A DNA stretch of 58,524 nt from Armatimonadota bacterium. Its GTDB lineage: Bacteria > Sysuimicrobiota > Sysuimicrobiia > Sysuimicrobiales > Kaftiobacteriaceae. A program made the position numbers and the translations under genes. Positions 1-58,524 of this stretch are shown here, piece by piece. Under the pieces are notes generated by a model, which did not search any database, had not been told where the DNA came from, and was given only the letters and a program-made list of their open reading frames with translations. Location: positions 1-58,524 of the forward strand of contig JAVHLZ010000015.1 in the NCBI GenBank assembly GCA_031081675.1, in the 5' to 3' direction. Numbering within the stretch: the first letter of the stretch is position 1; each line of letters begins with the position of its first letter.

Positions 1-650
1 CGGTCGATGGAGGGGTCGTAGACCTCACTGATCGGAAGGTTGCGCCCTCCCACGCGTCCGCCGAAGACGTAGATCTTCCCCCCGACGCTCGCCGCCCCCA
101 GGTGGTCGCGGGCCGCGCTCATCGGCGTTCGGCGGGCCCACCGGTCCCGCCCCGGGTCGTAGATCTCGGTCACCGCCACGTCTCCCTCCGGGCCCACCCC
201 GCCGACGGCCACGATCAGGCCCTCCACCACCGCGGCGGCCAGCGCCCCGCGGGGAGTGGGCAGGGGCGCCCGCCGCCGCCAGCGGTCCGCTGCCGGGTCG
301 TATTCGAAAACAGAGACCACCGGCCTCCACGCCGGGTCGAATCCGCCCACCACGTACAGCCGGCTCCCCACCACCACCGCCGCCGCATGGTGAAGCCGCG
401 CCGGCAGCGGCGCCCGGGTCCGCCAGGTGTCCGCCGAGACGTCGTACTCCTCCACGGCGTCGGTCGCGCCTCCGGGACCCAGCCCGCCCGCGATGTAGAT
501 GCGGTCGTCGAGGGCGGCGCCGGCGACCTCGGTGCGCTCGGTCAGCATCGGCGCGCGCCGGTCCCATCGCCCGGCCCCGGAAGCGGAGGCCGCCGCCGCT
601 GCGGATACCGGGAGCAGGAAGAGGGCGGCCAGGCGGACGGAGAGGCGCAT
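1..650 (-). CDS. Secreted Kelch-repeat protein, C-terminus beyond the window
   Basis: The minus-strand frame opens with an ATG at 648-650 and stays open to the left edge, giving about 216 residues. The first 20 or so residues look like a signal peptide (basic MRLSVRL, then an Ala/Leu-rich stretch). After it come at least four Kelch-like repeats with the usual features: paired glycines after a hydrophobic strand (YVVGG, YVFGG, AVGG), then a Tyr about six residues before a Trp (VFEYDPAADRW, EIYDPGRDRW). Kelch repeats build a beta-propeller for protein or glycan binding; the ligand cannot be told. The start lies 26 bp after the stop of the HD-GYP gene on the same strand, so both are probably co-transcribed under the c-di-GMP riboswitch. 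The end of the gene is outside the window. Confidence 0.82.
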   Translation of the reverse strand, partial: MRLSVRLAALFLLPVSAAAAASASGAGRWDRRAPMLTERTEVAGAALDDRIYIAGGLGPGGATDAVEEYDVSADTWRTRAPLPARLHHAAAVVVGSRLYVVGGFDPAWRPVVSVFEYDPAADRWRRRAPLPTPRGALAAAVVEGLIVAVGGVGPEGDVAVTEIYDPGRDRWARRTPMSAARDHLGAASVGGKIYVFGGRVGGRNLPISEVYDPSID

Positions 651-675
651 CGCCACGATGGTTCGCGAACCGCTG

Positions 676-3408
676 TCACCGGTTCCTGTCGCCGTCCATC
701 CCCCCGCCGCCGGTCCTGCACCGGACGAGGGGCGGCCCGGGGGTGGCGACGGAGCCCGAGGCAGGCGGCATCTCTTCCGCCAGCACCCGACACAGCGCCT
801 CGATCACCGCGGGGTCGAACTGGCTGCCGGCGTGGCGCCGCAGTTCGGCCACGGCCTCGTGGTGGGAACGGGCCGGCCGGTACGGGCGTGCGTCCGTCAT
901 GGCCACGTAGGCGTCGGCAGCGGCCAGGATGCGGGCGGCCAGGGGGATGGCATCTCCCCGGAGGCCGTCGGGGTACCCCGACCCATCCCAGCGCTCCTGG
1001 TGGTGCCGGATGATGGGAATGACGGGCTGCAGACTCCGCACCGGTGCCACGATCTGGGCGCCCACGTCCGGGTGGCGGCGTACCACGTCCCACTCGTCGG
1101 CGGTCAGCGGACCAGGTTTGCGCAGGATGGCGTCGGGGATGGCGATCTTGCCGATGTCATGCAGCAGGGCACCCCAGCGCAGCACCTGCAGCGTGGCCTC
1201 GTCGCACCCCAGGACCCGGCCGGTGGCCACCGCCAGCTCGGCCAGGCGGCGGCTGTGCTCGGCGGTGTAGGCGTCGCGGGCGTCGACGGCGTTGGCCAGG
1301 GCCAGGGCGAGCTGCACGTACGACTCCTCCAGGGCCTGGTGGGTCCGCACCCGCGCCAGGGCGTTGGCCGCGATCTCGGCCAGCGTGCCCAGCAGCCGCT
1401 CGTCATCCTGGTCGAAGGGACGGGCTGAGCCCGCCCGCAGCGCGCGCGCCACAAGCACGGTGCCCACCACGGTGCCCGCGGTGGTGCGCAGGGGCAGGCA
1501 CACCGCCGGCCCCAGCCCCGCGACCAGGTCCCGGTGAGCGACCTGCGGGTCAGACTCCAGGCGCATGCAGCGGTAACTGTGCCCGGTACGCAGCACGTGT
1601 CCGGAAATTCCGTCCCCGACTCCGTGGTGGCGGCCCGCGGCGTCCGGCAGGCCCCAGGAGGCGATCACCTCAATCTCCCGGCGGTCGGGGTCGGCCATGC
1701 ACAGCATCGCCACATCGGCATCGGCCAGACGCGCCGCCTGCTCGGTCACCTTGGCCGCCAGGTCCTCCTGCGTGTCGGTCCCCCGCAGGGCCTCGCTGGC
1801 GTGGGCGAGGGCGGAGAGGTCTCGCACGCGTCGGGCCAGTTCGTCCACAAGACGCGTGCGCTCGATGAGGACGGCTACCTCTCCGGCCACGGTGGTGAGG
1901 ACCCGCAGGTCTTCCGGGGAGAACGCCTGGGGGCGGGGGCTCTCGGCATTGATCACGCCGATGACCCGACCGTCCACGCGGAGGGGGACGCAGAGTTCCG
2001 ACCGGGTGTCGGGGATTCCCGGCACGTAGCGGGGATCGCCGGGGGCGTCGGGGGCCAGGACGGGTTCGCCGTGCCGGGCGACCCACCCTGTGATGCCTTC
2101 CCCGAGGGGAAGCTCGAGGATCGGGCTCCGAGTGGTCTCGTCGGTGGCCCGCACCCGCAGGCGGCCGTTTTCCACCAGCATGATCCACAGGTGTTCGTAC
2201 CCCAACCTGTCCTTGATTTCCCGAATGATGGCCCGAAGTGTCTCGTCCAGGCCCGAGGCCCGGGTGCTGGCGGCGCCGACGGCGTGCAGCAGGTCAAGCT
2301 CGGCGACGCGGCGACGCAACGACTGCATGACATCCACCCGGTGCAGCGCCAGGGCGGCGTAGTTGGCGATGAGGGATAGCAGGCGGGCGTCGTCGGCGGT
2401 GAACCGGCCCACCTCGGGAGAGGCGGCGGACATGGTGCCGATCACCCGGTCGCCGGCGACCATGGGGACGGCCACAGCGCTGCGCATCCCCAGCCGGGCA
2501 ATCAGCATCCGCGGGCGGAGGTGCGGGTATGTCCGAATGTCAGGGACCACCAGAGGGGTGCGCGTGCGGAACACGTGCCCCGACAGCCCCACTCGGCCGG
2601 CGATCGGGACGCGGTGGGTGCCGACGCAGTCGGCCGGCCATCCACAGCCGGCGTGCAGCACAAGCCATCGGCCGCCGTCGTCGGCCAGCCGCACGCCCAC
2701 CAGCGGTGCCCTCAGCGCCGCGGCGGCTGTCTGGACGGCCAGATCCATCACATCTTGAGGGTGCTCGGCGGCCAGGATATGCGCCGAGAGGTCGGCCAGT
2801 GTCGTGTGCTCGGCTGCGCGCTGGGCGCGCGCCTGCTCGTACAGGCGGGCGCGGTGAATCGCTGCGCCGAGCATCTGTCCGGCCGAGGTCAGGGCGGTGA
2901 GGTCCGGGTCGCCCACCCGGCGCACGCGCCAAGGCAGGAGAAGGTTGAGGATGCCCAGCCGTTCGTCGCCGGCCCGGAGGGGGATACTGATGTGGCGGAA
3001 CTCGGGTGCACGCGAGCGCGCGCCTGGGGACTGGCCCCGGGCCAGGCGCCGGAGGCGTTCGCATGCGACCACCGTGACCGCCTGCCGGAGGTCGCCGGCG
3101 AGCAGCATGCGCTGGCACCGGCACGGTGCCCAGCGGAGGGCCGCGGCATCATTGGCGGCCAGGTCGGACCGAAGGCCGTGGGCGACGGCGAGGGTAAACC
3201 GGCCGGATCTATCCACCAGGGTGATCCACCCCGTGGGTGCTCCCACCAGTTCCCGGGTGAGGGCCAGGCCGGTCTGCACGATCTCGTTCAGGTCCGTCAG
3301 GGCGTTGAGCCGGCGGGCGAGCGCCGCGAGAAGGTGCAGGTGGGAGGACACAGTGCGGCGGCCCGACCGGCTGCCGGTTCTGGATGCACTGTGAACGCTG
3401 CGTGTCAC
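676..3408 (-). CDS. Multi-GAF HD-GYP cyclic-di-GMP phosphodiesterase
   Basis: This 910-residue protein is predicted to be a cytoplasmic sensor and c-di-GMP phosphodiesterase. Four GAF-like domains follow one another (about residues 20-170, 185-340, 360-500 and 515-680). A C-terminal HD-GYP domain covers about 700-890. The HD-GYP domain keeps its metal-binding and signature residues: HDIGK near residue 750 and HHQERWDGSGYPDGLRG near residue 800. It should therefore be active, hydrolysing c-di-GMP to pGpG or GMP. No transmembrane segment is apparent. The GTG start at 3406-3408 is chosen because GGAGGGG lies 5 bases upstream of it, because homology to GAF begins soon after, and because a leader ORF ends exactly on it (GTGA overlap). 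An in-frame start further upstream would run through the riboswitch. The gene is headed by a c-di-GMP-I riboswitch and followed by the Kelch gene. Confidence 0.9.
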   Translation of the reverse strand: MTRSVHSASRTGSRSGRRTVSSHLHLLAALARRLNALTDLNEIVQTGLALTRELVGAPTGWITLVDRSGRFTLAVAHGLRSDLAANDAAALRWAPCRCQRMLLAGDLRQAVTVVACERLRRLARGQSPGARSRAPEFRHISIPLRAGDERLGILNLLLPWRVRRVGDPDLTALTSAGQMLGAAIHRARLYEQARAQRAAEHTTLADLSAHILAAEHPQDVMDLAVQTAAAALRAPLVGVRLADDGGRWLVLHAGCGWPADCVGTHRVPIAGRVGLSGHVFRTRTPLVVPDIRTYPHLRPRMLIARLGMRSAVAVPMVAGDRVIGTMSAASPEVGRFTADDARLLSLIANYAALALHRVDVMQSLRRRVAELDLLHAVGAASTRASGLDETLRAIIREIKDRLGYEHLWIMLVENGRLRVRATDETTRSPILELPLGEGITGWVARHGEPVLAPDAPGDPRYVPGIPDTRSELCVPLRVDGRVIGVINAESPRPQAFSPEDLRVLTTVAGEVAVLIERTRLVDELARRVRDLSALAHASEALRGTDTQEDLAAKVTEQAARLADADVAMLCMADPDRREIEVIASWGLPDAAGRHHGVGDGISGHVLRTGHSYRCMRLESDPQVAHRDLVAGLGPAVCLPLRTTAGTVVGTVLVARALRAGSARPFDQDDERLLGTLAEIAANALARVRTHQALEESYVQLALALANAVDARDAYTAEHSRRLAELAVATGRVLGCDEATLQVLRWGALLHDIGKIAIPDAILRKPGPLTADEWDVVRRHPDVGAQIVAPVRSLQPVIPIIRHHQERWDGSGYPDGLRGDAIPLAARILAAADAYVAMTDARPYRPARSHHEAVAELRRHAGSQFDPAVIEALCRVLAEEMPPASGSVATPGPPLVRCRTGGGGMDGDRNR

Positions 3409-3473
3409 TGCCGCCCCTCCCCAACCAGCCGAAGGAGAGGCGGCACAGGTACGCCAGTGGTCGCCAGGGCCAT
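3405..3473 (-). CDS. 22-codon leader ORF coupled to the HD-GYP start
   Basis: A short ORF starts with ATG at 3471-3473, directly after the last base of the riboswitch closing helix. It runs 22 codons and ends in TGA at 3405-3407, overlapping the GTG start codon of the HD-GYP gene by two bases. The sequence before its ATG is GAAGGTGGGG, a usable ribosome-binding site placed very close to the start. Translation of this ORF would pass straight through the hairpin that masks the HD-GYP ribosome-binding site. The peptide (MALATTGVP... at its start) has no recognisable function. That it is translated is inferred from position only; a chance ORF is possible. Confidence 0.5.
   Translation of the reverse strand: MALATTGVPVPPLLRLVGEGRQ
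3410..3444 (-). promoter_or_regulatory. Hairpin masking the HD-GYP ribosome-binding site
   Basis: On the minus strand the arms GCCGCCTCTCC (3434-3444) and GGAGGGGCGGC (3410-3420) pair over 11 positions with one U-G wobble and a 13-base loop. The right arm is the Shine-Dalgarno-like sequence of the HD-GYP GTG start at 3408. The stem would block initiation unless opened, for example by ribosomes translating the leader ORF. The pairing is seen directly; the regulatory role is inferred. Confidence 0.7.
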
Positions 3474-3591
3474 CCCCACCTTCGGCAGCCCGGCTGACTC
3501 CGGAACCGGGGTGGTCGCGCCCCACTCCCGTCCGGAGTCCCGCGGCTTTGCGTCCCCGCCTCGCGACGGGTTTGCCTTTATCGCTGTGAGG
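3474..3591 (-). promoter_or_regulatory. Cyclic-di-GMP-I (GEMM-I) riboswitch
   Basis: The minus strand carries the conserved GEMM-I core: AAAGGCAAACC, a stem capped by a GCGA tetraloop, GGGACGCAAAGCC, then a stem with arms GACTCCGG/CCGGAGTC, and finally AGCCGGGCTGCCGAA. The closing helix P1 can form between CCTCAC (3586-3591) and GTGGGG (3474-3479), with one wobble pair. The base matching Vc2 G20 appears to be G, as in c-di-GMP-selective rather than cGAMP-selective members. The second stem is longer than usual. It lies 66 bases upstream of an HD-GYP phosphodiesterase gene, which is a classic target. The P1 3' strand abuts the ATG of a leader ORF, which points to translational control. No clear promoter hexamers were found upstream. 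Confidence 0.93.
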
Positions 3592-3925
3592 ACTCCGCGG
3601 CCGGTATGGAGCAACCGCCATGCCAGAGGGCGATTGGCCCTTGAATTTTTCTCCGAGAAGGACGAGCGCCCCGTGGCCATCCCGGTCAGGCCCGTGGTTC
3701 CGGCGGGCCTCCCCGCGCCCGGATGGCTGTCCCGTCGCCTCTATGTGCCGTCACCCGAACGTGGGACGTGCGTACCCCCTGCGTGCATGCTGTAGTAAAA
3801 GGATCGCTCCCCACCATGGTGACTGTCACCCGGGGAAAGGCCCCAAAGGCCCAAAAACGAGAGGGTACTCTGCCCGATACCCGCGAACTACGTCGTCCGC
3901 AACTTCCCGAAGGAAGAGTGCGTGG
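3592..3925. other. Intergenic region upstream of the riboswitch
   Basis: This is the 334-bp gap between the stop of the MBL-fold gene and the c-di-GMP riboswitch. It contains a modest terminator-like hairpin near 3853-3882 on the minus strand. The promoter of the riboswitch operon must lie here, but no pair of hexamers stands out. No convincing gene is seen on either strand. Confidence 0.6.
3853..3882 (-). terminator. Probable intrinsic terminator of the tct-HAD-MBL operon
   Basis: On the minus strand GGGTA (3878-3882) and TACCC (3863-3867) form a short stem, extendable by one G-U pair. It is followed after CTCG by five U residues (3853-3857). It is placed about 45 bases after the stop codon of the MBL-fold gene. 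The stem is short, so the call is moderate. Confidence 0.4.
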
Positions 3926-4708
3926 CTACCCTAGCGGGTACACCGCCCCGTCCTCGGGAACGTCAATTGGACCGGTGAAGGTCGTTGATGCCTCGGCTAT
4001 CCACCGGGCAGGGGTTGCCTGCTCTCCCAGGTGCACCAACACCAGACGACGGGCGCCCGCGAGGGTGGCGACCCGGCCGGCCTCGGCCGGGGTAGAATGT
4101 CCTCCCACTCGCGCCCGGTCGGCTTCGTCTTCCGCATACGTGGCGTCGTGCACCAGGTAGGAGGCCCCCCTGCCGAACTGGGCAAGCGCTTCGAGAGGGC
4201 GGGTATCCGAGGAGTAGACGAGGCGGAGACCGGCTGGCGTCTCCCACCGAATTGCGAAAGTCTCGGGACCATGGTCGACCGGATGGGATGCGAGACGGTG
4301 ACCGTGGTATTCCCAGAACACCGTACCGGGATCTCCGGGGAGCGGACGGTACTCTAAGAACGTCCCCCGTCGGTCCAGGTCCAGGGCTGCCAGGAGACGG
4401 CGCAGAGGTTCCACGCCCTGTTCGGGCACGTAGATCGGAACCGGCGTTAGCTGTCGGCCGCGGGCCAACAGCCACAGGTTGTGGACGAGGGACGGGAGTC
4501 CGTAGACGTGGTCGGTGTGGAGATGGGTGATGACTACTGCTGCCAGCCGAAGGGGGTCCACTCCTCCCTGCAGCAGCTTCCGGCAGGCGCTACCCGGACA
4601 GTCCACGAGAACTGCCCGATCTTCGATCACGAGTGCAAGGGCGGTATTATCCCGTGCGGCCGTCTGAAGCGCTCCGCCGGTGCCCAGGAGAATCAGACGC
4701 GGGGTCAT
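3926..4708 (-). CDS. Metallo-beta-lactamase-fold hydrolase, RNase Z-like
   Basis: A 260-residue MBL-superfamily protein of the RNase Z/arylsulfatase-like group. The N-terminal strand LILLGTGGA is typical of this branch. The zinc-binding motif HLHTDH follows near residues 62-67. Later metal ligands are probably the His in SHPVDHGP, the Asp of YSSDTRP and the His of VLVHLGEQ. The length is shorter than tRNase Z of about 300 residues, and no clear exosite insertion is seen, so the substrate is uncertain. The ATG overlaps the stop codon of the upstream HAD-type gene (ATGA at 4705-4708). It is therefore the last gene of the tctC-tctB-tctA-HAD-MBL transcription unit and may act on a compound handled by that cluster. 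A terminator-like hairpin follows. Confidence 0.8.
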   Translation of the reverse strand: MTPRLILLGTGGALQTAARDNTALALVIEDRAVLVDCPGSACRKLLQGGVDPLRLAAVVITHLHTDHVYGLPSLVHNLWLLARGRQLTPVPIYVPEQGVEPLRRLLAALDLDRRGTFLEYRPLPGDPGTVFWEYHGHRLASHPVDHGPETFAIRWETPAGLRLVYSSDTRPLEALAQFGRGASYLVHDATYAEDEADRARVGGHSTPAEAGRVATLAGARRLVLVHLGEQATPARWIAEASTTFTGPIDVPEDGAVYPLG

Positions 4709-5305
4709 AGCGGCAAGCAGGGAAGCCGGGCGAGGGCCTCATCCCGCCCGGCCGGGTAGAAGGGGATGCCGCGGGAGACTGCTATCACCGCGTCGTGAGG
4801 AGTGTCTCCTACAAGGAGAGCGATCTGACGCCCCTCCGCCCGCAGGCGGTCGAGAACGACCCCCTCGTCGCCGCCCTGCGCGTACGTGACATGCTGCGCG
4901 AGGCCCCGGCGGAGGAGATCTTCCACCAGCTCATTCTCAGGCATGCCATTCACCACCACCACGTCGTATCGCTTTTGCAGGACACGGAGTACCCGCCGGG
5001 CCGACGGAAATTCGGGTCTCACGGCTGCCTGCGCCGTCACGTACTCGGAGAACTTGTGAAGGAAATCCCGCCGATGCCGGTCGGCGAGGAGGACGCCGGG
5101 TTCCCTCGCAGTTCCCTCGAGCTGGGCCAGGCAGTTTGCACCACTGGTGCGAGCGAATCGCCTCGACCCGGGACCGGGTTACCTCTGGCAGGCCGAGGAC
5201 CTCCCCCATGGCCTCCGCATCGGCGGCACTTGTGGCCGAGAATGTGTCCACCAGGATTCCGTCGTAGTCGAAGACGACCACCTGTCGAATCTCCGTGGTG
5301 TTCAC
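4705..5305 (-). pseudogene. HAD-superfamily hydrolase interrupted by a frameshift
   Basis: Two overlapping minus-strand frames together make one HAD-like phosphatase of about 200 residues. The first starts with GTG at 5303-5305, right after the tctA stop, and encodes the nucleophile motif FDYDGILVDTF and about 50 residues, ending sensibly near AEAIRS-type sequence. The second frame carries the rest, including a VVVNG motif-II-like stretch and LLVGDTPHDAVIA, the usual motif for the metal-binding aspartate. It ends at 4705 with a stop overlapping the MBL start. The switch needs a +1 shift (one extra base or two lost) near 5140-5150, where the second frame reads SGANCLAQLEG. Either the gene is broken, or the assembly has an indel; both halves look otherwise intact. 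Downstream coupling to the MBL gene is kept. Confidence 0.75.
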
Positions 5306-6790
5306 CTACGCCATCTCTCCCTTCGCCCGCCGGGCATGCATGAGCTGTCGGGCGAGAAACATGACTCCGGCCGCCAGCAAGAGCGCCGACAGCGGACGGG
5401 TGATGAACACGGAGGGGTCGCCGCCGGTGATAATCATGGCGCGCCGGAATTCGGATTCGAGCATCCCCCCCAGGACCAGGCCCAGGATAAGCGGGATCAG
5501 CGGGTATCCCGCCCGCCGTAAGACGAACCCGGACAGCCCGGCCACCACAGCGACGGCGGCGTCAAACAGATATCCGTTGAGGGCATATGCACCGACGATT
5601 GACAGAACGATGATCAGCGGCGTCAGCAGCGGCGGGGGGATGCTCAGCGCCTTGACAAAGAGTCGGATGCCCACCAGCTGAAAGAGACAGGTGGTGAGGT
5701 TGGCCACGATCATGGCGAAGACCACGGCGTAAATGAAGTGAGGCTGAAAGGAGAACAACAGAGGGCCCGGAGTGATCCCGTGTAAAACCAGGGCCGCCAG
5801 GATGGGGACTGCCGCCGACTCACCCGGAAGGGCCAGGGTGAGGGTGGGGATGAGGCCTCCGCCGATGCACGCGTTGTTGGCCACTTCAGGGGCCATCACC
5901 CCCTCCAGCCTGCCCGTGCCAAACTCGTCGGGCCGCTCGGAGAGCTGTTTTGCCCGTTCGTAGGCGAGCATCACGGCCACGCTGGCCCCCGCCCCGGGGA
6001 GGATGCCCACCAGGGTACCGATCCAGCTGGACTCCAGCAGGATCCGCCACATTCGACGCAGCTGCCCCAAGCGGGGAAAGAGGCGGCCCAGGTGCCGGGT
6101 GACCACCTGCACAGCCCCGCCGGGCCGACCGGCGTCCTCCAACGCCTGGGTAATACCGAACATGCCGATCAGTACCGGCACTAACCCGATCCCGGTGGCC
6201 AGAAAGGGGTTGCCGAAAGTAAAACGCTGTATACCGGTCACGGTATCGATGCCCACCGTGGACAGCAGCACTCCCAGCGCACCCATGACGACACCCTTCA
6301 GAAGCGACCGGCCCGAGACGCTGGCGATGATGGTCAGGCTCGCCACCGCCAGGGCAAAGTACTCCGCGGGTCCAAAGAGCAACGAGAAGCGGGCGAGCGC
6401 CGGCGAGGCGGCCAGTAGCGCTGCAGTGCTGACAAGCCCCCCGATGAGCGACGCGATCACAGCCCCGCCCAGGGCCACACCCGCCTGGCCTTTGCGGGCC
6501 ATCGGTAGTCCGTCCAGCACGGTGGCGATAGCGTTGGGGTTGCCGGGGATCCCGAACAGGATGGCCGGGATCGAGGCCCCCGTAACGGCCCCGAAGTACA
6601 GCCCCAGCATCAGGGCGATTCCCGTCAGGCTGTCGAGGTGAATCGTAAGGGGGAGAAATAGGGCCAGAGCCATGGTGGCCGTCAATCCCGGAAGGGCGCC
6701 CACGAAGATGCCGACGATATCTCCCGCGACGATCCACAGCAGGGTTGTGGGCTGCAGGACGAAGGCCAGGCCCTTTAGCAGAGGCTCCAT
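5306..6790 (-). CDS. tctA: Tripartite tricarboxylate transporter, large membrane subunit TctA
   Basis: A 494-residue integral membrane protein of the TctA family, the usual length being about 500. It carries the family hallmarks GIFVGALPGLTATMA near the N-terminus, a conserved FGIPGNPNAIATVLDG region and a second PGAGASVAVMLAYE half-repeat, in a protein with about 11-12 hydrophobic segments. With TctB and the periplasmic TctC it would form a secondary importer for carboxylates such as citrate or related acids. The ATG at 6788-6790 is chosen because it lies two bases after the tctB stop and begins the conserved hydrophobic N-terminus. Its stop is immediately followed by the GTG of the HAD gene. 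The substrate is set by TctC and cannot be read from sequence. Confidence 0.93.
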   Translation of the reverse strand: MEPLLKGLAFVLQPTTLLWIVAGDIVGIFVGALPGLTATMALALFLPLTIHLDSLTGIALMLGLYFGAVTGASIPAILFGIPGNPNAIATVLDGLPMARKGQAGVALGGAVIASLIGGLVSTAALLAASPALARFSLLFGPAEYFALAVASLTIIASVSGRSLLKGVVMGALGVLLSTVGIDTVTGIQRFTFGNPFLATGIGLVPVLIGMFGITQALEDAGRPGGAVQVVTRHLGRLFPRLGQLRRMWRILLESSWIGTLVGILPGAGASVAVMLAYERAKQLSERPDEFGTGRLEGVMAPEVANNACIGGGLIPTLTLALPGESAAVPILAALVLHGITPGPLLFSFQPHFIYAVVFAMIVANLTTCLFQLVGIRLFVKALSIPPPLLTPLIIVLSIVGAYALNGYLFDAAVAVVAGLSGFVLRRAGYPLIPLILGLVLGGMLESEFRRAMIITGGDPSVFITRPLSALLLAAGVMFLARQLMHARRAKGEMA

Positions 6791-6792
6791 GC

Positions 6793-7245
6793 CTACACTC
6801 CCAGGGGACCCCGGGGGAGGATCACGCCGAAAATCCTCGCGAAGATGGCCCACAGAAGGGCAGCGGTAGCGATTGCCGTGGCCAGGTGAACGGACACCGG
6901 ATACCGACGAGGGCGGTCCAGCAACAGAGATACCCCTCCCATGAATAGGGCCGTGGAAGCCAGAAAGCCCACCCGCGGTAGCGCGACCAGGTATAAGACA
7001 CCGGCGCAGGCGACCGCCGTCGCCCCCGACGCCGACACCATGCTCGGCGGGCGAGAACGGTGCAGGTCACCAAAGGTCGCCCAGGCCGCCCCGGCCGTTA
7101 CCAGGACGGCCGACGCTACCGGTACCGCCCGGGGGCCAGGGTCTCCTCGGACGGGGCGGACCGGAATGCCGTTTGCCGCCACCAAGACACCCAGGCCCAG
7201 ACCGACCAGGACGGCACCGAGGACCAGTCGCGCCGGGCGGGTCAC
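6793..7245 (-). CDS. tctB: Tripartite tricarboxylate transporter, small membrane subunit TctB
   Basis: A 150-residue protein with four predicted hydrophobic segments (about residues 5-25, 42-60, 75-95 and 118-140), matching the size and layout of TctB. Sequence conservation in this family is weak, so the call rests on topology and position between tctC and tctA. The start is GTG at 7243-7245, overlapping the tctC stop as GTGA, which indicates translational coupling. The stop is two bases before the tctA ATG. Confidence 0.88.
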   Translation of the reverse strand: MTRPARLVLGAVLVGLGLGVLVAANGIPVRPVRGDPGPRAVPVASAVLVTAGAAWATFGDLHRSRPPSMVSASGATAVACAGVLYLVALPRVGFLASTALFMGGVSLLLDRPRRYPVSVHLATAIATAALLWAIFARIFGVILPRGPLGV

Positions 7246-8192
7246 TTGATCAGCCCAACCTGGCGGAGGAGTTTGGACAACTCCAGCGTCAAAACACCGA
7301 AATACCGTTCCAGCTCCTCGTTGGTGAGATAGTGCTTGACGAGGCCGTTTTGCCGGCTGAACGCGATCCAGTCGGGGTCATTCATCGCCCGTCCCACAGC
7401 CGCCGCAATGGCGCGGCGGGTGTCCATGGGAATCCCCTTCGGTCCGCTGATGGCGCGGAAGCTTCCCTGGGGAATGCCTTTGAACCCCAGTTCCTCAAGC
7501 GTGGGGGTCTGGGGGAACAGCGGCGAACGGCTCCGACTGGTGACGGCCAGGGGCCGCAAACGGCCAGTCTGACCTATGACCTCGGACTGGGAGAAGACCC
7601 CAGCGGCGACCACGCCTCCGAGAACGCCCGCGATCAGTCGGGCCCCACCCTCGAAGGGAACGACCGTCCACGGGTTCCCTGCGGACCGGTTGAGCGCTTC
7701 CGCGGTGAGGTGCGTGAGGGCTCCCACGCCAGCATGGCCGATGGTAATCTTTCCTGGTTCTCTCTTGCCCGCTTCGATGAGATCTCCGAGGGTCCTGTAG
7801 GGTGAAGTATCCAGGACCCCGATCACGAAAGCGTCCCAGTTCAGGCTGGCAATGTGGTCGAGCTGGAACACCGATCCGGTGGTGAGTCCCTGCAGAGACG
7901 CCGTAATGGTGTGGGTTCCCGATAGCAGCAGGGTGTGCCCATCGGGCTGGGCGCGCAACACCTCATTGGTCCCGATGCCGCTTCCCGCACCGGGGACGTT
8001 GCGGATGACGATGGGAGCGTCCAGAAACCGTTGCATCGCCCGCTGGAGCTGCCGGGCGATTATGTCCGTACCCCCACCGGCTGCGAACGGGACCACAATT
8101 GTGACAGCACGTCCTGCGGGCCACGTCGGTGCGCTGACGGCGTGAGACGCAAGCAGTATCACGAGCGCCAGAGCAGTCATGGCTCGGACCAC
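7242..8192 (-). CDS. tctC: Extracytoplasmic solute receptor TctC (Bug family)
   Basis: A 316-residue solute-binding protein of the Bug/TctC family. It has a signal peptide in the first 20 residues (hydrophobic core ALALVILLAS, cleavage after AVSA). The family signatures are IVVPFAAGGGTDIIAR near the mature N-terminus, NVPGAGSGIGTNEV, and the domain hinge around LAVTSRSRSPLFPQTPTLEELG. It would capture a carboxylated compound outside the membrane for TctAB. The GTG at 8190-8192 is preferred over an ATG nine codons upstream because GGAGGTG lies five bases before it and the signal peptide then starts cleanly. It is the first gene of the tct operon. Confidence 0.92.
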   Translation of the reverse strand: MVRAMTALALVILLASHAVSAPTWPAGRAVTIVVPFAAGGGTDIIARQLQRAMQRFLDAPIVIRNVPGAGSGIGTNEVLRAQPDGHTLLLSGTHTITASLQGLTTGSVFQLDHIASLNWDAFVIGVLDTSPYRTLGDLIEAGKREPGKITIGHAGVGALTHLTAEALNRSAGNPWTVVPFEGGARLIAGVLGGVVAAGVFSQSEVIGQTGRLRPLAVTSRSRSPLFPQTPTLEELGFKGIPQGSFRAISGPKGIPMDTRRAIAAAVGRAMNDPDWIAFSRQNGLVKHYLTNEELERYFGVLTLELSKLLRQVGLIK

Positions 8193-8575
8193 GGAAGCAC
8201 CTCCGGATGCGTTGTTCAAACATCATTTTACCGTCCCGGATCCGAACAGGCAGGGGAGCGTGCAAATGTTCTCAGGCCGCCGGCAAAGAATCAGCATCCC
8301 TTGACAGGATCCGATGCGTGGTCTCGGGATGTACGCTCATGAACTGGGCGAGCTGGGCATCCAGGTCTTGCTCTGTGTGGGGTGAGATGAACGTGTCAGG
8401 GAGGTTGCCACCACACTTTCGGAGCGCAGCGTGAGGCGGCTCGTATCCTGGCCCGATTGCAGGCTCCGGCGGAGGGGGGTAAGGTGATGGGGGCTTTTCC
8501 GTCCGGCGCGCGCGCGCCGCGGGTCTGAGCGGGCGCCGGGGCTAGGTCGAAGACCTGGAGACCGGGGGTGAGCGG
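8193..8575. other. Divergent intergenic region between tctC and the SDR gene
   Basis: This 383-bp gap should carry promoters for both directions. TAAAAT on the minus strand near 8227-8232 is a possible -10 for tctC, without a good -35. A minus-strand open stretch from about 8410 to a stop at 8272-8274 reads like a protein tail but has no start codon and no recognisable family, so it may be a remnant. A 16-bp CG palindrome lies at 8504-8519. Nothing else was recognised. Confidence 0.5.
8504..8519. repeat. Perfect CG-alternating palindrome
   Basis: CGGCGCGCGCGCGCCG is a perfect 16-bp palindrome with a (GC)6 core, 56 bases upstream of the SDR start codon. Alternating CG tracts of this kind can adopt Z-form DNA under negative supercoiling. 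Any function is unknown. Confidence 0.6.
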
Positions 8576-9340
8576 ATGAGGCTGCAGGGGAAGGTGGCTG
8601 TGGTCACGGGAGCGGCGTCGGGCATCGGTCTGGCCATCGCCCGGCGCTTCGCCGCCGAAGGGGCGAAGGTGGTGGCTGGAGATATCAATGCCACCCGCCT
8701 GGACGAGGCGGTCGCGTCCATCCGGGCCGGCGGGGGGGCCATCACCGGCGTCCACGGCAACATCGCCGACCGGCAGGCGGCGGAGGCGCTGGTGGATCTC
8801 GCGGTTGACACCTACGGCCGCATCGACGTGCTGGTCAACAACGCGGGCATCATGGACTTCATGCAGGGCGTGGGGGAGCTGGACGACGACGTCTGGCGGA
8901 GGGTGCTGGCTGTCAACCTTGACGGGCCCATGTTCACCATGCGCCGGGCCGTCCCCCGGATGGTCCAGCAGGGCGGCGGGTCCATCATCAACATCTCGTC
9001 CACGGCCGGGATCGAGGGCGGCGCCGCGGGAGCGGCATACACGGCCTCCAAGCACGCGCTGGTGGGGCTGACCCGGAACACGGCCTGGATGTACGCGCTG
9101 AAGGGCGTCCGGTGCAACGCCATCTGCCCGGGTGCCACCCGGACCAACATCGCCGAATCCATGATCCCCGAACGCATGGACCCGGCCGGTTCGGCGCGCG
9201 CCCAGGCGTATGCGGCGCTGATCCCCGCCATCCTGGAGCCCGAGGACATCGCCGCGCTGGCACTGTTTCTGGCATCGGACGAGTCGCGGCAGATCAACGG
9301 AGCCATCATCCCCGCCGACGCGGGGTGGACCGCTGCATAG
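8576..9340 (+). CDS. Short-chain dehydrogenase/reductase
   Basis: A 254-residue classical SDR oxidoreductase. It has the cofactor motif TGAASGIG near residues 12-19, the NNAG motif near residue 90, and the catalytic Ser (NISSTAG) and YTASK Tyr/Lys pair near residues 140-160. An aspartate (GDIN) ends the second strand, which usually means NAD(H) rather than NADP(H). The end (NGAIIPADAGWTA) matches the usual C-terminus of FabG-like members. The ATG at 8576 is preceded by GGGGGTGAGCGG. The substrate cannot be given. It is divergent from the tct operon and followed after 140 bp by a DinB-like gene; a shared pathway with the transporter is possible but unproven. Confidence 0.92.
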   Translation: MRLQGKVAVVTGAASGIGLAIARRFAAEGAKVVAGDINATRLDEAVASIRAGGGAITGVHGNIADRQAAEALVDLAVDTYGRIDVLVNNAGIMDFMQGVGELDDDVWRRVLAVNLDGPMFTMRRAVPRMVQQGGGSIINISSTAGIEGGAAGAAYTASKHALVGLTRNTAWMYALKGVRCNAICPGATRTNIAESMIPERMDPAGSARAQAYAALIPAILEPEDIAALALFLASDESRQINGAIIPADAGWTAA

Positions 9341-9480
9341 CGGGCACGTCACGGAGTTCCCGGGGGATGCCGGCCCCTTTGGCCTGAGGCGACGCCGGAG
9401 TCGCAGAAGGCGCGGCCCATGGGGGAAGGGACCTGCCCATTCCGCGGGAGCTCCACGGACTCTGGAAGGAGGTCAGACGG

Positions 9481-10002
9481 ATGGAGGATATCGGTCGCGA
9501 GCGGTTCGTGGAGGCGGTGGAAGCCCTCCTGGAAGAGATCCACGTGGGGCCGCCCGACCCAAGGTCCACGTGGGTGGTGAGCAACGAGCCTGCATCGGGC
9601 GTGCTGGGCACGCTGGAGGCGATCTCCGCCGGGGCGGCGTCCCGTCCGCCGGCTCCGGGCATGAACACCATCGCCGCCCACGCCGCGCACCTGCGGTACG
9701 CGCTGGACCTGGCCGCCCGCGCCCTGGCCGGCGAGGACGCGTATGCCTCCGCCGACTGGGCCGGCAGCTGGCGGACGCAGGTGGTGACCGCCCCCGAGTG
9801 GCACCGGCTGCGCGCCGACCTGCGGCAGGCGCACCGCCAACTCCTGCAGGCCATCCGCGACCGGCAGGACTGGTCGGACCGCGACACCCTGTGGGGCGTG
9901 CTGGCGCTGGTGGGCCACGGGGGGTATCATCTGGGAGCCATCCGCCAGATCGCCCGGCTGCTGAGGGAGTCACCCCCTCCTGGCGAGGGGCCATCTCGAT
10001 GA
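9481..10002 (+). CDS. DinB-like four-helix protein
   Basis: A 173-residue protein with the features of the DinB/YfiT-like superfamily. It is mostly helical, with a conserved HAAHLRYALD histidine helix in the first half and GHGGYHLGAIRQ near the C-terminus, which together would bind a divalent metal. Some members are thiol-dependent transferases; many have no known reaction, so no function is given beyond the fold. A GGAGG lies nine bases before the ATG at 9481. It follows the SDR gene in the same direction with a 140-bp gap. Confidence 0.75.
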   Translation: MEDIGRERFVEAVEALLEEIHVGPPDPRSTWVVSNEPASGVLGTLEAISAGAASRPPAPGMNTIAAHAAHLRYALDLAARALAGEDAYASADWAGSWRTQVVTAPEWHRLRADLRQAHRQLLQAIRDRQDWSDRDTLWGVLALVGHGGYHLGAIRQIARLLRESPPPGEGPSR

Positions 10003-10127
10003 CCCGGTCGGCTCGGTCCGATCGCGCAGGCGGAGGTCCCTGCCACCGGATTGCGCATTGACCCCGACAGGGCAGCTCGGGGGAGACCGCATGGGTGAAA
10101 AACCGCGTCTGGCAGGGGAGTTGGTGG

Positions 10128-10200
10128 CGCGCCCGGAGGGATTTGAACCCCCGGCCTTCGGCTCCGGAGGCCGACGCTCTATCCGCTGAGCTACGGGCGC
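10128..10200 (-). tRNA. tRNA-Arg (anticodon CCG)
   Basis: The minus strand folds as a complete cloverleaf. The acceptor stem is GCGCCCG/CGGGCGC, the D arm contains AGCTCAGCGGATAGAGC, the anticodon stem is TCGGC/GCCGA with loop CTCCGGA (anticodon CCG), and the T arm is GGGGG-TTCAAAT-CCCTC. It would read the common arginine codon CGG in this GC-rich genome. The CCA end is not encoded. A promoter is seen at 10238-10266. Confidence 0.96.
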
Positions 10201-10237
10201 GCGGGCGCCGCGCAAGAAGGGGCGAGACGCACAGGGA

Positions 10238-10266
10238 ATTATATCAGTGTGGCCGCCTCCCCTCAA
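10238..10266 (-). promoter_or_regulatory. Promoter of tRNA-Arg
   Basis: On the minus strand TTGAGG (10261-10266) and TATAAT (10238-10243) are separated by 17 bp. A TGA immediately before the -10 gives an extended -10 element. The predicted start is about 30 bases before the tRNA. It overlaps the first codons of the plus-strand gene at 10249. Confidence 0.75.
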
Positions 10267-10617
10267 CGGAATCGCCGGCCGCTGGCCTTCCGCCACGTGA
10301 CCCTGGTGGGGCCGCGGGGCCTGATCCTGGCCTATGCCGACAAGGCGGTGGTCGGCCCGCGCACCATCGGATTCACCCGCGCCACCTTCGGGCGGTCGGT
10401 GCTGCCGCGGCTGATGGCGCGGGCGGCGCCCTCGGTCACCCTGCTGGCCGGCGGCCGGCCCCGGCTGCGGCTGCGCGGCCTGCGGCTGACCTTCCCCTCG
10501 GGGGATCAGCGCCTGCCCGACGGTGGCTGGGTCTGCGACGCCGTCATCGGCACCGTCAACGCCGTGGAGCGCATGCACCGGGCCGCCGAGGTCCGCTACC
10601 GCCGCTGGAAGCGCTAG
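10249..10617 (+). CDS. Conserved-looking hypothetical protein (122 aa)
   Basis: A frame of 122 codons with the strong G/C bias at third positions seen in neighbouring genes, which supports real coding. It is basic and Arg-rich with alternating hydrophobic strands, and no signal peptide or membrane segment. No family was recognised. The GTG at 10249 falls inside the promoter of the divergent tRNA-Arg, so the true start may be further in, for example at one of the internal GTG codons before GPRGLILAYADK. It precedes the DnaB-like gene by 137 bp on the same strand and may be co-transcribed. Confidence 0.55.
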   Translation: MAASPQRNRRPLAFRHVTLVGPRGLILAYADKAVVGPRTIGFTRATFGRSVLPRLMARAAPSVTLLAGGRPRLRLRGLRLTFPSGDQRLPDGGWVCDAVIGTVNAVERMHRAAEVRYRRWKR

Positions 10618-10754
10618 GCCCGGTCTACCCTCGCGTGGGCGGGGGGCATAGGACGGGTGCAGGAACCCTGAACGTCTGCGCCGCCTGCGCCGCCTCCTGC
10701 GTCCTGCGCCCGGGGGCGGGCGTGCCCGACCACGGCGGCGGCGGGGGTGGGTCT

Positions 10755-12269
10755 GTGGAAGAAGTCGCCGTCATCGAAAAGCGCCTCCTCAGCGGGTTCC
10801 TCCGGGATCGCTACCTGCTCGGCCGCGCCCTGGAGGCGGGGTTCCGCCCGGACCTGATGCCTCACGCCCTCGGCCGCACCCTGGCCAAGGTCCTTGGCGA
10901 CATCTATGCCCAGAAGGAAATGCCCCTGGAGCCCCTGACGGTGCGGGGCCTGCTCGGGGAGCGCGGAGTCCTCTCCCCCGAGATGCGCAAATTCCTGGAC
11001 GCGGTGGAGGCCACGCCCGAGCCCGACGCCGCCCAGGTCATGGCCTACGTGGACATCCTCAAAGCGCGGGCCGCCCGCCTGCGGCTGGTGGAGGTCAACA
11101 CGGCCATCACCACCTATCTCGAGGAGGACCGGGCCGAGCGGGACGTGGTGGACTTCGTCGGGCAGATCATCCCCGCCCTGCTGGAGATCCAGCAGCAGCG
11201 CATGGCCCGCAACACGCCCGCCGCCGGGGAGGTGGGGTCCCGCATCGTCCAGGAAATCCTCGAGGGCCGGTCCGGCTCGACCCTGGGCTACGATCTGTCG
11301 CCGTTTGACCGCCTCAGCGAAGCGCTGTCGGGGTTGCGGCGAGGCTTCTACTACGGGCTGGCGGGGGCGCCTCGCCGGGGCAAGACCAACTTCGCCCTGG
11401 AACTGGCCGCCACCGTGGCCGGGCGCTACCGCATCCCGGTCCTGTATTACTCGTGGGAGCAGACCAGCCGGGTGCTGTTCGCGCGGCTGCTGGCCAAGGA
11501 ATCCCTGGTCAACCCGGCGGCGCTGCTGTCCGCCGAATCCCGCGCCCCCTCGATCCGGGGCCGGGTCAAGGACGCCTGGGCCCGGCTGGAGAAGCAGCTG
11601 GGCACCCTGTACCTGTTCGAGGCCGGCCGCCAGGACACGGTGGAGCGGATCAAGGCCCGCGCCCACAACCTCATGCACGCCTACCAGACCGACGAGTGCG
11701 TCATCTTCATCGACTACCTGCAGCGGGTGCCCCTGGAGGAGAATGTCCACGACGAGAAGGCGCGCACCGACCTCATCTCCGCCAAGCTGGCGGACCTCAG
11801 CCTGGAGCTGAACGTGCCGGTGTTCGCCATCTCGCCGCTGGACAAAGAGGGCTGCCGGCTGGACGAGAAGCCCCACGAGGAAGTCTCCGAGTTTGCCCGC
11901 CCCACCATGCACCACTGCGTGGGCTCCGGCGACCTGGAGTACGACCTGGACGTGGCCATGGTCCTCAGCAAGGACTGGGTGGCCACGAAGAACCTGGAGG
12001 ACCTGCTGCGCACCGAGGCCAAGGCCGGCCGGACCGACAGCGAGCTGATTCCCAAGATCGACATCCTGGACCTGCACCTGGACAAGAACCGGGACGCCCC
12101 GGAGACGATAGCCAGCACCGTCCAGTACGCCTTCTTCGTGACCCTGAACAAGTTCGTCGAGATCGGGTACAAGACCAGCGACGAGTTCAGCGCCGGCTTC
12201 CGGGACTTCGCCAAGATGCAGGCGATCCTCGAGCGCCTGCGGGAGGGCGGGCTGCTGACGGCCCTGTAG
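10755..12269 (+). CDS. DnaB-family replicative-helicase-like ATPase
   Basis: A 504-residue protein with the two-domain plan of DnaB. The N-terminal helical domain (residues about 5-140) starts VIEKRLLSGFL and resembles DnaB-N. A RecA-like motor domain follows, with H1 APRRGKTNFAL (Walker A), H1a YYSWEQTSRVLFARLLA, H2 VIFIDYLQRV, H3 LELNVPVFAISPLDK, H4 GDLEYDLDVAMVLSKD and the arginine-finger-like DKNRDAP. Several positions differ from standard DnaB (ISPLD where DnaB has LSQL; SWE where DnaB has SLE), so it is probably a diverged paralogue rather than the main replicative helicase. GTG at 10755 is chosen because homology starts there. A polypurine/polypyrimidine repeat follows the stop. No phage genes flank it. 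Confidence 0.78.
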   Translation: MEEVAVIEKRLLSGFLRDRYLLGRALEAGFRPDLMPHALGRTLAKVLGDIYAQKEMPLEPLTVRGLLGERGVLSPEMRKFLDAVEATPEPDAAQVMAYVDILKARAARLRLVEVNTAITTYLEEDRAERDVVDFVGQIIPALLEIQQQRMARNTPAAGEVGSRIVQEILEGRSGSTLGYDLSPFDRLSEALSGLRRGFYYGLAGAPRRGKTNFALELAATVAGRYRIPVLYYSWEQTSRVLFARLLAKESLVNPAALLSAESRAPSIRGRVKDAWARLEKQLGTLYLFEAGRQDTVERIKARAHNLMHAYQTDECVIFIDYLQRVPLEENVHDEKARTDLISAKLADLSLELNVPVFAISPLDKEGCRLDEKPHEEVSEFARPTMHHCVGSGDLEYDLDVAMVLSKDWVATKNLEDLLRTEAKAGRTDSELIPKIDILDLHLDKNRDAPETIASTVQYAFFVTLNKFVEIGYKTSDEFSAGFRDFAKMQAILERLREGGLLTAL

Positions 12270-12329
12270 AAGGGAAGAGGGGGAGAGGCACCCCCTTCTT
12301 CCTTCTTCCCTCTTCCTTCTTCCCTCTTT
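12268..12329. repeat. Polypurine/polypyrimidine intergenic repeat, copy A
   Basis: A purine run (12268-12288) is followed by a pyrimidine run (12291-12329) built of CCCTCTTCC/TTCTTCC units. The 18-mer CCCTCTTCCTTCTTCCCT at 12308-12325 recurs exactly at 24359-24376 and, inverted, at 49031-49048. The two runs can partly pair into an imperfect hairpin directly after the DnaB-like stop, so it may also serve as a terminator. Confidence 0.75.
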
Positions 12330-12391
12330 GTCCGGCAGGACCCTCCCCCCGGGGTCGTGGAAGTGGGTCGGTGTCCGGCGGACTCCCAGCG

Positions 12392-12802
12392 ATGGCCGCG
12401 CTGCTCACCGTTCATGCTTCCCGGTACCTCGCCGTGGCCGTGATCGTCGGCAACGCCGCGCTCGCCCTGTGGGCCTTCCGGGCGCACGTCGGGGGCCGGC
12501 GGACCCTGGGCGCAGCCTTCTGGACGGTCCTGCTGGCGGTGGCGGCGCTGACGGTGGTCCAGGCCGCCTCCGGCGCCGTCCTGGCCCTGGGCGGGGCGCG
12601 GCCCCGCACGGCGCTGCACTTCCTGTACGGCGGCCTGGTGGTTGCCGGCGCGGTGGCCCAGGTGGGGCTGCGGCCGGGAGGATTCCTGCGGCCGGCCCTG
12701 CACAACCCGGGAGCCGCCGGCCCGTCGGCGTTCGCGCTCCTGTGCCTGACCCAGGCGGCCCTGGTGGGCCGCGCCTTCACCACCGGGGCCTGGGGACGGT
12801 AG
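12392..12802 (+). CDS. Small integral membrane protein (136 aa), unknown
   Basis: The 136 residues form four hydrophobic segments (about 10-30, 43-65, 78-95 and 108-125) separated by short polar loops. The first segment follows MAALLTVHASRY. It resembles small cytochrome-associated or DoxX-like membrane proteins in layout only; no signature was recognised, and histidines near the first and third segments are too few to claim haem binding. The ATG at 12392 has no strong ribosome-binding site. The gene is followed 26 bp later by a YbaK-like gene on the same strand, which suggests a shared transcript. Confidence 0.6.
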   Translation: MAALLTVHASRYLAVAVIVGNAALALWAFRAHVGGRRTLGAAFWTVLLAVAALTVVQAASGAVLALGGARPRTALHFLYGGLVVAGAVAQVGLRPGGFLRPALHNPGAAGPSAFALLCLTQAALVGRAFTTGAWGR

Positions 12803-12828
12803 GACACGGTGGCGGGGAGGTGACGGCG

Positions 12829-13299
12829 ATGACGTGCCGCGAGCGCCTGGAGCAGTACTTCCGGGAGAACGGCGTCCGCTACGAGCTCTCCACCCACCCG
12901 GAGGTTTACACCGCCCAGGAGGTGGCGGCGGTGCAACATGTGCCCGGCCGCCTGGTGGCCAAGGTGGTCATGGCCATGGTGGACGGATCCCTGGTGGCCC
13001 TGGTCCTGCCGGCGCCCAACCGGGTGGACTTCGCCCGCCTGAAGGCCGCCCTGGGAGCCCGGGAGGCGCGTCTGGCCCGGGAGCAGGAGTTCGCCCACGT
13101 CTTCCCCGACTGCGAGGTGGGCGCCATGCCGCCGTTCGGCAACCTGTACAACGTGCCGGTGGTGGTGGACCGCCAGCTCACCGAAGATCCCTACATCGTC
13201 TTCAACGCCGGCACCCACCGGGAGACCATGAAGATCGCCTACGCGGACTTCGCCCGGCTGGCGTCCCCGCAGGTGGCCGACTTCTCCCTCAAGCCCTGA
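12829..13299 (+). CDS. YbaK/EbsC-family aminoacyl-tRNA deacylase-like protein
   Basis: A 156-residue single-domain protein of the YbaK/ProX fold, which hydrolyses mischarged aminoacyl-tRNA in trans. It begins with the usual helix (RLEQYFRENGVRYELSTHP) and the TAQEVAAVQHVPG stretch. The catalytic-type lysine region is GRLVAKVVMAMVDG, and a glycine-rich GAMPPFGNLYNVPVVVD segment characteristic of the family follows. Which amino acid is edited (Pro, Cys or Ala mischarging) cannot be read from sequence. The ATG at 12829 is preferred over GTG 12820 because GGGGAGG sits 8 bases upstream. Confidence 0.87.
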   Translation: MTCRERLEQYFRENGVRYELSTHPEVYTAQEVAAVQHVPGRLVAKVVMAMVDGSLVALVLPAPNRVDFARLKAALGAREARLAREQEFAHVFPDCEVGAMPPFGNLYNVPVVVDRQLTEDPYIVFNAGTHRETMKIAYADFARLASPQVADFSLKP

Positions 13300-13330
13300 C
13301 GGCCGGGGCCGCACCGAGGGGGTGAGCGCG

Positions 13331-13585
13331 ATGGTGCGGGCGGAACGGCGACTGCCGGCGGGAGACCGCCGGCGCGGCTTTGTCATTCCCGTGCCCCACA
13401 CCCGCTCCGGGCAGAAGCACGTGCAGGCGTACATCCAGACGCTGCGGCCGATGGTGGCGGACATCGCCGCCACCCTGGACGTGGACCGCGCCGCCCTGCG
13501 CGACGTGGACGACCCCGACCAGATCGGCGCGGCGTATCTGGGGGCGTTCCTGGACGACCTGGGCCGCCGGCTGGCGGCCTCATGA
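13331..13585 (+). CDS. Hypothetical protein (84 aa)
   Basis: An 84-codon frame with the local third-position G/C bias and a good ribosome-binding site (GAGGGGGTG) 7 bases before the ATG at 13331. The N-terminal third is rich in Arg; the rest is a helical, acidic domain with HTRSGQKHVQAYIQTLRPMV and a DVDDPDQIGAAY turn. No membrane segment or known domain was recognised. Its stop overlaps the ATG of the next gene (ATGA at 13582-13585), so both are translationally coupled. They probably work together and may belong with the YbaK-like gene just upstream. Confidence 0.62.
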   Translation: MVRAERRLPAGDRRRGFVIPVPHTRSGQKHVQAYIQTLRPMVADIAATLDVDRAALRDVDDPDQIGAAYLGAFLDDLGRRLAAS

Positions 13586-13932
13586 CTGCCCGTGGCGGCC
13601 CCTGGCCCCAGCAGCGCCGGCTGGCCGCCCACCTGCGGGAGGTGCTGCGCCGGCGCTTCGGCTGCCGGGACGCCTGGGTGGTGAGTTCCGGCGGACGCTG
13701 CCGGCTGGAGGTCCTCGTGGAAGGCCGGCGGGTGGTCCTTCTGGAGGACGCCGAAGACGCGTTCTGGGCGCGCTTTTACCAGCGGGTGCGGATCCAGCGC
13801 CGCCGGCTGGGAGAGACGGTGGAGCGGACCCTGCTGTGGCGCCGCCCTCCCCGGGAGCTGGCGGACCTGCTCAGCCCGTACTGGCAGGCCCGGTTCGGCC
13901 CGCCTGGGGGGGAGGGGGCACCCGGCGCATGA
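13582..13932 (+). CDS. Hypothetical basic protein (116 aa)
   Basis: A 116-residue soluble protein, Arg-rich (RRLAAHLREVLRRRFGC at the start). Its centre reads like a small alpha/beta domain (AWVVSSGGRCRLEVLVEGRRVVLL), followed by a helical tail with RFYQRVRIQRRRLGETVERTLLWRR. No family was recognised; the charge would suit a nucleic-acid binder, but that is only a guess. The start overlaps the preceding stop (ATGA). The last 62 bases overlap the 3' end of the convergent MFS gene, so one of the two tails may be shorter in reality or the genes truly overlap. Confidence 0.6.
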   Translation: MTARGGPWPQQRRLAAHLREVLRRRFGCRDAWVVSSGGRCRLEVLVEGRRVVLLEDAEDAFWARFYQRVRIQRRRLGETVERTLLWRRPPRELADLLSPYWQARFGPPGGEGAPGA

Positions 13933-15091
13933 GCACCGTGCCCAGGAGGTAGAACGCCGCCGCGATCGCGAAGATGGCCCGCACCCCCACGCGGGGGATC
14001 AGCGATCCGGCCAGGACCGGCGCCACCGCGGCCCGCACGCCGACCAGGGTGTTGAACAGCGTGGTGTACAGCAGCACCCGGCCGGGCGGCGCGTAGTGGA
14101 GGACGGCGGCCAGCCACCCCAGGTCGATGCCGGCCGAGGCCAGGCCATCGGTGATCCCCGCCAGCAGGACCACCCAGGGATTGGGAGCCACCAGGTAGAT
14201 CAGCGGCGTCAGGGTTCCGATGGTGAAAACGACCTTCAGGGCGCCGGTGGCCGTGCGCCGGTCGATCATCCGGCCCCAGGAGTAGAACGACAGCACCCAG
14301 GTGGCCGAGGTCACCGCGCCCAGCAGGCCCACCTGCAGGTTGGAGGCCCGCAGGTCCCGCACCAGCAGCAGGGGGACCGCCGGCCCGGTCAGCCACCCGC
14401 CGAACCCGAACACGAAGAAGGCCAGCAGAAACCGGCGGTAGCCGGGATCGTCCCGCAGCACCCGCGCGGCGGCACCGGGGGGAATGTGCTCGGGGTGCTC
14501 CGCCGGCCGGGGAAGGCGGATGCGGCCGAACACCACCGCGCTGGCCATGCCGAGGATCCCGGCGGCGGCGAACACCCACTGGAAAGGCAGCCGCTGCATC
14601 AGCGACCCGCCCACCAGCGATCCCGCGACCCACGCCGCCGCCATCACCACCTTGACCAGGGCCATGATGCGGCCCCGGGCGTCATCGGGATAGACCGTCC
14701 GCATGACCTGGGCGTAGCCCAGCGGGTTGACCGAGTTTACCGCGTGGTACAGGATGACCAGCAGCACGTAGGCCCGCGGGGACCGGACCAGCGGCATCAG
14801 CAGGAACAGCGCCCGCCCGGCCAGCGCCGGCCCCATGACGAGCCGGACCGGGTGCACGGGGCGGACGGCGTTCACCACCCAGAAGGACAGCAGGAACACC
14901 ACCGCCGGCGCCGCGACCAGCAGGGAGACCTGAAGCGGGGTGGCGCCCAGCCGGACGCCCATCACCGGGATGAACGGCTGCGTGAGCCCGGCGAACGCGC
15001 CGTACAGGAACGCCGCCGCCATGTCGAGGCGAACGACGGCGCGGGTCCGGGGAGGCAGGGGGACTCGCAACCAGCGCCGGAGGACGTCCAT
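13871..15091 (-). CDS. Major facilitator superfamily transporter
   Basis: A 406-residue membrane protein with about 12 hydrophobic segments in two halves, typical of MFS carriers. The loop 2-3 region and a GWLTGPAVPLLLVRDLRASNLQVGLLGAV half-repeat support the family. The substrate cannot be inferred; the layout (no large periplasmic loop) fits drug/sugar/metabolite exporters. ATG at 15089-15091 is taken as start; the GGAGG there is very close to it, and a TTG one codon upstream is an alternative. It is transcribed alone, towards the small-gene block, and its 3' end overlaps the convergent gene by 62 bp. Confidence 0.85.
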   Translation of the reverse strand: MDVLRRWLRVPLPPRTRAVVRLDMAAAFLYGAFAGLTQPFIPVMGVRLGATPLQVSLLVAAPAVVFLLSFWVVNAVRPVHPVRLVMGPALAGRALFLLMPLVRSPRAYVLLVILYHAVNSVNPLGYAQVMRTVYPDDARGRIMALVKVVMAAAWVAGSLVGGSLMQRLPFQWVFAAAGILGMASAVVFGRIRLPRPAEHPEHIPPGAAARVLRDDPGYRRFLLAFFVFGFGGWLTGPAVPLLLVRDLRASNLQVGLLGAVTSATWVLSFYSWGRMIDRRTATGALKVVFTIGTLTPLIYLVAPNPWVVLLAGITDGLASAGIDLGWLAAVLHYAPPGRVLLYTTLFNTLVGVRAAVAPVLAGSLIPRVGVRAIFAIAAAFYLLGTVLMRRVPPPPQAGRTGPASTG

Positions 15092-15189
15092 CAACCTCCA
15101 GGGAGTTCGGTGTCGGCGCCGGGCCTCCTGGCACAGGAGCCGCCCGCGCCCGCCCCGAACTGGAGGAAGCGGTCCCTTCCGACCTCGGG

Positions 15190-15927
15190 ATGCGCTACGC
15201 CGTCCTGTCTGACGTCCACGCCAACCTGGAGGCGCTGGAGGTGGTCCTGGCCGACCTGACCGCGCGCCGCCCGGACGCGGTCCTGTGCCTGGGAGACTTC
15301 GTGGGCTACGGTCCGGACCCGGTCGCCTGCGTGACGCGGCTGCGCCCGCTGCTACGGGGAGCGGTCCTCGGCAACCACGACGCCGCGGTGGTGGACCCTC
15401 AGGACACCCTGGCCGCCCGCTTCAACCCCTATGCCTACGAGGCGGCCCTGTGGACCCGCCGCCAGCTGACCGACGCGGTGCGGTCCTACCTGCAGGGGCT
15501 GCCCCACCGCTTGACCCTGGACGGGATCCTGTGCGTGCACGGCAGCGCGCGCGATCCCATCGAAGAGTACATTCTGGACGCGGAGACGGCCCGGGCCAGT
15601 TTTCGGGCGGCCCCCTTCGAGCTGTGTCTGGTGGGGCACACCCACATCCCGGCGGTGTTCACCGAGGCCGGCGAGGCGGTGACGGCCGAGCCGCTGCTGC
15701 CCGGGAGGCCGGTGCGGCTGCGCCCGGACCGCCGGTACATCATCAACGTCGGCAGCGTCGGCCAGCCGCGGGACGGCGACCCCCGGGCCGCCTACCTGTG
15801 GCTGGACACCGACGCCCGGGAGGTGCTTGTGGTCCGCCTGGCGTATCCCCTGGCCCGCACCCAGCAGAAGATGCGGGCCGCCGGCCTGCCGCCCATCCTG
15901 GCGGAGCGGCTGGCTTACGGACGGTAG
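15190..15927 (+). CDS. Calcineurin-like metallophosphoesterase
   Basis: A 245-residue phosphoesterase of the YfcE/MJ0936-like group. All metal-ligand motifs are present: SDVHAN at residues 7-12, CLGDFVGYGPDP, VLGNHD, a His in LCVHGSARD and the C-terminal GHTHIP. The INVGSVGQPRDGDPRAAY ending is typical of this family, which includes phosphodiesterases acting on small diesters and nucleotide phosphatases; the physiological substrate is unknown. The ATG at 15190 follows CCTCGGG without a strong ribosome-binding site. The S9 peptidase gene follows after 31 bp on the same strand, suggesting an operon with the peptidase and adenosyltransferase. Confidence 0.92.
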   Translation: MRYAVLSDVHANLEALEVVLADLTARRPDAVLCLGDFVGYGPDPVACVTRLRPLLRGAVLGNHDAAVVDPQDTLAARFNPYAYEAALWTRRQLTDAVRSYLQGLPHRLTLDGILCVHGSARDPIEEYILDAETARASFRAAPFELCLVGHTHIPAVFTEAGEAVTAEPLLPGRPVRLRPDRRYIINVGSVGQPRDGDPRAAYLWLDTDAREVLVVRLAYPLARTQQKMRAAGLPPILAERLAYGR

Positions 15928-15958
15928 GCGGAGGCATCGCTGTGCGCGGAGGAGGCCG

Positions 15959-17968
15959 ATGACGGGACGGACGATCACCATCGAGGACCTGCTGGCCCTG
16001 CGATGGATCAGCGACCCCCAGGTGAGCCCGGACGGACGCCGGGTGGTCTGCGTGGTGACGGTGGTGGACCGGGAGGCCGACACCTACCGGTCGCACCTGT
16101 GGGTGGTGCCCGCGGACGGCGGGGAGATGCGCCAGTTCACCACCGGCGCGCACCGGGACACCCTGCCCCGCTGGTCTCCGGACGGCCGGTGGATCGCGTT
16201 CCTGTCCGATCGCGATGCCCCGGCCGGGGGACGGCGGGTGCGGGGTCTGTACGTCATCCCCGCCGACGGCGGGGAGGCGCGGCTGCTGGTTCCGCCCGCA
16301 TACGCGCCCTCGGAGGCGAGCTGGTCTCCCGACGGCCGCCTCCTGGCCTGTGTGGGCAAGCCCCCCCACAAGGAGCCCGCCAGCGACGTGCGGGTCATCA
16401 CCCGCATCCGGTACAAGGCCGACGGGGAGGGACTGTGGGATGGCCGGTACCGCCACATCTTCATCGTGGCGCTGGCCGGCGGGGAACCCCGACAGGTGAC
16501 CGACGGGGACTACGATCACGCGGACCCGGCGTGGTCTCCCGACGGCCGCCACCTGGCGTTCGTCGCCAACCGGGATCCGGACGCCGACGTCACCAACGTG
16601 ACCGACGTGTGGGTGGTGCCCGCCGACGGCGGCTCCCCGCGCCGGCTGACCCGGTCGGTGGGCCCCTGCCAGTTCCCGTCCTGGTCTCCCGACGGCACCC
16701 GGATCGCCTACTATGGCCACGACAACGCGGCCATGGGCGCCACCAACATCGGGCTGTGGGTCGTGCCGGCGGCCGGCGGCGAACCGGTCCACCTCACCCG
16801 CCACTACGACCGCAGCCTGGGCCACCACATCATCACCGACATGCGGGCGCATCCGCGGATCGGCGGCCCGGCCTGGACGGCCGACGGGCGGCGCCTGGTG
16901 GTGCTCATTGCCGACGGCGGCACCACCCAGATCGGGGAGGTGGATGCGGCCACCGGCTCGGTGCGGGCGGTCACCGCGGGCCGCCAGGAGATCTACGGCC
17001 TGTCGGTGGATCCCGACCGGGCGGCGGCGGTGGTGGCGGCCAGCGACCCGCTGACCCCCGGGGACCTGTGGCGGGTGGACCTGGCCGACGGCGGAATGCG
17101 CCGCCTGACGTCGGTGAACCACGCCCTGCTGTCCGAACTGACCCTGGCGGAGCCGCAGCGGTTTGTCTGCCCGGGGGCCGACGGGTGGCCGGTGGAGGGG
17201 TGGGTGCTGCTGCCGCCCGGCCGGCAGGAGGGCCGCCACCCCACCGTCCTGCAGGTGCACGGAGGCCCCCACGGAGCGTACGGGGAGGCGTTCGTCCACG
17301 AATTTCAGGTCCTGGCGGCTTCCGGCTTCGCCGTGGTCTACACCAACCCCCGCGGCAGCCAGGGCTACGGGCAGGCCGTCACGGCCGCCACGCGCCACGA
17401 CTGGGGCGGCAAGGATTACGAGGATCTCATGGCGGCGCTGGACGCCGCCCTCCAGCGGTTTTCGTCCCTGGACCCCGACCGGCTGGGCGTGGCCGGCGGC
17501 AGCTACGGGGGCTACATGACCACGTGGATCATCGGCCACACCGACCGCTTCAAGGCGGCGGTGACGATGCGCTCCATCAGCAACCACCTCAGCCAGTGGG
17601 GCACCAGCGACCTGGCCTACATGAAGGGCTTCTGGGAGTTTCCCGGCGACCCGTGGGAGGCGCCCACCTGGTACTGGGAGCGGTCGCCTCTGGCCTACGT
17701 GGCCCGGATCACCACGCCGCTGCTGATCCTGCACGGCGAGCAGGACCTGCGCTGTCCCATCGGCGAGGCCGAGCAGCTGTTTGCGGCCCTGATGAAGTTG
17801 CGCCGCCGCGTGGTGTTCGTGCGGTTTCCCGACGCCAGCCACGATCTGTCCCGCACCGGCCGTCCCACCCACCGGGTGGAGCGGCTGCGGTGGATCGTGC
17901 GCTGGTTCACCGAGCACCTCGCGCAGCCCGCCCCGCCGGCGGCGGTGGCCGCCGGAGAGAGCCGGTGA
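15959..17968 (+). CDS. S9-family prolyl oligopeptidase/acylaminoacyl-peptidase
   Basis: A 669-residue serine peptidase of the S9 family with no signal peptide, so probably cytoplasmic. Residues about 20-400 form a beta-propeller of WD40-like (PD40) blades with repeated WSPDGR and VVPADGGE units. The C-terminal alpha/beta hydrolase has the nucleophile Ser 515 in GGSYGGYM, Asp 596 in GEQDLRCP and His 628 in DASHDLS. These are in the right order and spacing, so the enzyme should be active. It would degrade oligopeptides or N-acylated peptides. GGAGGAGG lies five bases before the ATG at 15959. Its stop overlaps the GTG of the cobalamin adenosyltransferase gene. Confidence 0.93.
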   Translation: MTGRTITIEDLLALRWISDPQVSPDGRRVVCVVTVVDREADTYRSHLWVVPADGGEMRQFTTGAHRDTLPRWSPDGRWIAFLSDRDAPAGGRRVRGLYVIPADGGEARLLVPPAYAPSEASWSPDGRLLACVGKPPHKEPASDVRVITRIRYKADGEGLWDGRYRHIFIVALAGGEPRQVTDGDYDHADPAWSPDGRHLAFVANRDPDADVTNVTDVWVVPADGGSPRRLTRSVGPCQFPSWSPDGTRIAYYGHDNAAMGATNIGLWVVPAAGGEPVHLTRHYDRSLGHHIITDMRAHPRIGGPAWTADGRRLVVLIADGGTTQIGEVDAATGSVRAVTAGRQEIYGLSVDPDRAAAVVAASDPLTPGDLWRVDLADGGMRRLTSVNHALLSELTLAEPQRFVCPGADGWPVEGWVLLPPGRQEGRHPTVLQVHGGPHGAYGEAFVHEFQVLAASGFAVVYTNPRGSQGYGQAVTAATRHDWGGKDYEDLMAALDAALQRFSSLDPDRLGVAGGSYGGYMTTWIIGHTDRFKAAVTMRSISNHLSQWGTSDLAYMKGFWEFPGDPWEAPTWYWERSPLAYVARITTPLLILHGEQDLRCPIGEAEQLFAALMKLRRRVVFVRFPDASHDLSRTGRPTHRVERLRWIVRWFTEHLAQPAPPAAVAAGESR

Positions 17969-18537
17969 CGCGGACGCCCCGGCGGGCCGCGGGCCCCCGG
18001 ATCTACACCCGCGCCGGCGATGCCGGCGAGACCGGGCTCATCGGCGGGCGCCGGGTGCCCAAGGACCACCCGCGGGTGGAGGCCTACGGTGCCGTGGACG
18101 AGCTGAACGCCCACCTGGGTGCCGTGCGCGCCCTGGCCCGGGCGCGGGAGGTGACCGCCCTGCTGGGCGAGATCCAGCATCGGCTGTTCGACCTGGGGGC
18201 CGAGCTGGCCACCCCGCCGACGCACATCCCACCGGCGGGCGTGCGCGCCGAGGACGTGGCCGCCCTGGAGCGCGCCATCGACCGGTACCAGGACCGCCTG
18301 GCGCCCCTGCGCGCGTTCGTCCTGCCGGGGGGAACCCCTCTCGCGGCGTCGCTGCACGTGGCGCGGGCCGTGTGCCGGCGGGCCGAGCGCCGGGTGGTGG
18401 CGCTGGCGCGGGCCGAGCCGGTGCGGCCCGAGGTGCTGCAGTACCTCAACCGCCTGTCGGACCTGCTGTTCGTCCTGGCGCGCGAGGCCAACCGGGCCGC
18501 CCGTCGGGCGGACGTCCTCTGGCAGCGCCGGGCGTAG
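17965..18537 (+). CDS. Cob(I)yrinic acid a,c-diamide adenosyltransferase, PduO type
   Basis: A 190-residue ATP:cob(I)alamin adenosyltransferase of the PduO family, making adenosylcobalamin from ATP and reduced corrinoid. It carries the ATP-binding N-terminus IYTRAGDAGETGLIGGRRVPKD (compare TxxGDxGxT), EAYGAVDELNAHLG and the C-terminal helix with CRRAERRVVAL and LQYLNRLSDLLFVLAREAN. The length is standard. It starts at GTG 17965, overlapping the S9 peptidase stop as GTGA. No B12-dependent enzyme is seen nearby, so the consumer of the cofactor lies elsewhere. Confidence 0.94.
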   Translation: MTRTPRRAAGPRIYTRAGDAGETGLIGGRRVPKDHPRVEAYGAVDELNAHLGAVRALARAREVTALLGEIQHRLFDLGAELATPPTHIPPAGVRAEDVAALERAIDRYQDRLAPLRAFVLPGGTPLAASLHVARAVCRRAERRVVALARAEPVRPEVLQYLNRLSDLLFVLAREANRAARRADVLWQRRA

Positions 18538-18602
18538 CGCCTGGGGGCGTCTGCCCGGCCGACATCCCCCGCCGTCTGCCGCGGCCGGCCGGAGGGGCTC
18601 CG

Positions 18603-19361
18603 TCAGGCTCGTCCGGTCAGCCTCCGCCACAGCCACAGCAGCGGGTCGTAGTGGCGGTCGACGACACGCTCCTTCAGCGGGATGATGGCGTTGTCGGTGA
18701 TGCGGATGTTCTCCGGGCACACCTCGGTGCAGCAGCGGGTGATGTTGCAGAACCCCACCCCCGCCCGGGACCGGACGAAGGCGGTCCGGTCGGCGGTGTC
18801 CAGGGGGTGCATCTCGTAGGCCGCCAGGAGCACCAGAAACCGCGGGCCGGCGAACACCGCCGTGTTCTCCGGGTGGTCGCGGATCACGTGGCAGACGTCC
18901 TGGCACAGGAAGCACTCGATGCACTTGCGGAACTCCTGGACCCGTTCCACCTCGTGCTGGTACATGCGCCTCTTCCCGTCGGGGCCGGGGGGCGCGGGCT
19001 GAAAGGGCGGGATGGTACGGGCCACCTCGAAGTTCCAGGAGACGTCGGTGACCAGGTCCTTGATGACGGGAAACGCGCGCAGGGGGGCCACGGTGACCGG
19101 CTCGCCGTCCCGGACCACCTCGGTCAGGCGGGTCATGCACATCAGGCGCGGGTGGCCGTTCACCTCGGCCGAACAGGAGCCGCACTTGCCCGCCTTGCAG
19201 TTCCACCGCACCGCCAGGTCGGGGGCCTGCTCGGCCTGCACCGTCCGCACCGCGTCCAGGACCACCATACCTTCGACGGGCCGCACGCGGTAGTCGCGGA
19301 ACTCCCCGCCGGAGGCGGTGCCGCGCCAGATGCGCAGGGTAACCTCCCTCTGTGCGTTCAT
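18603..19361 (-). CDS. sdhB: Succinate dehydrogenase/fumarate reductase iron-sulfur subunit
   Basis: A 252-residue SdhB/FrdB protein that carries electrons from the flavin to the quinone. The N-terminal ferredoxin domain has the [2Fe-2S] motif CKAGKCGSC plus a later Cys (LMCMT). The C-terminal domain has CIECFLCQDVC and, further on, CCTEVCPENI, which supply ligands for the [4Fe-4S] and [3Fe-4S] centres. The ATG overlaps the sdhA stop (ATGA at 19358-19361). It is the last gene of gntR-fumC-sdhC-sdhA-sdhB. Confidence 0.96.
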   Translation of the reverse strand: MNAQREVTLRIWRGTASGGEFRDYRVRPVEGMVVLDAVRTVQAEQAPDLAVRWNCKAGKCGSCSAEVNGHPRLMCMTRLTEVVRDGEPVTVAPLRAFPVIKDLVTDVSWNFEVARTIPPFQPAPPGPDGKRRMYQHEVERVQEFRKCIECFLCQDVCHVIRDHPENTAVFAGPRFLVLLAAYEMHPLDTADRTAFVRSRAGVGFCNITRCCTEVCPENIRITDNAIIPLKERVVDRHYDPLLWLWRRLTGRA

Positions 19362-21163
19362 CGCGTCTCCTCCAGAATCGCCCGCAGGTCGTCGGGCAGG
19401 GGCGGGATGGGCTGGCGGCGCAGGAGCAGCGCGCCGTTGCGGCGGGCCACCACGATGTTCACCCGCCCCAGCTCGGGGTCGGCCTGGGGGTAGTCGGTGC
19501 GGCTGTGGCCGCCGCGGGTTTCCCGCCGCTCCAGGGCCGACAGCGTGACCGCCTCGGCCACCGACAGCATCGAGTAGACGTCGCGGGCGGCGTGCCAGCC
19601 GGGGTTGTACTGACGGCCCCCCGAGACCCGCATCCGCGCCGCCCGCTCGCGCAGCGCGGCAATCTTGTCGAGGGCCGTGCGCATCCCCGCCTCGTCCCGG
19701 AAGATGCCCACGTGGTCCTGCATGACCTCCTGCAGGGCCGCCTGCAGGTCAAAGGGGCTCTCTTCCCCGCGGGCCTCAAAGGGCCGCAGCAGCTCGGCCG
19801 CCGCGTCGTCCAGCTGGTCCCGGCTGACGGTGGGGGACGTGCCGGAGGTGCCGGCGTACCGCGCGGCGTACAGCCCGGCGCGCCGGCCGAAGACCAGCAG
19901 GTCCGTCAGCGAGTTGCCCCCCAGCCGGTTGGCCCCGTGCAGGCCGCCGGCGATCTCCCCGGCGGCGAACAGGCCGGGGAGGGTGGCCGCCGCCGTCTCG
20001 GCGTCCACGCGCACCCCTCCCATGGCGTAATGGCAGGTGGGGTACACCTCCATGGGCTGGCGGGTGATGTCGATGCCGGCCAGCTGCAGGAACTGGTGGT
20101 ACATGGAGGGCAGCCGCCTCTTGATATAGTCCGCGGGCCGGCGGCTGGCGATGTCCAGGTACACGCCGCCGTGCGGGGTGCCCCGCCCGGCCTTCACCTC
20201 AAAGTAGATGGCGCGGGTCACCTCGTCCCGGGGCAGCAGTTCGGGAGGCCGGCGGTTGTGCTTCTTGTCGGTGTACCACCGGTCGGCCTCCTCCTCGGTC
20301 TCCGCCGTCTCGGCCCGGAAGAACTCGGGGATGTAGTCGAACATGAACCGCCGCCCCTGGGCGTTGAGCAGCACCCCACCGTCCCCACGCACGCCCTCGG
20401 TGACCAGAATCCCCCGGGCGCCGGGCGGCCACACCATGCCCGTGGGGTGGAACTGCACCATCTCCATGTCCAGCAGCTCGGCGCCCGCGTCCAGGGCCAG
20501 AGCGATGCCGTCGCCGGTGCTCTCCCAGGACATGGACGTGTACTTCCAGACCTTCCCGAACCCTCCCGTGGCCAGGACCACGGCGGGCGCCCGGAACACC
20601 ACGAACTCTCCCGTGTCCCGCCGGTATCCGAAGGCCCCCGCGATGCGCCCGGCGTCGGTGAGCAGCCGGGTGATGGTGCACTCCATGAAGACGTCCACCG
20701 ACGGCAGGGACAGCAGCCGGTACTGCAGGGTGCGGATGATCTCCAGCCCCGTCCGGTCGCCCACATGGCACAGGCGGGCGTAGCGGTGGCCGCCGAAATC
20801 CCGCTGGGAGATCAGGCCCTCGGGGGTGCGATCGAAGACCGCGCCCCACTCCTCCAGCTCCAGGATCCTCTCGGGGGCTTCCTTGGCGAAGATCTCCACC
20901 ATGCGCCAGTTGTTGAGCAACTTGCCGCCCCGCATGGTGTCCCGGAAGTGCACCCGCCAGTTGTCCTCGGGCCAGATGTTGCCCAGGGCGGCGGCCGCGC
21001 CCCCCTCGGCCATCACCGTGTGGGCCTTGCCCAGCAGCGATTTGCAGACCAGGGCCGTGCGGGCGCCCTGGGTGGCCGCCTCGATGGCCGCCCGCAGCCC
21101 GGCCCCGCCCGCACCCACCACCACCACGTCGTAGTCGTGAATCTCGTACGCCTCGCGCGCCAT
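19358..21163 (-). CDS. sdhA: Succinate dehydrogenase/fumarate reductase flavoprotein subunit
   Basis: A 601-residue flavoprotein that oxidises succinate to fumarate (or the reverse). It has the FAD dinucleotide-binding motif VVVVGAGGAGLRAA at the N-terminus and the His for covalent FAD attachment in KAHTVMAEGG. The active-site and substrate segments QFHPTG and CHYAMGGVRVD and a GLHGANRLGGNSL motif follow. The length fits SdhA. The ATG at 21161-21163 shares its first base with the stop of the membrane subunit. Direction in vivo is not decided by sequence; co-location with fumarase, icd, mdh and sucCD suggests the oxidative TCA cycle. Confidence 0.96.
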   Translation of the reverse strand: MAREAYEIHDYDVVVVGAGGAGLRAAIEAATQGARTALVCKSLLGKAHTVMAEGGAAAALGNIWPEDNWRVHFRDTMRGGKLLNNWRMVEIFAKEAPERILELEEWGAVFDRTPEGLISQRDFGGHRYARLCHVGDRTGLEIIRTLQYRLLSLPSVDVFMECTITRLLTDAGRIAGAFGYRRDTGEFVVFRAPAVVLATGGFGKVWKYTSMSWESTGDGIALALDAGAELLDMEMVQFHPTGMVWPPGARGILVTEGVRGDGGVLLNAQGRRFMFDYIPEFFRAETAETEEEADRWYTDKKHNRRPPELLPRDEVTRAIYFEVKAGRGTPHGGVYLDIASRRPADYIKRRLPSMYHQFLQLAGIDITRQPMEVYPTCHYAMGGVRVDAETAAATLPGLFAAGEIAGGLHGANRLGGNSLTDLLVFGRRAGLYAARYAGTSGTSPTVSRDQLDDAAAELLRPFEARGEESPFDLQAALQEVMQDHVGIFRDEAGMRTALDKIAALRERAARMRVSGGRQYNPGWHAARDVYSMLSVAEAVTLSALERRETRGGHSRTDYPQADPELGRVNIVVARRNGALLLRRQPIPPLPDDLRAILEETR

Positions 21164-21960
21164 CACAGGATCCTCACGTCGGTCAGCACGCCCACGGACA
21201 GCAGGTAGACGTACAGGTCGGCCAGGGCCACCATGCCCAGGGCCAGCCAGAAGAACAGGCCGTGATAGGGGTTCAAGCGGCTGACGGCCTGCCACAGGCG
21301 GGCCCGCAGCGGGGCCCGGCTGAAGGCGTCCACGTGGCCGCCGCACAGGTGCCGGCAGGCGTGGCAGGAGGCGGTGTACAGGGTGAGCAGGAGGGCGTCG
21401 GCCAGGATGACCAGGGAGCCCACGCCCACCCCCGGCCCGTCGGGGAACCGGAAGGCCACCGTGACGTCCCACCAGTGGACGGCCACGATGGGCAGGATCA
21501 GCCAGAAGAAGTAGCGGTGCAGGTTCTGCAGGACCCACGGGAACCGCGTCTCCCCCGTGTAGACCGCGGGGCGGTCCCGCACCGCGCAGGCGGGCGGCGC
21601 CCAGAACACCGCCCGGTAGTACACCCGGCGGGCGTAGTAACAGGTGACCCGGAATCCCAGCGGCACCCACAGGACGAGCAACGCCGGCGTGAACCGCCAC
21701 CAGCCGCCGATCCACCGCGCGGTGGCGTGGGCGCAGGCCTCGGCCACGCACGGAGAGTAAAACGGCGAGATGTACGGCGGCACGTAGTAGTGGGCGTTCA
21801 TCAGGGCGCGCCAGGTGGCGTAGGCCACGAACGCCGCCAGGGCGACCAGGATCAGGACCACATCCCTCCACCACGGGTCGCGGCGCAGCGTCGCAGCCGC
21901 CCAGGGTGCCGGCGGCGCCCCCACCGCTCCCCGCTCGTCCCACAGCCAGCGTCTGCTCAT
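21163..21960 (-). CDS. sdhC: Succinate dehydrogenase membrane anchor subunit
   Basis: A 265-residue membrane protein with about five hydrophobic segments, of the single-anchor kind common in Actinobacteria rather than the small SdhC/SdhD pair. Histidines inside or near segments (NLHRYFFWLI, VHWWD, NPYHGLFFW) are likely haem ligands. A loop reads CHACRHLCGGH, a Cys/His cluster also typical of this anchor type. It docks SdhAB and passes electrons to quinone. The start is ATG at 21958-21960. It lies 46 bp after fumC and overlaps sdhA, so the gene order is gntR-fumC-sdhC-sdhA-sdhB. Confidence 0.88.
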   Translation of the reverse strand: MSRRWLWDERGAVGAPPAPWAAATLRRDPWWRDVVLILVALAAFVAYATWRALMNAHYYVPPYISPFYSPCVAEACAHATARWIGGWWRFTPALLVLWVPLGFRVTCYYARRVYYRAVFWAPPACAVRDRPAVYTGETRFPWVLQNLHRYFFWLILPIVAVHWWDVTVAFRFPDGPGVGVGSLVILADALLLTLYTASCHACRHLCGGHVDAFSRAPLRARLWQAVSRLNPYHGLFFWLALGMVALADLYVYLLSVGVLTDVRIL

Positions 21961-22006
21961 CGCCGACCTCCCGTCGTGCGGCCCTGTGGTGGTGCGAGAT
22001 CCGCGC

Positions 22007-23494
22007 CTATCCTCCGCCGCCGGCGCCGTGCAGGCCGGGAGCGGTCATGCGGGCGGGGTCCAGGATCTCCTGCAGCTGGGCGTCGCTGAGGCCCAGCATC
22101 TCCCGGGCCACTTCCCGGATGGTGCGGCCGGTGGCGGCGGCCTGCTTGGCCACCTCGGCGGCGCGGTCGTACCCCACCACCGGCGCCAGGGCGGTGGCCA
22201 GCATCAGCCCCCGCTCCACCGACGCCGGCCCGGCCTCGGTGGCCTCCAGCCCCCGCACGCACTGGCGGGCGAAGTTCTGGGACGCCGCCGCCAGCACGGC
22301 GATGGCCTGCAGGAGGTTGTAGGCCATCACCGGCATCATGGTGTTCAGCTCGAAGTTCCCCCACTGGTTGCCCAGGGCCACCACCAGGTCGGTGCCCTGC
22401 ACCTGGGCGCAGACCTGGATCACCGATTCGGGGATCACGGGGTTGACCTTGCCGGGCATGATGGACGACCCGGGCTGCACCGCCGGCAGCTTCAGCTCAC
22501 CCAGCCCGGCCCGGGGGCCCGATCCCATCCAGCGGATGTCGTTGGCGATCTTCATCAGCGCCGTGGCATACGCCCGCAGGGCGCCTGAGGTGAACACCAG
22601 GGCGTCCAGGCAGGACTGGGCCTGGAAGTGGTTGGTGGTCTCCCGCACCTCGGTGCCGGCCAGCTGGCTGAGCCGGGCACAGGCCCGCGCGGCGAACTCG
22701 GGGTGGGCGTTGACGCCCGTGCCCACCGCCGTGCCTCCCAGGGGGACCTCCCGCAGGTCTTCGGCGGCGGTCCGGATCCGCCGGATCGCCCGCTGGACCT
22801 GCCCGGCGTATCCGGTGAACTCCTGCCCCAGGCGGATAGGGGTGGCGTCCATGAGGTGGGTCCGGCCGGTCTTGATGATGTCGGCGAATGCCACCGCCTT
22901 CTCCTCCAGCGCCTGCTGCAGCTCCTCCAGCGCCGGCAGCAGGCGCCCCTCGATGTCCAGCAGGGCGGCCAGGTGAATGGCGGTGGGGATGACGTCGTTG
23001 CTGGACTGGCAGAGGTTCACGTGGTCGTTGGGGTGGACCAGACGGCTCCCCCGCTCGCCTCCCAGCAGTTCGGTGGCGCGGTTGGCGATCACCTCATTGG
23101 CGTTCATGTTGGTGGACGTGCCCGAGCCGGTCTGGAAGATGTCCACCACGAACTGATCGTCGAACTTTCCCTCGGCCACCTCCGCCGCCGCCCGGGCGAT
23201 GGCCTCGCCCGTCCGTCGGTCCAGCAGGCCCAGGTCCATATTGACCTCGGCGGCGGCCCGCTTGATGAGGCCCAGGGCCCGCAGGAAGGACCGCGGGAAC
23301 CGCAGTCCGCTGATGGGGAAGTTGCGCACCGCCCGGGCCGTGGACGCGCCATAGTAGGCCTCCCGGGGGACCGGCATCTCGCCCAGGGAGTCCCGCTCGA
23401 TGCGCGTCTCCGGCGGGGCGCCGGGTGCCCGCGCCGGCCGGATGACCCGCCGGCTGACCCGGCGGGCGCGCTTGCGCGACGTCGCGCGTGCCAT
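22007..23494 (-). CDS. fumC: Fumarate hydratase, class II
   Basis: A 495-residue fumarase of the iron-free class II, interconverting fumarate and malate. It has the family signature GSSIMPGKVNP, the active-site segments TGRTHLMDATP and SSNDVIPTAIH, and FQTGSGTSTNMNANEVIANRA. The start at 23494 gives a basic extension of about 30 residues (MARATSRKRARRVSRR) before the usual RIERDSLGEM start; a shorter form from an internal start is possible. It starts 7 bp after the regulator gene and so shares its promoter. Aspartase/argininosuccinate lyase relatives are excluded by the fumarase-type signature and TCA context. Confidence 0.95.
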   Translation of the reverse strand: MARATSRKRARRVSRRVIRPARAPGAPPETRIERDSLGEMPVPREAYYGASTARAVRNFPISGLRFPRSFLRALGLIKRAAAEVNMDLGLLDRRTGEAIARAAAEVAEGKFDDQFVVDIFQTGSGTSTNMNANEVIANRATELLGGERGSRLVHPNDHVNLCQSSNDVIPTAIHLAALLDIEGRLLPALEELQQALEEKAVAFADIIKTGRTHLMDATPIRLGQEFTGYAGQVQRAIRRIRTAAEDLREVPLGGTAVGTGVNAHPEFAARACARLSQLAGTEVRETTNHFQAQSCLDALVFTSGALRAYATALMKIANDIRWMGSGPRAGLGELKLPAVQPGSSIMPGKVNPVIPESVIQVCAQVQGTDLVVALGNQWGNFELNTMMPVMAYNLLQAIAVLAAASQNFARQCVRGLEATEAGPASVERGLMLATALAPVVGYDRAAEVAKQAAATGRTIREVAREMLGLSDAQLQEILDPARMTAPGLHGAGGGG

Positions 23495-23500
23495 CTGTCG

Positions 23501-24235
23501 TCACCTCCCGCGCCGGATCTGGCGCAGCCGCGCGCTGCGCTCTTCGATGTCGGCCCGCATATCCCGCAGGTGCGCCCGCAGGGCCCGCCGCGCCCCCGCC
23601 GGCTGGCGCCGCCGCAAGGCGCGGAGGATGGCCCGGTGAAACTGCAGGGCCCGCTGGGGGCTGCTCTGGCGCCGCCCGGTCTTCTCCCGCGAGCGCAGCC
23701 ACATCTCGTTGAGGTGGCGCATGAGGCTGGTCAGGACCGGATTGCCGGTGGCCTCCGCCAGCTGGGCGTGGAAGGCCAGGTCCCCGGCCACGTCGTGGCG
23801 GCCGGCGGCCAGGTCCCGCTCCCGGGCCTGCAGCAGCGCCTCCAGAGCGTCCAGGTCTTCCCGGGTGGCCCGCCCGGCGGCCAGGGTCACGATGCCCTCC
23901 TCGACGATGGCCCGGGCCTCCAGGACGTCCAGGAGGAAGGTACGTTCGGACAGCAGGCTGTAGACGGCGGGGTCCAGGGGGGCGGACGGGGCGGCGGCCA
24001 CGAACGTCCCCTCGCCCGGCCGCACGTCCACCACGCCCAGGTAGTCCAGGACCCGCAGGCCCTCGCGCACCGACTGGCGGCTCACCGACAGCCGGTCGGC
24101 CAGCTCCCGCTCCCCGGGCAGGCGGTCCCCCGGGGCCAGGTGCTGGGAGGCGATGAGGTCCTGAATCTGGCGGACGACGTCCTCGTAGATCCGGCTGCGG
24201 CGGATCGGCTGGAACAGGCGCCCGGGTGCGGCCAT
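23501..24235 (-). CDS. GntR-family (FadR/FCD type) transcriptional regulator
   Basis: A 244-residue regulator. The N-terminal winged helix-turn-helix (residues about 12-78) has the GntR signature APGDRLPGERELADRLSVSRQSVREGLRVL. The C-terminal all-helical FCD domain (about 92-235) has the usual metal-ligand pattern (Asp in DLAFHAQL, His in LQFHRAIL, His in LRAHLRDM) and would bind an organic acid. It is the first gene of the fumC-sdhCAB operon, and a perfect palindrome of GntR-operator type lies at its transcription start. It therefore probably represses its own operon and may affect icd as well. The ATG at 24233-24235 lacks a Shine-Dalgarno sequence. The effector is likely a TCA or tricarboxylate-type acid, but that is inferred. 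Confidence 0.92.
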   Translation of the reverse strand: MAAPGRLFQPIRRSRIYEDVVRQIQDLIASQHLAPGDRLPGERELADRLSVSRQSVREGLRVLDYLGVVDVRPGEGTFVAAAPSAPLDPAVYSLLSERTFLLDVLEARAIVEEGIVTLAAGRATREDLDALEALLQARERDLAAGRHDVAGDLAFHAQLAEATGNPVLTSLMRHLNEMWLRSREKTGRRQSSPQRALQFHRAILRALRRRQPAGARRALRAHLRDMRADIEERSARLRQIRRGR

Positions 24236-24239
24236 GGGA

Positions 24240-24264
24240 GGACTGCTGGTCTGACCAGCAGTCC
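24240..24264. promoter_or_regulatory. Perfect 25-bp palindrome, predicted GntR/FadR-type operator
   Basis: GGACTGCTGGTC, one central base, then GACCAGCAGTCC form a perfect inverted repeat centred on 24252. The core TGGTC-n-GACCA matches the FCD-type GntR operator pattern. It begins at the predicted +1 of the gntR promoter and ends four bases before the regulator start codon. Binding there would block initiation. In RNA the same bases make a 12-bp hairpin at the very 5' end. Confidence 0.88.
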
Positions 24265-24270
24265 GCTTTC

Positions 24271-24299
24271 AGCCTACCCCGGTGCGGCGGCCGAGTCAA
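24271..24299 (-). promoter_or_regulatory. Promoter of gntR-fumC-sdhCAB
   Basis: On the minus strand TTGACT (24294-24299) and TAGGCT (24271-24276) are separated by exactly 17 bp. Counting from the -10 gives +1 near 24264, the first base of the palindrome. The leader would be about 29 bases, with no ribosome-binding site. Confidence 0.78.
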
Positions 24300-24303
24300 T
24301 AAC

Positions 24304-24378
24304 GGGAGGAGAGGGGAAGGCGGACGGAACGGCATAGGAGCCTTCCCTCTTCCTTCATCCCTCTTCCTTCTTCCCTCC
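24304..24378. repeat. Polypurine/polypyrimidine intergenic repeat, copy B
   Basis: A purine run (24304-24320) and a pyrimidine run (24341-24378) flank a short spacer between the divergent gntR and icd genes. The shared 18-mer CCCTCTTCCTTCTTCCCT lies at 24359-24376, just upstream of the likely icd -10 element. The runs can partly pair. Confidence 0.75.
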
Positions 24379-24399
24379 GTATTCCCCCTGCGCTACACT
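24371..24399 (+). promoter_or_regulatory. Possible icd promoter
   Basis: TACACT (24394-24399) is a good -10 element. TTCCCT (24371-24376), 17 bp upstream and inside the pyrimidine repeat, is a weak -35. The predicted start is near 24406. A palindrome GAGATATCTC lies at 24411-24420 in the leader, partly repeated as GAGACATCT. Confidence 0.45.
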
Positions 24400-24452
24400 G
24401 ATCGCGGTCCGAGATATCTCCGAGACATCTGCGGGCGCGTGGAGGGTCTGTC

Positions 24453-25700
<1,248 letters not shown>

Positions 25701-25725
25701 CGGGCGGCCGGGTCGGCCGGAGGCC

Positions 25726-25828
25726 AGGGAAAAGGGAGGACGGAAGAGGGAAGAGGGAGGGGCCGGCGGGGTGTCGGGATCGGGAGACGCGTCCGACCAT
25801 CCCGGACCCTGACCGTTGTCTCTTCCCC
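25726..25828. repeat. Purine-rich intergenic repeat, copy C (degenerate)
   Basis: The icd-mdh gap contains a purine run (25726-25762) made of GGAAGAGGG units, related to but not identical with the 18-mer of the other copies. A short pyrimidine tract TCTCTTCCCC follows at 25819-25828. It has the same purine-then-pyrimidine order as copies A, B and D. Confidence 0.55.
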
Positions 25829-25850
25829 GTCGCGCGCGGGAGGGGTCACC

Positions 25851-26777
25851 ATGCGGCCCAAGGTGTCCATCGTCGGAGCGGGGATGGTCGGCCATACCGC
25901 CGCCCACTGGCTGGCGGCCGAGGAGCTGGCGGATCTGGTGCTGGTGGACATCATCGAGAAGATGCCCCAGGGCAAGGCTCTGGACCTGGCCCAGGCCCTG
26001 CCCATCCGGGGCGTGGACCTGACGGTGGTGGGCAGCAACGGGTACGAGGAGACGGCGGGCTCGCAGGTGGTGGTCATCGTGGCCGGCGTGGCCCGCAAGC
26101 CCGGGATGACCCGGGAGCAGCTGCTGGACACCAACGCCGGCATCGTGCGCGGGGTGGTGGAGCAGGTGGTCCGCTACTCGCCCGAGGCCATCCTGCTGGT
26201 GGTCACCAACCCCCTGGACGCCATGACCTACCTCACCTGCAAAGTGTCGGGCTTTCCGCGGCACCGGGTGGTCGGCCAGTCGGGCGCCCTGGACTCGACG
26301 CGCTTCCGCACCTTCCTCGCCCGGGAGGTAGGGGTCTCGGTGGAGGACGTGCACGCCATGGTGATCGGCGCCCACACCGACAAGGACATGGTTCCCCTGC
26401 CGCGGTTCGCCCACGTGGGCGGCGTGCCGCTGGACCACCTGCTGCCGGCCGAGCGGATCCAGGCGGTGGTGGCCCGCACCCGGCGCGGGGGGGCGGAAAT
26501 CACCGAACTGATGGGCATCAGCGCGTTCTTCGCCCCGGGGGCCGCCATCGCCCAGATGGTGGAGGCCATCCTGCGGGACAAGAAGCGCCTGGTCCCCTGC
26601 AGCGTGTACCTGGACGGGGAGTATGGCGAGCGCGACGTGTGCATCGGGGTGCCGGTGGTCCTGGGGGCACGCGGGGTCGAGCGCATCATCGAGCTTCCCC
26701 TGGACGCCCAGGAGCGGGCGGCGTTTGCGGCCTCGGTGGCGGCGGTGCGGGAGATGATCGGGGCGCTGAAACTGTAG
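25851..26777 (+). CDS. mdh: Malate dehydrogenase (LDH-like type)
   Basis: A 308-residue NAD-dependent malate dehydrogenase of the lactate-dehydrogenase-like group. It has the nucleotide-binding loop VGAGMVG and an Asp (LVDI) for NAD. The substrate loop ARKPGMTREQLL has the two arginines that select malate over lactate, and NPLDAMTY and GALDSTRFRTFLA follow. The catalytic His lies in GAHTDKDMVPL, which differs from the usual G-H-G-D-x-MVP by having Thr after the His and one extra residue. The ATG at 25851 is preceded by GGGAGGGG. It is placed between icd and sucC, three bases before the latter. Confidence 0.94.
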   Translation: MRPKVSIVGAGMVGHTAAHWLAAEELADLVLVDIIEKMPQGKALDLAQALPIRGVDLTVVGSNGYEETAGSQVVVIVAGVARKPGMTREQLLDTNAGIVRGVVEQVVRYSPEAILLVVTNPLDAMTYLTCKVSGFPRHRVVGQSGALDSTRFRTFLAREVGVSVEDVHAMVIGAHTDKDMVPLPRFAHVGGVPLDHLLPAERIQAVVARTRRGGAEITELMGISAFFAPGAAIAQMVEAILRDKKRLVPCSVYLDGEYGERDVCIGVPVVLGARGVERIIELPLDAQERAAFAASVAAVREMIGALKL

Positions 26778-26780
26778 GCC

Positions 26781-27887
26781 GTGAAGCTCCACGAGTTCCA
26801 GGCCAAGGAGCTGTTCGCCCGCTACGGGATCCCCGTCCAGCGGGGCGCAGTGGTGGAGCGCCCCGACCAGATCGACGCGCTGGACCTTCGCTATCCCGTG
26901 GTCCTGAAGGCCCAGGTCCTGGTGGGAGGGCGGGGCAAGGCCGGCGGCATCCGCCTGGCGTCCACTCCCCGGGAGGCCGCGGCGGTGGCGGCGGCGTTGC
27001 TGGGCATGGAGATCCGGGGCGAACGGGTCCGGCGGCTGCTGGTGGCCGAAGCCGCGGAGATCGCCGCCGAGTACTACCTGGCGTTCACCGTGGACCGCTC
27101 GGCCCGCCGGCTGGTGGCGGTGGCGTCGGCGGCGGGGGGTGTGGACATCGAGGAGGTGGCCCGCGCCACGCCCGAGGCGATCGCCCGGCTGCCGGTGGAC
27201 CCATGGGTGGGGTTCCTGCCCTACCACGCCCGGCGGCTGGGGCGGGCCATCGGCCTGAGCGGGCCGCTCCTGGGGGAGTTCGCCGGCGTCGCCACCGCTC
27301 TGTACCGGCTGGTCGCCGAGCAGGATGCCGAGCTGGCCGAGATCAACCCCCTGGGGGTGGTGGGCGGCCACCTGCTGGCCGTCGACGCCAAGGTGGTGGT
27401 GGATGACAACGCGCTGTTCCGCCACCCGGAACTGCCGGCCAGCGAGGAGCTGACGGACCTGGAGCGCCTGGCCCGGGCGGCGGGTCTGTCCTACGTGGAG
27501 CTGGACGGGGACATCGCCATCGTCGGCAACGGCGCCGGGCTGGTGATGGCCACGCTGGACATGGTCGCCCACTTCGGGGGGCGGCCGGCTAACTTCCTGG
27601 ACGTGGGCGGCGGAGCGACCACCGAGAACATGCGGCAGGCCATCGAGATTGCCCTGCGCAAGCCGGGGGTGCGGGTCCTGTTCATCAACATCTTTGGCGG
27701 CATCACCCGCTGTGACGACATCGCCCGCGGCATCGTGAGCGCCCTGCCTCCGGTGCCCCTGGTGGTGCGCCTGACGGGGACCAACGAGGAGCAGGGCCAG
27801 CAGATCCTCCAGCAGGCCGGCATCCACGCGTTCGTGGATCCCGATGACGCCGCCCGGCAGGCCGTGGCCCTCGCATCCCGGCGGTGA
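26781..27887 (+). CDS. sucC: Succinate-CoA ligase, beta subunit
   Basis: A 368-residue ATP-grasp subunit, slightly shorter than the usual 385-390. It opens with MKLHEFQAKELFARYGIPV and has LKAQVLVGGRGKAGGI for nucleotide binding, EINPLGVV for metal, and a C-terminal ligase domain with IVGNGAGLVMATLDM, NFLDVGGGA and FINIFGGITRCDDIARGI. With SucD it forms succinyl-CoA synthetase, which converts succinyl-CoA to succinate with formation of ATP or GTP. The GTG start at 26781 is three bases after the mdh stop. The sucD gene is not adjacent: a phosphatase gene is inserted between them. Confidence 0.95.
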   Translation: MKLHEFQAKELFARYGIPVQRGAVVERPDQIDALDLRYPVVLKAQVLVGGRGKAGGIRLASTPREAAAVAAALLGMEIRGERVRRLLVAEAAEIAAEYYLAFTVDRSARRLVAVASAAGGVDIEEVARATPEAIARLPVDPWVGFLPYHARRLGRAIGLSGPLLGEFAGVATALYRLVAEQDAELAEINPLGVVGGHLLAVDAKVVVDDNALFRHPELPASEELTDLERLARAAGLSYVELDGDIAIVGNGAGLVMATLDMVAHFGGRPANFLDVGGGATTENMRQAIEIALRKPGVRVLFINIFGGITRCDDIARGIVSALPPVPLVVRLTGTNEEQGQQILQQAGIHAFVDPDDAARQAVALASRR

Positions 27888-28747
27888 GGCGATCCCTCTG
27901 GCTCCTGGCGCTGCTGCTGGCCGCGGTCCTGGCCGCGGGCCTGCCCGCGGCGGCCAGGACCGTCGTCCGCCACGTGGTGGTCCTCAGCGCCGACGGGGCC
28001 CGCGCCGACGCGGTGGCCGCCGCCTGGCCTGCGGAGCGCCTGGCGGGCGCCGCCTACACCTGGTCGGCCCGCACCACGCTGCCCAGCACGACCCTGCCCT
28101 CCCACGTCTCGATGCTGTCGGGGGTGGGGACCGCCGTGCACGGCGTGCGCGTCAACACCTGGTCGCCCGGGCAGGGCTACCTGGACCGGCCCACGGCGTT
28201 CACGGTGGCGGCCGGCGCAGGGATGGCCACCGCGGCGTTCGTCGCCAAGGCCAAGCTGCGGTACCTGCTGCCCCCGGCAGCGGTCCGCCACGTGGCCGTC
28301 CTGCCCTTCCCGCGCGCTGACCAGGCGGAGGTGGCGCGCCGGGCCGCCTCCTACCTGGAGGAGGCCCGTCCGCACCTGCTGTTTGTGCACGTGGCCGATC
28401 CCGATGCCGAAGGGCACCGCGCCGGCTGGATGTCCGAGCCCTACCGGCGGGCAGTGGCTCGCCTGCCGGACACGGTGCAGGTGTTGCGGGACGCGCTGGA
28501 CCGCCTGGGCGCCGCCTACCTGCTCATCCTCACCGCCGACCACGGGGGCCACGGGCGCGTCCACGGCAGTGCCGACCCTCAGGATGTGACCATTCCGTGG
28601 ATCGCCTGGGGTGCGGTGTCCCCGGGGCCGCTGCGGCGGCCGGTGGTGACCTACGATACCGCGGCCACAGTGGTGGCGGCGCTGGGGCTGGCCGTGCCCG
28701 CCGGCTGGCAGGGCACTCCGGTCCTGCTGCCGGCGGGGGGCCCCTGA
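27884..28747 (+). CDS. Exported alkaline-phosphatase-superfamily (nucleotide pyrophosphatase-like) protein
   Basis: A 287-residue protein with a signal peptide (residues 1-24, hydrophobic LLALLLAAVLAAGLPAAA). The rest looks like a type I phosphodiesterase/nucleotide pyrophosphatase of the alkaline phosphatase superfamily. The metal ligand and nucleophile regions are LSADGARADAV and TTLPSTTLPSHVSMLSG (a Thr nucleophile), followed by DPDAEGHR and TADHGGHG, both usual metal sites. It would hydrolyse phosphodiester or phosphate-ester substrates outside the cell. It starts with GTG at 27884, overlapping the sucC stop (GTGA), and ends 51 bp before sucD. Its position inside the succinyl-CoA synthetase operon is odd and no metabolic link is evident. 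Confidence 0.85.
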   Translation: MRRSLWLLALLLAAVLAAGLPAAARTVVRHVVVLSADGARADAVAAAWPAERLAGAAYTWSARTTLPSTTLPSHVSMLSGVGTAVHGVRVNTWSPGQGYLDRPTAFTVAAGAGMATAAFVAKAKLRYLLPPAAVRHVAVLPFPRADQAEVARRAASYLEEARPHLLFVHVADPDAEGHRAGWMSEPYRRAVARLPDTVQVLRDALDRLGAAYLLILTADHGGHGRVHGSADPQDVTIPWIAWGAVSPGPLRRPVVTYDTAATVVAALGLAVPAGWQGTPVLLPAGGP

Positions 28748-28798
28748 CGGCCACCGGGCGGACGACACGGAAAGCGACACGGACGCGGAGGGAGTGAC

Positions 28799-29668
28799 GT
28801 GGCGATTCTGGTCTCGGCCGACACGCGGGTGGTGGTGTGGGGGATGACCGGCTACCAGGGGCAGTTCCACACGGCCCGGATGCTGGAGTTCGGCACCCGG
28901 GTGGTGGCCGGCGTCACCCCCGGCAAGGGCGGCCAGACGGTCCACGGGGTGCCGGTGTTCGAGACCGGCGAGGAGGCGGTGCGGGCCACCGGGGGGACCG
29001 CCGCCTGCCTGTTCGTCCCCGCCCGCTTTGCCCGCGAAGCGGCCCTGGAGGCTATCGAGCTGGGGATGGACCCGGTGGTCATCATCACCGAGGGGATTCC
29101 CGTGCAGGACACCATCCAGATCGTCGACCAGGCGCAGCGGCGCGGCGTGCGGGTGGTGGGCCCCAACGGTCCGGGCCTGGCGGCTCCCGGCCGCTGCAAG
29201 ATCGGTATCATGCCCAACTCGCTGTTTCTCCCGGGCCCGGTGGGGGTGGTCTCCCGCAGCGGCACCCTCACCTACGAGATCGTCGCCAGCCTGACGCGAC
29301 GGGGCATCGGTCAGAGCACGGCCGTGGGCCTGGGGGGCGACCCGGTGGTGGGGATGAGCTTTACCGACGCCCTGCAGCTCTTCGAGACGGACCCCCAGAC
29401 GCGGGCCGTGGTCCTCATCGGGGAGATCGGGGGCAGCGCGGAGGAGGAGGCGGCTGCCTTCATCCGGTCCGGAGGGATGTCCAAGCCGGCGGTGGCCTAC
29501 ATCGCCGGGCGCACCGCGCCCCCGGGCAAGCGCATGGGGCACGCCGGCGCCGTCATCTCCGGGACGGCCGGCACGGCGGCCAGCAAGGTGGAGGCCCTGC
29601 AGGCGGCCGGGGTCCGCGTGGCCGCCCTCCCCACGGCCGTCGCCGACCTGGTGGCCGGCCATCTCTAG
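28799..29668 (+). CDS. sucD: Succinate-CoA ligase, alpha subunit
   Basis: A 289-residue SucD protein with the CoA-binding Rossmann fold ([33 protein letters not shown]) and IVEEG-like [26 protein letters not shown] and [11 protein letters not shown] follow. The phosphorylated histidine is His 248 in [12 protein letters not shown]. With SucC it completes succinyl-CoA synthetase. It starts with GTG at 28799; GGAG lies four bases before it. It is separated from sucC by a phosphatase gene but is probably on the same transcript. Confidence 0.96.
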
Positions 29669-29687
29669 CCGGCGGGGGCGGTCCCCC

Positions 29688-30026
29688 ATGGCGGGATTCG
29701 TCCTGCGGTGGGCGATCAATGCCGCGGCCATCTATCTGACGGCCCTGCTTCTGCCCGGGGTGCGGGTGCCGGGGGTGGGCGCCGCGGTGGTGGCGGCGCT
29801 GGTCCTGGGCGTGGTCAACGCGGTGATCCGCCCGCTGGTCTTCGTCCTCACCCTGCCGCTGACCATCCTGACCCTGGGGCTGTTCACCCTGGTGGTCAAC
29901 GCGTTGATGCTGTCGCTGGTGGCCGCCCTGACCGCCCTGGAGGTCACCAGCTTCTGGTGGGCGGTGGCGGGCGCACTGCTCATCTCCCTGATCAGCACGG
30001 CGCTGAGCGCCCTGCTCGCCCGCTGA
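29688..30026 (+). CDS. YvlD/phage-holin-4_2-type membrane protein
   Basis: A 112-residue membrane protein with four hydrophobic segments (about residues 5-25, 30-48, 52-78 and 85-110). The pattern and the NAVIRPLVFVLTLPLTILTLGLFTLVVNALML stretch are typical of the family once named phage holin 4_2, which is widespread on bacterial chromosomes and has no established function there. It is not evidence for a prophage. ATG at 29688 is preceded by GCGGGGGCGG. It follows sucD by 19 bp and may be read through from it. Confidence 0.85.
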   Translation: MAGFVLRWAINAAAIYLTALLLPGVRVPGVGAAVVAALVLGVVNAVIRPLVFVLTLPLTILTLGLFTLVVNALMLSLVAALTALEVTSFWWAVAGALLISLISTALSALLAR

Positions 30027-30107
30027 GGTTTCCCGCCCGGCGCGGTCCCAGGCTCCAGGTCGCGTACGGACCGCGGGCCCCCGGGTCCCGCCGGCGCAGG
30101 GAGGGCG

Positions 30108-30116
30108 TGGTACACT
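30108..30116 (+). promoter_or_regulatory. Possible extended -10 promoter of rapZ-yvcK
   Basis: TGG directly before TACACT (30111-30116) makes an extended -10 element; no good -35 is seen. The predicted start is about 40 bases before the rapZ GTG. The sequence TACACTGATC resembles the icd -10 region. Confidence 0.4.
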
Positions 30117-30164
30117 GATCCCCGCGGGCGGCCGGCCCCGGCCGCCCGGCAGGGAGGGGGTTCC

Positions 30165-31070
30165 GTGGCGCGACCTGCGGCCCTGCAGCAAATGGGGATC
30201 CGGCCGGAGGGCAGCCTGCAGTTCGTCATCATCACCGGCCTGTCCGGCGCCGGGAAGTCGAACGCCATGAAGGTGTTCGAGGACCTGGGCTACTTCTGCG
30301 TGGACAACCTCCCTCCGGCGCTGCTACCCAAGTTCGCCGAGCTGTGCCTGCAGTCGGACCGCATCCACCACGTCGCCGTCGCCATCGACGTGCGCGGGGG
30401 CGAGTTCTTCAACGACTTTTTCATGGCCCTCGACCAGCTGGCCGCCTTCGGGCTGCCGGCGCGCATCCTGTTTCTGGACGCCTCCGACGACGTCCTGGTG
30501 CGGCGCTACGAGGAGACGCGCCGCAAGCATCCTCTGGCGCAGGCCGGGGGCATCCTGGAGGGCATCCGGGAGGAGCGGCGGCGGCTGGAGGCGGTCAAGG
30601 AGAGGGCCGACTGGATCGTGGACACCTCCACCCTCACGGTGCGGGAGCTGCGGGACGCCATCGTGCAGACCTTCCTCCGCGGCGTGCCGCCCGGCACCCT
30701 CGCGGTGACCGTGATGTCCTTCGGGTACAAGTACGGCCTCCCCCTGGACGCCGACATGGTCCTGGACGTGCGCTTCCTGCCCAACCCCCACTACGACGAG
30801 GCCCTCCGCCCCCTGCCCGGACACAGCCCCCCCGTGCGGGAGTTCGTCCTGGGCGCCCCGGCCACCCAGGAGTTCCTCCGCCGCCTGCGGGACCTGCTGG
30901 ACTACCTGCTGCCCCAGTTTGTGGCCGAAGGCAAGGCCCACCTCACCATCGCGCTGGGGTGCACCGGGGGCAAGCACCGGTCGGTGGTCCTGGCCGACGA
31001 GCTGGCCGCCCACCTGGGCGGGCGGGGCTACCGCGTGGCGGTCCGCCACCGGGACGTCGGCAAGGAGTAG
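30165..31070 (+). CDS. rapZ: RapZ/YvcJ-family nucleotide-binding protein
   Basis: A 301-residue P-loop protein of the RapZ (YvcJ) family. The Walker A is ITGLSGAGKSNAMKVFEDLG, followed directly by YFCVDNLPP, a family hallmark. Also present are RYEETRRKHPL and the C-terminal SFGYKYGLPLDADMVLDVRFLPNPHY and GCTGGKHRSVVLADEL. In enterobacteria RapZ controls cell-wall amino-sugar synthesis through small RNAs; in Gram-positives the role is less clear. The start is GTG at 30165, with GGGAGGGGG upstream. It sits directly before yvcK, the standard Gram-positive pairing. Confidence 0.95.
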   Translation: MARPAALQQMGIRPEGSLQFVIITGLSGAGKSNAMKVFEDLGYFCVDNLPPALLPKFAELCLQSDRIHHVAVAIDVRGGEFFNDFFMALDQLAAFGLPARILFLDASDDVLVRRYEETRRKHPLAQAGGILEGIREERRRLEAVKERADWIVDTSTLTVRELRDAIVQTFLRGVPPGTLAVTVMSFGYKYGLPLDADMVLDVRFLPNPHYDEALRPLPGHSPPVREFVLGAPATQEFLRRLRDLLDYLLPQFVAEGKAHLTIALGCTGGKHRSVVLADELAAHLGGRGYRVAVRHRDVGKE

Positions 31071-31073
31071 CCC

Positions 31074-32438
31074 GTGGACCGCCCCCTCCGCCCGGCCTGG
31101 CTGCGCTGGCTGGCCCCCGGGCTGGGCGTCAAGCGCTACGTGGCGCTGATGGCCGCCGGCATCCTCGCCCTGTCGGCGGGGACGATGCTCATGATCAACG
31201 TCCAGCCGCTGGGGTGGGTGGAGTCCCTGGTGTTCCGGGCAACCCTGCGGGTGTTGAGGGTGACCGGAGGACGCCTGTCGGCGACGGGCGTGGCCGTGGT
31301 CCTGCTGGCCGGCGGCGTGGCCGCGGTCTTTGCAGGACTGCGGGGGACGGTGCGGTCGGTGGCCGACGCCCTGCTGCCCGCCGGCGGCCGCCCTCTGGTG
31401 GACGTGCTGGCCCGCCAGCGCCAGCGCCGCCGGGGCCCCCACGTGGTGGTGGTGGGCGGGGGGACGGGACTGTCCACCCTGCTGCGGGGCCTCAAAGCAC
31501 ATACCGACAACCTGACGGCCGTGGTCACCGTGTTCGACGACGGGGGCAGTTCGGGCCGCCTGCGTCGGGAACTGGGCGTGCTGCCGCCCGGCGACATCCG
31601 GGACTGCCTGGTGGCTCTGGCCGAGTCGGAGCCGCTTCTGACGCGCCTGTTCGAGTACCGCTTCCGGGGAGGGGCGCTGGACGGCCACGCCTTCGGGAAT
31701 CTCTTCCTGGCCAGCCTCACGGGCGTGACCGGCGACCTGGTGAGCGCCATCCGGGAGGCCAGCAAGGTCCTCAACATCCGGGGGCGGGTCCTGCCGTCGG
31801 CGGTGCAGGACGTGGTCCTGTGGGCCGAGTTCACCGACGGAACCGCCGTCGAGGGGGAGTCGCAGATCACCCGGGCCCGCAAGCGTATCCGGCGGGTGGG
31901 CCTGCGCCCCGCGGGCGTGGCTCCGGCGCCGGAGGTGCTGGAGGCGCTGGGGGAGGCGGACCTGATCGTGCTGGGTCCCGGGAGCCTGTACACCAGCGTG
32001 ATTCCCAACCTGCTGGTGCAGGGGGTGGCCGACGCCATCCGGCGCAGCCGGGCGGTGCGGGTGTACGTGTGCAACGTCATGACCCAGCCCGGCGAGACCG
32101 ACGGCTTCGCGGCCAGCGACCACGTGCGGGCTCTGGTGGACCAGGTCGGGCCCGGGCTGGTGAGCCACGTGGTGGTCAACACCCAGCGGCCCCGCCATCC
32201 GACCGTGCTGTCCCGCTATCTGGCGGAGGGGGCCGCGCCGGTGGAACCCGACCTGGACCGGGTGGCCGCCCTGGGCGTGGTGCCGGTGCCGGCCGCCCTG
32301 CTCAGTGAGGAGGATGTGCTGCGGCACGATCCGGCCCGCCTGGCGCGTCTCCTGCTGCACATCCTCCAGGATGCCTCCCGGGCGGGGGATGCGATGGTGG
32401 GCGACGGGCGCACAGGTGACGGAGGACGGCCCGGATGA
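31074..32438 (+). CDS. yvcK: YvcK/CofD-like gluconeogenesis factor with N-terminal membrane segments
   Basis: A 454-residue protein. Two predicted transmembrane segments at about residues 22-44 and 66-85 precede a YvcK domain. That domain has HVVVVGGGTGLSTLLRGLK, VTVFDDGGSSGRLR, PPGDIRDCLVAL, GHAFGNLFLASL, LGPGSLYTSVIPNLL and CNVMTQPGETDGF. It is related to CofD and binds UDP-sugars. In Bacillus YvcK is needed for growth on gluconeogenic carbon and for correct cell-wall synthesis. The membrane-anchored form differs from soluble Bacillus YvcK. It starts with GTG at 31074, three bases after rapZ. WhiA, the usual third gene, is absent; nuoA follows after 110 bp. Confidence 0.93.
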   Translation: MDRPLRPAWLRWLAPGLGVKRYVALMAAGILALSAGTMLMINVQPLGWVESLVFRATLRVLRVTGGRLSATGVAVVLLAGGVAAVFAGLRGTVRSVADALLPAGGRPLVDVLARQRQRRRGPHVVVVGGGTGLSTLLRGLKAHTDNLTAVVTVFDDGGSSGRLRRELGVLPPGDIRDCLVALAESEPLLTRLFEYRFRGGALDGHAFGNLFLASLTGVTGDLVSAIREASKVLNIRGRVLPSAVQDVVLWAEFTDGTAVEGESQITRARKRIRRVGLRPAGVAPAPEVLEALGEADLIVLGPGSLYTSVIPNLLVQGVADAIRRSRAVRVYVCNVMTQPGETDGFAASDHVRALVDQVGPGLVSHVVVNTQRPRHPTVLSRYLAEGAAPVEPDLDRVAALGVVPVPAALLSEEDVLRHDPARLARLLLHILQDASRAGDAMVGDGRTGDGGRPG

Positions 32439-32548
32439 CGACGGCGGACGGAGCGGTGGCAGGGGACGCTGGTTGATCGCGCGAATGAGTACTGCCGGTG
32501 TGCCCGCCACCGGCGCATCGGCCGGGCGGGCGTCGAGGTTGTCGGATC

Positions 32549-32914
32549 ATGCCCCGGGTCCTGGTGGACTGGCTGTACGTGGCGATCTTCGCCGTGGCGG
32601 GAACCGTCATGGCGGCCCTGCCCCTGGCGGTGGTGTGGCTGCTGGCGCCGCGGGTGTCCCTGCCCCAGAAGACCTTGACCTACGAGTCGGGCGTCATCCC
32701 CTTCGGTCAGGCCTGGGCGCAGTTTCACGTCCGCTATTACCTGTTCGCGCTGGTGTTCGTGATCTTCGACGTGGAGGTCATCTACCTGTACCCGTGGGCG
32801 GTGGTCTTCCGCCAGCTGGGCGCCGTCGCCTTCGTGGAGATGTTGCTGTTCCTCGGGATCCTCATCGTGGGCCTGGCCTACGCCTGGCGCAAAGGAGCCC
32901 TGGAGTGGATGTGA
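32549..32914 (+). CDS. nuoA: NADH-quinone oxidoreductase subunit A
   Basis: A 121-residue NuoA with three transmembrane segments. The conserved segment [40 protein letters not shown] is typical for the subunit at the hinge between the two arms of complex I. The ATG at 32549 is chosen because the hydrophobic start [18 protein letters not shown] matches family length; GAGG lies ten bases upstream. It opens the membrane-arm gene cluster. The next gene is nuoH, not nuoB: the peripheral genes nuoB, C and D, normally between them, are missing here. Confidence 0.95.
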
Positions 32915-33002
32915 GGCTCCGCCCGGCGGCCGCCGGAGCCGCGCCCCGCGGGATGATGGCTGTCGCCCCGAGCCGCCCGTCCACCCGGGAGGAACCCCAC
33001 CG

Positions 33003-34202
33003 ATGGCGTGGGTGATCGAGGCGCTGAAGGCCCTCGGCCTCACCGTGGCGGTCTTCACCTTTCTGGCCGTGGTGGGGGCCATGCTGGGCGTGTACCTGGA
33101 GCGGAAGATCAGCGGCTGGATCCAGGCACGCCTGGGCCCCAAGCACGTCGGACCCCAGGGACTGCTGCAGACGGTGGCCGACACCGTCAAGCTCCTCCAG
33201 AAGGAGCACATCACCCCGCGTCACGCCGACGCCCTGATGTTCAACGCGGCGCCGGTGGTGGTGGCGGTGGCGGCCCTGCTGGACTGGGTGGTGATCCCGT
33301 TTGGCGCGGTGGGCGACCGCGTGCTGGTGGTCCGCGACCTCAACATCGGGGTCCTGTACTTCGCCGCCATGGCGTCCCTGACCGTCATCGGCATCCTGTC
33401 CGGAGGGTGGGCCAGCAACAACAAGTACGCGCTGCTGGGCGCCCTGCGGTCGGCGTCCCAGATGGTCAGCTACGAGATCCCGCTGGCCCTGAGCATCATC
33501 TGGGTGGCCCTGGTGGCCGGCACCCTCTCCACGGTGGGCATCGTGGAGGCGCAGGTGCGCCAGGGCGGGTGGTTCCTGCTGCGGCTGCCCGACCCGGTGG
33601 GCTGGTGGGGAGCCCCCCTGGGCCTGCTGGCCGCCCTGACCTTCCTGGCGGCCGCCACCGCCGAGGTGAACCGGGTGCCCTTTGACCTGCCCGAGGCCGA
33701 GTCGGAGCTGGTGGCCGGGTACTTTGCCGAGTACACCGGGATGCGCTTCGCCCTGTTTCAGCTGGGGGAGTACGGGGAGATGTTTGCCATGGCGGCGCTC
33801 GCGTCGGTCATGTTCTTTGGTGGGTGGGCCGAGCCGCGCCTGGAGCCCTGGATGTGGGCCGGCGTGGCCCTGCTGGCCCTGGTGGTGGCGGCGGTGATCC
33901 TCGTCACCGGGGGGGCGCGCAACCTGGTGGTGCGGCCGCTGCTGATCCTGTCGCTGATGGGCGCGGTGGTGGCCGCCGTGATGGCGTGGGGGGTGGCGGG
34001 GGGCCGATCTCCGGTCCTTCCGTCGGTGGTGTGGTTTGCCCTCAAGCTGTTCGCCCTGGTGTTCTTTCTCATGTGGATGCGGTGGACCTATCCGCGCCTG
34101 CGGCTGGACCAGCTGCTGGCGCTGTCGTGGAAGGTCCTGATTCCGGTGGGGCTGGCGAACCTGCTGGCCACGGGGCTGGTCCTGACCGTGGCCGGCCGGT
34201 AG
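33003..34202 (+). CDS. nuoH: NADH-quinone oxidoreductase subunit H
   Basis: A 399-residue NuoH with about eight to nine transmembrane segments. NuoH carries the quinone-access channel with NuoB and NuoD. Recognisable segments are GVYLERKISGWIQARLGPKHVGPQGLLQTVADTVKLLQKE, ASNNKYALLGALRSASQMVSYEIPL, the acidic loop AEVNRVPFDLPEAESELVAGYFAEYTGMRF, and the C-terminal WMRWTYPRLRLDQLLALSWKVLIP. It is somewhat longer than the E. coli protein because of loops near residues 185-205 and 290-330. The ATG at 33003 is preceded by GGGAGG. NuoI, which usually follows it, is absent. Confidence 0.97.
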   Translation: MAWVIEALKALGLTVAVFTFLAVVGAMLGVYLERKISGWIQARLGPKHVGPQGLLQTVADTVKLLQKEHITPRHADALMFNAAPVVVAVAALLDWVVIPFGAVGDRVLVVRDLNIGVLYFAAMASLTVIGILSGGWASNNKYALLGALRSASQMVSYEIPLALSIIWVALVAGTLSTVGIVEAQVRQGGWFLLRLPDPVGWWGAPLGLLAALTFLAAATAEVNRVPFDLPEAESELVAGYFAEYTGMRFALFQLGEYGEMFAMAALASVMFFGGWAEPRLEPWMWAGVALLALVVAAVILVTGGARNLVVRPLLILSLMGAVVAAVMAWGVAGGRSPVLPSVVWFALKLFALVFFLMWMRWTYPRLRLDQLLALSWKVLIPVGLANLLATGLVLTVAGR

Positions 34203-34220
34203 GCCGGGCGGAGGCGGACG

Positions 34221-34712
34221 GTGGGCGAGCTGGCGGCCTTCATCATCCTGGCGCTGGTGACGCTGGTCCCGGCGGCGGTGGTGGTCACGTCCCGCAACCT
34301 GGTGCGGGCCGCCCTCTCCCTGGTGCCCACATTCCTCGGCGTGACGGGACTGTACATCCTGCTGCACGCCGAGTTCGTGGCCGGGATCCAGATCCTGATC
34401 TACGCCGGCGCCATCACGGTGCTGATCCTGTTCGTGATCATGCTGACCGAGGGGGGCACGGGGGTCCGCGTCCGGCAGATCACCGAGCAGGTTCCCCTGG
34501 GGGCCATGGCGGCGGTATGGCTGGCGTTCGTGGTCCTGACCATCCTGCTGCGGACTCCCTGGCCGGGGGCGGCGGGCGCGGCTCCGCAGTACGGCGTGGC
34601 GTCCGTGGGGACCGCGCTCCTCACCGACTACGTGCTGGTGTTCGAGGTGACCAGCCTGGTCCTGCTGGTGTCGCTGATCGGGGCGATCGTCATCGCCCGC
34701 CGGGAGGAGTAG
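34221..34712 (+). CDS. nuoJ: NADH-quinone oxidoreductase subunit J
   Basis: A 163-residue NuoJ with five transmembrane segments. The family stretch YILLHAEFVAGIQILIYAGAITVLILFVIML forms the pi-bulge helix region that helps couple quinone chemistry to ion pumping. The GTG start at 34221 follows GGCGGACG; the end ISLVLLVSLIGAIVIARRE is typical. It lies 18 bp after nuoH, so nuoI has been skipped, and 70 bp before nuoK. Confidence 0.95.
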   Translation: MGELAAFIILALVTLVPAAVVVTSRNLVRAALSLVPTFLGVTGLYILLHAEFVAGIQILIYAGAITVLILFVIMLTEGGTGVRVRQITEQVPLGAMAAVWLAFVVLTILLRTPWPGAAGAAPQYGVASVGTALLTDYVLVFEVTSLVLLVSLIGAIVIARREE

Positions 34713-34782
34713 AAGAGGCCGGGGCTGCCGGCGGGCGACATCCCGGGCCCGCGCAGACGCCGGGGACGACGGGGGAGTGCTG

Positions 34783-35094
34783 ATGCAGGTGGGGCTGGCG
34801 CACTACCTGGTGGTGAGCACCCTGCTGTTCTGCCTGGGGTTGTACGGGGTCCTCACCCGCCGCAACGCCGTGGCCATCCTGATGGGCGTGGAGCTCATGC
34901 TCAACGCCGCCAACATCAACCTGGTGGCCTTCAACCGGTATCTGGCGCCGGCGGCGGTGGGCGGCCAGGTCTTCGCGCTGGTGGTCATCACCCTGGCGGC
35001 CTGCGAGGCGGCGGTGGGCCTGGCCCTGGTGGTGGCCGCCTACCGCGGCCTGGAGACCATCCACGTGGACGAGATCAACCTGATGAAATGGTGA
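34783..35094 (+). CDS. nuoK: NADH-quinone oxidoreductase subunit K
   Basis: A 103-residue NuoK with three transmembrane segments. The two conserved membrane glutamates are in LMGVELMLNAANIN and in ACEAAVGLALVVA, both needed for the proton path. The ATG at 34783 is preferred over GTG 34777 because GGGGGA then sits six bases upstream. It is homologous to MrpC, but the flanking nuoJ and nuoL settle the call. Confidence 0.95.
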   Translation: MQVGLAHYLVVSTLLFCLGLYGVLTRRNAVAILMGVELMLNAANINLVAFNRYLAPAAVGGQVFALVVITLAACEAAVGLALVVAAYRGLETIHVDEINLMKW

Positions 35095-35185
35095 CGAAGA
35101 CGACAGTCGACCGCGCAGGATGTCGGAGCCGCGGAGGGGCGGGCGCGCGCCCGGCCGCCGCGGTTCGGGATCGGAGAGTTCCGTG

Positions 35186-37114
35186 ATGCTGGCGCTGGCC
35201 TGGCTGATCCCCCTCCTGCCCTTTGCGGCGTTCTGGGCCATCGTGTTCTGGGGCCGTCGGTTGCCGGGCGAAGGCGCCTACGTGGCCGTGGGCTCCCTGG
35301 CCGCCTCGGCGCTGCTGTCTGTGGGGGTCCTGGCGCAGGTCCTGGCCGGGGCCACCGCTCAGGCCGCCCTGACCTGGGCGGTGGGCGGCGACCGGGTCTT
35401 TGCGGTCGGGTACCGGGTGGATCCGCTGACCGCGGTGATGCTGACCGTGGTCACCGTGGTGGGCCTGCTGATCTTCATCTACTCCATCGGCTACATGCAC
35501 GGCGACCCGCGGTACCCGCGCTTTTTCGCCTACCTCTCCCTGTTCGCGGCGGCCATGCTCACCCTGGTCCTGGCCGACGACTTCCTCCTCCTGTACGTGG
35601 GATGGGAGGGCGTGGGGCTGTGCTCGTACCTGCTCATCGGCTTCTGGTTCGAGCGGCCGGCGGCCGCGCGGGCGTCGCTGAAGGCCTTCGTGACCACCCG
35701 GGTGGGCGACTTCTTCATGTTCCTGGGCATCCTGCTGCTGTTCTGGCAGGTGGGGTCCCTGCGGTTCGACGACATCCTGGAGGCGGCCGCGTCCGGCCGC
35801 CTGGCCGGCCCGCTGCTGACCCTGGCGGCGGTCCTGGTGTTCGGAGGCGCGGTGGGCAAGTCGGCCCAGGTGCCCCTGCACGTGTGGCTGCCCGACGCCA
35901 TGGAGGGCCCCACGCCGGTCTCGGCCCTCATCCACGCCGCCACCATGGTGGCGGCGGGGGTGTACCTGGTGGCCCGCACCTTCCCCCTGTTCGCCGCCTC
36001 CCCCGACCACGCCGCCCTGCAGGTGGTGGCGGTCATCGGCGGCATCACCGCCCTCATGGCGGCCACCATCGGGGTGGTGCAGGACGACATCAAGCGGGTC
36101 CTGGCCTACTCCACCATCAGCCAGCTGGGCTACATGATGATGGGCCTGGGGGTGGGCGGCTACACCGCCGGCGTGTTCCACCTGGTGACCCACGCCTTCT
36201 TCAAGGCGCTGCTGTTCCTGGCGGCCGGGTCGGTCATTCATGCGGTGCACACCAACGACATCAAGCAGATGGGCGGGCTGGCCCGATCCATGCCGGTGAC
36301 CTACGGGACCATGCTGGTGGGCGCCCTGGCCCTGGCGGGGGTGCCGCCCTTTGCGGGGTTCTGGAGCAAGGACGAGATCCTGCTGGAGGCCGCCCACCGG
36401 GCGCCGGCCCTGTACGGCCTGGGGGCGGCCGGCGCGTTCGTCACGGCGTTCTACATCTTCCGGATGATCTTCTACACCTTCACCGGCGCCCCGGGGCACG
36501 CGGCGCAGCACGCCCACGAGTCTCCCCGGGTGATGACGGTGCCCCTGGTGGTGCTGGCGGTCTTCGCCACGGTGATCGGACTGGTGGGGGCGCCCTGGCC
36601 GGGGGTGGGCAACCTGTTCCAGCGCTTCGTGCACCTGGAGGAGGCCGAGGCGGCGGCCTTCGATCCGGCCTTCGCCCTGCAGTCCACCGGCATCGCCCTG
36701 GCCGGCATCCTGGCCGCGGCGGTGGTGTACCGCTGGCAGTGGGTCCGCTCGGCGACGCTGCGCCGGGTTCTGGCGCCCCTGTACGCGGTGCTGGTGCACA
36801 AGTACTGGTGGGATGAGCTGTACGCGTGGGCGGTGGTGCGCCCGCTGCTGTGGGCGGCCCGGCAGCTGCGGACGTTCGACCTGTACGTCATCGACGGGCT
36901 CGTCAACGCCGTGGGCGTGGTCTTCGTGGGGATCGCCCGCCTGTATCGGCTGTTCGACCTGTATGTGGTGGACGGCATCGTGAACCTGGTGGGGTGGGTG
37001 ACCGGCCTGCTGGGGGCGACCCTGAGGTACGTGCAGACCGGGCGCGCCCACAACTACCTGCTGGCCATCGCCCTGGGCGTCATCGTCCTGGCCCTGGTGG
37101 GCCTGGTGCGGTAG
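35186..37114 (+). CDS. nuoL: NADH-quinone oxidoreductase subunit L
   Basis: A 642-residue antiporter-like subunit with about 14 to 16 hydrophobic segments. The core has YVGWEGVGLCSYLLIGFWF with the conserved Glu, the Lys/His helices GKSAQVPLHVWLPDAMEGPTPVSALIHAATMVAAGVYL and DDIKRVLAYSTISQLGYMM, and KDEILLEAA. After the 14-helix core, a long lateral helix and a final membrane segment (residues about 590-640) occur, the special NuoL feature that spans the membrane arm. The ATG at 35186 was chosen because the hydrophobic N-terminus MLALAWLIPLLPF starts there. Confidence 0.97.
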   Translation: MLALAWLIPLLPFAAFWAIVFWGRRLPGEGAYVAVGSLAASALLSVGVLAQVLAGATAQAALTWAVGGDRVFAVGYRVDPLTAVMLTVVTVVGLLIFIYSIGYMHGDPRYPRFFAYLSLFAAAMLTLVLADDFLLLYVGWEGVGLCSYLLIGFWFERPAAARASLKAFVTTRVGDFFMFLGILLLFWQVGSLRFDDILEAAASGRLAGPLLTLAAVLVFGGAVGKSAQVPLHVWLPDAMEGPTPVSALIHAATMVAAGVYLVARTFPLFAASPDHAALQVVAVIGGITALMAATIGVVQDDIKRVLAYSTISQLGYMMMGLGVGGYTAGVFHLVTHAFFKALLFLAAGSVIHAVHTNDIKQMGGLARSMPVTYGTMLVGALALAGVPPFAGFWSKDEILLEAAHRAPALYGLGAAGAFVTAFYIFRMIFYTFTGAPGHAAQHAHESPRVMTVPLVVLAVFATVIGLVGAPWPGVGNLFQRFVHLEEAEAAAFDPAFALQSTGIALAGILAAAVVYRWQWVRSATLRRVLAPLYAVLVHKYWWDELYAWAVVRPLLWAARQLRTFDLYVIDGLVNAVGVVFVGIARLYRLFDLYVVDGIVNLVGWVTGLLGATLRYVQTGRAHNYLLAIALGVIVLALVGLVR

Positions 37115-37158
37115 CCGGTGCGGGCGCGGGGGACCACGAGGTTCGGCGGAGGAGACGC

Positions 37159-38655
37159 ATGCTGCTGACGCTGATCATCTTTCTGCCGCTGGTGGGCGGA
37201 CTGATCATCCTGTTCACGTCCAAGGCCAACGAGCCGCTGATGAAGGGCGTGGCGGTGGGGGCGTCGCTGGCGTCCTTCATCCTCTCCCTCTTCCTGGTGG
37301 CCCTGTACGAGGTGGGAGGCGGGATGCAGTTCGTGGAACGCTACAGCTGGATCCCCACCCTGGGGATCCAGTACCACGTGGGCGTGGACGGGCTCAGCCT
37401 GCCCCTGGTGGTGCTGACGGCCCTGCTCAGCCTGGTGTCGCTGGTCTACTCCTGGCGGATCGAGCTGCGGCTGAAGGAATACCTGTTCCTGTTCCTGCTG
37501 CTGGAGACCGGCATGCTGGGCGTGTTCGCCGCCCTGGACTTCTTCCTCTTCTACATCTTCTGGGAGGTCACCCTGGTGCCCATGTACTTCCTCATCGGCA
37601 TCTGGGGCGGCCCCCGCCGCGAATACGCGGCCATCAAGTTCTTCCTGTACACCCTGGTGGGGTCGCTGGCCATGCTGCTGGCGATCCTGCTGCTGTACTT
37701 CCACAGCGAGCCCCGGACGTTCGACATGCTGGCCCTCATCCGCCAGCAACCCCTGGCCCGGGCGCCCCTGCTGGCGACCCTGGCATTCTGGGGGTTCTTC
37801 CTGAGCTTTGCCATCAAGGTGCCCATGTGGCCCTTCCACACCTGGCTGCCCGACGCCCACGTGGAGGCCCCGACCGCCGGCAGCGTCATCCTGGCCGGCA
37901 TCCTGCTGAAGATGGGCACCTACGGGTTCGTGCGGGTCAGCCTGCCCATGCTGCCGGAAGCGTTCCGGGCCTCTGCCGGCGTCGTCGCCATCCTGGCCCT
38001 GCTGGGCATCGTGTACGGCGCGCTGGTGGCCATGGCCCAGACCGACCTGAAAAAGCTGGTGGCCTACAGTTCGGTCAACCACATGGGGTATGTGATGCTG
38101 GGCACCGCCGCCGCGGCCGCGGCGGTGGGGCAGCCCCACAAGGCCCAGGCCGCCACCACTGCCCTGAACGGCGCCGTCTTTGAGATGATCGCTCACGGGG
38201 TGATCACCGGCGCCCTGTTCCTCATCGTCGGCGTGCTGTACGACTACCGGGCGCACACCCGGGGCGTCAACGAGTTCGGCGGACTGGGCGCCCGCCTGCC
38301 GGTGTACACGGGGATCACCACCCTGGCCATGCTGGCGTCCCTGGGCCTGCCGGGGCTGATGGGGTTTGTGGCCGAGTTCCTCGTGTTCGTGGGGTCCTTC
38401 GGCGTCTTCCCCTACCTGACGGCGGTGGCGGTGACCGGGGTGATCTTCACCGCGGCCATGTTCCTGTGGACCATCCAGCGGATCTTCCTGGGACCCCTCA
38501 ACGAGCGGTGGGTGGGGCTGCCGGACCTGGACACCCGGGAGAAGCTGTCCCTGGTACCCCTGGCCGTCCTCATGGTGGTGTTCGGGCTGTATCCCCGGCC
38601 CCTGCTGGAGGTGATCAACACCGCCATGGCGGGGCTGGTGACGGCCCTGCGGTAG
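37159..38655 (+). CDS. nuoM: NADH-quinone oxidoreductase subunit M
   Basis: A 498-residue antiporter-like subunit with about 14 transmembrane segments. Diagnostic stretches are FYIFWEVTLVPMYFLIGIWGG (conserved Glu), IKVPMWPFHTWLPDAHVEAPTAGSVILAGILLKMGTYG and DLKKLVAYSSVNHMGYVMLG. It is one of the three ion-pumping subunits of complex I. GGAGGAG lies five bases before the ATG at 37159. It lies 44 bp after nuoL and 53 bp before nuoN. Confidence 0.97.
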   Translation: MLLTLIIFLPLVGGLIILFTSKANEPLMKGVAVGASLASFILSLFLVALYEVGGGMQFVERYSWIPTLGIQYHVGVDGLSLPLVVLTALLSLVSLVYSWRIELRLKEYLFLFLLLETGMLGVFAALDFFLFYIFWEVTLVPMYFLIGIWGGPRREYAAIKFFLYTLVGSLAMLLAILLLYFHSEPRTFDMLALIRQQPLARAPLLATLAFWGFFLSFAIKVPMWPFHTWLPDAHVEAPTAGSVILAGILLKMGTYGFVRVSLPMLPEAFRASAGVVAILALLGIVYGALVAMAQTDLKKLVAYSSVNHMGYVMLGTAAAAAAVGQPHKAQAATTALNGAVFEMIAHGVITGALFLIVGVLYDYRAHTRGVNEFGGLGARLPVYTGITTLAMLASLGLPGLMGFVAEFLVFVGSFGVFPYLTAVAVTGVIFTAAMFLWTIQRIFLGPLNERWVGLPDLDTREKLSLVPLAVLMVVFGLYPRPLLEVINTAMAGLVTALR

Positions 38656-38708
38656 GAGGCGGCCATGGCGCACCGGCACACGGGAGGACGACGCGCGCGG
38701 AGGGGGCC

Positions 38709-40154
38709 ATGCCCGCGGTGAGCCCGGCCGATCTGTGGTCGCTTGTCCCGGAGCTGTGGCTGCTGGGGCTGGGCCTGCTGGTGCTGCTGCTCGACCTGGT
38801 GGTGCCGGCGGGCCGCAAGGCTGCCGTGGGGGTGATGGCGGTGGGCGGCCTGGTCCTGGCCCTGGTGCCCATCGCCACCATGCTGACCTGGCAGCCGCGC
38901 ACGATCCTGTACGGCGCCTACGCCGTGGACGGGTTCGCGGTGTTCTTCAAGATCATCGCCGTTGCCGCCACCGCCCTGGTGATCCTCTCCTCCCTGGAGT
39001 CGGTGGGCCCCCGCACCCGCTTCGAGGGAGAGTTTTACGGGTTGCTGGTTCTGACCGCCCTGGGCCTGATGCTGATGGCGGCCAGCACCGATCTGGTGCT
39101 GCTGGTCCTGGCCATCGAGTTCGTCAGCCTCACCTCCTACGTGCTGGCGGGATTCCTCAAGGCCCACCCCAAGAGCGCCGAGGCCGGCATCAAGTACTTC
39201 CTGTACGGCGCCACGGCGTCGGCGGTGATGATCTACGGGTTCTCGCTGCTGTACGGTCTGGCGGGCACCACCAACCTCTATCAGGTGGCCCGGGCCGTCG
39301 CCGGCGCCCCCGGCCTCACCCTCTACCTGAGCCTGATCCTGGTCCTGGCGGGGCTGGGCTTCAAGATCTCCATGGTGCCGTTCCACCAGTGGGCCCCGGA
39401 CGTGTACGAGGGCGCGCCCACCCCGGTGGCCGCATTCCTGTCGGTGGGATCCAAGGCGGCAGGGTTCGCCGCCCTGGCCCGGGTCCTGCAGGTGGTGGTG
39501 GATCCGTCCCGGGTGAACTGGGTCCTGCTGGTGGCGGTGCTGGCCGCCGTCACCATGACCGTCGGCAACCTGCTGGCGCTCCCCCAGCGCAACATCAAGC
39601 GGATGCTGGCCTACTCCAGCATCTCCCACGCCGGCTTCCTCCTGATCGGGGTGGCGGCGTTCCGGGGCGCGTTCGGCACGCCGGGGCTGCTCGTCTACCT
39701 GCTGGGGTACACCTTCACCCAGCTGGGCGCATTCTTCGTGGCCACCCTGATCGGGACCCAGCTGGGCACCGACGAGATCCCGGACTACGCCGGCCTGGCG
39801 CGCCGGGCGCCGGTCTCGGCCCTGCTGATGGCCCTGTTCATGCTCTCGCTGACGGGGATTCCCCCCACGGCCGTCTTCCTGGGCAAGTTCTACGTGCTGG
39901 CGGCGGCCATCGACAACGGGTTGCTGTGGCTGGCGGTGGTGGCCGTGGTGAACAGCGTCATCTCGCTGTACTACTATGTGGGAGTCATCCGCGCCATGTA
40001 CGTGCTGCCGGCGGCCACGGACACGCCCGTGCCCGAGCCGACCGGCCTGCAGGTGGCCTTGGGGATCACCGGATTGGGCACCCTGCTCATCGGCCTGTAC
40101 CCCCAGCCGGTCATCGACCTGGTCCGCACCGCCTCCCAGCTCCTGCGGCTGTAG
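38709..40154 (+). CDS. nuoN: NADH-quinone oxidoreductase subunit N
   Basis: A 481-residue antiporter-like subunit with about 14 transmembrane segments. It contains IEFVSLTSYVLAGF, the Lys-bearing helix FKISMVPFHQWAPDVYEGAPTPVAAFLSVGSKAAGF, and NIKRMLAYSSISHAGFLLIG. GGGGG lies before the ATG at 38709. It ends the nuo cluster. Ten bases after its stop begins a strong promoter, followed by a terminator-like hairpin ahead of the ATPase operon. Confidence 0.97.
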   Translation: MPAVSPADLWSLVPELWLLGLGLLVLLLDLVVPAGRKAAVGVMAVGGLVLALVPIATMLTWQPRTILYGAYAVDGFAVFFKIIAVAATALVILSSLESVGPRTRFEGEFYGLLVLTALGLMLMAASTDLVLLVLAIEFVSLTSYVLAGFLKAHPKSAEAGIKYFLYGATASAVMIYGFSLLYGLAGTTNLYQVARAVAGAPGLTLYLSLILVLAGLGFKISMVPFHQWAPDVYEGAPTPVAAFLSVGSKAAGFAALARVLQVVVDPSRVNWVLLVAVLAAVTMTVGNLLALPQRNIKRMLAYSSISHAGFLLIGVAAFRGAFGTPGLLVYLLGYTFTQLGAFFVATLIGTQLGTDEIPDYAGLARRAPVSALLMALFMLSLTGIPPTAVFLGKFYVLAAAIDNGLLWLAVVAVVNSVISLYYYVGVIRAMYVLPAATDTPVPEPTGLQVALGITGLGTLLIGLYPQPVIDLVRTASQLLRL

Positions 40155-40163
40155 GCGCTGTCC

Positions 40164-40193
40164 TTGACGCTGTTCGCGCGGGCCTGCTATGAT
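40164..40193 (+). promoter_or_regulatory. Promoter of the A/V-type ATPase operon
   Basis: TTGACG (40164-40169) and TATGAT (40188-40193) are separated by 18 bp, a good match to the sigma-70-type consensus. The predicted start is near 40200, giving a leader of about 144 bases. It begins only ten bases after the nuoN stop. Confidence 0.78.
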
Positions 40194-40209
40194 GGGCGCG
40201 TGTTTGTCC

Positions 40210-40250
40210 AAACCCAGGAATGCGCGGGGGACCCGCCGTTCCTGGGTTTT
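40210..40250 (+). terminator. Strong hairpin between nuoN and the ATPase operon (terminator or attenuator)
   Basis: AAACCCAGGAA (40210-40220) and TTCCTGGGTTT (40239-40249) form an 11-bp stem. An inner GCGGG/CCCGC stem with a GGA loop sits inside it, and UUUU ends the 3' arm. It suits an intrinsic terminator for the nuo transcript. It lies only about ten bases downstream of the predicted start of the ATPase promoter, so it may also attenuate that operon. Confidence 0.75.
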
Positions 40251-40343
40251 GTCGGGATAGCGCGCGTGGAGTCCCTGCATTCCGGCCGCTGAGGTGGGGG
40301 CGGCGGTGTCTCTTCCCGGTCCTCCCGGTGCGGCAGACAAGCG

Positions 40344-40709
40344 ATGGAGCGGGTGGCAGCCATGACGGCCCGGCACGGCCCGACGGACGAGAACGTCCTT
40401 CAGATCCTCGCCCAGAAGGAGAAAGAACTGGAAGCCCGCGTGGCCGAGGCCCGGGAGCGGGCCCGGCAGGTGGTGGACGACGCTCGCCGGCAGGCGGACC
40501 AGATCCGCGAGGGTGCGCGGGCCGACGCCGCCGCCCTGGCCGCCCGCCTGCGGGAGGAGACCGCGCGGGAGGTGGAGGCGCTGCAGGCCGAGCAGCTGGC
40601 CGCCGCCGAGGCGGAGGTCCAGAGGCTGCGGGCTGCGGTGGCCGAGCGCCTGCCCCGGGCCGTCGCCCTGGTGGTGGAGCGGGTGCTGGCCGGACTGGAC
40701 AGGTCGTAG
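40344..40709 (+). CDS. atpH: A/V-type ATPase peripheral-stalk subunit (G/H-like)
   Basis: A 121-residue, almost wholly coiled-coil protein (residues about 20-105, heptad-like EARVAEARERARQVVDDARRQAD). It matches subunit H/G of archaeal/Thermus-type ATPases, which pairs with subunit E in the peripheral stalk. The family is short and weakly conserved, so the call rests on coiled-coil character and first position in the ATPase operon. The start is uncertain: ATG 40344 or ATG 40362; neither has a strong ribosome-binding site. Confidence 0.82.
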   Translation: MERVAAMTARHGPTDENVLQILAQKEKELEARVAEARERARQVVDDARRQADQIREGARADAAALAARLREETAREVEALQAEQLAAAEAEVQRLRAAVAERLPRAVALVVERVLAGLDRS

Positions 40710-40759
40710 GCGGGCAGTTGCGCGTCCCCGGCGGGGGCCGGGCGGGTGACGGGGTCGCC

Positions 40760-42718
40760 ATGATTGTCGAGATGAGCCGGGTCATCGTGCTGGGCCCCAA
40801 GCGGTTGCTGGGGGCCGTCCTGGACGAGGTGCAGCGTCTGGGCAGTCTGCACGTGGACCGGATCGAATCCGACGAAGCCCCGCCGCCGCCCGCCACCGAC
40901 GAGCAGGCGGCGGCCCGCCAGCGCCTGGAGCGTCTCCTCGGGCAGGCGGACGCCGTGCTCACCCTGCTGCCCCCCGCCGACGGCGCGGTTTCCGCCGAGG
41001 CCGAGGTCGGGTCGGTGGACGAGGTGGAGGCCGAACTTGCCGCCCTGGAGCGGCAGGTGCGGGATCTGACCCGGCAGCGCCTCGAACTGGAGGAGGAGCG
41101 CACCCTCATCGAGACCTACGAAGGGGCGGTGCGGGCGCTGTCTCCCCTGCTCCAGGCCCTGCGGGGCAGCGCCCGGCTGGAATCGCTGGGCTTCCTGCTG
41201 AACACCACCGACCTGAAGGTGGCGGCAGCGCTGCGCGCCGAGCTGATCCGCGCCACCGGGGGACGGGTGGAGGTGGTCAGCCGCGCCGTCGACGACAGGC
41301 GCCTGGGGATGGTGGTGGCGTTCCGCCGGGAGGACGGCGAGGCGGTGCGGGCCGTGCTGGCCCGCTCGGGGATCACCGAACTGCGCCTGCCGGAGCGGTT
41401 CGCCGGGGGCGCGGTGGCCGATGCCGTCGCCCTCATGGAGCGCCGCCGGCGGGAGATTCCCCGGGAGCTGGAGCAGGTGGACCGCCAGCTGCGCGAGCTG
41501 GCCGCCCGGATCCGCCCCCGCCTGGAGGTGCTGCGGTCCTGGCTGGCCGACCGGGCCGCCCAGCTGTCGGTGCTGCAGGACCTGGGCGCCACCCGGTACA
41601 CGTTCGTCCTCCACGGGTGGGCGCCGTCGCGGGCCGTGGGACAGATCCGGGCGGTCCTGGCCGGCCGCTTCGGGTCCGACGTCGTGGTTTTCGATTCTCC
41701 CGCCGACCCGCACCACGACCCCGAGCGGGTGCCGGTCCTGCTGGACAACCACCCGTGGATCCGGCCCTTCCAGCGGCTGCTGGCCCTGTTCCAGCCCCCA
41801 CGGTATGGGACCTGGGATCCCAGTCCCGTGGTGGCCATCACCTTCCCCCTGTTTGTCGGCCTGGTGATCGGCGACGTGGGCTACGGCGCGCTGCTGTTCC
41901 TGCTGGGCTGGAAGATGCGCTCCCTGGCCCGGGCGGGGCGGACGGTGGAGGTGCGGCTGCTGAACCTGCGCTTCCCGCCGCCGGTGCTGGCGGATGCGTC
42001 GTTTCTGATCCGGGCCTGCGCCGCCTGGATCATGGCGTTCGGGGCGATCTACGCCGAAGCGTTCGGCAACCTGCCCGAGCTGCTGTGGCATGTGCGGCCG
42101 CTGTTCAACCGGGTCGAGGACACCGGCCGGTACTTCCTGGTGATCATCGCCGCGGGCATCGCCATGATCTTCCTGGGCCTGCTGGTGCACTTCGTCCAGG
42201 CCCTGCGGCACCGGCACCTGGAAGGCGCGTTCGAAGCGGCCGTCATCATGCTGGGGACCGGCGGCCTGCTGCTGTTCCTGGGCGCCCGGGGCGCCATGCT
42301 GCCCGCCTCCTGGGACGCGCCGGGCCTGTGGCTGTTTGCGGGCGCCGTGGGGCTGGCCGGGGTCTCGCTGGTCGTGGAGCGCAACGTCATCCGCCGGTTC
42401 CTGTGGCTGCTGGAAAGCACCACGGCTTTCGGGCACATCCTGTCCCACGCCCGATTGATGGCGTTCGGCCTGGCCGCCGCCGCCCTGGCCATGGCGGCCA
42501 ACGAGCTGGGCCGTCAGGCGGGCGCCCTGGGGCGGGTGGCGGCGGTCCTGGTGGGGGCGCTGTTTCAGGCGCTGTTCTTCGTGTTCACCATCTTCGGCCA
42601 CGTGATCCAGCCCGCCCGTCTGCACTGGGTAGAGTTCTTCAGCAAATTCAAGTTCCACGAGGAAACCGGGCGGGCGTACCGCCCGTTCCAGAAGACCGCG
42701 GCGCCCGGGAGGCGGTAG
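40760..42718 (+). CDS. atpI: A/V-type ATPase subunit I (a-subunit)
   Basis: A 652-residue protein with a soluble N-terminal half (residues 1-340) rich in coiled coil, then about seven to eight transmembrane segments. The hallmark FGLVIGDVGYG-like segment (FVGLVIGDVGYGALLFLLGWKM) and the C-terminal ALFQALFFVFTIFGHVIQPARLHWVEFFSKFKFHEETGRAYRPF are diagnostic. It holds the ion half-channels next to the K ring. The ATG at 40760 starts the conserved MSRVIVLGPK strand region. It follows the stalk gene by 50 bp. Confidence 0.96.
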   Translation: MIVEMSRVIVLGPKRLLGAVLDEVQRLGSLHVDRIESDEAPPPPATDEQAAARQRLERLLGQADAVLTLLPPADGAVSAEAEVGSVDEVEAELAALERQVRDLTRQRLELEEERTLIETYEGAVRALSPLLQALRGSARLESLGFLLNTTDLKVAAALRAELIRATGGRVEVVSRAVDDRRLGMVVAFRREDGEAVRAVLARSGITELRLPERFAGGAVADAVALMERRRREIPRELEQVDRQLRELAARIRPRLEVLRSWLADRAAQLSVLQDLGATRYTFVLHGWAPSRAVGQIRAVLAGRFGSDVVVFDSPADPHHDPERVPVLLDNHPWIRPFQRLLALFQPPRYGTWDPSPVVAITFPLFVGLVIGDVGYGALLFLLGWKMRSLARAGRTVEVRLLNLRFPPPVLADASFLIRACAAWIMAFGAIYAEAFGNLPELLWHVRPLFNRVEDTGRYFLVIIAAGIAMIFLGLLVHFVQALRHRHLEGAFEAAVIMLGTGGLLLFLGARGAMLPASWDAPGLWLFAGAVGLAGVSLVVERNVIRRFLWLLESTTAFGHILSHARLMAFGLAAAALAMAANELGRQAGALGRVAAVLVGALFQALFFVFTIFGHVIQPARLHWVEFFSKFKFHEETGRAYRPFQKTAAPGRR

Positions 42719-42755
42719 CCTCGTCGGCTCCGCGGCACCGCAGGAGGTGAGGAGA

Positions 42756-43073
42756 GTGAGGACAGCAGCAGTCGTGATTGTCACCGCCATCCTGGTCCTG
42801 GGAGCGGCCGGGATGGTCCTGGCGGCGCCCGAGACCGCCGAGCAGCGGCCGGCCAACCCCAACGCCGGATTGCTGGGTCTGGCGGCGGCCATCGCCGTCG
42901 GGTTCGGCGCCATCGGCACCGCGTGGGCCCAGTCGCGCATCGGGGCGGCTGCCGCCGGCGCCATGGCCGAGCGGCCGGAGATCGGAGGCCTGATGCTGGT
43001 CTTCCTGGCCCTGCCCGAGACGATGATCATCCTGGGCTTTCTGGTGGCATTCTTCGTGATCAGCCGGATCTAG
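42756..43073 (+). CDS. atpK: A/V-type ATPase proteolipid subunit K
   Basis: A 105-residue rotor-ring subunit. A signal-peptide-like N-terminus (VVIVTAILVLGAAGMVLAA) is followed by one hairpin of two membrane helices, as in the Thermus protein. The first helix has GLAAAIAVGFGAIGTAWAQSRIGAAAAGAMAE. The second has the ion-binding glutamate in FLALPETMIILGFLVAFF. Its resemblance to Thermus favours proton rather than sodium coupling, but this is weak evidence. GTG at 42756 is preferred to GTG 42747 because GGAGG ends eight bases upstream of it. Confidence 0.93.
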   Translation: MRTAAVVIVTAILVLGAAGMVLAAPETAEQRPANPNAGLLGLAAAIAVGFGAIGTAWAQSRIGAAAAGAMAERPEIGGLMLVFLALPETMIILGFLVAFFVISRI

Positions 43074-43091
43074 GGGTCCCGGCGGGGCTTC

Positions 43092-43679
43092 ATGACATCC
43101 CAGTCGGAACTGATCGCCATCCTCGAGCGGGAGGCCGCCGCCGAGATCGAGCGGATCCTGGCCGACGCCCGCGCCGAGGCCGACCGCCTGATCCAGGAGG
43201 CGCGCCAGCAGGCCGAGGCGGAACTGGCGGCCGTGCGGGCGCGACTGGAGGCCGAACGCGCCGCCGCCCGGACGCGGGCCCGCAGCGCGGCGGCCCTGCG
43301 CGCCTCGGCGCTGATCCTGCAGGCCAAGGATCAGGCGCTGGCCGAGGTGTTCCAGCGCGCCCGGGCCGAGCTCGACCGCCTGGTCCAGGAGCGCGCCCGC
43401 TACGGCGCGCTGCTGGGCGGCCTGCTGCGGGAAGCCGCCGCTGGCTTGGGCGGCCGGGTGGTGGTGCAGGTGCACCCCCGGGATGTCGATCTGGCCCGGC
43501 GGGCGGCGCGGGACCTGGGCCTGGATGCCGACGTGCAGCCGGCCGACGACGTCAGCGGAGGGGTCCGGGTGGTGTCCGCCGACGGCCGGTTCGTGGTGGA
43601 GAACACCCTGGCCTCGCGCCTGGAGCGCGCCCGGGCGGGGTTGGCCCCGGAGGTGGCGGCCGCATTGTGGGGGACGTAG
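43092..43679 (+). CDS. atpE: A/V-type ATPase subunit E
   Basis: A 195-residue stalk subunit. The first 100 residues form a long Ala/Glu/Arg-rich coiled coil (EREAAAEIERILADARAEADRL). The C-terminal globular part reads VVQVHPRDVDLARRAARDLGLDADVQPADDVSGGVRVVSADGRFVVENTLASRLERAR, the typical E-subunit head. It forms the peripheral stalk with subunit G/H. ATG at 43092. Confidence 0.95.
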   Translation: MTSQSELIAILEREAAAEIERILADARAEADRLIQEARQQAEAELAAVRARLEAERAAARTRARSAAALRASALILQAKDQALAEVFQRARAELDRLVQERARYGALLGGLLREAAAGLGGRVVVQVHPRDVDLARRAARDLGLDADVQPADDVSGGVRVVSADGRFVVENTLASRLERARAGLAPEVAAALWGT

Positions 43680-43704
43680 TCACCCCGCGCGGACGAGGCA
43701 GCCC

Positions 43705-44733
43705 ATGCCCGACTTTCCCTACATCAACGCCCGGGTGCGGGCCATGCACAGCCGCCTGCTGGACTCCGCGCACCTGGAGGAGCTGCTGGCGATCCCCACG
43801 CTGGAAGGGTTCGTCACGGCCCTGGCGCAGACGCCCTACGGGCCGCACCTGCAGGAGGCGCTGACCCGCTACGCGGGCCTGCGGGCCGTGGACGAGGCGC
43901 TGGCCCGCAACTTCCACCAGGCCACCACCCGGATCCTCTCGTTCGCCGACGGGCGGGCCCGGGAGCTCATCGAGGTGGTCCTGATGCGGTGGGACGTGGC
44001 CAACCTGCGGGCCATCCTCCGGGGCAAGCACGCCGGGCGTCCGGCCGAGGCCATCATCGGCGCCCTCCTGCCGGCGGGCGCCCTCAGCGAGGTCGCCCTG
44101 CGGGAACTGGCCGCCGCCGCGGACGTGCCGGGGGTGGTGGGCGCCCTCAGCGCCCAGGAGCACCCCCTGGCCCCCGCCCTGGCCGAGGGGCTGGCGGACT
44201 ACCGGGAGCGCGGCGATCTGCTGGCCCTGGAGCTGCGCCTGGACCGGTTCTACGCCGCCTACGGGCTGAGGCGGGCCGCGGGACGCGGGCACAGCGCCGC
44301 GGTGCTGCGGCGGGTGCTGCAGGCGGAGATCGATGCCACCAACGTGAAGACGGCCCTCAAACTCCAGCAGGCATCCCTGGGGCCGGACGAGAGGGCGCGC
44401 TTTTACATCCCCGGGGGGCGGCTGGTGGACGAGCGGCTGTTCCTGGCCCTCTCCGATCCGGCGACCGCCGACCAGGGCCTGGCCGGCCTGCGCCTGCAGG
44501 GATTCCCCGTCCGGGGCCCGGTGGGGGACCTGGCGGCGTTCGAGCGGGACCTGGACCTGGCCCTCCTGCGGGTCCAGGCGGGTCTGTACCGCGGAGACCC
44601 GTTGGAGATCGACATCGTCATCGGCTACCTGGCCCAGAAGTACAATGAAGTTGTCAACCTCCGCCTGATCGCCCGGGGGAAGGCGCTGGGCATTCCCCGC
44701 GAGCGCGTCCGGCAGGAGATGGTGGAGGTGTAG
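43705..44733 (+). CDS. atpC: A/V-type ATPase subunit C (d-like)
   Basis: A 342-residue helical protein of the V-ATPase subunit C/d family, which forms the cap joining the central shaft to the K ring. It starts YINARVRAMHSRLLDSAHLEELL, has EVVLMRWDVANLRAILRGK, and ends IVIGYLAQKYNEVVNLRLIARGKALGIPRERVRQEMVEV, all typical. ATG at 43705; the next gene follows after 5 bp. Confidence 0.95.
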   Translation: MPDFPYINARVRAMHSRLLDSAHLEELLAIPTLEGFVTALAQTPYGPHLQEALTRYAGLRAVDEALARNFHQATTRILSFADGRARELIEVVLMRWDVANLRAILRGKHAGRPAEAIIGALLPAGALSEVALRELAAAADVPGVVGALSAQEHPLAPALAEGLADYRERGDLLALELRLDRFYAAYGLRRAAGRGHSAAVLRRVLQAEIDATNVKTALKLQQASLGPDERARFYIPGGRLVDERLFLALSDPATADQGLAGLRLQGFPVRGPVGDLAAFERDLDLALLRVQAGLYRGDPLEIDIVIGYLAQKYNEVVNLRLIARGKALGIPRERVRQEMVEV

Positions 44734-44738
44734 GCGCC

Positions 44739-45059
44739 GTGGCCTACCGCGTGGCCGTGATCACCGATCCCGAGACGGCGACCGGGTTCCGCCTGGCCGG
44801 GGTCGAGGTGCGGGAGGCCGCCGACGGGCGGGAGGCCCTGGAACACCTGCGGGCGATGCTGCCCCTGGACTACGGCCTGGTGGCCGTCAACGAGGATCTC
44901 CTGGCGGCGATGCAGGACGCCCTCCCGCGCCTGATGCGGGACCGGGACCTGCCGATCATCGTTCCCGTCCCGGCTCCCCGGGCGAAGATCGAGACGAGCG
45001 AAGAGTACATTGCGCGGCTGGTCAAAGAGCACATCGGTTTTTACGTGAAGTTGCGCTAG
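44739..45059 (+). CDS. atpF: A/V-type ATPase subunit F
   Basis: A 106-residue subunit F with a Rossmann-like core (YRVAVITDPETATGFRLAGVEVREA) and a conserved C-terminal PIIVPVPAPRAKIETSEEYIARLVKEHIGFYVKL. It binds subunit D in the central shaft and affects catalysis. The start is GTG at 44739, five bases after atpC; GGAGGTGTAG provides the binding site inside the atpC end. Confidence 0.95.
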   Translation: MAYRVAVITDPETATGFRLAGVEVREAADGREALEHLRAMLPLDYGLVAVNEDLLAAMQDALPRLMRDRDLPIIVPVPAPRAKIETSEEYIARLVKEHIGFYVKLR

Positions 45060-45083
45060 GCCGGGAAGGGGTGAGCGTGAGCG

Positions 45084-46859
45084 ATGAGCACGGCGATCAG
45101 GGGCAGCATCATCAAAATCGCGGGACCGGCGGTGATCGCCCGGGGGATGCTGGGCGCCCGGATGTACGACATCGTGCGGGTCGGCCACGAGGGCCTGCTG
45201 GGCGAAATCATCCGCCTGGAGGGCGACACCGCGTTCATCCAGGTCTACGAGGAAACCTCGGGGCTGCGGGTGGGCGAGCCGGTGGAGAGCACCGGCCGGC
45301 CGCTGACCGCCGAGATGGGTCCGGGGCTGCTGGCGGGGATCTTCGACGGCATCCTGCGGCCCCTGGAGGGCGTGCGGGCCCAGAAGGGAGACTTCGTGGC
45401 CCGGGGCGCGGTGGTGCCGGCCCTGGACCGGACCCGGCGGTGGGCCTTTGAGCCGGCGGTCCGCCCCGGCGACCGGGTGAGCCCCGGGGACGTGCTGGGG
45501 TGGGTTCAGGAGTTCGGGTTCCGCCACCAGATCCTGGTGCCCCCCGACTCTCCGGGCGGGATCGTGGCGGAGATCCGCCCCGGCGAGTACACGGTCACCG
45601 ACGCCGTCGCCCGCCTGGAGGACGGCACCCCTCTCACCATGATGCACCCCTGGCCCGTGCGCACGCCGCGGCCGGTGGCCCGGCGGCTGGACCCCACCGA
45701 GCCGTTCGTCACCGGCCAGCGGGTGCTGGACGTCCTGTTCCCGGTGGCCATGGGAGGGACGGCGGCCATCCCGGGCCCGTTCGGCTCGGGCAAGACCATC
45801 ACCCAGCAGACCCTGGCCAAGTGGGGCGACGCCGACGTGATCATCTATGTGGGGTGCGGCGAGCGCGGCAACGAGATGACCCACGTCCTGGACGAGTTTC
45901 CCCGCCTGGAAGACCCCCGCACCGGCCGCCCGCTGATGGAGCGGACCATCATCATCGCCAACACCAGCAACATGCCGGTGGCCGCCCGGGAGGCGTCGGT
46001 GTACACCGGCATCACCCTGGCCGAGTACTGGCGGGACCAGGGAGTCAAGGTGGCCCTGATGGCCGACTCCACCAGCCGGTGGGCGGAGGCGATGCGGGAG
46101 ATCTCCTCCCGCCTGGAGGAGATGCCGGCGGAGGAGGGCTACCCGTCGTACCTCAGCAGCCGCCTGGCGGCCTTCTACGAGCGGGCCGGCCGCGCCGTGT
46201 GCCTGGGGCGGCCGGAGCGCCGGGGGTCCATCACCGTCATCGGCGCCGTCTCCCCGCCCGGCGGCGACCTGTCGGAGCCGGTGACCCAGGCCACCCTGCG
46301 CATCACCGGGACATTCTGGGCTCTGGATGACAAGCTGGCGAGCCGCCGCCACTTTCCCGCCATCAACTGGCTGCGGTCGTACAGCCTGTACACGCCCCTG
46401 CTGACCCAGTGGTACCGGGACCACATGCCGGCCGACTTCGAAACCCTGCGGGACCGGGCCAGCGCCCTGCTGCAGAAGGAAGCCGAACTGCAGGAGATCG
46501 TCCAGCTGGTGGGCCCCGATGCGCTGCAGGACGACCAGCGGATGATCATCGAGGCCGGCAAGATGCTGCGGGAGGACTTCCTGCAGCAGAACGCCTACAC
46601 CGACGACGCCCACTGCCCGCTGAGCAAGTCCTACGGCATCCTGAAGGCCATCCTGACCTTCTACGACCTCGCCCTGGCGGCGCTGCGGCGGGGGGTGGAT
46701 CTGGACGAGATCCTCAACATGAAGGAGATCGAGGAGATCGCCCGCCTCAAGGACGTGCCCGCTGCCGAATTCGACGGGTACATCGCCCGCTGGCTGGAAA
46801 AACTGCCGGCGGCGTTCGGCGCCCGCCCGGCGGCGGCGGTGGGGGCGGAGGGGCAGTAA
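45084..46859 (+). CDS. atpA: A/V-type ATPase catalytic subunit A
   Basis: A 591-residue catalytic subunit. It begins with the [28 protein letters not shown] beta-barrel and has the non-homologous insertion (bulge) of the A subunit around residues 110-190. The P-loop is [12 protein letters not shown] near residues 231-242, followed by the Walker B region and [35 protein letters not shown]. The length is close to Thermus and archaeal A subunits. ATG at 45084, 25 bp after atpF. Confidence 0.98.
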
Positions 46860-46882
46860 TCCCCACGGGAGGACGGAACGCC

Positions 46883-48298
46883 ATGGAGCTGGCCACCAAG
46901 CGGTACCGCTCGATCTCGTACATCTCGGGTCCCCTGCTGTTCGTGGAGGGGGCGAAGGACCTGGCCTACGGAGCCCTGGTCAGCATCCACCTGCCCGATG
47001 AGACGGTGCGCGGAGGGCAGGTGATCGAGGTCTCCGAGAAGCACGCGGTGATCCAGGTGTTCGAGGAGACCACGGGTCTGGACCTGGCCCGGACCTCCAT
47101 CAGCCTGCGGGAGGATGTGGCGCGCCTGGGCGTATCCCGGGAGATGATCGGCCGCCGGTTCAACGGCCTGGGGGAGCCCATCGACGGGCTGCCCCCCATC
47201 ATTCCCGAGAAGCGCCTGCCCATCATCGGCGCCCCCATCAACCCCGTGGCGCGCCAGCGCCCCCAGGAGTTCATCCAGACGGGGATTTCGGCCATCGACG
47301 GCCTCAACACCCTGGTGCGCGGGCAGAAGCTGCCCATCTTCAGCGGCGCGGGGCTGCCCCACAACGAGATCGCGGCCCAGATCGCCCGCCAGGCCAAGGT
47401 CCTGGGCACCGAGGAGCAGTTCTCGGTGGTGTTCGCGGCCATGGGGATCACCCAGCGGGAGGCGGCGTTCTTCATCGATCAGTTCGAGTCCACGGGCGCC
47501 CTGGCGCGCGCAGTGGTCTTCCTCAACCTGGCCGACGACCCGGCCATCGAGCGCCTCATCACGCCCCGGATGGCGCTGACCACCGCCGAGTACCTGGCCT
47601 TCGAGCTCGACATGCACGTCCTGGTGATCCTCACCGACATGACCAACTACTGCGAAGCCCTGCGGGAAATCGGCGCGGCCCGGGAGGAGATCCCCGGCCG
47701 CCGGGGCTACCCCGGCTACATGTACACCGACCTGGCCACCATCTACGAGCGCGCCGGGCGCATCCACGGCCGGCGCGGGTCCATCACCCAGCTGCCGATC
47801 CTCACCATGCCCGACGACGACATCACCCACCCCATCGCCGACCTCACCGGCTACATCACCGAGGGGCAGATCCTCCTCAGCCGCGAACTGCACCGGCTGG
47901 GCATCTATCCGCCCATCACCCCGCTGCGCAGCCTGTCCCGGCTCATGAACGACGGCATCGGCCCCGGGCGCACCCGGGAGGACCACGGCGCCCTGCGGGA
48001 CCAGCTGTACTCGGCCTACGCCAACGGGGTGGACCTGCGCAAGCTGGTGGCCATTATCGGCGAGGAGGCGCTCACGGAGCGCGACCGCCTGTACCTGCGG
48101 TTTGCCGACGAGTTCGAGCGCCAGTTCCTCCACCAGGGCCAGGCCGAGCGCAGCATCGAGGAGACCCTCACCCTGGCCTGGAAGCTGCTGTCCATGTTCC
48201 CGCGGGGTGAGCTCAAGCGGGTCAAGCAGGACCACATCGACAAGTACTACTTCGGCGACCTGATGGAGGAGGTCTGGAAGGAGAAGACGCGGGTCTAG
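46883..48298 (+). CDS. atpB: A/V-type ATPase regulatory subunit B
   Basis: A 471-residue non-catalytic subunit B. Typical segments are [69 protein letters not shown] (a degenerate P-loop, as expected for B), [16 protein letters not shown] and [14 protein letters not shown]. The ATG at 46883 has GGGAGGACGG upstream. Confidence 0.98.
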
Positions 48299-48372
48299 AA
48301 CGCAGGGGTCCCCGGCCGCTCACCACGCGGCCGGTCCCCGGTTTCGGACCGCAGATCGCCCCGAGGAGGCAC

Positions 48373-49011
48373 ATGCCGGAAGCCGTCAGCCCCACCCGGA
48401 TGAACCTGCTGCAGCGCAAGCAGCAGGCCAAAGTGGCCATCCAGGGCGTGGACCTGCTCAAGCGCAAGCGGGACGCCCTCGTGGCCGACTTCTTCACCAT
48501 CGTACGCCAGTCGCTGCACGCCCGGGAGACGCTCACCCGGGCCTGCGAGGAGGCGTACCTGATGCTGGCCCTGGCCAAGGCGTGGGAGGGCCGGGAGGCC
48601 CTGGAGGCGGCGGCCATGGCGGACCGGCGCGAGCTGCTGGTGGACATCCAGGTGCGCAACGTGTGGGGGACCCGCATTCCCGACGTGGTCGTCCGGGAGG
48701 TGCGCCGCACCCTGCTGGAGCGCGGGCACAACCCTGCCGCCACCAGCGCCCGCACCATGGAGAGCGCCGCCCACTTCGAGGAGGTGCTGCGGGCGATCCT
48801 GGAGGTGGCGGCCACCGAGATCAAGCTGCGCAAGATCGGGGAGGAGATCAAGAAGACCACCCGGCGGGTCAACGCCCTGGAGCAGGTGGTGATCCCCCGG
48901 ATCCTGGGCGAGATCCGCTTTATCGCATCGGTGCTGGAGCAGCGGGCCCGGGAGGATATCTTCCGCCTCAAGCGCATCAAGCGCAAGCTGGAGGCGCGGG
49001 AGAAGACCTAG
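48373..49011 (+). CDS. atpD: A/V-type ATPase subunit D
   Basis: A 212-residue rotor shaft subunit, an antiparallel coiled coil. The conserved start SPTRMNLLQRKQQAKVAIQGVDLLKRKRDAL and the C-terminal helix NALEQVVIPRILGEIRFIASVLEQRAREDIFRLKRIKRKL are diagnostic. The ATG at 48373 is preceded by GAGGAGG. It ends the ATPase operon, and a polypurine/polypyrimidine repeat that can fold follows. Confidence 0.97.
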   Translation: MPEAVSPTRMNLLQRKQQAKVAIQGVDLLKRKRDALVADFFTIVRQSLHARETLTRACEEAYLMLALAKAWEGREALEAAAMADRRELLVDIQVRNVWGTRIPDVVVREVRRTLLERGHNPAATSARTMESAAHFEEVLRAILEVAATEIKLRKIGEEIKKTTRRVNALEQVVIPRILGEIRFIASVLEQRAREDIFRLKRIKRKLEAREKT

Positions 49012-49092
49012 GGGGAAGGGAAGAAGGAAGAGGGAAGAAGGAAGAGGGGAAAGGAATGAAAGAATAGCGCGTACCCCTCTTCCCTCTTCCCT
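49011..49092. repeat. Polypurine/polypyrimidine intergenic repeat, copy D
   Basis: A purine run (49011-49059, interrupted by one T) and a pyrimidine run (49074-49092) flank a short spacer between atpD and the DUF881 gene. The purine arm contains the reverse complement of the shared 18-mer at 49031-49048. Imperfect pairing of the arms is possible. The pyrimidine arm ends five bases before a -10 element. Confidence 0.75.
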
Positions 49093-49096
49093 GTCG

Positions 49097-49102
49097 TATA
49101 CT
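49097..49102 (+). promoter_or_regulatory. Possible -10 element of the DUF881-sbp genes
   Basis: TATACT matches the -10 consensus well and lies about 27 bases before the DUF881 ATG. The -35 position falls inside the pyrimidine repeat and has no good match. Confidence 0.4.
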
Positions 49103-49128
49103 GGCCCTAGGCGTGATCCGCCGTCGCC

Positions 49129-49887
49129 ATGCTGGGCACTTCTCATACACTGCGCGTGTGGAAGGTCTCCCGCCTGCAGGCCACCCTGGCGGCGCTGCTG
49201 GCCGCGGTGGGTTTTCTGGCCGCCACCCAGGTGCGTAACGAACTGCTGATCCGCCGGCACCTGCGGGTACCATCCCAGCGGCTGGAGGAACTGGGCTTCC
49301 TGCTGCGGGAGCAGGAGCGGGCCCGCTCGGCCCTGGAGCAGCAGATCGTGGAATTGCGGGAGCGGCTGCGGGCCTACGAGCAGGGGGTCGCCCAGGGCCG
49401 GGCCCGGATGGAGGCCCTCAGCCAGGACCTGGAACGGCTGCGGACGCTGGCGGGGCTGGTGGCGGTGGTCGGGCCCGGCGTGGTGGTGGAGCTGGATGAC
49501 AGCCCGCAGCCCCTGCGCCCCGGGGACGACCCCAACACGGTGATCCTCCATTACACGGACCTGCAGGCGGTGGTCAACGACCTGTGGGCGGGCGGGGCCG
49601 ATGCGGTGGCCATCAACGGGGAGCGGGTGGTGGTGTCCACGGGCCTGACCTGTGTGGGCACCACCATCCTGTGCAACGCCAAGCGCATCGCCCCGCCCTA
49701 CCGGATCACGGCCATCGGCAATCCGGCGGCGCTCCAGGCATATCTCACCCGGCCGGGGGGCATCCTGGAGGCCCTGCGGGCGTTCGGGTTTCCGGTGAAG
49801 GTGACGACAGCCTCGCGGCTGGTGGTGCCAGCGTACCGGGGTGGCTACCGGTTCACCTTCGCCCGCCCCGCGGAGGCCCCGCCGTAG
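49129..49887 (+). CDS. DUF881-family membrane-anchored protein (YlxW/YlxX-like)
   Basis: A 252-residue protein with one N-terminal membrane segment (about residues 17-35), a coiled coil (about 45-105) and a DUF881 domain. The domain has LVAVVGPGVVVELDDSPQPLRPGDDPNTVILHYTDLQAVVNDLWAGGADAVAINGERV, GTTILCNAKRIAPPYRITAIGNP and GGILEALRAFGFPVKV. The domain would lie outside the membrane. In Gram-positives members sit beside sbp and the ftsA/ftsZ division genes; the molecular function is not established. The ATG at 49129 lacks a ribosome-binding site. It is followed by sbp after 25 bp. Confidence 0.9.
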   Translation: MLGTSHTLRVWKVSRLQATLAALLAAVGFLAATQVRNELLIRRHLRVPSQRLEELGFLLREQERARSALEQQIVELRERLRAYEQGVAQGRARMEALSQDLERLRTLAGLVAVVGPGVVVELDDSPQPLRPGDDPNTVILHYTDLQAVVNDLWAGGADAVAINGERVVVSTGLTCVGTTILCNAKRIAPPYRITAIGNPAALQAYLTRPGGILEALRAFGFPVKVTTASRLVVPAYRGGYRFTFARPAEAPP

Positions 49888-49912
49888 GCGGGGCGCGACA
49901 GGAGGAGCGGTC

Positions 49913-50293
49913 ATGTGGTTGCCCGTGCTCGGCCTGCTGGTCGGCATCGTCCTGGGGTTTCTGTCGTCGGTGGAGATCCCGCTGGGGGTGGTCAAGTACA
50001 CGGCCATCGCCATCCTGGCCGCCATCGACACGGTCCTGGGCGGCCTGCGGGCCCAGCTGGAGGACCGCTTTGACCTGTCCATCTTCCTCAGCGGCTTCTT
50101 TGCCAACACGTTCTTTGCGGCGCTGCTGACCGCCATCGGGGACCTGCTGGGGGTGGACATCTACCTGGGCGCCGTGATTGCCTTTTCCATCCGGATCTTC
50201 GGCAACGTGGGCTTCATCCGCCGGGACCTGCTGGAGCGGTACTGGCGCGGCGCCAGGCGGGGTCCGGCAGGAGAGACGGGGCGGATCCCCTGA
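49913..50293 (+). CDS. sbp: Small basic protein Sbp family (DUF1290)
   Basis: A 126-residue membrane protein with three or more hydrophobic segments. It shows the family pattern IPLGVVKYTAIAILAAIDTVLGGLRAQLEDRFDLSIFLSGFFANTFFAALLTAIGDLLGVDIYLGAVIAFSIRIFGNVGFIRR. Sbp usually lies between DUF881 genes upstream of ftsA; its function is unknown. GGAGGAG lies six bases before the ATG at 49913. Here the next gene is gap instead of division genes. Confidence 0.93.
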   Translation: MWLPVLGLLVGIVLGFLSSVEIPLGVVKYTAIAILAAIDTVLGGLRAQLEDRFDLSIFLSGFFANTFFAALLTAIGDLLGVDIYLGAVIAFSIRIFGNVGFIRRDLLERYWRGARRGPAGETGRIP

Positions 50294-50333
50294 CGCCGCG
50301 CGACGCGGGAACGCACCGGGAGGAGGTGTGATC

Positions 50334-51344
50334 ATGGTCCGCGTGGGCATCAACGGATTTGGCCGGATCGGCCGCCAGTCGCTGAGGGCAATGCTGGAGC
50401 GCTACCCCGACCGGCTCCAGGTGACGGCCGTCAACGACATCGCCGACCTCCGGACCAACGCCCACCTGTTCAAGTACGACTCCAACTACGGCACGTTCCC
50501 CGGACAGGTGGAGGCCCGGGACGGCGAGCTGCGCGTCAACCAGTGGACCATGAAGGTGTTCAGCGAACGCGAGCCGTCGGCCATCCCCTGGCGGGAGGCG
50601 GGGGTGGACATCGTGGTGGAGGCCACCGGCCGGTTCACCGCCGCCGAGAAGGCCCGCGGCCACCTGGCCGGAGGCGCCCGCAAGGTGGTCATCACCGCGC
50701 CGGCCAAGGGTGAGGACATCACCCTCAACATGGGGGTCAATCACGAGCTGTACGATCCCCGGGTGCACACCATCGTCAGCAACGGTTCGTGCACCACCAA
50801 CTGCCTGGCGGTGACCGCCAAGGTGCTCAGCCGGGAGTTTGGCATCCGCCGGGGGTTCATGACCACCGTCCACTCCTACACCAACACCCAGCGGATCCTG
50901 GACGTGGTGGGCGAGAACCTGCGGGAGGCCCGGGCGGCGGCCCTGAACATCATCCCGGCCACCACCGGGGCGGCCCGCGCCATCTTCCTGGTCCTCCCCG
51001 AACTGCGGGGAAAGATGCACGGCATCGCCCTGCGGGTGCCCACCCCCACCGTCTCCATCGTGGACCTGGTGTGCGAGCTGGAGCGGCCGGTGACCGCGGA
51101 CGCGGTCAACGCCGCCTACCGGCGCTACAGCCAGGAGGAGATGCGCGGGTACCTGGGCTACAGCGAGGAGGAGCTGGTCTCCATGGACTACAAGGGCAGC
51201 CCCTATTCGGCGGTGGTGGACGCGCCGCTGACCACCGTCATCGAGGACACCCTGGTGAAGGTCATGTCCTGGTACGACAACGAGTGGGGCTACGCCTGCC
51301 GGGTGGCCGACCTGGTGGCCTACATGGCCGAGCGGGGACTGTAG
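50334..51344 (+). CDS. gap: Glyceraldehyde-3-phosphate dehydrogenase
   Basis: A 336-residue NAD-type GAPDH. It has the nucleotide-binding start [11 protein letters not shown], the catalytic Cys 153 in [11 protein letters not shown] (Gly in place of the more common Ala before Ser-Cys), [11 protein letters not shown], and [28 protein letters not shown] is the usual C-terminus. AGGAGGTG lies before the ATG at 50334. It heads the glycolytic cluster gap-pgk-tpiA-secG and catalyses the oxidative phosphorylation of glyceraldehyde-3-phosphate. Confidence 0.97.
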
Positions 51345-51354
51345 GGTCGCGGAG

Positions 51355-52542
51355 ATGGCCAAGAAGACGATCCGCGACGTGGACGTGGCCGGCCGGCGGG
51401 TCCTGGTCCGGGTCGACTTCAACGTTCCGCTGGACGACGGGCGCGTGGCCGACGACCGGCGGATCCGGGAGGCGCTGCCGACGATCCAGGAGCTGCGCCG
51501 CCGCGGCGCCCGGGTGATCCTGGCATCCCATCTGGGACGGCCCGAGGGCAAGGTGGTGGAGAGCCTGCGCATGGACCCCGTGGCCCGCCGCCTGAGCGAG
51601 CTGCTGGATGCCCCGGTGCGCAAGCTGGCCGACTGCGTGGGGCCCGAGGTGGAGCGGGCCGTGGCCGAGATGCGGGACGGCGACGTGATCCTGCTGGAGA
51701 ACCTGCGGTTTCACCCCGGCGAGGAGGCCAACGACCCGGAGTTTGCCCGCGCTCTGGCGTCCCTGGCGGATCTGTACGTCAACGACGCCTTCGGCACCGC
51801 CCACCGGGCCCACGCGTCCACGGTGGGCGTGGCCCGGTACCTCCCGGCGGTGGCCGGGCTGCTCATGGAACGCGAGCTCGAGTATCTGTCCCGGGCTCTG
51901 GAGGATCCGCGCCGCCCCTTCGTGGCCATCCTGGGCGGCAAGAAGGTCTCGGACAAGATCGGGGTCATCCGCAACCTGCTGGGGCGGGCCGATACCCTGC
52001 TCATCGGCGGGGCGATGGCCTATACCTTTCTGCGGGCCCGGGGGTACGGGGTGGGGGCGTCGCTGTGCGAGGTGGACCGGCTGGACCTGGCGCGGTCGCT
52101 GCTGGAGGAGGCGGAGCGCCGACGGGTCCCCCTCCTGCTGCCCGAGGACGTGGTGGTGGCCGACCGCTTCGCTCCCGACGCCGCCGTGCGGGTGGTGCCC
52201 GCCGAGGCGATCCCCGAGGGCTGGATGGGCATGGACATCGGGCCGCAGACCGCCGCGGCGTTCTCCCGCGTCGTCCGGACCGCCGGGACGGTGGTCTGGA
52301 ACGGCCCCCTGGGAGTGTGCGAGTTCGTCCCCTTTGCCGCCGGCACCCGGATGGTGGCCGAGGCCGCCGCGGCCTCGGGGGCGGTGACCATCGTCGGCGG
52401 CGGGGACACGGCTGCCGCCCTGCAGCAGATGGGCCTGGCCGACCGCATGTCCCACGTCTCCACCGGCGGCGGCGCGTCGCTGGAGTTCCTGGAGGGGAAG
52501 GTCCTGCCGGGGGTGGCGGCGCTGCAGGACCGAGCGGCATGA
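51355..52542 (+). CDS. pgk: Phosphoglycerate kinase
   Basis: A 395-residue PGK with the N-terminal substrate motif [50 protein letters not shown], the hinge region and [14 protein letters not shown]. The nucleotide-binding [14 protein letters not shown] and the end [22 protein letters not shown] follow. ATG at 51355, ten bases after gap. Its stop overlaps the tpiA start (ATGA). Confidence 0.97.
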
Positions 52543-53282
52543 GCCGGCCCCGCCTGGTGGCCGGCAACTGGAAGATGCACACGACCACGGCCGAGGCGGC
52601 CGCCCTGGCGGCCGCCATCGCCCGCGGCCCCCTCCCGCCCGACGTGGAGGTGGCGGTCTGCCCGCCGTTCACGGCGCTGGGGGCCGCGGCCCGCGCCCTG
52701 GAGGGCTCCGGGGTGCGGCTGGGAGCCCAGGATGTGTTCTGGGAGCCCCGGGGCCCCTACACCGGGGAGATCTCGCCGCCCATGCTGGTGGACGTGGGGT
52801 GCCGGTACGTCATCGTGGGCCATTCGGAACGCCGCCAGCACTTCGGGGAAACTGATGAGGCCGTGGGCCGCAAGACCGCTGCGGCCCTGGACCACGGCCT
52901 GGTCCCCATCGTGTGCGTCGGCGAGCGCCTGGAGGAGCGCGAGGCGGGGCGAACCGACGCCGTGGTCCGCCGGCAGGTGGAGCAGGCCACGGCGGGCCTG
53001 CCGGCCGAGCGGGTCCGGCTGCTGGTGATCGCCTACGAGCCGGTGTGGGCCATCGGCACGGGACGGACACCCACCGGCGAGGAGGCCGACCGGGTCGCCG
53101 GCGTCATCCGGGACGCCCTGGGGCGTGCGGGAGAGGACGTGCGCGTGCTGTACGGGGGCAGTGTCACCCCGGCCAACGTCGGGGAGTTTTCCGGGCGGCC
53201 CGGCATCGACGGCGCGCTGGTGGGCGGAGCCAGCCTGGACGCGTCCGCTTTCATCGCCATCGCCCGCGCCTTTTCCCGCTGA
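52539..53282 (+). CDS. tpiA: Triose-phosphate isomerase
   Basis: A 247-residue TIM barrel enzyme with all catalytic parts: Asn-Lys in GNWKMH (Lys 12), the His in [15 protein letters not shown], and the Glu in [16 protein letters not shown]. The phosphate-binding loops [10 protein letters not shown] and LVGGASL follow. It overlaps pgk by four bases, giving translational coupling. secG follows after 78 bp, a common order in Gram-positives and thermophiles. Confidence 0.97.
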
Positions 53283-53295
53283 GCGTCCGCCCGGG

Positions 53296-53325
53296 TGGAC
53301 CCGCCCACGGCGCGCATGGTAGGAT
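53296..53325 (+). promoter_or_regulatory. Possible secG promoter
   Basis: TGGACC (53296-53301) and TAGGAT (53320-53325) are 18 bp apart, with TGG in front of the -10 as an extended element. It lies between tpiA and secG, 36 bases before the secG ATG. The -35 is weak. Confidence 0.4.
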
Positions 53326-53360
53326 GGGCGGCGGGAGATGCGAGCGGAGAGGGAGCGGGC

Positions 53361-53579
53361 ATGATCACGGCCATCCTGGTGGTGCACTTCATCCTGGCCG
53401 TCACCCTCATCGGGGTGATTCTGCTGCAGGGGCCCAAGGGGGAAGGGCTGGGGGCGATCGGCGGAAGCGCCCGGCTGTTTCACGGCCCGCGGCCTCGGGA
53501 GACCTTCTTCACCCGGGCCACGGCGATCACGGGCGTCCTGTTCGTCCTGACCTCCACCTACCTGGCCTTCTTCCGGTAG
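53361..53579 (+). CDS. secG: Preprotein translocase subunit SecG
   Basis: A 72-residue protein with two membrane segments (about residues 3-22 and 52-70) around a Gly-rich loop GPKGEGLGAIGGSARLFHG, matching the short SecG of Gram-positives. It joins SecYE in protein export. ATG at 53361 with GGGAGCGGGC upstream. It ends the gap-pgk-tpiA group; a hairpin terminator follows about 75 bases later. Confidence 0.93.
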   Translation: MITAILVVHFILAVTLIGVILLQGPKGEGLGAIGGSARLFHGPRPRETFFTRATAITGVLFVLTSTYLAFFR

Positions 53580-53652
53580 GCCGGCGCCGGTGCCCCCGGG
53601 TGTGAGGGGTCTCCCCCTCGCCCGCAGGGGCTATCTTCCCCCTCAGAACAGC

Positions 53653-53680
53653 GCGGCAGGGTCTGAGACGACCCTGCCGC
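53653..53680. terminator. Hairpin between secG and tRNA-Leu, possibly bidirectional
   Basis: GCGGCAGGGT (53653-53662) and ACCCTGCCGC (53671-53680) form a perfect 10-bp stem with an 8-base loop. It is placed after secG on the plus strand and after tRNA-Leu on the minus strand. U-rich tails are short (ATCTCGTTCT to the right, GCTGTTCT on the other strand). Confidence 0.65.
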
Positions 53681-53692
53681 ATCTCGTTCTGG

Positions 53693-53773
53693 TGCCGGGC
53701 GAGGGATTTGAACCCCCACGGGAAACCCATACGCCCCTCAAGCGTACGCGTCTGCCAATTCCGCCAGCCCGGC
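53693..53773 (-). tRNA. tRNA-Leu (anticodon GAG)
   Basis: The minus strand folds as a class II tRNA. The acceptor stem is GCCGGGC/GCCCGGC with discriminator A. The D arm contains GGCGGAATTGGCAGAC, the anticodon stem is TACGC/GCGTA with loop TTGAGGG (anticodon GAG), a long variable arm TGGGTTTCCCGT follows, and the T arm is GGGGGTTCAAATCCCTC. The CCA end is not encoded. A promoter is seen at 53791-53820. Confidence 0.96.
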
Positions 53774-53790
53774 ACGCCGGTACCGCGCTC

Positions 53791-53820
53791 ATTATAGGGT
53801 GCCCCCCGCCGGGCCAGCAA
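53791..53820 (-). promoter_or_regulatory. Promoter of tRNA-Leu
   Basis: On the minus strand TTGCTG (53815-53820) and TATAAT (53791-53796) are separated by 18 bp. The -10 is a perfect consensus match. The predicted start is about ten bases before the mature tRNA. Confidence 0.75.
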
Positions 53821-53897
53821 GCCGGTACTGCAGGCAGGGCGTAGTCAGCCTGGCGCGAATTGTCTTGGCACCCTCTTTGATGATCGGGGTGGCTCGG

Positions 53898-55556
53898 ATG
53901 CGTGGGGCGGCGGCCGCGGTCGCGGTGAGCGTGGTGGCGTTTCTGGCTCTGGGGTCTCCCGTGGCGGTGCGTTCGGCGGCGGACGGGTGGTCTGCACGCG
54001 TACCGTTCACCAATGTGGTGGCCAGCCGGCCCATCGAGGGCGGCGGCTATCCGGTGCCGCCGGGCGCCACGGCACCGCTGCCCGGAACCTGCCGGTCCGG
54101 ATGGTACAACTCCAACCGATCCGAATCGTGGGTGGCGGTCCAGCCCGGTACCGAAAACCTGGTGGGGACGTCCAAGATCTTCTTTGAGACCTTCAGCACC
54201 TTTTACATCTTCCACCTGGGCGCCTACACCGTCCGTAACGGCACACCCGTGGCGCACACCCAGGTGCAGGGGTACGACTGCATCTCCACAGGCACCCAGT
54301 CCTCGCCTCCCAGCTGGATGATTGTCACGGACCCTAACGTGGCCTTCGACAGCGGTGGGCGAGCGTATCAGACGACGCTGCCGGCCAACGCGTGGTGGGT
54401 CAACCTGCACCCCGATGCGGCCATCGGTGTGTCCTACAGCGACGACCTGGGTCGCACCTGGGTTCAGGGCAACGGCGGTCGCTACCTGGATCGCGTCCCC
54501 AACCAGTCTTCCCTGACCTTCGGGGGCGTCGAGGACAAGCAGTGGGTCGCTGTGAACAACATCCCCGGCCATCCATTTCAGGACCACGTGTACGCGTTCT
54601 GGGCAGTGTTCAACGGCTTCACGGTGGAGATCCGTTACGCTATCTCCCGGGACCGGGGGGCGTCCTTCACGGCCCCGCGAAAGCTGACCGTGCCCGCCGA
54701 CCAGAGCGGTCCCGCCAACACGTACGTGTACCCGGCTGTCGACGCCGCCGGCACCCTGTACGTTGCCTTCGCCTCTTTTCCCCCGTGTTGCGTGACCCCG
54801 GCCACCCTGTACGTGACGCATTCCGACGACGATGGCGAGACCTGGAGCCCGTTCGTCAAGGTGGCGACGGTGGACGTGGTACCCGAAGGGTTCCTCCCCA
54901 ACACCACCTTCCGCGATGGTATTGTCGAGCACTTTGCCGCCAGCCCGGTATATCCGGGACACCTGTACCTGGTGTACGAAGGGTGGGATCGGACCAAGAA
55001 GCAGATGGATGTCTGGCTGACGTGGTCTGCGGACGGGGGACGGAGCTGGTCATCCCCCCAGAAGGTCAACGACAACAACAACGAGCCTACCGACCAGTTC
55101 CAGCCCTCGGTGGCTGCCGGCCCGGGCGGTCTGGTGGCGGTGGCGTTCTACGACCGGCGACGGGCGTGCCCGGAGGACCCCAGCGTGGCCCATCCCGGGG
55201 CGGAGAACTTCTGCATCGACGTCTCGCTGCAGGCGTACCGGGACACGGGAGGGAGACTGGCGGCCCTGGGTCCCAACGTCCGTGTCTCCCAGCACGCCTG
55301 GGATCCCGAACAGCCGGTCCAGAGGGTCGGAGGCGTGTCCCAGTATCCCTGCGCAGGCCACCAGGACCCCTGCCCGAAGGGCCGCGGCTTCATCGGCGAC
55401 TACTTCGGCCTTGCCATCTCGGCCCGGAACATATACGCCCTGTTTGTCTCCACCCACTACCCCTCGGATGTCACGGCCGACGACGGGGGCCCTGTGTACT
55501 ACCAGCAGCAGGTCCTCGCGACGGTTCCCCGCTCGGCGGTCGAGCGCGGGCGCTGA
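53898..55556 (+). CDS. Exported BNR/sialidase-like beta-propeller protein
   Basis: A 552-residue protein with a signal peptide (MRGAAAAVAVSVVAFLALG, cleavage near AVRSA). The mature part has repeated Asp-box motifs (SYSDDLGRTW, ISRDRGASF, HSDDDGETW, SADGGRSW), typical of sialidases and other six-bladed beta-propeller glycan-binding or glycan-cleaving proteins. Catalytic residues of true sialidases (Arg triad, Tyr/Glu pair) cannot be assigned with confidence, so the activity is open. Several Cys pairs suggest disulphides. ATG 53898 is preferred because the signal peptide starts there and GGGGTGG lies five bases upstream; ATG 53880 is an alternative. It is divergent from tRNA-Leu and convergent with the GAF/GGDEF-like gene. 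Confidence 0.78.
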   Translation: MRGAAAAVAVSVVAFLALGSPVAVRSAADGWSARVPFTNVVASRPIEGGGYPVPPGATAPLPGTCRSGWYNSNRSESWVAVQPGTENLVGTSKIFFETFSTFYIFHLGAYTVRNGTPVAHTQVQGYDCISTGTQSSPPSWMIVTDPNVAFDSGGRAYQTTLPANAWWVNLHPDAAIGVSYSDDLGRTWVQGNGGRYLDRVPNQSSLTFGGVEDKQWVAVNNIPGHPFQDHVYAFWAVFNGFTVEIRYAISRDRGASFTAPRKLTVPADQSGPANTYVYPAVDAAGTLYVAFASFPPCCVTPATLYVTHSDDDGETWSPFVKVATVDVVPEGFLPNTTFRDGIVEHFAASPVYPGHLYLVYEGWDRTKKQMDVWLTWSADGGRSWSSPQKVNDNNNEPTDQFQPSVAAGPGGLVAVAFYDRRRACPEDPSVAHPGAENFCIDVSLQAYRDTGGRLAALGPNVRVSQHAWDPEQPVQRVGGVSQYPCAGHQDPCPKGRGFIGDYFGLAISARNIYALFVSTHYPSDVTADDGGPVYYQQQVLATVPRSAVERGR

Positions 55557-55736
55557 TCGGCGGTCGCCGGGGGAGCGCCGACGCGCCGGCGGAGACGCTT
55601 CCGGTGCCCCGACGACGGGTGTCTGGTCGCCGTGGGCCTGAGGGCTATGCCATGACCTGACCGGCAGTCATGCCGGCGGGGTGGGGCGGCCTGCACTGCT
55701 CCCCGTCCCCGCCTCCACGGGGGCTGGCAGGTCCTG

Positions 55737-57380
55737 TCACAACGGACCCATCATCGACGCTCCCACGATCGTCCGGGCGCCGTCGGCGGCGGCCACCGCG
55801 TCCAGGGCCCCGTGCAGCAGTTCGCTGGCGGTCACCGCATCGTCGGGGAAGGCGGCGATGCCGGCATAGACCTCCACGGGCCCATCGGCGTTCAGCAGGT
55901 GCTGGAGGGTGGCGTCGGCCCGGGCCATCTCGACCAGCCGGGCGGCAAACGTCCGCGCGCCGGCGGGGTTGGTCAGGGCCAGCAGAACCAGGACCGACCC
56001 CGGTCCGTTGTCGGCCACCACGTCCACCCGGCGGGCCGCGTCCAGGACGAGGGCCGTCCACCGGCGGTGGGCCAGCTCGGCGTCCTCGGCCGGGCCGGCG
56101 GAGGCGCGGGCGTCGATCTGCGGACAGGACAGGGCCAGCAGCGCAAACGGCACCCCCAGCTGAGTGGCCCGGGACACCTCCTGGCGCAGCATCTGGTCGA
56201 ACTGCTCCCGGCTGTACAGCCGCGCATCGGGCTTGGCCAGGGCCAGACGCTGCATGTCCTCCAGCAGCGCCGCCCGGTCCAGGGCCAGTCCCGCCTGGCT
56301 GGCCACGTGGCCCAGGGTGGCCAGGGCCGTGCGCGCGGGCTCCCACCTGTCGCCGCCGCCAGCCGCCAGGATGCCCTGCAGGCGGTCACCGACCACTATC
56401 GGCACCCCGATCGCCCGACTCCACGGTCCCCCCTCGGCGATCTCCACCTGGACGGGACCGCTGGCCGCCTCCGTGATCCGGGCAGCGCAGGCTCGCATGA
56501 CCGCCACGGCCTCCGGCTCGTCGGCACCCATGACACAGGCAGGGGTGAACTCTCTTTCGTGGGGCGAGGCCAGGAAGACGGCGGCGCAGGGAGCGGCCAG
56601 CAGTCGTCGGGCCGCCTCCACGACGGTGGTCAGGACCGATGCCGTGTCGGTGACGGCGGCCAGGCGCCGGGAGAGGTCGTAGGCGAACTCCAGGTCAGCC
56701 AGCCGGCGCATCAGCTGGTCGGTGGCCTGGTCCAGACGGTGCTGAAGGGCGCGGGCCAGTTCTTCCCGCTCCCGGGACAGGCGCGTCTCCTGCGCCAGCA
56801 CGCCGAAGAACGCCGCCAGCAGCAGGCTGCCGATGGTGAACAGTCCCACCCGCAGGGTGGCGGATCCCAGGGCCTGGATCCCGCCGCCGGCCACCGACCA
56901 CATCCAGATCACGATGGCGGAGACGGCGACGGCCGCCAGCAGGGTCTGCCGGAGGTTCAACCGCACCGCGGCGGTCAGGATGGGCAGATAGAACAGGGGC
57001 AGCAGCGGACTCTGGATGCCCCCGGTGAACCCGCAGAGGGCTGCCACGGCGAGGATGTCGACGGTGAGCAGAAAGTCCTGCGTCGGTGCCCACCGCAGCC
57101 GGGGGACGACAAACCACAGGACGGCCACGTACCCCGCCAGCAACACCGACAGCCCCGTCAGGGCCATCTCGCTCTCAGGGGTCAGGGCGTCCCACTGCAG
57201 CAGGGGCAGCAGCGCCAGCAGCACGGCCAGGCGCACCACGGTGATGGCGCGTTCGACCCGCGTCTGGCCCTGCAGCGCGTCCAGGAACGGCCGCGCGGCG
57301 GACGCGGGCGGGCTGGCGGCGCGCCGGACGGACCTGCGCACGTGTCCCAGGAGGACACGAAGACGTGCCGGAAGTCGCAT
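55737..57380 (-). CDS. Membrane GAF protein with degenerate GGDEF domain
   Basis: A 547-residue protein. Residues about 40-230 hold five to six membrane segments. A coiled segment (REELARALQHRLDQATDQLMRRLADLEFAYDLSRRLA) leads into a GAF domain (about 260-400). The C-terminal part (about 415-540) has the shape of a GGDEF domain: LYSREQFDQMLRQEVSRATQLGVPFALLALS at its start and VYAGIAAFPDDAVTASELLHGALDAV near its end. The GGDEF signature itself is not there; the matching place reads VADNGPGSVLVLL. It should be catalytically inactive as a diguanylate cyclase but could still sense or bind. ATG 57378-57380 is taken because the conserved reading starts there. It is divergent from the M23 gene. Confidence 0.75.
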   Translation of the reverse strand: MRLPARLRVLLGHVRRSVRRAASPPASAARPFLDALQGQTRVERAITVVRLAVLLALLPLLQWDALTPESEMALTGLSVLLAGYVAVLWFVVPRLRWAPTQDFLLTVDILAVAALCGFTGGIQSPLLPLFYLPILTAAVRLNLRQTLLAAVAVSAIVIWMWSVAGGGIQALGSATLRVGLFTIGSLLLAAFFGVLAQETRLSREREELARALQHRLDQATDQLMRRLADLEFAYDLSRRLAAVTDTASVLTTVVEAARRLLAAPCAAVFLASPHEREFTPACVMGADEPEAVAVMRACAARITEAASGPVQVEIAEGGPWSRAIGVPIVVGDRLQGILAAGGGDRWEPARTALATLGHVASQAGLALDRAALLEDMQRLALAKPDARLYSREQFDQMLRQEVSRATQLGVPFALLALSCPQIDARASAGPAEDAELAHRRWTALVLDAARRVDVVADNGPGSVLVLLALTNPAGARTFAARLVEMARADATLQHLLNADGPVEVYAGIAAFPDDAVTASELLHGALDAVAAADGARTIVGASMMGPL

Positions 57381-57544
57381 CGATCGGGCTCCTGTGTGTT
57401 CTCTGCCCCGAGGGGGCCAGCGCGCAGACTTCCTCGCAGGAGAGGCGCCCGGTCCGGACAATGGTTTCAAGCGAATGCAGCGTGCGGAAGGGAGTGCACG
57501 CCCTCGATACGGACGCGCAAGCCTGAAGGGGAACGGAAGCGGGT

Positions 57545-58423
57545 ATGGGCAGGGGCGGAATGAGACAGGCGGTCCTGACCGGCCTGCTGGTGGCGGCCGG
57601 AGTGGCCGGCGCCGCCGCCAGCCCGCCTCCGACAGTATCCTTCCGTCTGGCTGCTCCCGAGGTGCGGCAGGGGGCCGCCGTGGAGATGACGGTCTGGATC
57701 CGTCCGGGCCCTCCGGGACGGCCGGTGGTCCGCTTCGCCGGCCGCGAGTGGGCGCTGTACCGCGAGCGCGACCGCTGGCGGACGTACCTGGCGACCGATC
57801 CCACCACGGCCCCGGGAGTCAGGGGGGTGACCGTGGAGGCCGTCGGCCCCGCCGGGCCGGTCGTCCTCGCCCGCACCACGCTCACGGTGCGGCGGGTGCC
57901 GTTCGCCCGACGCCGCCTCACGCTGGATCCCGATGACCTCGCGCGGTTGGACCCGGCCCTGCTGCAGGACGAAGCCCGGCGGGTCGCCCGGGCGCTGCGG
58001 GTGCTGGCCGACCGGCAGCTGTGGCAGGGCAGGTTTACTCTCCCGGTGGGCGGCCGCCTGACCTCCCGATACGGCGTGATCAGCGTCTACCAGGGCGAGG
58101 TGCGCGGCTTTCACCGGGGCGTGGACCTGGCAGCTCCTGAGGGCACCCCGGTCCGCGCTGCCGCCGGCGGCGTCGTGCGCCTGGCGGAGGAGCTGCCCGT
58201 CAGCGGCAACGCCGTGCTGGTCGACCACGGGCTGGGGATCGTCACGTCCTACCTGCACCTGTCCGCGGTCGAGGTCGCCCCGGGCCAGCCCGTGCGCCGC
58301 GGCGATCAGGTAGGCCGGGTGGGTGCCACGGGGCTGGCCACCGGGCCCCACCTGCACTGGGGCCTGCGGGTCAACGGCGTGTACGTGGATCCGCTGGCGT
58401 GGGTGCAGACGCATTCGCCCTAG
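57545..58423 (+). CDS. Exported M23-family metallopeptidase
   Basis: A 292-residue protein with a signal peptide (hydrophobic AVLTGLLVAAGVAGAAAS). A beta-rich middle domain (residues 30-110) and a linker helix follow, and then a C-terminal M23 peptidase domain (about 175-285). The zinc ligands are in GFHRGVDLAAPEG (His and Asp) and GPHLHWGL (His), with the catalytic-type His in SYLHLS. Such enzymes cleave peptidoglycan cross-links or act as activators of other hydrolases. The start may be ATG 57545 or ATG 57560; the latter has AGGGGCGG in front. It is divergent from the GAF/GGDEF-like gene across 164 bp. Confidence 0.9.
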   Translation: MGRGGMRQAVLTGLLVAAGVAGAAASPPPTVSFRLAAPEVRQGAAVEMTVWIRPGPPGRPVVRFAGREWALYRERDRWRTYLATDPTTAPGVRGVTVEAVGPAGPVVLARTTLTVRRVPFARRRLTLDPDDLARLDPALLQDEARRVARALRVLADRQLWQGRFTLPVGGRLTSRYGVISVYQGEVRGFHRGVDLAAPEGTPVRAAAGGVVRLAEELPVSGNAVLVDHGLGIVTSYLHLSAVEVAPGQPVRRGDQVGRVGATGLATGPHLHWGLRVNGVYVDPLAWVQTHSP

Positions 58424-58466
58424 ATTGTCCTGTTTCGCATTAGTGTTGACAGTAAAGGAGGGCCAT

Positions 58467-58524
58467 GTGACGAATCCTTCCCGCTGGAAACCAACCCCTT
58501 CCGGGTTGACGGGGAGGACCGCCC
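58467..58524 (+). CDS. 5' end of an unidentified gene, cut by the window
   Basis: A GTG at 58467-58469 is preceded at six bases by AGGAGG. It opens a frame of 19 codons to the right edge, reading (M)TNPSRWKPTPSGL and on. It lies 43 bp after the M23 gene and may be co-transcribed. Too little is visible to name a function. Confidence 0.5.
   Translation, partial: MTNPSRWKPTPSGLTGRTA

Follow-up and report, generated by a model that had tools for sequence, protein, structure and literature searches.

The 58,524-nt stretch of DNA analyzed here (the window) carries on its minus strand a gene for an HD-GYP protein that is preceded by an aptamer of the c-di-GMP-I-GGC class and a short leader ORF (Table 1). 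The product of this gene is predicted from its domains to be a c-di-GMP phosphodiesterase, and the motifs of the HD-GYP domain, LHDIGK and HHQERWDGSGYP, are intact. Transcription probably starts at the aptamer, because ATAN is about seven-fold over-represented 8–24 nt before aptamers of this class (153 upstream regions) and CATACC is found at that spot; a full sigma-70 consensus site was not found near 3603–3608. An in-frame HD-GYP start at 3621, 5' of the aptamer, was considered and rejected, since the promoter-like box adjoins the aptamer and the frame would read through it. A terminator-like hairpin with a T-run (3863–3882, minus strand) is located between the upstream gene (3926–4708) and the riboswitch, which suggests that the riboswitch and the HD-GYP gene form a separate transcription unit.

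Table 1. Features of the HD-GYP locus, in the order in which they are transcribed (positions in the window).
Feature	Position	Strand	Remarks
CATACC, -10-like promoter box	3603–3608	-	just 5' of the aptamer; ATAN enriched upstream of these aptamers
P1 5' strand CCTCAC	3586–3591	-	partner 3474–3479
c-di-GMP-I-GGC aptamer (RF03167)	3480–3585	-	64.1 bits vs. gathering cut-off of 59 bits; P3 extension of about 30 nt
Switching strand GCCGAAGGTGGGG	3474–3486	-	spans the 3' end of the aptamer and the P1 3' strand; pairs with 3428–3440 at 12 of 13 positions
P1 3' strand GTGGGG	3474–3479	-	also part of the leader SD-like region
22-codon leader ORF MALATTGVPVPPLLRLVGEGRQ*	3405–3473	-	ATG at 3473; TGA overlaps the HD-GYP GTG (3408)
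Hairpin hiding the HD-GYP Shine-Dalgarno (SD)	3410–3444	-	-26.4 kcal/mol, z -3.1
Partner strand CCTCTCCTTCGGC	3428–3440	-	second strand of the alternative helix; also within the SD hairpin (5' arm, loop)
HD-GYP SD GGGGAGG	3416–3422	-	duplex energy with anti-SD -11.2 kcal/mol
HD-GYP gene, GTG start	676–3408	-	several GAF domains and an HD-GYP domain; Pfam HD_5 3.9e-43, GAF_2 1.6e-69

The Rfam covariance model RF03167 matched the aptamer over its full length (1–80) with an E-value of 7e-13 for the window. Since the score exceeds the curated cut-off, the aptamer belongs to RF03167, which is a subclass of c-di-GMP-I (GEMM-I). An earlier note on this DNA had described a GEMM-I aptamer closed by a P1 helix of CCTCAC and GTGGGG, and both were found as described; P1 extends to 8 bp once the pairs U3592–A3473 and G3593–U3472 are counted. 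Moreover, the fold of the 118-nt aptamer region is more stable than that of shuffled sequences (z -2.9). In our own alignment to Vc2, the positions that we take to be equivalent to G20, A47 and C92 of Vc2 are 3576, 3549 and 3485, and the bases typical of c-di-GMP binders are present at all three. These Vc2 residues are ligand contacts (PMC4744006), and c-di-GMP is the ligand that we infer for the aptamer at 3480–3585.

The SD of the HD-GYP gene is hidden in the hairpin at 3410–3444, as the earlier note had also claimed: its 3' arm contains GGGGAGG, and none of 200 shuffled sequences folded as well. This hairpin was rejected as an intrinsic terminator because no U-tract follows it. In addition, a helix that is absent from the earlier note was found here, namely between GCCGAAGGTGGGG (3486–3474) and CCTCTCCTTCGGC (3440–3428), in which 12 of 13 positions pair, one of them as G-U. 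Its score of 28.5 corresponds to p = 0.008 in 500 dinucleotide shuffles, a post hoc value, since the mismatch-tolerant score was devised after the match had been spotted by eye; in an earlier test, which scored the longest exact match, the window reached p = 0.03 and enrichment across all loci was weak. The arrangement of strands recurs in relatives. When the same helix test was applied to the comparison set of 155 aptamer loci and their downstream regions, p ≤ 0.05 was reached at 13 of 38 other non-terminator loci, as compared to 0 of 19 loci that carry the SD directly in P1, have no need of such a helix and served as internal control. Searching the order for the P1 pattern of the HD-GYP leader returned only family members already collected. 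The alternative helix and the SD hairpin share 9 nt of one arm, and the alternative helix also excludes ligand binding, because its pairing takes the equivalent of Vc2 C92, a ligand contact.

We propose, with a probability of roughly 0.65, that the c-di-GMP-I-GGC riboswitch is a one-step translational OFF switch on the HD-GYP phosphodiesterase and that the leader ORF is most likely incidental. When c-di-GMP is bound, P1 would close and keep the aptamer 3' end; the strand at about 3428–3444 would then be available for pairing with the HD-GYP SD, and translation would be off. Without ligand, 3486–3474 would be captured by 3440–3428 once the latter is transcribed; formation of this helix would break the SD hairpin and expose the SD, and the HD-GYP protein would be made. 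High c-di-GMP would thus lower the level of the enzyme that degrades it, a predicted positive-feedback loop in an uncultured phylum in which the signal depresses its own degradation.

Folding predictions, in which neither ligand energetics nor tertiary contacts are represented, gave similar full-length energies of -127.4 (unconstrained), -126.6 (with P1 and P2) and -125.2 (with the alternative helix). In the full-length RNA at equilibrium, the SD hairpin prevails (0.998) irrespective of P1, which implies that the switch relies on co-transcriptional folding. In ligand-free growing transcripts, the alternative helix was predicted at 0.98–0.99 with the 5' end at 3604, and at 0.91 with the 5' end at 3598, until 3408 is out, and the states are near balance around 3400–3390. 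When P1 and P2 are enforced, formation of the SD hairpin is predicted at 0.98–1.0 from 3408 on. The SD is predicted to be about 0.02 open when P1 is formed, as compared to about 0.3 when the alternative helix is formed; opening in the latter state stays at only about 30% because the P1 5' strand can partly re-pair with the SD.

The earlier note had gone further and proposed a two-step relay: P1 blocks the ribosome-binding region of the leader ORF, and in the absence of ligand translation of the leader melts the SD hairpin, so that ribosomes re-initiate at the overlapping HD-GYP GTG. The leader ORF, its stop-start overlap and the SD hairpin do all exist, and since the SD hairpin persists at full length without ligand, its opening needs some agent; moreover, a B12 riboswitch of Mycobacterium tuberculosis acts in this way (PMC11260477). 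However, the leader ORF and the overlap are not above chance. In 5000 trials in which P1 and the surroundings of the HD-GYP start were left unchanged and the rest was shuffled, an equivalent ORF ending in an overlap arose in 12.8% of the shuffles with ATG starts and in 20.7% with ATG, GTG or TTG starts. Over 73 loci of comparable spacing, there was no significant excess of leader ORFs, with two ATG leaders seen and 0.5 expected (P 0.1), and three seen and 2.9 expected when all start codons were allowed, and the leader ORF was rejected as a selected element on this ground. The coding signal within the leader is small as well (log-odds of 0.69 over 21 codons), and GC-rich leaders readily give apparent relay ORFs by chance. 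Additionally, the ribosome-binding region of the leader is predicted to be 0.17 open with the alternative helix and half paired with P1 formed; that it is mostly paired in the alternative state argues against the relay.

Relatives point the same way as regards the leader start. Two platforms of G006 with the hairpin GGCGGTCT/AGACCGCC carry AAGGGGTAATG, whereas in two homologous platforms of a sister genome (G003) sharing this hairpin no leader start is found at the same spot, although P1 is kept, and the leader of a G030 HD-GYP gene (L187), which has the same aptamer class and an SD hairpin, contains no candidate leader ORF. Loss of the leader ORF from relatives that retain aptamer and hairpin, which the earlier note regarded as speaking against its relay, is therefore seen in the platforms of other genes, whereas the checked relatives of the present HD-GYP gene lack the aptamer itself. 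The best candidate for a real relay lies elsewhere, at G004:C1:191992 (L007), where an 18-codon GTG leader runs from P1 to the beginning of another gene and ends there in an overlap of the same type, with an SD hairpin and no detectable alternative helix of the kind seen in the HD-GYP leader (p 0.97). Taken together, the proposal that leader translation is a needed second step is unsupported, given that the ORF is at the level of chance, the leader start is lost in the homologous G003 platforms and the alternative helix links the aptamer to the SD hairpin directly. We consider the relay unlikely for the HD-GYP gene and the one-step translational switch the better reading. What stands of the earlier proposal is that a riboswitch of the c-di-GMP-I type precedes an HD-GYP gene whose motifs are intact, and that closure of P1 is predicted to lower expression.

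Two further explanations were weighed against the one-step translational switch. Control might be exerted on transcription, by Rho-dependent termination or pausing upon blocked translation, and not by access to the SD alone. Within the phylum, the platforms of this aptamer class are indeed often terminator-like (99 of 155 in a lenient scan), but besides the missing U-tract, no site resembling a terminator occurs on the minus strand between the aptamer and the gene, and we regard this explanation as rather improbable here. It is also conceivable, though unlikely, that the aptamer senses another cyclic dinucleotide or that the platform never switches, in which case there would be no c-di-GMP feedback. 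In the accessible literature, no record was found of a ligand bound by GGC-type aptamers, no aptamer of this class was found before the HD-GYP relatives checked, including the best relative elsewhere (L084, 55% identity), and in Bacillus, the genes behind a conserved class I aptamer are hardly regulated by it (PMC11218506). Against this stand the equivalents of G20, A47 and C92, which in our alignment match c-di-GMP binders, and the intact P1, aptamer core and SD hairpin.

A full orthologue of the HD-GYP protein is absent from its family, and no orthologue of its leader was found in the data examined. Genes for c-di-GMP turnover are known targets of c-di-GMP riboswitches (PMC7266159), and three other HD-GYP genes in the phylum (in G014, G030 and G027; L185, L187 and L214) are located downstream of the same aptamer class. 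Control of HD-GYP enzymes from such aptamers thus appears to recur with differing platforms; those of L185, L187 and L214 are either terminator-like or of the SD-hairpin type. The aptamer class itself was found in all 43 genomes of the phylum that were searched (G000–G042, one order), with about 224 copies in total and up to 13 per genome, which would be in line with a phylum-wide regulon in this uncultured phylum. One small contig of G000 (C43; L264) carries three aptamers, at 2945–3084, 4542–4688 and 4806–4967; two of them are arranged in tandem and separated by a terminator-like hairpin, and all have P3 inserts of 60–80 nt that are missing in relatives.

In 10 of 10 genomes of the family, an aptamer precedes a gene that reads as encoding a sigma-70-family sigma factor (G000:C4:111412, i.e., L265, and nine orthologues), and c-di-GMP may therefore control a sigma factor. 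In seven of these leaders (G002 and G004–G009), the SD and the aptamer strand compete for 7–13 shared nt, whereas only 0–5 nt are shared in G000, G001 and G003, where no clear competition is seen. With the strands in register, pairing occurs in 88 of 110 cells, as compared to at most 70 when they are slid against each other; this reflects conservation and not covariation, because the aptamer strand is nearly invariant.

The HD-GYP leader can be compared with several known or related systems. It resembles the other members of RF03167 in that sequence and structure exceed the curated cut-off and in that a c-di-GMP-related gene is under predicted control, and it differs by its P3 extension. The sigma-factor leaders share the aptamer class, and their partner strand near CCTCCTTCGGC pairs with either the aptamer 3' end or the SD; however, they belong to another gene and have no leader ORF that runs from P1 to the gene start.

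The uORF of the M. tuberculosis ppe2 B12 riboswitch is essential, with an NUGA stop-start overlap and a need for translation demonstrated by mutation (PMC11260477). The HD-GYP leader likewise combines a riboswitch, a short upstream ORF and a stop-start overlap, but aptamer and ligand are different, the ORF is not statistically supported, and relatives with a platform of this kind give no sign that selection maintains it. Because a uORF relay is known for that riboswitch, a relay at the HD-GYP gene would not be new in kind; if true, a second aptamer class would join the B12 riboswitch in using a uORF relay, perhaps also at G004:C1:191992. A further match is provided by class I c-di-GMP riboswitches that fold in a sequester/anti-sequester mode (PMC11218506). 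Mutually exclusive helices decide there whether the SD is hidden, as is predicted here, and at the HD-GYP locus the SD lies in a hairpin while the alternative helix uses the 3' strand of the aptamer and P1. The HD-GYP leader, in which switching is predicted, differs in that its partner strand, besides pairing with the switching strand, makes up most of the arm that covers the SD.
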